33,969 nt of DNA from assembly GCA_900314585.1 (NCBI GenBank), contig OMVV01000010.1, positions 1-33,969 of the forward strand, written 5' to 3'. The notes beneath the pieces are model-generated. The model was not told the origin of the DNA. It searched no databases and worked only from the letters and a program-made list of their open reading frames with translations. This document shows, in pieces, positions 1 to 33,969 of the stretch. How positions within the stretch are numbered: the first letter of the stretch is position 1; each line of letters opens with the position of its first letter. The stretch is from an uncultured Erysipelotrichaceae bacterium. GTDB lineage: Bacteria > Bacillota_I > Bacilli_A > RFN20 > CAG-826. Both the position numbers and the translations under genes were made by a program.

Positions 1-326
1 GAAGCAATACGAATAGAAAAAGAAATTGATTTATCATCGTTAACTCTTACAACAGAGGTGTGTTCAGCGTTGATTCTATATCTCGACACCGAAACATCTA
101 AGGTTGGAACTGAAAACGAGAATTGTCGTTCCGATAGATTAGCGATTTGTCTAATAAAATCCATCGCCTCTTCTTTCTTGACTTCAAAATCAGCTTTCTT
201 TCTGCCTAAAAGATTATCCATATAAAATATGGCTACCCCGTTATAAGAAATATCTGTGACTGAAGGCATTTCTAGTAACGGCTTTAGAAAAGAATTCTCA
301 ATATATTCAACTAATTTCTGGTTCAT
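1..326 (-). CDS. VirB11/TadA (CpaF)-type secretion ATPase, N-terminal part (cut by window edge)
   Basis: About 108 residues from an ATG at 326 run off the window edge. The stretch reading VTDISYNGVAIFYMDN is the typical start of type II/IV secretion ATPases of the CpaF/TadA/VirB11 group (pattern 'VTDIxxNG'), which power pilus assembly or substrate export at the cytoplasmic face. The Walker A and B motifs lie beyond the window. The gene overlaps the end of the preceding pilin-like gene by 20 nt, and the whole unit is read leftward, so the ATPase is probably translationally coupled to it. Family by recognition of the N-domain only; the exact subfamily (Tad, competence or other) is not decidable here. 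Confidence 0.72.
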   Translation of the reverse strand, partial: MNQKLVEYIENSFLKPLLEMPSVTDISYNGVAIFYMDNLLGRKKADFEVKKEEAMDFIRQIANLSERQFSFSVPTLDVSVSRYRINAEHTSVVRVNDDKSISFSIRIA

Positions 327-714
327 TTTCAGCATTGATATAAAAGTCCCTGGCTTTTGAATAATGGAATAAGTAATTGATTTCACATTCAAGCGATATC
401 CTGACTGCTTTGCAGTAGTTACTTAGACAAGCTTCTCCTGTGTCGTGATCAAAATAATAAATTGAAGCTTCATAATGAGTGACGTAACGAGTTAAGTTTT
501 CTTCTAAATATTCGGTGACATAACTCTCTAATGTTTCTTTTAAGTAATACGGTTCGACTGGCTTTCCTTCTTCATCTACATAGACAACACTTGATTCAAA
601 GATGCCACGATGCATCGATAAAAAGGTTCGATTCACTCCCGAAAGATTCATCGCTCCAAAGGAGAGGGTGACCATCAAAGAGAAGATTATGGAAAAGAAA
701 ACTAGGTTCATCAT
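307..714 (-). CDS. Small membrane-anchored protein, possible pseudopilin (TadE-like)
   Basis: 135 aa with one N-terminal hydrophobic helix (about residues 3-22) followed by a polar, presumably extracellular domain with two cysteines (about residues 95 and 101). Size, topology and position directly before a CpaF/TadA-type ATPase suggest a minor pilin or TadE-like pseudopilin. No classical prepilin cleavage motif (GxxxxE) is visible, so this is inferred from context. The start overlaps the stop of the upstream gene (TGATG), implying coupled translation. A second ATG follows immediately; either could be used. Confidence 0.5.
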   Translation of the reverse strand: MMNLVFFSIIFSLMVTLSFGAMNLSGVNRTFLSMHRGIFESSVVYVDEEGKPVEPYYLKETLESYVTEYLEENLTRYVTHYEASIYYFDHDTGEACLSNYCKAVRISLECEINYLFHYSKARDFYINAENEPEIS

Positions 715-1751
715 CAGTGTGAAATCCTCGTTCCGTTATTAATATTTGGTTCGGCTTCGTTGGTTCTGATGCAATAAAGTGAATCAAGACAATTCCCAAC
801 TTGTGGCTTGCCAATTGTGACTGGGAAAAGATATTCGATCCAAGTTTCATTTCCACCAAGCCCTCTGAATGAGTAACGGAAAGTAAATGAATCTCCATCT
901 TTACAAGTAAGTGGGAAATAGATTTTATTTGTTTGAATGTAGCCTTCTTCTTTCGTCGATGACATTTTCAATGTCTTTGGATTAACATACATCGGAGTTT
1001 CACTTTCAAATACTTTAGTGTTTAGCCTAACTGGTGAAACATCTTTTAATTCGATAACTCGATAATTAAGAGACGGAATCGATTGACCTAAATCTGAAAA
1101 CGCACCTGTCGTGTCTTTTATAAAGAGCGTAACCCTATCAAAATGAAAGAATGATCGATCACCGCCCTCGTATGAAAGAGAAAATGGCATGATGTCGATT
1201 GGGGTGTAATTATCAAGATAATATTCCTTTTTACAGTTTTTAAAAATCCATGATTCAGAGATGTATTGCACACCTCCATGATATGTATAAAAAGATAATG
1301 TCTGGGGAGAAGTTACAGTTTGATTCTCTTCGGAAATTGTTTCTTTGTGATATTGATAATCTTTAATGTTTACACTAACTTGGTCGTTACCAAACTCTGA
1401 ATACATGCGAAACATAAACATGTTCTTATGCATATTGAGATTGGAATGAGTTTGTTTGTAATCATAGACAATTGAGACGGCTTTCGTGTTTCTTTCGAAA
1501 GATATGATTTCCTTACCTGCCATATAAACATCATTAACTGCGTAAATCTTCAAGGTTGACGGAGCGGCTTTTTCTAACGAATATTTGATGAACATCTTTG
1601 ATGTATATCCGGTTGGACGGAGTGGTTCGATATAAACCATTTCAATCTCATTTTGATATTCATAATAATTCGTATCTGGATTAACGGGCGTAAGCGGCGT
1701 GAAAGATGCGAGTAAAGGAACTGTTGCTATAAGCAAAGATAGTCTTTTCAT
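714..1751 (-). CDS. Secreted protein of unknown function in a pilus/secretion-like operon
   Basis: 345 aa starting with a basic n-region (MKRL) and a hydrophobic core ending near residue 18-22, a plausible Sec signal peptide. The remainder is rich in Tyr, Thr and Ser and looks beta-rich, with no family I recognise and no further membrane span. It starts with a 4-nt ATGA overlap to the 109-aa gene and ends in a TGATG overlap with the pilin-like gene, so it belongs to the same transcript as the ATPase. An exported structural or adhesin component is plausible but inferred only from context. Confidence 0.5.
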   Translation of the reverse strand: MKRLSLLIATVPLLASFTPLTPVNPDTNYYEYQNEIEMVYIEPLRPTGYTSKMFIKYSLEKAAPSTLKIYAVNDVYMAGKEIISFERNTKAVSIVYDYKQTHSNLNMHKNMFMFRMYSEFGNDQVSVNIKDYQYHKETISEENQTVTSPQTLSFYTYHGGVQYISESWIFKNCKKEYYLDNYTPIDIMPFSLSYEGGDRSFFHFDRVTLFIKDTTGAFSDLGQSIPSLNYRVIELKDVSPVRLNTKVFESETPMYVNPKTLKMSSTKEEGYIQTNKIYFPLTCKDGDSFTFRYSFRGLGGNETWIEYLFPVTIGKPQVGNCLDSLYCIRTNEAEPNINNGTRISH

Positions 1752-2077
1752 TGTGAATAAATCTCCATGAAGTTTTTCACTGCGATGTAGCGACGGCGAT
1801 AATAAGTTGATTTAGAAAACTTCTTTACCCACCAACGCGGATTATATTTAAGTGAGAAAAACTCACTCATAATTAACTCGCGATCATCTTTTTTAAGTTC
1901 TTTTAATACTCTTTTGACGTTGCGAATGTATTTAACTGCTTCGGTAAATGGTTTATGAGATTTGCTCGATAAACCAATTTGAATCCTCGGATGATAAAGA
2001 TAATCGTTGTAGCGAGTAGCAATCAAAACCATATCTTCAAATCTTCTCAAGGAATTGTCTTTCGAATTTCGGCCCAT
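1748..2077 (-). CDS. Small basic protein, possible ArpU / MG284-MPN403-like regulator
   Basis: 109 aa, strongly basic, with a C-terminal segment (SKSTYYRRRYIAVKNFMEI) that looks like the recognition part of a sigma-region-4 or ArpU-like HTH. It faintly recalls the MG284/MPN403 family of Mollicutes; this is from memory and uncertain. It is first in a four-gene leftward unit and has a good SD (AAAGGAG, 5 nt before the ATG). A first-gene DNA-binding protein could control the unit. Divergent from the guanylate kinase-like gene across a 126-bp intergenic region. Confidence 0.4.
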   Translation of the reverse strand: MGRNSKDNSLRRFEDMVLIATRYNDYLYHPRIQIGLSSKSHKPFTEAVKYIRNVKRVLKELKKDDRELIMSEFFSLKYNPRWWVKKFSKSTYYRRRYIAVKNFMEIYSQ

Positions 2078-2191
2078 AACTTGCTCCTTTCACATAAATG
2101 CTTTTACCAATAGATACTCATCAAGAAGGTCAAAATGTTCGAAAAATCTGAAAAATTTTTAAAAGCAATTTTTTTATATTTGTGAAACTAA

Positions 2192-2197
2192 TATAAT
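2192..2197 (+). promoter_or_regulatory. -10 box of a probable leaderless transcript
   Basis: A perfect TATAAT lies about 6-7 nt before the ATG of the guanylate kinase-like gene and no SD is present. With normal -10 to start-site spacing, transcription would begin at or next to the start codon. The -35 region is only a T-rich stretch. The exact hexamer position may be off by one or two bases. Confidence 0.5.
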
Positions 2198-2203
2198 ATT
2201 TAC

Positions 2204-2737
2204 ATGATTATTTTGTGTGGAGCCTCCGCCAGCGGAAAGACAGTTACCGCCTTAGAACTCCAAAGAAAATACGGATTAAGTAAGGCCGTTACCACCACAA
2301 CTAGAGAAAAACGCGTTGGTGAAAGTGATGGGGTGGAATACTTTTTTATTTCCAAAGAAGAATTCCAAAAACGCTTAAAAGAAAACAAATTCGTTGAATC
2401 ATCTTTATATAACAATAATTACTATGGTTGTGGCATTGATCAAGTTGCTGACGACAAAGTCGTTGTCCTTGATCCAAATGGTCTCCACTCCTTTCAAAAG
2501 TTAAAAAATAAAAACATCGTAACATTTCTTCTTCTTGCCGATGAAAATACTCGTCGCAAAAGAATGTCACTTCGTGGTGATAAAAAAGAAAACATCGAAC
2601 AAAGAATCACAAACGATGTTGTCGATTTTTCTAACGAGAAGATTGGTAAAGTTGACTTTGTCATTAAGACAACTGATAAAACAATTGAACAAACAGCAGA
2701 TGAAATATATCGCTGCTATAAAAAGAAAATCGGCTAG
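2204..2737 (+). CDS. Guanylate kinase-like protein
   Basis: 177 aa. A P-loop (GASASGKT, residues 6-13) opens the protein, followed by the guanylate kinase pattern TTTREKRVGESDGVEYFF (GMP-binding region), an acidic 'VESSLYNNNYYG' segment, and a lid-like R-rich stretch near residues 118-136. These match guanylate kinase (ATP + GMP to ADP + GDP), cytoplasmic. The protein is shorter than typical Gmk (about 190-210 aa) and its P-loop is GASASGKT rather than GPSGVGK, so it may be a divergent main Gmk or a paralogue. It has no SD and appears leaderless. It converges on the SDR gene, overlapping it by 4 nt at the 3' ends. Confidence 0.75.
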   Translation: MIILCGASASGKTVTALELQRKYGLSKAVTTTTREKRVGESDGVEYFFISKEEFQKRLKENKFVESSLYNNNYYGCGIDQVADDKVVVLDPNGLHSFQKLKNKNIVTFLLLADENTRRKRMSLRGDKKENIEQRITNDVVDFSNEKIGKVDFVIKTTDKTIEQTADEIYRCYKKKIG

Positions 2738-3630
2738 TTACCGATTATCTTAGCTGAGACGAGTTCAAGCGACTCGTTTTTTATTTTATCTAACTTCTTA
2801 AATCCAACGTGCGGATAACCAATGTAATGAAGCAGGCCACCCGGATAAATAAAGTTGATATCTTCTATGCCAGTTTTAGTCGCACTAACAAGCGAACATA
2901 ACGATGATTTTTCGGCTGGATTTGCGAATGTTTTTATAACCCTATCCCCCACCACTTTAAACCACCATTTAAATGAAGTTGAATCAGACTTAATAATATT
3001 GGTTTTTGCAATGCCTGGATGAGTTAAAATTACTTCAAGATTTGGATATTTTATTCGTAAATTGCCGGCAAAATTATAAATCATCTGCTTTGAAACGTTA
3101 TATGTTCTATTCGGTTTATTCTTAACGATGGTGAGATATTTTTCGAAGTGTTTTGTCTTGCCAAAAACTCTCACTAAAGATGAGGTTAAAACCACACGGG
3201 AAATCTTCCCGTTTCTAAATGATGAATCTAGTTTATGTGCGAGATAATAAACACCCAAATAATTTGTACCGATTGTAAGAGGATAACCATCAACAGTTAC
3301 CTTATCGTTTCTTGGGTGAAAGATAGCGGCGTTCATCACCAAACAATCGATCTTTCGATCTTTAATTTTATTTGCGAATTCTTCGATTGAAGAGAAATCG
3401 GCTTGATCATAACGAAGAATTTCTAACTTTGCATTTGGAACTTCTTTTAAGATTTCTTCTTTAACCTTGTTAGCTTTATCTATATTTCGGACAGCCATAA
3501 TGACGGTAGCGTCTAAATAAGCGAGCTGCTTAGTTAAAGCTAAACCAATACCGGCAGTCGCTCCAGTAACAGCAAAAGTTTTGCCACTTTGTTTAGCGAT
3601 ATTCTTATCAATATATTTTATATATTTCAT
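2734..3630 (-). CDS. Short-chain dehydrogenase/reductase (SDR)
   Basis: 298 aa. The NAD(P) motif TGATAGIG (residues 22-29), the NAA motif (100-102), a catalytic Ser in TSSLV (about 150) and YNVSK (Tyr177/Lys181) form a complete SDR catalytic set. The domain layout resembles retinol-dehydrogenase/WW-oxidoreductase-like SDRs that act on lipophilic alcohols or ketones; the substrate is unknown. The start codon overlaps the stop of the upstream CorC-type gene (ATGA), and there is no SD of its own, so translation likely depends on coupling. Third gene of the unit 5893-2734. Confidence 0.85.
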   Translation of the reverse strand: MKYIKYIDKNIAKQSGKTFAVTGATAGIGLALTKQLAYLDATVIMAVRNIDKANKVKEEILKEVPNAKLEILRYDQADFSSIEEFANKIKDRKIDCLVMNAAIFHPRNDKVTVDGYPLTIGTNYLGVYYLAHKLDSSFRNGKISRVVLTSSLVRVFGKTKHFEKYLTIVKNKPNRTYNVSKQMIYNFAGNLRIKYPNLEVILTHPGIAKTNIIKSDSTSFKWWFKVVGDRVIKTFANPAEKSSLCSLVSATKTGIEDINFIYPGGLLHYIGYPHVGFKKLDKIKNESLELVSAKIIGN

Positions 3631-4883
3631 CGTTGTTTTTTACGGCCAACTTTAACGATGACTTTTTCAACAGTAAATTCAGTAACATCTGTGACTTCGA
3701 CAGTTAAGTTTTCGTATTTAAAGTGATCGCCAACTTTCGCAAAGCGATGGAGTTGATCAAGGACCCAACCACCAACAGTTGTGTAGTCAACATCAGTAGG
3801 TAATTGAACTTTCACTAAATCAAAGAAGTCTTCAATGTTAAGCGAGCCATCAACTAAATATTGATTGCGTTTAATCTTACGATAAGATTCTTGAATCTTA
3901 TCAGTTTCATCCCACATCTCACCGACGAGTTCTTCTAAGATATCTTCCATCGTTAATAAACCATCTGTACCACCGAATTCATCTTTAACGATAACAACAT
4001 GGTTCTTATTGGTTTTCATCAACTTAAGGATTTCCGAAATACCCATTGAACGTGGAACGAATTGAGCGTCATACATGATCGCTGAAAGACTAATTGGTTT
4101 AGAAGCAAGCATACTTCTTAGAAGTGATTTAGTTGGAAGCATGCCGACGATATTATCGATATTTCCTTTATATACAGGAATACGGGAATGTTTAAAGATT
4201 TCGTCATTATGGATGAGCTTATTAATATTGATATTAATATCCACTGCAAAGATATCAACACGTGGAGTCATAATTTCATATGCTTCAGTTTCTTTAAAGG
4301 CAATCGCGGATTTAAGAAGTTCACTTTGATCTTCATCGATGACACCTTCTTCTTCAATTGATTCCACCATTTCTTCAAGTTCTTCATCACTTATCGCTGT
4401 ATCGCTTTTCTTTGAAATAAAGATTGAGGCAATAAGTTTTCCTAAATGAGAAGTGACATAGATAAATGGGAAGAAAATCCATTGTAAAAATTTAACTGGA
4501 TAGGCAAATAGCTTTGCTAAATGATATGAATATGTTCGACCGATGATCTTTGGAAGGATTTCGCCGAAGAGAAGAATGATAACAACTAGTATCGCTGGAG
4601 CAACACTGGCGGCTAAATCACTATCCGCAAACAATAGTCTCACCAAAACAACAAGAAGTGATGAGGCAGCGATATTAACCAAGTTATTGCTGAAAAGAAT
4701 GGTCGTAATGGTCGTGTTATATCTTTCGGCGTGTCTTAAAGCGAGCTTAGCGGCTTTCGATTTACGAGCTTCCTTTTTTAAACGAAGTTGATTTACGCAT
4801 GCGTAAACCATATCAGAGCAGGAGAATAAGCCTGATAAGACGATGAGTAATGCGATAGCGATAATCAAAGCGACTACCATCAT
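3627..4883 (-). CDS. CNNM/CorC (HlyC) family membrane protein with DUF21, CBS pair and CorC domain
   Basis: 418 aa. Residues about 1-165 hold a DUF21 (CNNM) membrane domain with 3-4 hydrophobic helices, about 190-330 a CBS pair (with the family signature LTMEDILEELVGEMWDE), and about 340-412 the CorC_HlyC C-terminal domain. Members bind nucleotides through the CBS domains and are linked to Mg2+/divalent cation export or homeostasis; older 'hemolysin' names are misleading. A SD (AAAGGAG) sits 4 nt before the first ATG and 7 nt before a second adjacent ATG. Overlaps the upstream paralogue by 4 nt. Confidence 0.9.
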   Translation of the reverse strand: MMVVALIIAIALLIVLSGLFSCSDMVYACVNQLRLKKEARKSKAAKLALRHAERYNTTITTILFSNNLVNIAASSLLVVLVRLLFADSDLAASVAPAILVVIILLFGEILPKIIGRTYSYHLAKLFAYPVKFLQWIFFPFIYVTSHLGKLIASIFISKKSDTAISDEELEEMVESIEEEGVIDEDQSELLKSAIAFKETEAYEIMTPRVDIFAVDINININKLIHNDEIFKHSRIPVYKGNIDNIVGMLPTKSLLRSMLASKPISLSAIMYDAQFVPRSMGISEILKLMKTNKNHVVIVKDEFGGTDGLLTMEDILEELVGEMWDETDKIQESYRKIKRNQYLVDGSLNIEDFFDLVKVQLPTDVDYTTVGGWVLDQLHRFAKVGDHFKYENLTVEVTDVTEFTVEKVIVKVGRKKQR

Positions 4884-5893
4884 TTCACTCCTTTAAGAGG
4901 CTCGGCAATCTTACCAACGAGCTCTTCTAAAACGTCTTCCATGGTAATAAGACCAACAACCTTATCTTCGTTTTTAACAATCGCGATATGGGTGTGATGT
5001 TTTTTAAAGCCTTCAAGCATATCGTCTAATTTAATCTTTGTCGTGACAAAATATGGTTTTTGCAATGAAGATAAAACCGGGAAGTTTGGATTTTCCAAAT
5101 ATTTCTTAATATATGTTTTTACGTGCAAAATGCCGATAATTTTATCGATTGAGCCATAGCAAACTGGAATGCGCGTAAACTGAGTTGAAAGGATCGCATC
5201 ATTAAGTTTATCTTTGCTTAAACCTTTAACGTCGATATAGAAAATCTTGTTTCTTTTTGTGAGAACTTCTTTAACGCTTGTGTCGGTAAAATCTAAAGAA
5301 GCATAAATAATATCGGATTCATTTTCTTCAATTAAATCTTTCTTTTCTAAGTCTTCAACGACATTAGTGAAGTCTTCTTCTGACATCACTGTGTCTGGTT
5401 TGGCTCTGAATAGTTTTGAGACCAAAGTGGTAATTAAAGAAAATAAATATATTAATGGAAATAATAAATAATATAAGCCTGTTGCGATATAGACGTTATT
5501 AGAGGCAACTTTTTCTGGCATTGCTCTAGCAATCATCTTTGGAACCATATCGCAGAAAATATAAACGATAACGGCCATAATCGCCGTGGAAATCAAAGAG
5601 ACAATCGTTTCCGATTGAATCATGGAAAAGATTTGGAAGAATAAAATAGCGGAGATGGATGAAATAACAACACTAGAGATGTTATAGCCAAGTAAGGCCA
5701 TAATTAAAGTGCGATCAAAACGCTCATGGGTTTTGAGGATTAACTTAGCTTTTTTATTTCCTTCATCCGCTTGAACACGGATTTTAAATTTATTTAAACA
5801 GGCGAATGCTGTTTCGGTTGATGAGCAAAACGCAGACAATACTATTAATATGACTATAATTCCAAGATATAGCCACGAGAGCGGATCATCCAT
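4880..5893 (-). CDS. CNNM/DUF21-CBS membrane protein lacking the CorC domain
   Basis: 337 aa, a paralogue of the next gene. The DUF21 membrane domain spans about residues 5-165 (with a SSTETAFAC motif near 24-32 typical of CNNM proteins) and a CBS pair about 190-330 ending in LITMEDVLEELVGKI. The protein stops right after the CBS pair, so the CorC_HlyC domain of its neighbour is absent. Adjacent, overlapping paralogues suggest a heterodimer, as CNNM/CorC proteins dimerise; this is inference. First gene of the unit; a GGAG lies about 12 nt before the ATG, rather far. Confidence 0.88.
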   Translation of the reverse strand: MDDPLSWLYLGIIVILIVLSAFCSSTETAFACLNKFKIRVQADEGNKKAKLILKTHERFDRTLIMALLGYNISSVVISSISAILFFQIFSMIQSETIVSLISTAIMAVIVYIFCDMVPKMIARAMPEKVASNNVYIATGLYYLLFPLIYLFSLITTLVSKLFRAKPDTVMSEEDFTNVVEDLEKKDLIEENESDIIYASLDFTDTSVKEVLTKRNKIFYIDVKGLSKDKLNDAILSTQFTRIPVCYGSIDKIIGILHVKTYIKKYLENPNFPVLSSLQKPYFVTTKIKLDDMLEGFKKHHTHIAIVKNEDKVVGLITMEDVLEELVGKIAEPLKGVK

Positions 5894-5944
5894 TAACTAA
5901 ATATTCTCCTAACAAGATATGATTCTATCATAACTATTTGATAA

Positions 5945-5976
5945 CATAAAGGAGAACCGAATGATTCTCCTTTATG
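5945..5976 (-). terminator. 12-bp stem hairpin between convergent-side gene ends
   Basis: CATAAAGGAGAA pairs with TTCTCCTTTATG around an 8-nt loop. It lies downstream of the 173-aa gene (stop at 6001) and upstream of the CNNM unit. There is no long T-tract on the minus strand, so termination efficiency is uncertain. Confidence 0.5.
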
Positions 5977-6000
5977 AATTGATTTTTAAGAACAAAGTTC

Positions 6001-6522
6001 TTAGATTTCTTTAACCCAGTTGTGAGGAACAACTTCGCCTTGGACAAGGCCATCTTTAGCCATAGCATCGGCAACGAGTTGTTTAGCTCTACGGAGTGAA
6101 AGTTCGGATTTAACTTTGAAGACAAGAGGAATTTCGCGATAGATACCTTTGTGACCCGCATCGGCAAGTGGCATCTTGCTGTCTTTGTAATCCTTTGGAT
6201 TAAGAGCGAAGTAAAGTTTTAATGATTTACCCGCAATGGTGATTTTGACATATGTCTTGGTGTGTAATCTAAATGTATCACCGCTATTGGAGATACGGGA
6301 TTTGACACCATAAGCAAGAATATCGCTCTTAAGTTCGTTGAAGTGTTGCTTCATAACTGGATCAGCAGCGTGAATTCTTGTTTCAAAAGGAACACGGATA
6401 ATTTTAGCAGCCGGCTCTTTGCGAGGAGCTGGTTTTTCTTCCTCATAGCTTGGATGTTTTCCTTTAAACATGCCAAGTTCGTTAATCATCTTATTATAAT
6501 AAGCTTCATCGTATTTACGCAT
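6001..6522 (-). CDS. Small soluble protein sharing the YYxxMxxELGMFK motif with its neighbour
   Basis: 173 aa. The N-terminus (residues 5-20) reads as one copy of the repeat found about ten times in the upstream gene's product (AYYNKMINELGMFK). After a Pro/Lys/Glu linker (about 25-40), residues about 45-170 form a domain with 'TYVKITIAGKSLKLYFALNP' and a following K-rich part; this domain recurs in uncharacterised proteins of Bacillota, from memory. No membrane segment. A strong SD (AAGGAG) precedes the ATG, and only 12 nt separate it from the upstream stop, so both genes are co-transcribed. Function unknown; a partner or adaptor of the repeat-bearing membrane protein is a reasonable guess. 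Confidence 0.6.
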   Translation of the reverse strand: MRKYDEAYYNKMINELGMFKGKHPSYEEEKPAPRKEPAAKIIRVPFETRIHAADPVMKQHFNELKSDILAYGVKSRISNSGDTFRLHTKTYVKITIAGKSLKLYFALNPKDYKDSKMPLADAGHKGIYREIPLVFKVKSELSLRRAKQLVADAMAKDGLVQGEVVPHNWVKEI

Positions 6523-6534
6523 TTTTAAATCTCC

Positions 6535-8223
6535 TTATTCGTCATCGCTTTCAGAGCGTTTCTTGAAGACCTTAAGGTCTTTTTTCATTCTGTCGTAATA
6601 ACCATCATTGATGGCGGTGCGGCGTTTTAAGTGTTCGACCGCTTCGCTGTTATCTTTAGGTTCGACCTTTTTGAACATACCAAGTTCATTGCGAACTCTT
6701 TCATGATAATGTTCATCGGATTCGACTTCTTCGACAGGTTCTTTCTTTGGCTCTTCGTGTAAGCATGGAAGTTCTTTCGCTAAACGAACACGATATGCTA
6801 ATGCAGATTCTTCTTTAGCGAGTCTAACTTCTTCGTGAAGAACTGGAAGTTCTTTTTTTACTTTTTTGTAATATTCTTCAGGATCTTCAACAGGTTCAGG
6901 TTCGACTTCCTTGAACATGCCAAGTTCTCTGATAACTGCACGATAATATGCATTTTCATCGACTGGTTCTGGCTTTGGCGCATTAGCGAGTTCCTTGATG
7001 ACGTCAGAATAGTATTTACTGTCATCTGGTTTCTTCGCTTTTGCGAGTTCTTTCATGACATCGTCATAATATTTAGAATCGTCGACTGGTTCTGGTTTCT
7101 TTTCAGCTTTTGCGAGTTCCTTCATGACGTCAGTGTAATACTTGCCATCATCTGGTTTCTTCGCACGAGCGAGTTCTGCCATAACGTCTTCGTAATATTT
7201 ATCGTCACTAACAGGTTCTTCATTGAAGATGCCAAGATGTCTCTTGACTTCTTTATAGTATTCTTCATCATCTTCGACTTCGTCGAGATCAAAGACTGGA
7301 AGATTTTTCTTGAGTTCAGCATAGTAAGCTTCCTCTTCATCTTCTGGAAGTGGAATACCATGTTTACGGCAAAGTTCTTCGTATTCTTTTTCACGTGAAG
7401 GTTTGCCTGATTCGTACTCGACATAAGCAATGAGACGATCCTCTTGTTCTTGTCTAGCACGTTCTTCAGCTTCAGCTTGTTCGCGAGCAAGTCTTTCTTC
7501 TTCGGTTTCGACTGGTGCGGCTGCTGGAGCTTCTTCGACTTCCTCCTCGACTTCTTCAGCTTCGACTGGGACTTCGACAACTTTGCCTTCGCTACCCATT
7601 GCATAAGCAGAGAAGAGTGGAAGTAACATACCAACGGCGCCAACAAAGCCCATGCTAAGCATGGCAACCATTGAGAAGATCCATGCGACTGGATTGTTAA
7701 ATAATGGAATGCCACCATCTTTTGCGGTAACTTCAATAACTTTACCATCGGCACCTTTGAATTTACCAGTGATGTTTGAATATTTATTCAAAATATCACG
7801 GAAGACAAATTGATCAACATTTTTGCTGCCGCTTGCACCGACGATAGTACGAGCAGGAACTAAAGTGTAAGCACTGGTGAAGATTGCGACGCCTGCAAAC
7901 ATAATTGCTGCGCAACCCCATAAAATGAGTTTTTTAGGTTTTTTCTTAATAATGATAAACACTAACCAAACGATCAAGAATAAGCCTAAGACACCACCAA
8001 CACCGAGAATTAAGTCGTACTTAATACTACGGAAGTTGAAACTGATCATAGCTTTAGCGGCTTCGACAAATAATTCGCCTGGCTTATAAGCAGGACCGAA
8101 TAAATCACCACCGTTAGCGTCATTGATCGTAGGGATTAAGAAAAATAATGCTACTGCAATTACGAAGAAAGCTGCAATAACAATGGTAAGAATCAAATCA
8201 CCACGATTTTTACTTTTTTTCAT
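6535..8223 (-). CDS. Membrane protein with a long acidic C-terminal YYxxVxxEL repeat domain
   Basis: 562 aa. Four hydrophobic helices lie at about residues 8-30, 68-92, 97-120 and 180-212. A Glu-rich coiled-coil-like stretch follows (about 215-270). From about 275 to 550 roughly ten degenerate repeats of 22-30 residues each carry a YYxxV(M/I)xEL(A/G)xxK core (for example SKYYDDVMKELAKAKKP), separated by Pro/Asp/Glu linkers. The tail is therefore cytoplasmic-type, charged and multivalent. A good SD (AGGAGG, 7 nt) and a sigma-A-type promoter precede the gene. I do not recognise the family; the architecture suggests a membrane-bound scaffold. The downstream gene carries one copy of the motif. 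Confidence 0.65.
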   Translation of the reverse strand: MKKSKNRGDLILTIVIAAFFVIAVALFFLIPTINDANGGDLFGPAYKPGELFVEAAKAMISFNFRSIKYDLILGVGGVLGLFLIVWLVFIIIKKKPKKLILWGCAAIMFAGVAIFTSAYTLVPARTIVGASGSKNVDQFVFRDILNKYSNITGKFKGADGKVIEVTAKDGGIPLFNNPVAWIFSMVAMLSMGFVGAVGMLLPLFSAYAMGSEGKVVEVPVEAEEVEEEVEEAPAAAPVETEEERLAREQAEAEERARQEQEDRLIAYVEYESGKPSREKEYEELCRKHGIPLPEDEEEAYYAELKKNLPVFDLDEVEDDEEYYKEVKRHLGIFNEEPVSDDKYYEDVMAELARAKKPDDGKYYTDVMKELAKAEKKPEPVDDSKYYDDVMKELAKAKKPDDSKYYSDVIKELANAPKPEPVDENAYYRAVIRELGMFKEVEPEPVEDPEEYYKKVKKELPVLHEEVRLAKEESALAYRVRLAKELPCLHEEPKKEPVEEVESDEHYHERVRNELGMFKKVEPKDNSEAVEHLKRRTAINDGYYDRMKKDLKVFKKRSESDDE

Positions 8224-8252
8224 CGGATTTCCTCCTAAGTTAGTTTTATTGT

Positions 8253-8281
8253 ATTACAATAGCAAATAAATATCAAAACAA
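8253..8281 (-). promoter_or_regulatory. Sigma-A-type promoter of the repeat-protein operon
   Basis: On the minus strand TTGTTT (8281-8276) and TGTAAT (8258-8253) are separated by 17 bp, with the AGGAGG SD and ATG (8223) about 20-30 bp further on. Confidence 0.6.
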
Positions 8282-8332
8282 TTTTGAAAAAATCCCTAGC
8301 AAAACCCCCATATTTTGAGATTTTGGAGAGTT

Positions 8333-8349
8333 AAAGACCTTTGGTCTTT
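8333..8349. terminator. 7-bp hairpin AAAGACC/GGTCTTT
   Basis: AAAGACC-TTT-GGTCTTT followed on the plus strand by ATTTTG. It lies between the DUF2779 gene and the promoter of the repeat-protein operon. The orientation of the T-rich side does not match the flanking minus-strand genes, so its role as a terminator is doubtful. Confidence 0.35.
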
Positions 8350-8364
8350 ATTTTGTAATATTTA

Positions 8365-8386
8365 TTATTAGGTATATACCTAATAA
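8365..8386. repeat. Perfect 22-bp palindrome downstream of the DUF2779 gene
   Basis: TTATTAGGTAT followed directly by its reverse complement ATACCTAATAA, nine bases past the stop codon of the DUF2779 gene. No T-tract follows. It may be a protein-binding site or a transcript-end hairpin. Confidence 0.5.
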
Positions 8387-8394
8387 GTAATCTT

Positions 8395-10470
8395 TTAGAT
8401 ATTTTTCGCGTCTAATTTAAGTTTTCCAAGATAGAAATTCTTGATGACATCGTAGATGATAACCGTGCCCCAAGAGTCGATCTTACAATAAGCGAGAGCT
8501 TCAGCAAGGAGGCTTTCGGTTGTTAGTTTATCTGATTTTGATAAGCCAAGATGTGATCTCACTAACAGTGATTTATATAAATCAAGACAAATTCCTCCGT
8601 TATAAACAAGGCATTTTTCATCTTTGTGATAATCGAGTGAATATTCAAAATCAAACGGAAGAATCTTGTGATAATACTCTTTTACGTTTTCATCGGCGGC
8701 AAGTGTTGGTTGAACAACTTTGAGGGAACCTCGACCATTGAAGTCACGGCAATAGAGAGCACCACTAGTAAAGAAATCAAGAAGGTCGACGACATTCTCT
8801 CGAAAGTTAGCGACGAACTTCAAAAGTTCATTATCGGCGATCGCTAAAAAGTCTTCGCCGAACTCTTTCATTCTTGTCATTTCAAAGGATTTGTTAAAAA
8901 CAATTACTTTGTAATTGGATGCATATGGATCAATGCCCACTGAGATAAGTTGATCTTTAAGGGTTTGATATAATTCGATGCTTGGATTAGTGTATCCAGT
9001 TACATCTGGATTAGCGATATATTCAAAATGAGTGACGTCTCCACCACAACCTTTTTCGAAGTTGTGTTTTGATAAGTCGTATCCCTTTTTAACAACATGC
9101 ATTGAGTATTGAGAGACAACTTGTTTCCAAGCGCATACATTTTCAACAAGTGGGATTGGATATTGGAATGATTCAAAGTCAAAGAAGAGAAGGTAATCGA
9201 CATTATCATTCAGATAATCTCTTTTAATAATCTCTTCGATTTTCTTCATATCGACGATGTATTTTTCTTTGATTTCACCACGTTGATATTTGATTTGAGA
9301 ATACGCATTTGATCTTTTGCCAGATTTGGTGAACTCGCTATAGCCATAAGCTTCTGGAACGACATTGCTGATTTTATCAATGCCATCATTTAGGAGTCTT
9401 AAAGTATTTCGCCAATTACCGCCATAAGAGCCCCACCTAGTTAACTTAAAGACAGAGTTTTCTTTTTCTGCATCTTCGCCAAAACACATTGTGATGAATG
9501 GACAATATGGTCCTTTGCAGCATCGATATTCTTTATGAGGTTTGATTCCTTTTTCTTTAGCGATATCTCTTAAGGTTGAAATAATGCCTTCGATTAAGTA
9601 CTCATCTTTTTCATCTTCTTCCATTTTTTTAGGAACATATAAGTCCGCATCAAAATATTTGATGAGTGACATATATTCATCGACAAGATTGATTGAATCC
9701 TTAAGGATAAATAAATCATTTAGCTCTTCAGTTGCGGTTGGATAAGTATGTTTTTTGATATGAAAATCTCTATTCGTGTACATGAATGCGAGACTATTAA
9801 TTTTTAGTCCAGCGTGGGAATAGACATAATATTGGAATAATAAGTCATAAAGATATTTATCTTTAATCTTAGAATCAAATCCTGGATTTTTGCCATCTTC
9901 GACAAAGACAGTATTTGTACCTTTAACTTCGATAATGTTGAATGAGCCATCGTCATTTCGGATGAGGACGTCCGCTCTTGCACGTAAATCTTTGTATTCA
10001 ATCTGTGGTTCAAAAAGAACTTTGATGGATTTGTCCGCTAAAGCTTTTTGCGACACCGCCACAAAAGCGTAATCACCGATTAAATCTTTGCCTTCAGCGT
10101 CGACATCGCATCTTAGGCAATTTTCTTTACCATATATTTTTTCAAAATATGTTCGTGATAATTTCGAAACAATTTGATCGTCGTTATATTTTTCAATCAG
10201 TTGCTCAACGGCGTTCTTTGGCTTACTACGTTCAAACTTTTTGATTTCTTTTTTTAGATGAGGATAATCACGAAGGACTTCTGCTAAATCAAAACCTTGT
10301 TCAGGTTCTTCACCTTCTTCTTGAGCCATCGCAGCAAGTTCTTGGTATTTTTCTCGATTTTCAATCGATTGTTCAAGAAGCTGCACTAAAGTTTTGTCCT
10401 CAAGTTCCATGTAAGCAAGATAAGGACATCGTTTAGAAACGTAGTCTTTAACAACGGTTTTGGTAATCAT
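8395..10470 (-). CDS. DUF2779 protein: PD-(D/E)XK nuclease with Cys cluster and DnaQ-like domain
   Basis: 691 aa from the ATG at 10470, chosen because homologues start with a 'xTKxxxxxYxxxxCPxLAxxE' pattern; an upstream in-frame ATG at 10512 would add 14 residues. Asp167 and Glu181-x-Lys183 (ADVLI...IIEVKGT) form a RecB/Cas4-type nuclease site. Cys15 together with Cys317/318, Cys323 and Cys329 resembles the split 4Cys Fe-S cluster of AddB and Cas4. From about residue 425 the FFDFES motif (Asp430, Glu432) opens a DnaQ-like DUF2779 domain, ending with an 'AYCKIDSWGT' segment. Such proteins are predicted DNA-processing nucleases of unknown role. No SD is visible at either start. It flanks the accessory region. 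Confidence 0.8.
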   Translation of the reverse strand: MITKTVVKDYVSKRCPYLAYMELEDKTLVQLLEQSIENREKYQELAAMAQEEGEEPEQGFDLAEVLRDYPHLKKEIKKFERSKPKNAVEQLIEKYNDDQIVSKLSRTYFEKIYGKENCLRCDVDAEGKDLIGDYAFVAVSQKALADKSIKVLFEPQIEYKDLRARADVLIRNDDGSFNIIEVKGTNTVFVEDGKNPGFDSKIKDKYLYDLLFQYYVYSHAGLKINSLAFMYTNRDFHIKKHTYPTATEELNDLFILKDSINLVDEYMSLIKYFDADLYVPKKMEEDEKDEYLIEGIISTLRDIAKEKGIKPHKEYRCCKGPYCPFITMCFGEDAEKENSVFKLTRWGSYGGNWRNTLRLLNDGIDKISNVVPEAYGYSEFTKSGKRSNAYSQIKYQRGEIKEKYIVDMKKIEEIIKRDYLNDNVDYLLFFDFESFQYPIPLVENVCAWKQVVSQYSMHVVKKGYDLSKHNFEKGCGGDVTHFEYIANPDVTGYTNPSIELYQTLKDQLISVGIDPYASNYKVIVFNKSFEMTRMKEFGEDFLAIADNELLKFVANFRENVVDLLDFFTSGALYCRDFNGRGSLKVVQPTLAADENVKEYYHKILPFDFEYSLDYHKDEKCLVYNGGICLDLYKSLLVRSHLGLSKSDKLTTESLLAEALAYCKIDSWGTVIIYDVIKNFYLGKLKLDAKNI

Positions 10471-10576
10471 ATTGTTGATATTGATTATACATTCTTTAAA
10501 AGAATAAATCATTACATATTAGTAAAATCTTACTAAATGTAAAGAGATAAATTTCACAATAAACAAACAATAAATT

Positions 10577-11077
10577 TTATTTAATTACTGGTTTAATTTT
10601 AAAAATTGGCTTTTTTTCATCTAAACGATTTTTGTTTAACACTGTCATTGGATAAACAAATTTACTTCCTCCAGAGAAGCCAATAGTAAAAGAACCGTCG
10701 CTAGTTGCAATTTTGCAAATAACTCTATTTTTCACAAATTGCTCTTGAACAAGGAGCTCTTTATTAAACATTTCAGATATTGCGAGCAAACAACGAAGCT
10801 TATTTTTAATATTTGTCTTGTTCTTAACTTCATTATAGCCAATGTCGTCAATTTTAATTGATGAATTAAAACACTTTTCGAAGAAATCATTGGCTTTTAA
10901 ATTCGAAATAATGCCAGTCAAATGAAGAAAATTTCCTTTATTGAATTTGATGATATATTTTTTGTTTATTGTAAAATCTTCAGACTCAATTACTATAATC
11001 TTGTTTATTAGAGCAAAATATTCTTGTGCGGCTACAAGAAGTTTTTGTCTAACAATTTCTTTAAATGAGTCTTTCAT
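10577..11077 (-). CDS. Candidate toxin: PBECR4-like nuclease-fold protein behind a pseudoknot RNA
   Basis: 166 aa, basic. A central FLHLTGI motif (residues 50-56, His52) and a C-terminal TIGFSGGSK...YPMTVLN block (131-148) match, from memory, the PBECR4 group of Barnase-EndoU-ColicinE5/D-RelE-like nucleases, which would cleave RNA. It does not show the sequence signatures of ToxN, CptN or TenpN. The ATG lies 7 nt after a U7 tract that ends a short RNA with three predicted pseudoknots, the usual order of type III toxin-antitoxin loci (RNA antitoxin, terminator, toxin). No SD is visible. Toxin function is inferred from this layout plus the fold guess. Confidence 0.55.
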   Translation of the reverse strand: MKDSFKEIVRQKLLVAAQEYFALINKIIVIESEDFTINKKYIIKFNKGNFLHLTGIISNLKANDFFEKCFNSSIKIDDIGYNEVKNKTNIKNKLRCLLAISEMFNKELLVQEQFVKNRVICKIATSDGSFTIGFSGGSKFVYPMTVLNKNRLDEKKPIFKIKPVIK

Positions 11078-11083
11078 AGATAT

Positions 11084-11189
11084 AAAAAAATGGCGTTTTA
11101 AGGTGCGCCACCACTAATAGGACGGTGTTTTAGATCTCCGGCCCGATCTATAGGGTGGTCTTTTAACGTCTCCCAACCCTCTTGACACC
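11084..11189 (-). ncRNA. Tandem pseudoknot RNA, candidate type III antitoxin
   Basis: About 105 nt on the minus strand fold by hand into three consecutive H-type pseudoknots at a spacing of 37-39 nt. First: GUGUC/GACGU (two wobbles) with GGGUUGG/CCACCC (one bulge). Second: AGAUC/GAUCU with GG..CGG/CCG.CC. Third: GGUG/CACC with GCG/CGC. In each, a UAAAA-type linker (GUUAAAAGA, CUAAAACA, UUAAAA) lies between the 3' arm of stem 1 and the 3' arm of stem 2, as in ToxI repeats. The stems differ in sequence but keep the fold. The RNA ends in UGGCG...CGCCA plus U7. A promoter precedes it and the candidate toxin gene follows. Confidence 0.6.
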
Positions 11190-11192
11190 TAT

Positions 11193-11220
11193 AATATAAC
11201 ACAAAGAAAAATCTCCACAA
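11193..11220 (-). promoter_or_regulatory. Promoter of the tandem pseudoknot RNA
   Basis: Minus strand: TTGTGG (11220-11215), 16-bp spacer, TATATT (11198-11193). The predicted transcription start falls at about 11186-11189, right where the first pseudoknot stem begins. Confidence 0.5.
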
Positions 11221-11263
11221 ATAATTTTCGAAGAATATTATTAAATTTGTTTATCTAATATAA

Positions 11264-11290
11264 AAAACTCGCTACCAACGTGACAGCGAG
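11264..11290 (-). terminator. Terminator of the DarT-like operon, copy 1 of a duplicated sequence
   Basis: On the minus strand CTCGCT...AGCGAG forms a 6-bp stem followed by T6. The sequence is identical over about 27 nt to the terminator behind tRNA-Glu at 15702-15728. A TCACCA a short way upstream on the minus strand also resembles the tRNA 3' end. Confidence 0.75.
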
Positions 11291-11363
11291 ATTTATGTCA
11301 TTGGTGAAGCGTTCGGGACTGAGTTCGCAACTTTTTGGTTGGATTTTCAATAATAGATTCGTA

Positions 11364-12026
11364 TCATTTTATATCAAACAAAGAAATTAAATCTGAATGA
11401 ACCCCATCGTAAAGCGTCTTAAATAAGCAAATATCATCAACATATTTATCAACATTACCTGTTTTTAAAAGATATGAGTATATTGCACACGCTCTAGCTT
11501 GACAGTTAACGCTCTTTTTATAATTGAATTCAATGTCGGTAAAGATATCATAATTCTTTAAATTTGAAGAAAGTTCAGGATTGTTTCTCAGCGCTGTAAC
11601 AAATAAATAATCATAAAATAACGACTTTGGGTTTATTGGATAATCAACACCATTAAACCTAAAACCAACAATTTCTTTTCTTGTAAGACTATTAATAAAC
11701 CTTTTAGCTTCTATTGGCCTTTTGTTAATTAAGAAAGAGTGTTGACTACCATCCTCAAAAACTTTAGAAGACTGAAAAATGCTTTCAATATAATTACCAT
11801 CAAGTTTTAAATTAAAAGCGCTTAATAATCTGCCTATTTCGTTATCTGATTTTGTTGATATCTCCAACGTCTTCAAATCAGGAAATAACTTTGATAAAGC
11901 ATTATTAAGATTTGTAACATTCTTTTTCCTCTGGGAGAGAGAATTTCCTGGAACAAAATCATAATTTATGATTTTTTCATAAAACGGATTGGTTTTAGTT
12001 GAAATAAAAATGAGCTTTTCTGCCAT
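11364..12026 (-). CDS. DUF6977-like protein, candidate partner/antitoxin of the DarT-like enzyme
   Basis: 220 aa from the ATG at 12026 (homologues, as I remember them, start with 'xFISTKxxPY'; an upstream in-frame start at 12059 would overlap the previous gene). Blocks LEISTKSDNEIG, LLSAFNL, FQSSKVFE, EIVGFRF, YPINPKSLFYDYL, FTDIEFNYKKSVNCQARA follow the DUF6977 pattern, a family I recall near ADP-ribosylation-related genes. No catalytic residues are assigned. It begins 12 nt behind the DarT-like gene and is the last gene before a terminator, fitting an antitoxin, a reverser of the modification or a second effector. Role is inference from position. Confidence 0.55.
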   Translation of the reverse strand: MAEKLIFISTKTNPFYEKIINYDFVPGNSLSQRKKNVTNLNNALSKLFPDLKTLEISTKSDNEIGRLLSAFNLKLDGNYIESIFQSSKVFEDGSQHSFLINKRPIEAKRFINSLTRKEIVGFRFNGVDYPINPKSLFYDYLFVTALRNNPELSSNLKNYDIFTDIEFNYKKSVNCQARACAIYSYLLKTGNVDKYVDDICLFKTLYDGVHSDLISLFDIK

Positions 12027-12037
12027 GGCTAATATCT

Positions 12038-13282
12038 CTAAAATGGTAAATCGTCGCAATCCAAAACATCTGAGGAATAAAAATCCGTTTTGTGAGTATT
12101 GCCACTTACATGTTCACTATTGTCAAAAAATAGATATTTAGGATCTACGTTTGATTGAAAAAGTATTTCTGCTTGTATATGCGTTGCGACGTTTTTTGGT
12201 CTTTTATCTTTTTCTCTATCATTGATACTTCTTTCTAAATAGTAATTTATCTGCTCTACTTGCGGAGCAAACATTGCCCTGAAGTCATCAATGCTATTAC
12301 CACAAGATAAAGAGCCAGCCGAAGCATTCATATTGCAATAGATTCTATCCTTATCAATTTCTTTCCATAGAACATTTGCATCTATCAAGATCCTAACGGG
12401 GCGTTTAATTTTGTGATCGTGCTTAAATTTTGAAAGGACCTTTTCGTTCATCATAGTAATTGTTAATGATATATAATCATCAGGTGTTGATTTCATATAT
12501 TTTTCTGCTTTATGAGCAGACTTTGTGTCATCGTTGTTAACGTCAATTTTTATGCCTCGTTTTTCACCTTCTTTTGGGGAGCAAATGCCATTTTTTCTTA
12601 TAGAATTTACTTTACTTTCGTCAGTGAAATGAACTAAATATTTTATTTCCCTTTCTTCTAAAAACTCTTTAATTTCAATTTGCTCTTTAGTTAGACCGTC
12701 ATTGTCAACAATATTAGAAGGAGAAAAGATTTCTTTTGAAGGTGGCAATAAAAGAACGTCTTCAACAATGAATAAATCTAAAACATCTCTCAACTTTTTA
12801 ATTGCTTCGCCATTTAGTTTGTCGGCTGCGTTTTTTATCCTGTTGATAAGTTCATTTTTCTTTTTTTCGGAATTAAAAACTGCTCCAGCAGCAAATCCAA
12901 TTGCAGCAAGCCATCCGACCGGTCCTCCCAAAATGAGCGCAGCTCCCAAACCAGCGCCAGCACCTACTGCGATATGTTTCAAAGTATCTGCATCGGAAGG
13001 CTGATACACACTGCTCGTTTCAAAACTTTTGTTCAAATCATCGATATACTCATTAATTTGCTTAGCAATATTGTTGTATGATTTGTTTATTTCCTCTTCC
13101 AAATACTCAATAGCTTTTTTATATACGATCGAGCATTTTTCATCAGTGTAAAAATTAGTCAACATGAATTGTTTTTTCATTTCATTTTGAACAAATAAAG
13201 CAATTTTTGAAGATGAATTGAATGTCGAAAAAGCAGAACTAAGATTGTTCTTTAAGTTTTTAAGTGTTTGTTGAGTAACCAT
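12038..13282 (-). CDS. DarT-like DNA ADP-ribosyltransferase with N-terminal helical and membrane-like region
   Basis: 414 aa. Residues 1-95 are helical; 103-136 form a glycine-zipper hydrophobic stretch (VGAGAGLGAAL...GGPVGWLAAIGFAAGA) able to insert in a membrane as a hairpin. Residues about 205-390 match the DarT (DUF4433) fold: LVHFT (His218, Thr220), NSIRKNGI, YISLTI, ILIDANVLW, NMNASAGS and ATHIQAEILF, whose Glu372 corresponds to the catalytic Glu of DarT. DarT enzymes use NAD+ to ADP-ribosylate bases in single-stranded DNA and act as toxins or phage-defence effectors. A macro-domain DarG antitoxin is absent; a DUF6977-like gene follows instead. Only a weak GGGG stretch precedes the ATG. 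Confidence 0.72.
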   Translation of the reverse strand: MVTQQTLKNLKNNLSSAFSTFNSSSKIALFVQNEMKKQFMLTNFYTDEKCSIVYKKAIEYLEEEINKSYNNIAKQINEYIDDLNKSFETSSVYQPSDADTLKHIAVGAGAGLGAALILGGPVGWLAAIGFAAGAVFNSEKKKNELINRIKNAADKLNGEAIKKLRDVLDLFIVEDVLLLPPSKEIFSPSNIVDNDGLTKEQIEIKEFLEEREIKYLVHFTDESKVNSIRKNGICSPKEGEKRGIKIDVNNDDTKSAHKAEKYMKSTPDDYISLTITMMNEKVLSKFKHDHKIKRPVRILIDANVLWKEIDKDRIYCNMNASAGSLSCGNSIDDFRAMFAPQVEQINYYLERSINDREKDKRPKNVATHIQAEILFQSNVDPKYLFFDNSEHVSGNTHKTDFYSSDVLDCDDLPF

Positions 13283-13304
13283 TTTGCCCCACTATATCAA
13301 TGCA

Positions 13305-14306
13305 TTATAAATCTAACACTTTAATCAGACGATTGTCGAATTCGTGAAATGATTTAATTTTTTTCTTATTTTCTTTTGTGGATTCATTTTCAACAAATAG
13401 ATAAAAATCTAAATCGCTTTTTAGAATGCCGAGGTTTCTCAAAATTGAATCAAGTTGATCTTTAAACTCCGCGTTTGATAATGTCTTTTTGGCTCTTTCA
13501 ATATACGTACATTGAATTGCGAGACATAAGGCATTATTTTCTGGAGTTAATGATAAGAACTCTTTTTTGACTTTTGCATCATTGTAAAGTTTCATTCCAC
13601 CATATACCGCGCCTGTAATCACTGCACCTACTGCCAAAGACTCAGCAGTGAAAGCAATTAATCCGATTTGCATATCACCAAAACCATGGGCCGCTAAAGC
13701 GGCAGTAGTTGCCGGTCCAGACGCTCCTACCCCAGCGCCAAGCAAAACTGGCATTGTAACAACGCCCGCAAGAGCCATGATCGCAGCCCCTAAGAGCAAG
13801 CCTTTTTGAACAGAAGATAAACTATGTGGAAAAATAGCATTGTAATTTGCCTCTAATTGGGTTTTGATCATAGCCAATTCTTCCCTGTTTCCAAAAAGAA
13901 CACTTGATGCCTCAGCAAGCCCTTCATCTGTATATTTATATTGATAGTCATCATCCACGATGACAGTTACAGCAAAAATTAATTTAGCTAAGCCATATTT
14001 ATCATTTTGAAATAATGAAAATGCTAAGCCTCTTGCAACTGATTCATCGATAACTGTTTTATTGTTATTGTTGAATTTATTCAATTCAGCAACTATGGTG
14101 TCATCTTTTTTTCCATAATTGCCAACACTACGTTTAAAGAAATGACCAATGTTTGTCATTGTGCCTTTAAAAGAAACATTTTCTTCTTTGATGCTCTTTG
14201 ATTTTTCGATATTTAAATCATTTAGTCTTTTTGCGGTTTCTAATCTGGTTTTTTGTAAATAGGCAAATAAATCCTTTTCGTTATAAGTTAACACGATATC
14301 ACTCAT
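13305..14306 (-). CDS. Unknown protein with a large glycine/alanine-rich hydrophobic hairpin
   Basis: 333 aa, no recognised family. Residues 1-160 are polar and helical, 168-237 hold two long Gly/Ala-rich hydrophobic segments (LLLGAAIMALAGVVT and SLAVGAVITGAVYGGM) around a short polar turn, and 240-333 are again polar. The layout parallels the N-terminal half of the DarT-like neighbour, so the two may assemble at a membrane. The start overlaps the HTH gene stop by 4 nt (ATGA) and has a strong AGGAGG about 10 nt upstream. Member of the five-gene accessory operon; a pore- or membrane-sensing role is only a suggestion. Confidence 0.5.
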   Translation of the reverse strand: MSDIVLTYNEKDLFAYLQKTRLETAKRLNDLNIEKSKSIKEENVSFKGTMTNIGHFFKRSVGNYGKKDDTIVAELNKFNNNNKTVIDESVARGLAFSLFQNDKYGLAKLIFAVTVIVDDDYQYKYTDEGLAEASSVLFGNREELAMIKTQLEANYNAIFPHSLSSVQKGLLLGAAIMALAGVVTMPVLLGAGVGASGPATTAALAAHGFGDMQIGLIAFTAESLAVGAVITGAVYGGMKLYNDAKVKKEFLSLTPENNALCLAIQCTYIERAKKTLSNAEFKDQLDSILRNLGILKSDLDFYLFVENESTKENKKKIKSFHEFDNRLIKVLDL

Positions 14307-14614
14307 TTTGATATTTCCTCCTCGATGTGTTTTTTGAGATTATCTAAATCAATCTTTGATTTATTATTTTTAATTAATGAAATGATTTCAGTTATTTTTA
14401 TATCTTCATCAACCGATTTAAAATTCGCATCACAATAATCTGCAACTTCCTTTCTTTTTACATTAGGCTTGCTGATTAAATTGAATAATTGAATAAAACT
14501 GAATGGGATTTCATCAAGAGAACCAGCCTCGTATGCATTAACATACTTATATAAAGTAGGTCTAGTTTTGCCTGTCATGGTTGACAATTCAGTAATTGAA
14601 AATAACAAATTCAT
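14303..14614 (-). CDS. Small helix-turn-helix protein of the DarT-like operon
   Basis: 103 aa from the ATG at 14614, which overlaps the TPR gene stop (TAATG) and has AAGGAG 9 nt upstream; a longer reading from TTG at 14641 is less likely. Residues 5-27 (FSITELSTMTGKTRPTLYKYV) form a good HTH with a recognition helix RPTLYKYV. The rest is helical and acidic. It may autoregulate the operon, whose promoter has a repeated TGTAAAAAA just upstream of the -35 box, or act as a DNA-target adaptor. Confidence 0.6.
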   Translation of the reverse strand: MNLLFSITELSTMTGKTRPTLYKYVNAYEAGSLDEIPFSFIQLFNLISKPNVKRKEVADYCDANFKSVDEDIKITEIISLIKNNKSKIDLDNLKKHIEEEISK

Positions 14615-15597
14615 TAAGCCACGCTCCTTCTCATATTCCAATATTTTTCTGCGAGTTTATTAAGTTTTTGAGAAACATCTTTACCCAAAGCAATTTCAAT
14701 GTCATCAAAATGCTTTTTTAGGTTCTCATCATTAATTCCGTTCCTAAAAGCTATTTCTAGATATCTATTAATAAGCGTTTCGTCCCCGCTATTTTTTTCA
14801 ATTAGAAATGCTGCGCACATAATTGAAGCAGCTGGATGCCCTTTGCTCGCGGCATACTGAAAATATTTAAATGCGATATCTTCGTCTGGTGGTGTAAATT
14901 GATTTGTCAGAAAAACCCCAGCAATTTCAAAAGCATTATCCGGGTTTAAGTACATCATCAACAATTCCATATATTTTTCTGGATCTTGTCTGACACCTAT
15001 TCCATCTCTATACATCAAAGCAAGATTATTTGTGGCCAAAAAATAACAATAATCAATCGCTTTTTTATAATATCTTGCAGCAATTACATACAACTTCTTT
15101 TCATAGCATAAATTGGCTATTTGAAAGGCAAAATATCCGTTCCATTTTTGATTATTTAAAGAAAAGCCTTTTTGTAACAATAGTTCTGCTTGATTAAAAT
15201 CTGGATTGAATGCGAAACAACCTCTCATAAATAACTGAGCTAAATCCGCATATGATTTAGGATCTTTTTCCTCAATGCCTTTATTAAACCACCTTAACGA
15301 TTCATCTTTATTCGCGTTTTCTCTGTTGTTTGCATAAAAAAGACCGCAAGAAGAATAGAACAATTTGAATCCCAACTCAGCCCCGCGAACAATAGTATTT
15401 TTATACATTGTTGTATCATTCAACTTTGCATAGCAAATTGCTAATTGATGAAGTGCTTCTTCTGTTTCCTTAAAATTAAGAGCCTTTTCCAGATGATCGA
15501 CAGCTTGCCTTAATTCAACTTGCGAATTTGATTTAGCTTCATTGATACCTTTTATGTAAAACAGATAATATGGAGAAATTTGTTTTGTTTTTGCCAT
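14614..15597 (-). CDS. Sel1/TPR repeat protein, first gene of the DarT-like operon
   Basis: 327 aa. About seven helical repeats of the Sel1/TPR kind are seen, the clearest being ATNNLALMYRDGIGVRQDP (about residues 188-206) and AFKYFQYAASKGHPAAS (about 241-257). Such repeats make protein-protein scaffolds. No catalytic or membrane part is visible. The gene follows a clear promoter, with GAGG 7 nt before the ATG. As the leading gene of an operon with an ADP-ribosyltransferase it could sense a trigger or hold the effector inactive; this is inference. Confidence 0.7.
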   Translation of the reverse strand: MAKTKQISPYYLFYIKGINEAKSNSQVELRQAVDHLEKALNFKETEEALHQLAICYAKLNDTTMYKNTIVRGAELGFKLFYSSCGLFYANNRENANKDESLRWFNKGIEEKDPKSYADLAQLFMRGCFAFNPDFNQAELLLQKGFSLNNQKWNGYFAFQIANLCYEKKLYVIAARYYKKAIDYCYFLATNNLALMYRDGIGVRQDPEKYMELLMMYLNPDNAFEIAGVFLTNQFTPPDEDIAFKYFQYAASKGHPAASIMCAAFLIEKNSGDETLINRYLEIAFRNGINDENLKKHFDDIEIALGKDVSQKLNKLAEKYWNMRRSVA

Positions 15598-15614
15598 ATT
15601 TTTTCCTCACTTTA

Positions 15615-15643
15615 ATAATAGACATTGGCAACAAATCCGTCAA
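15615..15643 (-). promoter_or_regulatory. Promoter of the five-gene DarT-like operon, with possible operator
   Basis: Minus strand: TTGACG (15643-15638), 17-bp spacer, TATTAT (15620-15615), about 18 bp before the ATG at 15597. Directly upstream of the -35 box the motif TGTAAAAAA occurs twice, a possible operator for the operon's HTH protein. Confidence 0.72.
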
Positions 15644-15701
15644 TTATTTTTTACACTTTTTTACATTTAGAGATTTGAATGCAGAGCATAACGTTCAAAG
15701 A

Positions 15702-15728
15702 AAAACTCGCTACCAACGTGACAGCGAG
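15702..15728 (-). terminator. Terminator behind tRNA-Glu, copy 2 of the duplicated sequence
   Basis: The same CTCGCT...AGCGAG stem followed by T5 on the minus strand as at 11264-11290, identical over about 27 nt. It ends the gltX/tRNA-Glu transcript 12 nt past the tRNA CCA end. Confidence 0.75.
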
Positions 15729-15739
15729 TAATTTGCATT

Positions 15740-15814
15740 TGGTGACCCTAGAGAGAATCGAACTCTCGATTAAACCTTGAGAGGGTTTCGTCTTAGCCGC
15801 TTGACCATAGGGCC
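15740..15814 (-). tRNA. tRNA-Glu(CTC)
   Basis: A complete cloverleaf on the minus strand: acceptor GGCCCTA with TAGGGTC (one G-T), anticodon stem AAACC/GGTTT around loop CTCTCAA (anticodon CTC), T-arm with GTTCGAT, and an encoded CCA end. It begins 20 nt behind the gltX stop on the same strand with no terminator between, so it is probably processed from the gltX transcript. Confidence 0.95.
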
Positions 15815-15834
15815 GTAGGATTATTTAAGCAACT

Positions 15835-17499
15835 TTATTTTAAATAATCAATAACGAGTTTAACTCGTCGATCAACTTCTTCTTTGCCTAAAATTTGTAA
15901 GACACAATGGAGATTTGGCGAGTTTTTCGCTCCAACAAGAGCGACTCTAATAATTTCAGCGACATCACCAACGTGTCCTAAATAGGTATCTGGATTTTGT
16001 TTAAAAATTTTGTTGGATTCAGCAAAGTTATGTCTTATACCGAGTTCTTTAACTGAATTAAACCAAACATCATTCGCTAAAGTATAATCATTGCTATTAG
16101 CAAAATCGATTAATAAATCTTTGATAACTTCTTTAGAGAATTTTTCATTGAATGGATAACCATCTTTAACGATTTCTGCGTAGCGGTCGTTATAGAAGAA
16201 TCCAATAAGTGGATAAACATCTTTGTAACATGTGAAGTCTTTACGGGCTTTTTCTCCACCGCGTTCAATGTTGAGAGCTTTGATAGAAAGTTCTTTATTT
16301 GCAACTAAGTGTTTGTATAAAACTTCATCATAATCTTTGGACCATTTCACTAAACGATCATAAAAATCTTCGGCGGTAAATAAAGCGATAACTTCTTTAG
16401 AGAAGAAATTGAGTTTATCTTGATCGAAAAGCACGCCATCAAGAGACATCTTATCGAACGAGAATGTGAACTTGTCTAAATCGTAACAATGATTCTCAGC
16501 AGTCCATTCTTCAAAGTTTGAATTAGCGATGCTCATCAAATATGCTTTCAAAGATTCGGCTGGATAACCACCTTCGATGAAGTGTGAAACACTTGCTTCT
16601 GGATCTTTTCTTTTAGAAAGTTTACGTTTATTGCCGTTATCAAGTTTCATGATAACTGGTAAATGTGCATATTTTGGTCTAGCAAAACCAAGGGTATCGA
16701 ATAATTCGATATGGATTGGCGCACTAGAAATCCATTCTTCACCTCTAATAACGGTTGTTGTTCTCATAAAATGATCATCAACCGCATGAGCGAAGTGATA
16801 AGTTGGAAGTCCATCGGATTTCATGATAACGATATCCATATCATTTTCAGCGATGGAAATATCTCCACGAATTTCATCATGGAAAACAACTTTGTTGTTA
16901 TGATTTCCCATTGATCTAAATCTGATGACATATGGATCACCATTTTTGATGCGGATTAAAGCTTCGCTCGGTTCGATGGTGCGGCAAATTGCATAATCGC
17001 CATAATAACCAGGAATTTCCTTATTGGCTTCTTGGATTTCACGTGTTTCTTCAAGTTCTTGAGCCGAGCAGAAACATGGATACGCTCTTCCTTTAAGCAT
17101 CAATTCTTTGATACAAACACGATAAATGTGTTCACGTTCACTTTGACGGTATGGACCATAATCACCAACGTCGTGATTACCTAAGTAACCTTCCTCTGGA
17201 GCAACATCAAAATATGAAAGCTGGCGAACGAGTTCTTCCCCACTACCTTCAATTTCACGTTTGGTATCGGTATCTTCTAAACGAAGATAGAAAACACCAT
17301 TTGTGTCTTTAGCAACTTTGTGAGCCACTAATGATGTGAATAAGGAACCAAGATGCAAGAAACCAGTTGGTGATGGAGCGAATCTAGTCACCTCAGCCCC
17401 ACTAGATAAATTGCGCTTTGGATAGCGTTTTTCTAAATCAGCGATAGTCTCGCTAATATCAGGGAATATATAATTTGCTAATTCTTCGTATTTATTCAT
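15835..17499 (-). CDS. gltX: Glutamate--tRNA ligase
   Basis: 554 aa class I synthetase that charges tRNA with glutamate in the cytoplasm. The HIGH-type motif PSPTGFLHLGS is at residues 42-52 and the KMSKS-type KLSKR at 293-297; Cys142, Cys144 and Cys172 recall the zinc site of GluRS. An N-terminal extension of about 35 residues and a long C-terminal anticodon-binding part make it longer than the usual 470-490 aa. No SD is seen; the -10 box lies only about 20 nt before the ATG, giving a leader of about 12 nt. The cognate tRNA-Glu follows on the same transcript. Many Bacillota lack GlnRS and use GluRS for tRNA-Gln too; the sequence does not settle this. Confidence 0.95.
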   Translation of the reverse strand: MNKYEELANYIFPDISETIADLEKRYPKRNLSSGAEVTRFAPSPTGFLHLGSLFTSLVAHKVAKDTNGVFYLRLEDTDTKREIEGSGEELVRQLSYFDVAPEEGYLGNHDVGDYGPYRQSEREHIYRVCIKELMLKGRAYPCFCSAQELEETREIQEANKEIPGYYGDYAICRTIEPSEALIRIKNGDPYVIRFRSMGNHNNKVVFHDEIRGDISIAENDMDIVIMKSDGLPTYHFAHAVDDHFMRTTTVIRGEEWISSAPIHIELFDTLGFARPKYAHLPVIMKLDNGNKRKLSKRKDPEASVSHFIEGGYPAESLKAYLMSIANSNFEEWTAENHCYDLDKFTFSFDKMSLDGVLFDQDKLNFFSKEVIALFTAEDFYDRLVKWSKDYDEVLYKHLVANKELSIKALNIERGGEKARKDFTCYKDVYPLIGFFYNDRYAEIVKDGYPFNEKFSKEVIKDLLIDFANSNDYTLANDVWFNSVKELGIRHNFAESNKIFKQNPDTYLGHVGDVAEIIRVALVGAKNSPNLHCVLQILGKEEVDRRVKLVIDYLK

Positions 17500-17510
17500 A
17501 ATTTTTTGTC

Positions 17511-17539
17511 TTGAACTATTATACTACTTTTAATATAAT
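17511..17539 (+). promoter_or_regulatory. Promoter of tRNA-Gly(GCC), overlapping the divergent gltX promoter
   Basis: Plus strand: TTGAAC (17511-17516), 17-bp spacer, TATAAT (17534-17539), about 15 bp before the tRNA. The minus-strand -10 of gltX (TATAAT, 17523-17518) lies inside this spacer, so the two promoters cannot easily be occupied together. Confidence 0.75.
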
Positions 17540-17553
17540 AATCACGCTGAAAT

Positions 17554-17627
17554 GCAGATGTAGTTCAGTGGTAGAACACTACCTTGCCAAGGTAGTTATG
17601 CGGGTTCGATTCCCGTCATCTGCTCCA
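17554..17627 (+). tRNA. tRNA-Gly(GCC)
   Basis: Cloverleaf GCAGATG...CATCTGC, anticodon stem CTACC/GGTAG with loop TTGCCAA (anticodon GCC), T-arm GGTTCGATTCC, and encoded CCA. Single-gene transcript with its own promoter and terminator. Confidence 0.95.
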
Positions 17628-17636
17628 TTGATTAAC

Positions 17637-17661
17637 ACAGTAGCTACGCTACTGTTTTTTA
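17637..17661 (+). terminator. Terminator of tRNA-Gly(GCC)
   Basis: CAGTAGC-TAC-GCTACTG with a T-tract directly behind, 10 nt after the tRNA. The T-tract overlaps the 3' end of the convergent membrane protein gene. Confidence 0.8.
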
Positions 17662-18695
17662 TTTTCTTCTTTATCTTCCTTCTTTGGCTTGCTTTTTAGA
17701 GCATTTAATAACTCATTAGCAGCGCCTTTAATGTTTTTCTTTTCTTCTTCATTGATGCGAAGACTCACTCCGAAAAGTTTAAGACGTTCAGCTTCGTCAA
17801 ATAATGTATCTAGATAGAACAAAGAAAACATCGAGAAGATCATAAAATACACATCAAAGATATATGGAAGAAGATAAACGCTAACTAATAAGGCAGCAAA
17901 TAATCCAATGATTGCGGTTTGAACACCGCTTTGGTTAAAGACGAAAATTGCTAAGAAACACCCACCTACATAACAAGCGATGAATGTAAGGAATATAAAC
18001 CAAAATGACTGGTAATAATCGATGTAAAAATAGCGGCGATATTTTTTAAAAGATAATGCGAAAAGGAAATTAGACGCATTCATTGGTAAATGTTTCTTAT
18101 TAACGACGTTATAGAAGATCTTAAGTGAGTTCACTAAAACATGATGAATAAACCACATTGACGCTAGGCCAATTGAGATCGTTAAAGCGATATTTGTAAT
18201 TTGGATATATGTGGGATTTGCCGTTAAATCCTGGAGATTTTGTAGTAATTGTGAATCGGTTTCAGAATTCAAAATCGCATTGAAAATATTCGCATAAACT
18301 TCATTATTCATTCCCATCGTATAATGGAGAATCATAAATAGCGTTATTGATAACACTAAATAAGTCACCATTGCTTTAACCATTCCAATAATCATTCGGA
18401 AACAGCCAAAGAAATGTGGACTATAGTAAAGTTTGAATCCTAAAAAGACTCTTTTAAGTGAAAAATCCCCGCCATTCACGGATATATTCTCTAAAATGTA
18501 GCCAAGTAAAATGGGTGCAACAAGAAACGGAACAGTGATGATTAATGAGATTGAAAGAAAATATCCGCCGATTAAACAAACACTGATAAAAAGCATCAAA
18601 ACTGTGGATAAAGCCGACTTTTCTAAAAAATGATGAAAGTAAGATTGCCTTATACTTTTAAGGATATTTGGTTGCTTATTTTCTTTTTCTTTCAT
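17649..18695 (-). CDS. Polytopic membrane protein of unknown function
   Basis: 348 aa with six or so hydrophobic segments (about residues 28-50, 52-72, 105-130, 170-192, 228-255, 258-298) and a charged Lys/Glu-rich C-terminus. No family motif recognised; the general look recalls DUF624/YesL-like or YIP-type integral proteins, but weakly. The start lies inside the preceding gene (20-nt overlap) with no good SD, so translation is likely coupled. Last gene of the cdaA unit. Confidence 0.55.
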   Translation of the reverse strand: MKEKENKQPNILKSIRQSYFHHFLEKSALSTVLMLFISVCLIGGYFLSISLIITVPFLVAPILLGYILENISVNGGDFSLKRVFLGFKLYYSPHFFGCFRMIIGMVKAMVTYLVLSITLFMILHYTMGMNNEVYANIFNAILNSETDSQLLQNLQDLTANPTYIQITNIALTISIGLASMWFIHHVLVNSLKIFYNVVNKKHLPMNASNFLFALSFKKYRRYFYIDYYQSFWFIFLTFIACYVGGCFLAIFVFNQSGVQTAIIGLFAALLVSVYLLPYIFDVYFMIFSMFSLFYLDTLFDEAERLKLFGVSLRINEEEKKNIKGAANELLNALKSKPKKEDKEENKKQ

Positions 18696-19293
18696 TTAGT
18701 CGATTTACGTCCATGACGGCGTATTTAAGTTGATCATCGTTTAGTGGAGCGACTTTTCTAGCTTCCAATGCATCGAGAAGTTTATTGAAATTTGAGACAT
18801 GAACCAAATAATTGTTCTTCAATGTTGGTTTAAAATCTCCAAAATCTGCGTCATCATCCACTAAAGCGACAGGAATAAAAAGCGATGGATTAAGTCCTAA
18901 GTTAGAGGCGACTTTTTTGGTTAGTTCCGCTCCAGAAATAAAAACATTATCGATATAGACTTTTTTCGCATTTTTCTCTAAAGGAGTATAGACAAAACTG
19001 CGGTCATTTTCTTTTGCTTCAATATTTCCAGGAAGATAAAAATCGGAAATAACATAAATATATTTCGTGCCAAAAAGAAGGTGATCGATTTTTAAAAGTT
19101 GATCATCATTACCTTTTAAGGCGAGTTTATTGATTAGATATAAATCGTTATGAAGAGCGTACTTGTACACTCTTTTGCCATATATTGAAATATGGTCCTT
19201 TTTATATCTAGCACGTTTTATCTTTGGATAAAAAATGATTAACAATACTACAATCGCCAGCAATATTACTAAACCAACGAATAAGTAGACCAT
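18676..19293 (-). CDS. Membrane-anchored NERD-like protein with altered active site
   Basis: 205 aa. One N-terminal transmembrane helix (residues 2-21) is followed by a domain resembling NERD (nuclease-related): KIDHLLFGTKYIYVISDFY (Asp70) and a following G-N-I. In NERD proteins the next block reads VIExK; here it is VISDF, so the Glu and Lys of the nuclease site are replaced (Ser83, Phe85). It is probably not a nuclease. Starts in a TAATG overlap with deoD. Assignment rests on pattern resemblance only. Confidence 0.5.
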   Translation of the reverse strand: MVYLFVGLVILLAIVVLLIIFYPKIKRARYKKDHISIYGKRVYKYALHNDLYLINKLALKGNDDQLLKIDHLLFGTKYIYVISDFYLPGNIEAKENDRSFVYTPLEKNAKKVYIDNVFISGAELTKKVASNLGLNPSLFIPVALVDDDADFGDFKPTLKNNYLVHVSNFNKLLDALEARKVAPLNDDQLKYAVMDVNRLNERKRK

Positions 19294-20009
19294 TATGCGT
19301 ATTTTTCAGCAGTAGCGATAGCAACGTCGATCATATTGCGAAGACCGACTTGACGTTCTTCAGCAGTGAGGCGTTCGTTTTTAATAAAGTGATCGGTAAC
19401 AGTTAACATTGTTAATGCACGTTTCTTTAAGAAAGCAGCGTTGATATATAAAGCGTAAGATTCCATCTCAACGCCCATAATGCCAAGTTTAGCCCATCTT
19501 TTCCAAGTTTCTGGATCGAAGTCATAGAAGACATCAGCAGAGAAGATATTACCCATATGATATGGATATTTCTTTTCTTCAAGGACATCGCGAGCTGCCA
19601 TTAAGACTTCAAAGTCTGCTAAAGCAGAATATGTTCCATTTAAATGGAATTGAGCAGCATAGTTTGAATCAGTTGAGCTTCCAGCGCATAAAAGGACATC
19701 ACGCAAATTGATGTTTTCTTGATAAGCACCGCAAGTACCGACACGAATGATGGTTTCAACATCATATTCTTTAAAAAGTTCGAATGAATAAATACCAATG
19801 GATGGATGACCCATTCCAGAGGACATGACGGAAACTCTCTTTCCATTTTTGGTTAGACCAGTGTAGCAGCAATTTCCACGAACTTTGTTAACGCATTTAA
19901 CATCGTGAAGGAAATTTTCTGCAATCCATAACGCACGGTTAGGATCTCCTGGCATCAAGACGACTTTTGCGATTTCGCCTTTTTTAGCTTCGTTGTGTGG
20001 TGTTGGCAT
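19293..20009 (-). CDS. deoD: Purine-nucleoside phosphorylase, DeoD type
   Basis: 238 aa, the usual length. The N-terminus MPTPHNEAKKGEIAK and VLMPGDPNRA are diagnostic, as are GMGHPSIGIYSFEL, IIRVGTCGAY and MGVEMESYALY (substrate site). It cleaves purine (deoxy)ribonucleosides with phosphate to the base and (deoxy)ribose-1-phosphate, in the cytoplasm. It has a strong SD (AAAGGAG). It follows the Nudix gene by about 25 nt and overlaps the NERD-like gene (TAATG). Confidence 0.96.
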   Translation of the reverse strand: MPTPHNEAKKGEIAKVVLMPGDPNRALWIAENFLHDVKCVNKVRGNCCYTGLTKNGKRVSVMSSGMGHPSIGIYSFELFKEYDVETIIRVGTCGAYQENINLRDVLLCAGSSTDSNYAAQFHLNGTYSALADFEVLMAARDVLEEKKYPYHMGNIFSADVFYDFDPETWKRWAKLGIMGVEMESYALYINAAFLKKRALTMLTVTDHFIKNERLTAEERQVGLRNMIDVAIATAEKYA

Positions 20010-20034
20010 ATTTTTTCTCCTTTATTTAACCAAT

Positions 20035-20643
20035 CTAATCAAAGATTACTTTATTGTTTTTATACGCATCGATGGCTCTAGAAATTTCTTCAAGTGAGAG
20101 CTTTCTAGACATCTCTGGTAATTCATTCATTGGGAAGAATTTAACATCGTTTGTCTCATGTGTGTGAGCGTGGAATTTTGCTCCATCGATTGAACCTAGG
20201 AAGATAACGACATAGTCAGGAACATTTTGTTTTGACTTATATGGCGTGCGGTCGAGAACACCAAGTAGACGAGTGACTTTCATTTCCACTCCTGCTTCTT
20301 GAGATACTTCCGCGCAGGCATTTTCGGTTGGTGATTTATATAAATCGCACCATCCACCAGGAAGTGACCACAGGTTTGTATTAGATTCTCTAACAAGTAA
20401 CACTTCCTCTTTATCATTTACAATCAAACTCCTAACTGAGATGTTTGGAGTGGGATAAACTTCTTTGCTAAATAGATTTGGACGATCGAATTTAACATCC
20501 ATGAAGTTCTCAAGCATTTCTTTAGAAATATCATTGAGTTCTTGATAATTTTCAATCGCATATGGATCTTTCGAATAAGTTAGACCGATCTTCGCGATTG
20601 AGTGAACTTTAACAATAAAATCGTAATATTGTTTAAACGTCAT
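20035..20643 (-). CDS. Nudix hydrolase with N-terminal NUDIX_N domain
   Basis: 202 aa from the ATG at 20643. This start is chosen because FKQYYDFIVKVHSIAKIGL and YSKDPYAIENYQEL are the usual beginning of the NUDIX_N family; a reading from further upstream would overlap cdaA. The Nudix box reads GGWCDLYKSPTENACAEVSQ followed by EAGV. Against the consensus REUxEE the Arg is Ala and one Glu is Gln (AEVSQE), so metal binding may be altered. Relatives hydrolyse ADP-ribose and similar nucleoside diphosphates. The ATG comes directly after the cdaA stop, implying coupling. Confidence 0.85.
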   Translation of the reverse strand: MTFKQYYDFIVKVHSIAKIGLTYSKDPYAIENYQELNDISKEMLENFMDVKFDRPNLFSKEVYPTPNISVRSLIVNDKEEVLLVRESNTNLWSLPGGWCDLYKSPTENACAEVSQEAGVEMKVTRLLGVLDRTPYKSKQNVPDYVVIFLGSIDGAKFHAHTHETNDVKFFPMNELPEMSRKLSLEEISRAIDAYKNNKVIFD

Positions 20644-20644
20644 A

Positions 20645-21433
20645 TTATTCAGCTTTGGTTTCTTTGGACATGTAGATGTAATCTTCAAGGGTTCTTAAGA
20701 ATGTATCTGCTGGAACATGGATAAGTTCACCAGCCACGGCAAGTGAAATACGACCTGTTTCTTCAGAAACAACAACGGTGACTGAATCGGAAACTTCAGA
20801 AATACCGATTGAGGCACGGTGACGGGAACCAAATTTACCAGTGAGCGGTTTGGTGGTTGGAGTGTAATAGACTGATGCCGCTAAGATTTTGTCGCGACGA
20901 ATGACCACCGCTCCATCATGCAAACGAGTTCCTGGATAGAAAATTGTCATTAATAATTCTGGGGTAACTGGAGCGTCAAGTTCAGTACCAGATTTGATAA
21001 AATCATCGAGTTTTGTGTCTTTTTCAAAGGTGATGATCGCACCAATCTTGTTTTTAGAAAGGTTTTGAACAGCAACATCAACTTTTTGTAAAAGAGCGTG
21101 ACGATCGAAAACTTTTTCTGGAGAACCTTTACTCTTGCTTGAGGCTAAAGCATTCGCCATTAAGTCACGGATTGCACCTTGATTAACAACTAAAGCAACA
21201 ACCACAAGTGAGGTGACAACGATTAAAGCGATCGACCATAAAAGATGAAGGTTAAAGAACCAACCAACAAAAAGTAAGCAGATTCCTGAAATAATAGAGA
21301 CTGAAGCGAAACGACGCTTCAAGAACTTAAGTAAGAAAAAGATAGCGACTCCACTAACAAGAAGTGAGAGCGCAAAATCAATCCAACAAGTTGCACTGTT
21401 ATATAAGAATTTTCCCTCATCAATAATAAACAT
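20645..21433 (-). CDS. cdaA: CdaA-type diadenylate cyclase
   Basis: 262 aa. Three hydrophobic helices lie at about residues 15-37, 42-60 and 63-85; a linker and the DAC domain follow (about 105-250) with the catalytic motifs LHDGAVVI and GSRHRASIGISE. The enzyme makes cyclic di-AMP from two ATP at the membrane; c-di-AMP controls K+ and osmolyte transport and wall homeostasis in Bacillota. A GGAG precedes the ATG by 7 nt. The usual partners cdaR and glmM are not beside it; it leads a unit with Nudix, deoD, NERD-like and membrane protein genes. Confidence 0.95.
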   Translation of the reverse strand: MFIIDEGKFLYNSATCWIDFALSLLVSGVAIFFLLKFLKRRFASVSIISGICLLFVGWFFNLHLLWSIALIVVTSLVVVALVVNQGAIRDLMANALASSKSKGSPEKVFDRHALLQKVDVAVQNLSKNKIGAIITFEKDTKLDDFIKSGTELDAPVTPELLMTIFYPGTRLHDGAVVIRRDKILAASVYYTPTTKPLTGKFGSRHRASIGISEVSDSVTVVVSEETGRISLAVAGELIHVPADTFLRTLEDYIYMSKETKAE

Positions 21434-21530
21434 AAATGTTCTCCGATCTACCTTGATTTTAAGCGTTAAAATTATAACAAAACTATTTTATAAAATAAAT
21501 TGCTATATAAATATTCACAGACAAAATAAA

Positions 21531-21553
21531 AAGGTTCCCATAAGGGAAACCTT
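21531..21553 (-). terminator. Terminator of the M3 peptidase gene
   Basis: Minus strand: AAGGTTTCCC-TTAT-GGGAACCTT followed by TTTATTTT, just behind the stop at 21567. Confidence 0.8.
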
Positions 21554-21566
21554 GTTAATATTTTCT

Positions 21567-23285
21567 TTAGAATTTGCTTTCGTCGAAGCCTGATAATATC
21601 TTCTTTAAAGGTCTTATCACTTTCGCAACATTGCCTTCAATAAATGGATTTCGTAAGTGGGCTTTTTCAAGCAAATGGACGAATGGATATTTGCCGCCCA
21701 TCTTGCATAACTTCACGTATTTTTTCCAAGCTTTGTCGCGGTTTTTATTCATTTCCACTAAGAATTGGAAGGCACAGACTTGAGCGAGGGTGTAGTCGAT
21801 ATAGTAGAAAGGAACATCGAAGACGTGACCTTGTCTAAGCCACCAACCACCGTGTTTAGCGACCTTCATCTCATCTGGATAAACCTTTTGAGGAGTGTAT
21901 TTTCTTTCGATTTCTTGATAAGCAGCACATCGCTCTTCATGAGTTGCAGTTGGATGAGCATAAACCCAGTGTTGGAACTCATCGATGGTGATGCCATAAG
22001 GTAAGAATTCGATTGAATCACATAAATGTGAGAAGCGATATTTATCAGCTTGTTCACCAAAGAAAAGATTCATCCATGGCCAAGCAAAGAATTCCATCGA
22101 CATCGAGTGAATTTCACAGGATTCCATCGTTGGAGATTGTAGATCGCTTGGTTTGATATTTCTTGAAAGATAACCTTGGAAAGCGTGACCAACTTCATGA
22201 GTGAGAGTACTCACGTCACCTTCAGTGCCATTGAAGTTAGAGAAGATGAATGGGAATTTATAAGTATCAAGGAAAGTCATATAACCACCAGGTTGTTTGC
22301 CTGGACGAGCATCTAAATCAAGAAGATGATGTTCTTTCATAAAGTCGAAGAATTCACCGCTTTCTTTTGACATTTCGTGATACATTTTGGTGGCGCTGTC
22401 GACTAAATATTTGGTGTCGCCAATTGGCTCTGGATTGCCACTTAAGAACGACAAATTGTAATCGTAGGAATACATCTTTTTAAATGGGATTCCAATGCGT
22501 TTTGCTTGAGCTTTGTAGAGTTTTTGAGCAACTGGGACGACTTCTTCAGCAATTTGTTCACGGTATTTTTTAACCATTTCCGCGTCATAGTCGACACGGC
22601 CTAAAGAGAGGTAACCAAGTTCAGTAAAATCTTTGTAACCGAGTTTCTTGGCGGCCTTATCTCTTAGGAGCACTAAATTACCATATAAATCACCGAGTTC
22701 TTTTTCGTGTTCAGCGAAGAATTCATCAACTTTAATTGATGCTTCGCGACGTTCTTCTCTTAAACGAGATTTGGTGAATTTTGACATTTGCGATAAGTTA
22801 TAGACTCCACCTTTATATTCGATTTGAGCCGAACCGACAATACGGTCATAATTTGAAGTGAGCTTATTGATTTCAATAAGTTCTGGGATAATTTTTTCAT
22901 CGAATGATTTAAGAGAGTTCTCGATCATTTGGAAATAATAATGGGAGAATTTCTTTTCAAGTTCAGCGCGATATGGAAGGGAAAGTAAAACTTTGTTCCA
23001 TTTGTTCGATAAATTAGAAATAAGGGGTGACATCTCATCGACTTGGTCTTGATATTTAGCAATGACCTTGTCTTGAGTGTTTAAAGAATAACGAATGCTG
23101 ATGACGGTGACATTCGTTGAAAATTTGCTCATGTAACGTTCATAAGCATTAATAACTTTAAGTCCGCTTTTATAATCAGAAGCAGCTTTTAGCTGTTCGA
23201 TGAAAGCGTTCATCTTTTTTTCAATACTTTTATACGAGATTTTCTTTATAGGAATTTCTTCAAATTTGATATCTAAGTTTTTCAT
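21567..23285 (-). CDS. M3 family oligoendopeptidase (PepF-like)
   Basis: 572 aa cytoplasmic zinc metallopeptidase. The zinc motif HEVGH is at about residues 363-367, followed by an ESCEIHSMSMEFF segment carrying the third ligand Glu, as in oligoendopeptidase F and related M3 proteins that trim short peptides. GGAGG lies 8 nt before the ATG at 23285; a GTG one codon earlier could also serve. Monocistronic with its own terminator. Length fits the M3 family (about 560-600 aa). Confidence 0.93.
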   Translation of the reverse strand: MKNLDIKFEEIPIKKISYKSIEKKMNAFIEQLKAASDYKSGLKVINAYERYMSKFSTNVTVISIRYSLNTQDKVIAKYQDQVDEMSPLISNLSNKWNKVLLSLPYRAELEKKFSHYYFQMIENSLKSFDEKIIPELIEINKLTSNYDRIVGSAQIEYKGGVYNLSQMSKFTKSRLREERREASIKVDEFFAEHEKELGDLYGNLVLLRDKAAKKLGYKDFTELGYLSLGRVDYDAEMVKKYREQIAEEVVPVAQKLYKAQAKRIGIPFKKMYSYDYNLSFLSGNPEPIGDTKYLVDSATKMYHEMSKESGEFFDFMKEHHLLDLDARPGKQPGGYMTFLDTYKFPFIFSNFNGTEGDVSTLTHEVGHAFQGYLSRNIKPSDLQSPTMESCEIHSMSMEFFAWPWMNLFFGEQADKYRFSHLCDSIEFLPYGITIDEFQHWVYAHPTATHEERCAAYQEIERKYTPQKVYPDEMKVAKHGGWWLRQGHVFDVPFYYIDYTLAQVCAFQFLVEMNKNRDKAWKKYVKLCKMGGKYPFVHLLEKAHLRNPFIEGNVAKVIRPLKKILSGFDESKF

Positions 23286-23331
23286 CACATCTACCTCCAG
23301 TGCCCATATATTCTAACTGATAAAAGACAAT

Positions 23332-23357
23332 AAAAAAAGAGCGAATAAATCGCTCTT
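23332..23357 (-). terminator. Terminator of the C11 peptidase gene
   Basis: Minus strand: AAGAGCG-ATTTATT-CGCTCTT followed by T7, 12 nt behind the stop at 23369. Confidence 0.85.
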
Positions 23358-23368
23358 AAATTTGATGC

Positions 23369-24913
23369 TTACCACCAGCTACCGCTATACCAACTGCCAC
23401 CATTAATTTGGAGTTTTCTCCATTCGGTGAACTTGGTATCGCTTGTGCCATAATCATATTTAGCGATTGATGAACTAGAGTCTGCAGCAATAAAGACATT
23501 GCAACCGGTTGGTTTTTTACTTCCGTAGTCTGGACCATTTTTTACATAAACGACCATATCTGAATATGCATTTAATAAACTGGTTGTATCGATGCTAACT
23601 GAAGTAGAGACTTTATCCATAAAGGACTTAAAGTCCGCAACACCATAAGCGTATGTTGTGCCACCGTTTTCAGAAACATTGCCAAATTTCAAAACAGCCG
23701 AATTATTATAAGCAGATTTCATTGAAGAATAGTTAGATGAACTTAATTGTCCTGAATATGATTTGAATTCATCAACAAATGTTTTGGCTTTGACTAGGTC
23801 AATAACAGATAAGGTTTGATTATTATCATAGTCTTGATATTCAGGATCATTTGAGTAGAAATCAACGAATGAATCACAAACCTTTGACAATAACGCTGGA
23901 GTGGAAATATCAGGATTTTCATATAATGAAGGAACCCAGCCTGTATAGTCCCAACCATCACCGTTTTCAAGCTCTTGAGAGGCGACCATATATTTCGCAT
24001 AATCGCTGTTAATCGAAACATTATCGATGTAGTTCATGATGCAGGCATCATAACCAATCCATTCAAGATTGATATCGGCACCTTTAACGGCTGTAGCAAT
24101 TTCTGAAGCAATTAAACCATCATTGCCATCATTTTCATCAAAGCAAACGCCTGATGCAGCGCCACCATGATTCCAAAGAATCAAAGCGTATTTATCAGCA
24201 GGATAAGCGGTTTTACCCCAAGTTAAGAAACTCTTTAAGGTATTAGCATCACCCATACCGGCGAGGCTTTCATCGCTGTCTTTAACTAATTTTTTGTTAT
24301 CGACATGCCAACGTTGGAGCTTGCTCGCATTGATACTATAGGTTTTTTGCCAATAGGAAGCTCCTCCGGTTTCGATAACAAAGTTGACGTTTTCGCTTGC
24401 TTGTGAAGAAGTGACGACTTCTTTGATATCTTTTGTGGCGGCGCCACCTTGTGATTCTAGATTGGAACCGCACACATACATCATAACGGTGTACTTGGTG
24501 TCGCTTTTTGAATCTTTTTCAACTGTGATAACGCAGGACGCTGATTTATTTTCATCAGCAACTGAAACAGCGGTAATTGTAACTTTATCGCCATCGTTCG
24601 CATTTTCGGAAATAGTGACGACTCCATCAACAACAGTCGCGATATCCTCATTGGAACTTGTCCAAATGACTTCTTGTGAAGAATCATTATCTCCGATAAC
24701 TTCAACTTTTAAAGTAACGCTGGAGCCAGGTTTAACGCTGACTTCTTCTTGATCTAAAACAACTTCTTTAACACTTGCTTTGTCCTGAGAAGAGGAGGTC
24801 ATCGAAGTAGTGACTTCACTATTACTTGGTGTTTTCTTCTTAGGAGTCGAAACTGTGCAAGAGCAAAGAATAAATGCAGATAACAGGATTGGTGAGATTA
24901 ACAACTTTCTCAT
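23369..24913 (-). CDS. Clostripain-like (C11) cysteine peptidase lipoprotein with Ig-like domain
   Basis: 514 aa from the ATG at 24913, which has AAGGAG 5 nt upstream and opens a lipoprotein signal (MRKLLISPILL...; lipobox LCSC, Cys19). A Ser/Thr/Lys linker (20-50) leads to a BIG2-type Ig-like domain (about 50-133), then the C11 peptidase domain from about 140: YTVMMYVCGSNLES, the catalytic His in WNHGG (His249) and the catalytic Cys in GYDACIM (Cys291). The enzyme would sit on the outer face of the membrane and cleave after basic residues, as C11 peptidases do. An in-frame ATG at 24982 would bury the signal peptide and is not preferred. Confidence 0.9.
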   Translation of the reverse strand: MRKLLISPILLSAFILCSCTVSTPKKKTPSNSEVTTSMTSSSQDKASVKEVVLDQEEVSVKPGSSVTLKVEVIGDNDSSQEVIWTSSNEDIATVVDGVVTISENANDGDKVTITAVSVADENKSASCVITVEKDSKSDTKYTVMMYVCGSNLESQGGAATKDIKEVVTSSQASENVNFVIETGGASYWQKTYSINASKLQRWHVDNKKLVKDSDESLAGMGDANTLKSFLTWGKTAYPADKYALILWNHGGAASGVCFDENDGNDGLIASEIATAVKGADINLEWIGYDACIMNYIDNVSINSDYAKYMVASQELENGDGWDYTGWVPSLYENPDISTPALLSKVCDSFVDFYSNDPEYQDYDNNQTLSVIDLVKAKTFVDEFKSYSGQLSSSNYSSMKSAYNNSAVLKFGNVSENGGTTYAYGVADFKSFMDKVSTSVSIDTTSLLNAYSDMVVYVKNGPDYGSKKPTGCNVFIAADSSSSIAKYDYGTSDTKFTEWRKLQINGGSWYSGSWW

Positions 24914-24918
24914 AAAAG

Positions 24919-24940
24919 CTCCTTCCCAATTTCTTGGGAA
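24919..24940 (-). promoter_or_regulatory. SD and adjoining hairpin in the C11 leader
   Basis: TTCCCAA and TTGGGAA form a 7-bp stem with a 4-nt loop (24923-24940). The last two stem bases are the first two of the AAGGAG SD (24924-24919), so the hairpin could affect ribosome access. Confidence 0.35.
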
Positions 24941-25010
24941 ATTATTCTCCCCCATTCTTTTTTGTAAGTAAAGGTTTTTCATTTGACGCCAAAAATTATT
25001 TTTTAAAAAT

Positions 25011-25033
25011 AAAAGGCTGGCAAGTTGCCAACC
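25011..25033 (-). terminator. Terminator of the pyrophosphatase gene
   Basis: Minus strand: GGTTGGCAA-C-TTGCCAGCC (inner bases open as loop) followed by TTTTATTTTT, about 25 nt behind the stop. Confidence 0.8.
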
Positions 25034-25056
25034 TATTATTTATCACTTAGTGATAA

Positions 25057-27231
25057 TTATCTAACAATTAGACTCCAAATGGAGAAGCCGCTCTCGAGCA
25101 TTGGTGCCATGATAAGGGCAATGACGGACATTAGTTTAATAAGAATATCCATCGTTGGACCAGCGGTATCTTTAAGTGGATCACCGACGGTATCACCAGT
25201 AACGGCAGCGTGATGTTCTTCAGTGCCTTTAAGACCTAAAGATTCAATGTATTTCTTCGCGTTATCCCACGCTCCACCAGCGTTAGCCATAAAGATTGCT
25301 AACATGACTGAGCTTGCAAGTGCGCCGATAAGAAGAGCGCCTAAGCCTTCTCTACCAAGAAGGACACCAACAAGGATTGGGGTGACAACCGCGATGACAC
25401 CTGGAAGGACCATTTCTCTTAAAGAGGCTTTGGTCGCGATATCGATACAACGGTTGTAATCTGGCTTGGAAGTACCACGTAAGATTCCCTTGTCGTGAGC
25501 GAATTGAGAACGAATTTCAAGAACCATCTTGTTCGCAGCTTTACCAACAGAATTGATAACAAGCGCGGAGAATAAGAATGGAACCATCGCTCCAATTAAA
25601 ATACCAATGATAAATGGAGTGACATCAACCGCCATCATTGTCGATGAATTTGAAGCGGTAATATCTTCGATAAGACCACTAACTTGTCCAAAGGAGAGTA
25701 CTAACGCTAAAGCGGTAAATGTAGCAGAACCTGTACAGAAGCCTTTTCCGACTGCAGCAGTTGTGTTTCCAACCGCGTCAAGATGGTCGGTGATTTCACG
25801 AACTTCTGGACGTAAATTGGACATTTGGGCTAAACCACCAGCGTTATCACTGATTGGGCCATAACCATCAACTGAGATAGTAATACCAGCAGTTGAAAGC
25901 ATACCAACAGCGGCAAGACCGATACCATAAATGCCAAAGCAGAAGTAGGCAATGATGATACCAATCGCTAAAGCAATGACTGTCGCGCAGGTTGATTTCA
26001 TACCAGCTGCGAAACCAGAGATGATATTGGTCGCGTGACCGGTCTTAGATTCCTTCGCGATTTGTTTAACGGTTTTGTAATCTGATGAAGTATAAATTTC
26101 CGCAATTTTACCAACAGCAATACCACAGGCTAAACCAGCTGCAACAGCGCCAATCGCAAGTGGTGCAGCGTGACCTTCAACATTCATGAAGTTACCATTG
26201 CTATCTTTAAGATAGAAGATGGAGAGGAACACCGCCGCTAAGACAACGATACCAACGGCAATGTAAGTCGCGATATCAAGTGTTTTTTGTGGATCTTTCC
26301 AAGTTTTGGATCTGATGATAAATACGGAGATGATTGAGGCTAAAACGCCTAAACCTGCTAATGCAAGTGGGAAGATGACCAAACGGACGTCTAAGTCGAG
26401 CATTGACTTCTGTAAGAAGACAGTTGCTAAGGTAATCGCAGAAACGATAGAACCAACATAAGATTCACATAAGTCGGAACTCATACCAGCGATATCACCA
26501 ACGTTATCACCAACGTTATCAGCGATAGTGGCTGGGTTTCTAGCGTCATCTTCGGCTAAGTCAGCTTCGATTTTACCAACGATATCCGCGCCGACGTCAG
26601 CACATTTGGTATAAATACCACCACCAACACGACCGAATAAAGCAACCATTGAGCAGCCTAAGCCATAACCAGTGATGATGTGGCTAGCTTCTAAAACTGC
26701 TTCAATTGAGTTATTTCCGTTTGTTGAATAAAGGATGCCATAAGCACCAAAGAATAAACCGGTTAAGCCAATTAAGCCAAAACCGACAACACATAAGCCA
26801 AGAACTGCTCCACCGCTAAAAGCGACATGAAGAGCTTTTCCTAAGCCGTGTTTATCAGCAGCATCAGCTGTGCGGCTATTCGCGTTGGTTGCGGAAAGCA
26901 TACCAACTAAACCTGCTAAAGCAGAGAATGTTGCACCGACAACAAAGCAAATTGCTGATTGCCAACCAACTCCTTCCGCTTTTTCAAAAGCAGGAATGAA
27001 TCCTAAACCCACAAAGACTAAGGCTAGGACAATAACGAATGGAACGATAATTTTAAATTCTCTTTTTAAGAAGGTGATCGCTCCACTGCGGATGTATTCT
27101 GCGTTTTCTTGTAAATCTTTGTTAGCGACTTTCATGCGTTTGATTTTGTGGTAAATGAGATAGACATAACCAATAGTAATCAAAGCGATTGCCATGACGC
27201 AGATTAAGATAATTAGATTTATTTTTTCCAC
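25057..27231 (-). CDS. hppA: Membrane-bound K+-dependent ion-pumping pyrophosphatase
   Basis: 724 aa with about 16 hydrophobic helices. The active-site blocks [38 protein letters not shown] and DNAGG are intact. They bind Mg-PPi and couple its hydrolysis to cation transport. The segment [11 protein letters not shown] has Ala where K+-independent enzymes have Lys, marking the K+-dependent class; whether H+ or Na+ is pumped is not decided here. The start is GTG with AGAGG 8-9 nt upstream; the GTG gives [10 protein letters not shown] in homologue-like position. Single-gene transcript with its own terminator. Confidence 0.95.
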
Positions 27232-27267
27232 TTTAAAATCCTCTTTTGCGACTTATCAATTCTATTA

Positions 27268-27284
27268 AAATAATTAAATTATTT
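27268..27284. repeat. AT-rich inverted repeat upstream of the pyrophosphatase gene
   Basis: AAATAATT-A-AATTATTT, a 17-bp perfect inverted repeat about 40 bp before the GTG start, in the promoter region. It could be an operator or simply AT-rich sequence. Confidence 0.3.
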
Positions 27285-27352
27285 CCACTATTTCATGAAA
27301 ACCGATATCGTTTGATGGGGTTTTGCAGAGTTTTTAGTTAAACAAAATAAAA

Positions 27353-27426
27353 TGGAGCACGCGGCGGGAATCGAACCCGTATAGCCAGCTTGGGAAGCTG
27401 GTGTTCTACCACTGAACTACGCGTGC
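27353..27426 (-). tRNA. tRNA-Gly(CCC)
   Basis: Minus strand cloverleaf GCACGCG...CGCGTGC, anticodon stem CCAGC/GCTGG with loop TTCCCAA (anticodon CCC), T-arm GGTTCGATTCC and encoded CCA. Second tRNA-Gly of the window. Confidence 0.95.
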
Positions 27427-27532
27427 GTCCTTACAATTATAATTGAGACAACCTAATAAAGAAAAGAAATCTAATCTTTCAACACACTATTTAAAAAAGT
27501 TATTGATATTGGGATTTGGATTATTTTAATTA

Positions 27533-28798
27533 TTATGGAAGAATCTCGTACCAACCAACTCGCGAACTAAAGATATCATATGATATTGTTCCCAAAGACC
27601 CGCTTTTGACAAGAACGTCATTTTGTTCAAAATCACACATGACTTTCTTTGTTTCAAGAATTGTCGCGTCTTCATATTGGACTTGGGCAGAAAACTGGCA
27701 CCAACTATTCGAATACAATTTAAATGTTGCAGTCGCCGTAAATGAATAATAAATTTTCATCGCGCCATAAGTTTCGAGTTCAAACCAGAACTTGATGTCA
27801 GTAACATCCATTTCACAATGGAGCGATGTTGTTGAGTAGTTACCCACGGTTGTAGTTACAGAATGAGTAAAATGCCACGGTACATCCGTCTCGTATATTA
27901 AGCCTATTGCTAAAATGGTGCATTCTGCACTAAGTCCACTAGCTGTATATACTCTTATCTTGGTTTTACCTGCATCAAGAACATTGAAAACTGCTTTAGT
28001 CTCGCCTTCGACGAATTGAATTATGTTTGGATCATCTGTTTCCCACCACGAATACTCAGATGTTGTTGTTGGATAAAGCGAATAATCAAGGCGATAGTTC
28101 TCAGTTCCAACTTGAACGGTTACCTCACTTTTTCGCATATAAATTGACGAATAGGGTTCTTTCACCTCAATTTCGCACGTCGCTTTTGTGCCGTTAGAAG
28201 TTTTTGCTTGGATTTTTGCGTTTCCACTTTGTTTTGCAGTAACTAGTCCTTTTTGATCAACTTCAGCAATGCTTTCATTTGAGCTTGACCATGTTACGTC
28301 ACGATTAATTGCGTTGTCAGGAAGAACAGTACAAGTTAATTGATGTGTAAAGCCAATTCCAATAGATAAGGTTGAATCGCTTAATTCAATTTCGGAAGGA
28401 TAATAATCCTTAATTGAATATTGCGCCGTATAGGTGATGTCGCTATAAACCGCAGATAATTTTGGGGTCCAATCTTTAAAAACATATGAGTATAAGTTAT
28501 CACTTTCTCTTGTTGGTTTTTGCCCATCATATGATGGCATTTCACCTTTTTGAACGTTTTTGTCAACCTCCAAAACTTCGCCATCATAGTTTTTCCAAGT
28601 TACAGTGAATAAATCGAGAACTTGAACAGAACTACTTTGAGATGATGAACTGTGACTAATTGAACTTGATGATGAGGATTGTATTTCTACAACACTTTTT
28701 GCTTTCTTTCCGCCCGACTTCGGCGAACTATTACAGCCTGTGAGCAACAAGGATGGTAAAAACAAAAAGATTAGATGCTTTTTCAAACTTGATTCCAT
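27533..28798 (-). CDS. Surface lipoprotein with InlB-type repeat and BIG2 Ig-like domains
   Basis: 421 aa from the ATG at 28798 (GGAG about 10 nt upstream). The signal peptide ends in lipobox LLTGC (Cys22). A Ser-rich, flexible linker (about 35-55) is followed by a Listeria-Bacteroides/InlB B-repeat-like domain (about 60-125, 'VTWKNYDGEVL...YTAQY'), a BIG2 domain (about 130-210, 'TWSSSNESIAEVDQKGLVTA'), a second Ig-like part and a C-terminal beta-rich region. Such proteins are adhesins or surface-interaction proteins. The promoter spacer is a CT dinucleotide repeat, so expression may vary by slippage. Confidence 0.8.
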   Translation of the reverse strand: MESSLKKHLIFLFLPSLLLTGCNSSPKSGGKKAKSVVEIQSSSSSSISHSSSSQSSSVQVLDLFTVTWKNYDGEVLEVDKNVQKGEMPSYDGQKPTRESDNLYSYVFKDWTPKLSAVYSDITYTAQYSIKDYYPSEIELSDSTLSIGIGFTHQLTCTVLPDNAINRDVTWSSSNESIAEVDQKGLVTAKQSGNAKIQAKTSNGTKATCEIEVKEPYSSIYMRKSEVTVQVGTENYRLDYSLYPTTTSEYSWWETDDPNIIQFVEGETKAVFNVLDAGKTKIRVYTASGLSAECTILAIGLIYETDVPWHFTHSVTTTVGNYSTTSLHCEMDVTDIKFWFELETYGAMKIYYSFTATATFKLYSNSWCQFSAQVQYEDATILETKKVMCDFEQNDVLVKSGSLGTISYDIFSSRVGWYEILP

Positions 28799-28826
28799 AG
28801 TAACAAATCTCCTGATATTAATTTTT

Positions 28827-28855
28827 ATTTTACAGAGAGAGAGAGAGAGATGCAA
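28827..28855 (-). promoter_or_regulatory. Lipoprotein promoter with (CT)n repeat spacer
   Basis: Minus strand: TTGCAT (28855-28850) and TAAAAT (28832-28827) stand 17 bp apart, and nearly the whole spacer is alternating CT (17-nt TC tract, 28850-28834). The -35 is weak. A change of repeat number would shift the spacer by 2 bp steps. Confidence 0.55.
28834..28850. repeat. Dinucleotide GA/TC microsatellite, about 8 units
   Basis: Seventeen bases of strictly alternating A and G on the plus strand, lying in the predicted promoter spacer of the lipoprotein gene. No other dinucleotide tract of this length was seen in the window. Confidence 0.9.
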
Positions 28856-28885
28856 GCACTTACTATGTAAGAGTGCTAACCACGA

Positions 28886-28908
28886 CAAAAAAGAACATCT
28901 GTGATGTT
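28886..28908 (-). terminator. Terminator of the mntA-hepT unit
   Basis: Minus strand: AACATC-ACA-GATGTT followed by C and a T-tract, about 30 nt behind the hepT stop. Confidence 0.7.
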
Positions 28909-28938
28909 ATGATTCTTTCTATTCCAGGTTTTTCTTAA

Positions 28939-29274
28939 TTACAAAAGATTTTTGAAGATGATTTCTAAATCATGAAGATCATTTGTTGCGGTTTCATAAA
29001 CAATGAGGAAATCTGTTTTTCCATACTCATGAACAATTCCGTTTCTAAAACCCATGATTTTTCCCCATGGAATGTGGTTGTGTTTTTCTTTGAATTCGGG
29101 AGATACGTTACTTATGTTCTCGATAAGCTGAACGAATCTGAACATTACTGCGTCAATTAATTCTCCGTCTTTTAAGAATTGTTCGTAACTTGTTCCTTCA
29201 ACATATTTTTCAATTGCTTCAATATTTTCGATTATCTTTCTAGCATAATAGTGATCATCTTTAATGTTATCCAT
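28939..29274 (-). CDS. hepT: HepT-like toxin (DUF86) of an MNT-HEPN pair
   Basis: 111 aa, all-helical. The HEPN RNase motif Rx4HxY appears as RNGIVHEY (about residues 92-99). In the MntA-HepT type VII toxin-antitoxin system HepT is the RNase toxin and is silenced when MntA transfers AMP to the Tyr of this motif. The gene overlaps the preceding MNT gene by 8 nt, the usual arrangement, and is followed by a terminator. Also preserved is 'FRFVQLIENI', typical of the family. Confidence 0.88.
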   Translation of the reverse strand: MDNIKDDHYYARKIIENIEAIEKYVEGTSYEQFLKDGELIDAVMFRFVQLIENISNVSPEFKEKHNHIPWGKIMGFRNGIVHEYGKTDFLIVYETATNDLHDLEIIFKNLL

Positions 29275-29746
29275 AAATTTTCACGCCATCTTTCATTATC
29301 TCGCTTACTAAATCGAGATTATCCTTCAGGTTTGAAAACCTCACTAAATCGATCCTTTTATGAAGGTTTTCTCTTATGGCTTCGGCTAATCCAGCAAACG
29401 CTAAACCTGTAAGCTTAGTGGCAATACATAAATCAACATCACTACTTTCTTTTTGATATCCTTTAGCATAGCTACCGAACAAATAGCAGAATTCGATTTG
29501 GTCTTTGTATTCTTTATCAAATAGTTCTTCAAGAATGGTCTTTATTTGTTCAATGCTTAATAATCCTTTGGTTTCAGTGATTTCACATTCTTCGATGATT
29601 GTTCTGATCATCATTGTTCTTTTAAAATCATCGCCATACTCATTATCCTTTTCATAACGAACATATGTTCTTAAAGGCATATTAAGAAGTGAAGCGGCTT
29701 TAGCTTGGGTTAAACCATATTTGGTTCTAACATCAAATAGATTCAT
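29267..29746 (-). CDS. mntA: MntA-like nucleotidyltransferase antitoxin with N-terminal XRE HTH
   Basis: 159 aa from the ATG at 29746, chosen for the GGAG 6 nt upstream (alternative ATG at 29773 without SD). Residues about 5-35 form an XRE-type HTH (YGLTQAKAASLLNMPLRTYVRYE). Residues about 75-155 are a minimal nucleotidyltransferase with GSYAKGYQKESSDVDL (GSx10DxD), which would AMPylate and so neutralise HepT. The HTH fusion suggests direct autoregulation; a 15-bp sequence occurs twice at 32-bp spacing just upstream. Overlaps hepT by 8 nt. Confidence 0.87.
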   Translation of the reverse strand: MNLFDVRTKYGLTQAKAASLLNMPLRTYVRYEKDNEYGDDFKRTMMIRTIIEECEITETKGLLSIEQIKTILEELFDKEYKDQIEFCYLFGSYAKGYQKESSDVDLCIATKLTGLAFAGLAEAIRENLHKRIDLVRFSNLKDNLDLVSEIMKDGVKIYG

Positions 29747-29770
29747 ATTTTTCTCCGCTTCAATAATAGA

Positions 29771-29817
29771 CATTTTGTCATATTGTTTCAATACTTATAT
29801 GCCATTTTGTCATATTG
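29771..29817. promoter_or_regulatory. Direct-repeat operator upstream of mntA
   Basis: CATTTTGTCATATTG occurs at 29771-29785 and again at 29803-29817, 32 bp apart (about three helix turns, same face of DNA). The first copy overlaps the alternative ATG of mntA. Likely binding site of the MntA HTH. Confidence 0.6.
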
Positions 29818-29899
29818 AATTTGATTAAATATGCCATTACCGGCTTTTCTAAAAGAAAGTATTGTTGATTTATTAGTTAATCTCGATTATTGCATGATG

Positions 29900-29946
29900 G
29901 CACCTCCACCAATATATACTCGGTAAAGATGTCGATTTGTTAAAAA
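29900..29946 (-). repeat. Duplicated leader, copy 1 (promoter and SD without a gene)
   Basis: 47 nt align without gaps to 32325-32371, nearly identical over the first 22 (one mismatch). On the minus strand it carries TATATATTGG and GGAGG. The ATG that follows reaches a stop after two codons, so no gene of its own remains. The rest of the 29792-30047 gap shows nothing else I can name. Confidence 0.55.
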
Positions 29947-30047
29947 TTAGCGAAAAAAAGCAAAAGATTTATATTATAAGTTTCAGATAAACTCGATGCT
30001 GGTAAGTGGTATCAATATCTTTTTTGTACTAAAATAAAAGAAAGAAA

Positions 30048-31358
30048 ATGAATTACGTAGCCGTTATTAATCTCATCTTCTTAATCATTAGCTTATTGCT
30101 AAGTCTATATACCTTCCAATTTTTATTCTTTGCAATAGTGGGAGTGTTTCGTAAAAGAAAATTCCCTCACTCTAAGGAGAAATGTCGTTATGGCGTTTTA
30201 ATCTCTGCAAAAGATGAAGAAAATGTTATTCCGCGTTTAATTAACTCGATTAGATCTGCGGATTATCCTCAAGATAAGTTAGATATTATAATAATCGCTC
30301 ATAATTGCAGCGACAAAACCGCTGAAGTGGCCCGTTCTTTAGGAGCGAACGTTATCGAGTGTCACGATCCAAAATCTAACACTTTAGGTAAAGCTTATAA
30401 CTATGCTTTTAAGCAAATTAATATAAAGGATTATGATGGTTTTGTTGTTTTAAATGCTGATAATGTCGTTGATAAAAACTTCTTTGAAAAAATGAACGAT
30501 GCTTTTGTTTATTTGAATAAAAACGAGACGATTGTCTCATTCCGTCACACCTTAAACATCAAAGACGGGGTGATGCCAGCATTATATAGTTATTATTTTG
30601 GCACAACATGTATCCTCGGCTATGCCGGAAGAGAAAACTTTAATGTGTCTTGTCGTATTACTGGATGTGGTTTTCTAATCCCAACTAGAATGGTTGAAAA
30701 TGGTTGGAATTATTTAGGGATTACTGAAGACATTGAATTTAGCGGAAATACAATTCTAAAAGGCAATACCATTCATTATTGCGATGAAGCCATCTTTTAT
30801 GATGAACAACCCTGTGATGTTAAAACAATGTGGTTCCAACGTCTAAGATGGGCAAAGGGCCAGTTCCTTGGTTGCAAAGAATTTTTCCCTAAAATGTTCA
30901 AAGCTTTATTTAAAAAAGAAAATAAGAACAAGATGTCTTTATTTGTCGCGATGACGTTCAATTCGTTTTTACCGCTCATCATGTTCTTCTTGTTTGTTCT
31001 TCAGTTCGCTTTACTACTGCTATCACCGCTATTTGGTATTTCGTTACAAGAAGTTTTTTTACACTGGGACTACAATTTGAATTGGTTCCAAAATTTATTT
31101 ATGTCACTTAATCTAGGCGGACTATTTTTGATGGCAAGGAGTTTGATCTCTAGTACACTTATCATCTATTTAATGGCAATGGGTGTTTTACTTGGTTCAA
31201 ATGGAAAATGGAAAAATCAAAGGAAATTACCGATGATTTTTGCTTTTATTCTTTTCCCGTTATTTATCTTCTGCCAGATTCCTTTAGATTTATGCGCGAT
31301 GCTACTACCCAATGTTAAGTGGCGAAAAATCCCACATGGCGTTAATAAACAACTCTAG
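30048..31358 (+). CDS. Membrane glycosyltransferase, family GT2
   Basis: 436 aa. One transmembrane helix at about residues 7-32, then a GT-A domain: SAKDEENVIPRLINSI, IIAHNCSDKT, NADN (Asp138, metal/UDP-sugar site), TED (227-229, catalytic base region) and QRLRW (264-268). Three further helices at about 292-330, 340-380 and 390-415 complete a processive-type GT2 similar to polysaccharide synthases such as IcaA/PgaC or BcsA. The product is probably a cell-surface or secreted glycan; the sugar is unknown. AAAGAAAG before the ATG is at best a weak SD. Single plus-strand gene among minus-strand genes. Confidence 0.88.
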   Translation: MNYVAVINLIFLIISLLLSLYTFQFLFFAIVGVFRKRKFPHSKEKCRYGVLISAKDEENVIPRLINSIRSADYPQDKLDIIIIAHNCSDKTAEVARSLGANVIECHDPKSNTLGKAYNYAFKQINIKDYDGFVVLNADNVVDKNFFEKMNDAFVYLNKNETIVSFRHTLNIKDGVMPALYSYYFGTTCILGYAGRENFNVSCRITGCGFLIPTRMVENGWNYLGITEDIEFSGNTILKGNTIHYCDEAIFYDEQPCDVKTMWFQRLRWAKGQFLGCKEFFPKMFKALFKKENKNKMSLFVAMTFNSFLPLIMFFLFVLQFALLLLSPLFGISLQEVFLHWDYNLNWFQNLFMSLNLGGLFLMARSLISSTLIIYLMAMGVLLGSNGKWKNQRKLPMIFAFILFPLFIFCQIPLDLCAMLLPNVKWRKIPHGVNKQL

Positions 31359-31369
31359 AACAATGCTTT

Positions 31370-31396
31370 ATAATGTATAACATTATTCCTTTTTCT
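31370..31396 (+). terminator. Putative terminator of the GT2 gene
   Basis: ATAATGT-ATA-ACATTAT (7-bp AT-rich stem) followed by TCCTTTTTCTTTC, 12 nt behind the stop. Weak stem. Confidence 0.45.
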
Positions 31397-31403
31397 TTCA
31401 CAC

Positions 31404-31859
31404 TTAACATATCTTGATCATATCCATTTCTAATTGCTGTCTAAAATAATCATCCATTTGTGAACCGATTGTGATGACATCAACATCTTTATTAAGTGCT
31501 TCAGAAAGTTCATCTACTAAAGCAGAATGTTTCCACAAGGTGTCAACGTCACCTTTATCACAATAAATATCGACATCACTATTCCTATTAGCTTCTCCCC
31601 TAGCGTAGCTGCCAAATAAGTAAACATCTTGAATGCCATGTTTTTGGATGATGGGTCTTATTCTTTCTTTGATTTGTTTGATTGTTAAAACATTTGGATT
31701 GATGTCTTCCAAAATTAAATTGGTTAAATAACCATTTCTATTAGAGACAGTATCTAATTTATCGATCAATTTGGTATCACTTCTTTTGATTCTAAATTGA
31801 TACATCTTGTAATTCTCTTTGTTAAAGTCACTTATGTATTTAGCACGTTCAGCATTCAT
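31404..31859 (-). CDS. MNT nucleotidyltransferase with N-terminal ribbon-helix-helix-like domain, no HepT partner
   Basis: 151 aa from the ATG at 31859, preceded by GAGG 9 nt upstream. Residues about 20-53 (YQFRIKRSDTKLIDKLDT) look like a ribbon-helix-helix DNA-binding part. From about 60 the MNT domain carries GSYARGEANRNSDVDIY (GSx10DxD), as in MntA antitoxins. No HepT/HEPN gene is beside it; upstream lies a DUF1016 fragment. A perfect 14-bp palindrome stands 17 bp before the start, a likely autoregulatory site. Either an orphan antitoxin or a partner of a gene elsewhere. Confidence 0.75.
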   Translation of the reverse strand: MNAERAKYISDFNKENYKMYQFRIKRSDTKLIDKLDTVSNRNGYLTNLILEDINPNVLTIKQIKERIRPIIQKHGIQDVYLFGSYARGEANRNSDVDIYCDKGDVDTLWKHSALVDELSEALNKDVDVITIGSQMDDYFRQQLEMDMIKIC

Positions 31860-31876
31860 AATAGGTTTCCTCATCT

Positions 31877-31890
31877 GTATGATATCATAC
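31877..31890. promoter_or_regulatory. Perfect palindromic operator in front of the MNT gene
   Basis: GTATGATATCATAC is its own reverse complement. On the minus strand it contains a TATGAT -10-like hexamer, so binding would block transcription. Candidate site for the ribbon-helix-helix part of the MNT protein. Confidence 0.6.
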
Positions 31891-31930
31891 ACATCTTTGT
31901 AAGTAAACCTGTCTAAAAACACAGGCGAAA

Positions 31931-32320
31931 TTAAGTGGTTATAAGTTGTTTGTTTTTCGACTTTTCTTCGATTGATGATTTGTGGTGAAGAATAATTAAA
32001 TTATTGGTCCAACTAATTTTTCTCACCAGTGGTGAGACAATTACATTGTCTCTATATGTTTCATAAAACTGGATCATCCTATATAAATTTGCTTTTTCAA
32101 AGCCTTTAATTGTTGGTAAGTTTTGTTTTATCTGTTCTGAAATTGATTCGATGGTTTTCTGCCCCCATTTTTCGGTTTTCATTTTTTCAGAAAGATATTT
32201 TCCGATTTCAAAATACATCGCAACAAGTTCTTCGTTAATCTTTCTATATGCATTATTTCGATGACTAGTTACCATCCTCACAATGCTGATGACTGCTTGC
32301 TTTTCTATATTGTCTTTCAT
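31931..32320 (-). pseudogene. Truncated DUF1016/YhcG-type nuclease gene (N-terminal domain only)
   Basis: 129 aa. The N-terminal DUF1016 domain is clear (RMVTSHRNNAYRKINEEL, MYFEIGKYLSEK, WGQKTIESISEQI, ISWTNNLIILHHKSSIEE) but the usual C-terminal PD-(D/E)XK nuclease domain, which makes the full protein about 340 aa, is absent: the frame ends after EEKSKNKQLITT. DUF1016 proteins accompany restriction and toxin-like loci. The SD (AGAGG) and promoter are intact and lie in the duplicated leader 32325-32371. Either a decayed remnant or a stand-alone N-domain. Confidence 0.75.
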
Positions 32321-32324
32321 ATAT

Positions 32325-32371
32325 GCACCTCTACCAATATATACTCAGCTTCAATGCTAATTTGTTAAAAA
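32325..32371 (-). repeat. Duplicated leader, copy 2 (promoter and SD of the DUF1016 fragment)
   Basis: Counterpart of 29900-29946. On the minus strand TATATATTGG and AGAGG precede the ATG at 32320. Nothing further is seen in 32372-32460. Confidence 0.55.
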
Positions 32372-32460
32372 ATAATAAAAAGTCCAACATCTTACGACAT
32401 TGGGGTTCTTTAGTATTTGCTAGATAAGTTCTTGGAATTATAGATTATATTTGAATACTA

Positions 32461-33606
32461 TTATCTATGGTAATTTATCGATAGAAACAAATAAGGATCC
32501 ATCAAATACTCTTCCTTATATCTTTCGACATTATCGCAAATCGCTTTGTAAAACTTATCTTTCTCTTTTGGCTTAATTGAATATTTTACAGCAAAAAGTT
32601 TGTCGAAAGGCATCAACATTTGATTGTGAATGATATGGCATTTATAAGGAAATAAGAAAGCTCCTTGTTGATATTTCATCCTATCGTTGGATCTCTTCGT
32701 GAGCAACTTGAAATCACAATCGAAACAGGTATAGTCCAGCATGAATAAGAACGAATTTCCAATTTGGTAGTCCAAATAAATCTTGTCTTTATGCCAACAA
32801 ATTTTAGTTTTTCTAACAAAATAGTCATCCGCAAAAATATTTCTATCATTTTTGATGAGAAAGACGAAAAGAGCCGCATCTTTTGAATAATAATCGTTCG
32901 GATTAATACCTTTCTTAGAAAGAGCAAACATACTTCCGATATAGAAATTGGCCGTTAAATCCAAAAACGGAGAGTACCCTATCGAGTGTTGAAAATATGC
33001 GTACATTTCATCAATTTTGTTTTCGGTGGAAATCAACCTATATTGTTTTACTAAACCGTATTTTTCGTATTCTCTTCTTATAAAATCACAGTCAATAACT
33101 TTATCGCTAGTACTTAATCCGCGAAAAAAAGAAGGCAATAACCCATATTTTGAATCCTTATGTCCACGATAATACAAGGAATAATCAGCATCATTCCTAT
33201 TAGTTTGTTCATTTAAATCGAAGAGATTTTTTGTGCGAGCAAAAAAGTGAGGAATATTTAGATATATGTTAATTAGTGAATTACATTCGGCAACAATTGC
33301 GATTGTGTCACCATCATAACTAACTTGTTCATCACAAATATTTTTTATTTTATCAATGGTTTTATAAAATTTATTTCTTTTGGATGATAAATTTTGAATT
33401 GTCAAACAACTCATTAACGCAACTAAATTAATTTTAAATGAAGCGGTGATTTGGTTCTTAACACGGTCATTCAATATTAATTCATCGACCAACCTTTTGT
33501 TTTCGAACTCGTTTTTGCTAACCTTCTTTATCTCAGACAATGAATGCAGATGATTACGTAGCCAAAAAATAGCATTAAATAATTCATCACCAAATAAATC
33601 TGCCAT
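32461..33606 (-). CDS. FRG-domain protein
   Basis: 381 aa from the ATG at 33606, 5 nt behind the stop of the LRR gene; no SD, so coupled translation is likely. A helical N-terminal half (1-140) is followed by an FRG domain: LYYRGHKDSKYGLLPSFFR (about 144-162) and QHSIGYSPFLDLTANF (about 206-221). FRG domains (named for the F/Y-R-G motif) are predicted enzymatic or ligand-binding domains found in accessory and defence-associated genes; the activity is not established. A C-terminal part (about 240-381) contains 'QQGAFLFPY'-type sequence, also typical of FRG proteins. Confidence 0.8.
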   Translation of the reverse strand: MADLFGDELFNAIFWLRNHLHSLSEIKKVSKNEFENKRLVDELILNDRVKNQITASFKINLVALMSCLTIQNLSSKRNKFYKTIDKIKNICDEQVSYDGDTIAIVAECNSLINIYLNIPHFFARTKNLFDLNEQTNRNDADYSLYYRGHKDSKYGLLPSFFRGLSTSDKVIDCDFIRREYEKYGLVKQYRLISTENKIDEMYAYFQHSIGYSPFLDLTANFYIGSMFALSKKGINPNDYYSKDAALFVFLIKNDRNIFADDYFVRKTKICWHKDKIYLDYQIGNSFLFMLDYTCFDCDFKLLTKRSNDRMKYQQGAFLFPYKCHIIHNQMLMPFDKLFAVKYSIKPKEKDKFYKAICDNVERYKEEYLMDPYLFLSINYHR

Positions 33607-33611
33607 AGTTT

Positions 33612-33969
33612 TTACCACGGGGTTGGCACGCCATTGACATAGTGCCAATAATTATGTGATGCATCGGTCGGTTCGTCAGCAGAGAAGAACAAAATATTAT
33701 TCAACAATGTTTCGTTGTTTGCTGCGATATAAATGCTATTTAACGAAGATCCGCAGTAAAAAATACTAGATAATTGGGAGCAATTATGGAAAGCATATCC
33801 ACCAATCGAAGTTACGCTGTCTGGAATTACAATTGAAGTTAACGATGAACAACTTCTAAATGCATATCCACCAATCGAAGTGACGCTGTCTGGAATTACA
33901 ATTGAAGTTAACGATGAACAACCATTAAAAGCACTGCCGCCAATTGATGTTATACCACTTGGGATAGTG
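33612..33969 (-). CDS. BspA-like leucine-rich repeat (LRR_5) protein, C-terminal part (cut by window edge)
   Basis: The last about 118 residues. At least three LRR_5 repeats of 23 residues read [19 protein letters not shown], with GCSSL/SCSSL between them, then a degenerate last repeat and a tail ending [10 protein letters not shown]. This is the Treponema/BspA type of surface LRR found in host-associated bacteria. The N-terminus and signal lie outside the window. Two repeats are almost identical at DNA level. The stop lies 5 nt before the FRG gene start. Confidence 0.88.
33793..33922. repeat. Near-identical 69-bp tandem repeat inside the LRR gene
   Basis: 33793-33853 and 33862-33922 agree in 60 of 61 bases, including synonymous positions, at a 69-bp (23-codon) period. 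This is a recent in-frame repeat duplication or homogenisation. Confidence 0.85.

Follow-up and report, generated by a model that had tools for sequence, protein, structure and literature searches.

A CIRCE-type operator and repeat-filled spacers in a probable family of phase-variable promoters for surface proteins of gut Bacilli

What does a CT repeat do between the -35 and -10 boxes of a surface lipoprotein gene, and is the arrangement peculiar to that gene? The question is raised by a promoter in the stretch of 33,969 nucleotides that we analysed, contig OMVV01000010.1 of an uncultured Erysipelotrichaceae bacterium (hereafter, the window). An earlier note on this DNA had guessed, from the one locus, that slippage of the repeat makes the promoter phase-variable. 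The features on which the argument turns all lie on the minus strand:

27533..28798, minus strand: lipoprotein gene (421 aa) encoding a signal peptide with the lipobox LLTGC, a Ser-rich linker and a Big_2 Ig-like domain
28827..28832, minus strand: -10 hexamer TAAAAT, seen in the sequence; an identical box occurs at many sites of the promoter family
28833..28849, minus strand: spacer of 17 nt, CT units plus one final G, the predicted slippage site, from the sequence, TRF and the in-register lengths of the family
28850..28855, minus strand: -35 hexamer TTGCAT, seen in the sequence; unrelated heat-shock promoters, with -10 boxes 16-18 nt from the corresponding TTG, support its position
28853..28879, minus strand: CIRCE-type operator TTAGCACTC-N9-AAGTGCTTG, a 27-bp inverted repeat with 3 mismatches to CIRCE; 0 such matches are expected by chance in the window

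The spacing of 17 bp between TTGCAT and TAAAAT that had been read at this locus is exact to the base, and the estimate of about eight TC units agrees with TRF, which reports an AG array at 28834-28850 (period 2, 8.5 copies, 100% match). Under a first-order model, 16-nt tracts of this kind are expected about 5e-6 times per window-sized sequence, and the longest dinucleotide run is 17 nt in the window versus 12 nt across 60 simulated windows. A chance repeat is ruled out by this simulation, by the rarity of operator matches and by the association of operator and repeat in the family relative to controls. An invertible promoter was also considered and rejected, since the region 28400-29300 holds no inverted pair of at least 12 nt and so no flanking inverted repeats. 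TTGCAT matches the sigma-70 consensus at only 3/6 positions, so the promoter is absent from the list of a mechanical promoter scan; our call is supported by comparison with the family and with unrelated heat-shock promoters.

The ATG of the lipoprotein gene lies 28 nt downstream of the -10 box and is preceded by AGGAG. The gene had been described as encoding a lipoprotein with InlB- and Ig-like domains; the lipobox and the Ig-like domain (Big_2, 59.5 bits in Pfam) stand, while Pfam makes no call for an InlB-type repeat. PF09479 is present in promoter-linked proteins of relatives. For the window's own lipoprotein, relatives gave domain-level matches only, and no ortholog of its promoter was found in them. 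The genes directly upstream, which run the same way, form an MntA-HepT-like toxin-antitoxin pair (28939-29791), a Polbeta nucleotidyltransferase with an HTH followed by a HepT-like HEPN protein. Because these MNT-HEPN genes are co-directional with the lipoprotein gene and no terminator was found between them and it, read-through could blunt switching. The start of the MntA-like gene carries an imperfect 30-nt tandem repeat with TATGACATTTTGTCATATTG palindromes (29759-29817), possibly an autoregulatory operator of that gene. Elsewhere in the window, a 69-nt tandem repeat with copies 98% alike (33790-33944) is apparently coding and may give a protein of variable length.

The earlier reading of spacer slippage is supported but was incomplete, as it overlooked both the CIRCE operator that supplies the -35 box and the genome-wide and family-wide set to which the promoter belongs. 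The operator adjoins the promoter upstream, and its final three bases, TTG, are the start of the -35. Compared with CIRCE, TTAGCACTC-N9-GAGTGCTAA, it matches at 15/18 arm positions with exact spacing, and two of the three differences are set by the -35. In the whole genome, only seven CIRCE-like sites match as well as this: hrcA and a Clp ATPase gene are each preceded by two of them, and the other three are at repeat promoters. The hrcA gene is single-copy and found in 22/24 genomes of the genus, the two without it being incomplete; with only one HrcA per genome, a second, specialised HrcA is ruled out. HrcA also occurs in related genomes without repeat promoters, so co-occurrence is no proof of control.

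The same operator variant precedes groES, groEL, clpB and other Clp ATPase genes in unrelated bacteria. At 80 sites with the same operator in unrelated taxa, -10 boxes (at least 5/6 matches) were observed 16-18 nt from the TTG in 24 cases versus about 1.7 expected. Because the chaperone-gene operators elsewhere share both the variant and the -10 distance, we read the operator as CIRCE and the TTG as the -35. HrcA would then bind this operator and control the window promoter, and the lipoprotein gene would be inducible by heat or stress. By eye, the 9-nt centre of the operator seemed likely to hold a conserved hairpin, but pairing there did not exceed that of controls (0.86 vs 1.25 pairs).

The window's genome contains two further repeat promoters:

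C19: TTGACT, CT tract, 15-bp spacer, before a lipoprotein gene
C18: TTGCTT, CTT tract, 14-bp spacer, before a gene for a secreted protein

Across the taxonomic family, we found about 80 similar operator-repeat promoters. We used the operator alone to search 24 genus and 224 family genomes and obtained 59 distinct exact operator sites, 56 of which have a repeat of at least 12 nt within the next 28 nt; at the same operator in other taxa, the longest adjoining repeat is 9 nt, and none of 79 control sites has one of at least 12 nt. When the repeats alone were searched for, 13/15 (CT)7 tracts and 12/12 (CTT)5 tracts of the genus proved to lie in such promoters, and the two (CT)7 exceptions have the right half-operator. 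The units seen in the family are CT, CTT, AAG, one AC and two T tracts. The promoter with the AC tract (L245) has the layout of the other family sites. At L091 (G023:C45), before a zinc-ribbon protein, a T14 homopolymer spacer stands in place of the CT/CTT tract. The combination of operator and repeat is confined to the family, mainly to two genera, and we found none in 55 genomes from the order's other families. The named records with such promoters are rumen and horse-gut assemblies of Bacilli or 'Erysipelotrichaceae'. Carriage by phages was rejected, the operator-plus-repeat pattern being unmatched in 2.9 million viral contigs.

A further element was observed beside the operator. In 43/77 family sites, versus about 1.9 expected and 3/80 controls, a near-perfect palindrome abuts the operator upstream (L045, L087, L150, L157, L187 and L226, among others). 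It has a stem of 6-10 and a loop usually of 3, often AC-NNN-GT, and accompanies nearly all AAG promoters, most CTT promoters and a minority of CT promoters; the window site is without it. The palindromes comprise 42 different sequences, with the structure conserved and the sequence changing.

If these tracts act by altering spacer length, their lengths should keep to a register, and this is the pattern found. We surveyed spacer lengths at 80 sites, allowing relaxed operator matches. At the CTT sites, spacers of 8, 11, 14, 17, 20 or 23 bp separate the -35 and -10 boxes, all of them congruent with 17 bp (33/33). Spacers at CT sites are odd, and so congruent with 17 bp, in 32/33 cases. Seven of the eight AAG sites are congruent as well, and the eighth has another possible -10 box at 17 bp. 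In total, 72/74 spacers at CT, CTT and AAG sites are congruent with 17 bp, so that 17 bp is attainable by gain or loss of whole units. The sites have about 40 different junction sequences, and the shared register may in part come from common descent of the cassette.

Orthologous promoters also differ in unit number between species: with flanks 84-100% alike, their tracts differ by units, giving spacers of 14/17/20 bp (L062, L045, L060), 11/13/19 bp (L049, L291, L067) and 11/17 bp (L149, L289). The closest comparison is between contigs CADCPC010000018.1 and CACXKR010000020.1, which align for about 7.5 kb with 0 mismatches, the sole difference being one CTT unit in a family promoter (tract 21 vs 24 nt; spacer 20 vs 23 bp). 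They are filed under genomes of two genera, so one is probably mis-binned; the DNA is still that of one lineage. The one-unit difference could be an assembly error, but a tract of 21-24 nt is far below usual read length. Natural whole-unit variation is thus found for the promoter family, the window's own tract being known at one length, with no second allele in the data searched. What had been a guess from one locus now draws support from about 80 homologous promoters with spacers of 17 bp plus or minus whole units, from the orthologs that differ in unit number and from the contig pair that is identical over 7.5 kb save for one unit.

The genes behind these promoters mostly encode surface proteins. 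Among distinct downstream proteins, 55/71 have an N-terminal hydrophobic (signal-like) stretch, and many targets are either lipoproteins or large proteins anchored in the membrane at their C-terminus. Lipoproteins, some of which have collagen-like or BspA-type repeats, often follow CT promoters. CTT and AAG promoters mostly precede secreted proteins of 800-1300 aa that start with MNKLFTKI and end in a membrane anchor and an RKRKE tail. The leaders before these MNKLFTKI-type genes are 300-400 nt long (e.g. L243, L260, L193); an RNA element was considered for the long leaders of the CTT class, and Rfam found no family there. For a minority of targets, zinc-ribbon and other non-exported proteins that look cytoplasmic, a role at the surface is not obvious. 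We also surveyed the repair background. A MutS-family search found one MutS-domain protein in 19/20 genomes, both of those scored being MutS2, and saw no mismatch-repair MutS (MutS1), so the mismatch repair that would curb slippage seems absent. Its absence would permit slippage, and the same background is found in relatives without repeat promoters.

We conclude, with a probability of about 0.8, that these promoters form a phase-variable, multi-locus family driving genes for surface proteins, each member also under HrcA/CIRCE control. Phase variation by slippage is well supported for the family by comparison of sequences; control by HrcA is inferred from sequence. At the window promoter, whose spacer is 17 bp in the assembly, replication slippage would add or remove CT units between the two boxes and shift the spacer among 15, 17 and 19 bp, turning the gene off or on, with 17 bp the predicted ON length. 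Spacer length would in this way set transcription. Because the -35 is embedded in the CIRCE operator, the cell's single HrcA is expected to cover it, and ON-length promoters would be kept low until stress frees HrcA. It is fairly probable, then, that in a family of gut Bacilli a slippage-switched surface proteome encoded at many loci has been brought into the HrcA heat-shock regulon, with repeat length picking the genes that each cell can express and HrcA setting the timing.

The promoters could be phase-variable and still escape HrcA, if the inverted repeat is read by another regulator that adopted a CIRCE-like sequence or is a relic of a heat-shock promoter. This would fit the presence of HrcA both with and without repeat promoters, the drift of the right arm to AAGTGCTTG and the retention of only half of the operator at a few sites. 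However, the 9-9-9 spacing and the arms are conserved at dozens of sites despite unrelated flanks and genes, where a relic would decay, and the same operator variant serves chaperone genes elsewhere; we regard this alternative as unlikely, though it deserves some weight.

In the two remaining alternatives, spacing is not the main switch. In one, the transcript begins further upstream, within the operator or ahead of it as in dnaK-type CIRCE, and the CT/CTT tract belongs to the leader, affecting mRNA stability or translation. A weak alternative promoter, TTGTCG-N17-TAGTAA, does overlap the operator, and TTGCAT is a poor match to the consensus. Yet nearly every site has a -10 box behind the tract, and the spacing keeps to the 17-bp register, which a leader would not need; in unrelated taxa, moreover, the same TTG stands 16-18 nt from a -10. 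We regard the leader explanation as very improbable. We give slightly less credence still to an action of the polypurine-polypyrimidine tracts through DNA structure (triplex) or protein binding, with spacing secondary. Such a mode of action has been proposed for the GAA tract of Mycoplasma gallisepticum vlhA, and each of the CT, CTT, AAG and T tracts is a purine/pyrimidine mirror repeat; but the AC tract of L245 leaves the layout unchanged, and the in-register lengths are what spacing predicts. Moreover, the vlhA type has its repeat upstream of the core promoter, whereas the tract here lies inside the spacer.

Slippage-switched promoters with HrcA control, our preferred reading, combine features of several known systems. 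The comparison with Haemophilus hif made in the earlier note is apt: in the H. influenzae hifA/hifB (TA)9-11 and Neisseria porA poly-G promoters, spacer slippage alters the expression of surface structures (PMC2651432, PMC3899988), and there too a simple repeat lies between -35 and -10. Those are single loci with no shared operator, whereas here many loci share one operator and carry at least four units (CT, CTT, AAG, AC). Surface lipoproteins are likewise switched by insertions and deletions in the promoter spacer in Mycoplasma hyorhinis vlp, M. arthritidis maa2 and M. mycoides vmm (PMC2268961), in small-genome, low-GC bacteria; we found no CIRCE operator forming the -35 described for these, and the units here are mainly di- and trinucleotides. 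Slippage and a repressor meet at one promoter in Neisseria meningitidis nadA, through TAAA repeats and NadR (PMC3899988), but the nadA repeat shifts the spacing between repressor sites, while the repeat here is in the core promoter spacer. With the HrcA/CIRCE regulon, the promoters share the same operator, with its 9-bp arms, 9-bp centre and a right arm overlapping the -35 as at groES and clpB promoters elsewhere; the targets there are chaperones, and here they are mostly surface proteins with repeat spacers. In the open-access literature, we found no paper that joins CIRCE/HrcA to phase variation by repeats. Promoter-spacer slippage is already known; our search of that literature gave no example of a set of many loci, with several repeat units, that shares a heat-shock operator.

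Most knowledge of spacer-slippage promoters comes from pathogens and concerns single genes. In these commensal gut Bacilli, one cassette of operator and repeat stands in front of dozens of surface genes that are unrelated to one another, and its constant part is the bacterial heat-shock operator. The signature of a CIRCE ending in TTG and then a repeat makes phase-variable genes, and their ON or OFF state, readable in metagenomes. If our reading is true, the surface proteins brought out by stress would be a random set, diversified in advance, and a conserved stress regulon would be gating stochastic surface diversity.
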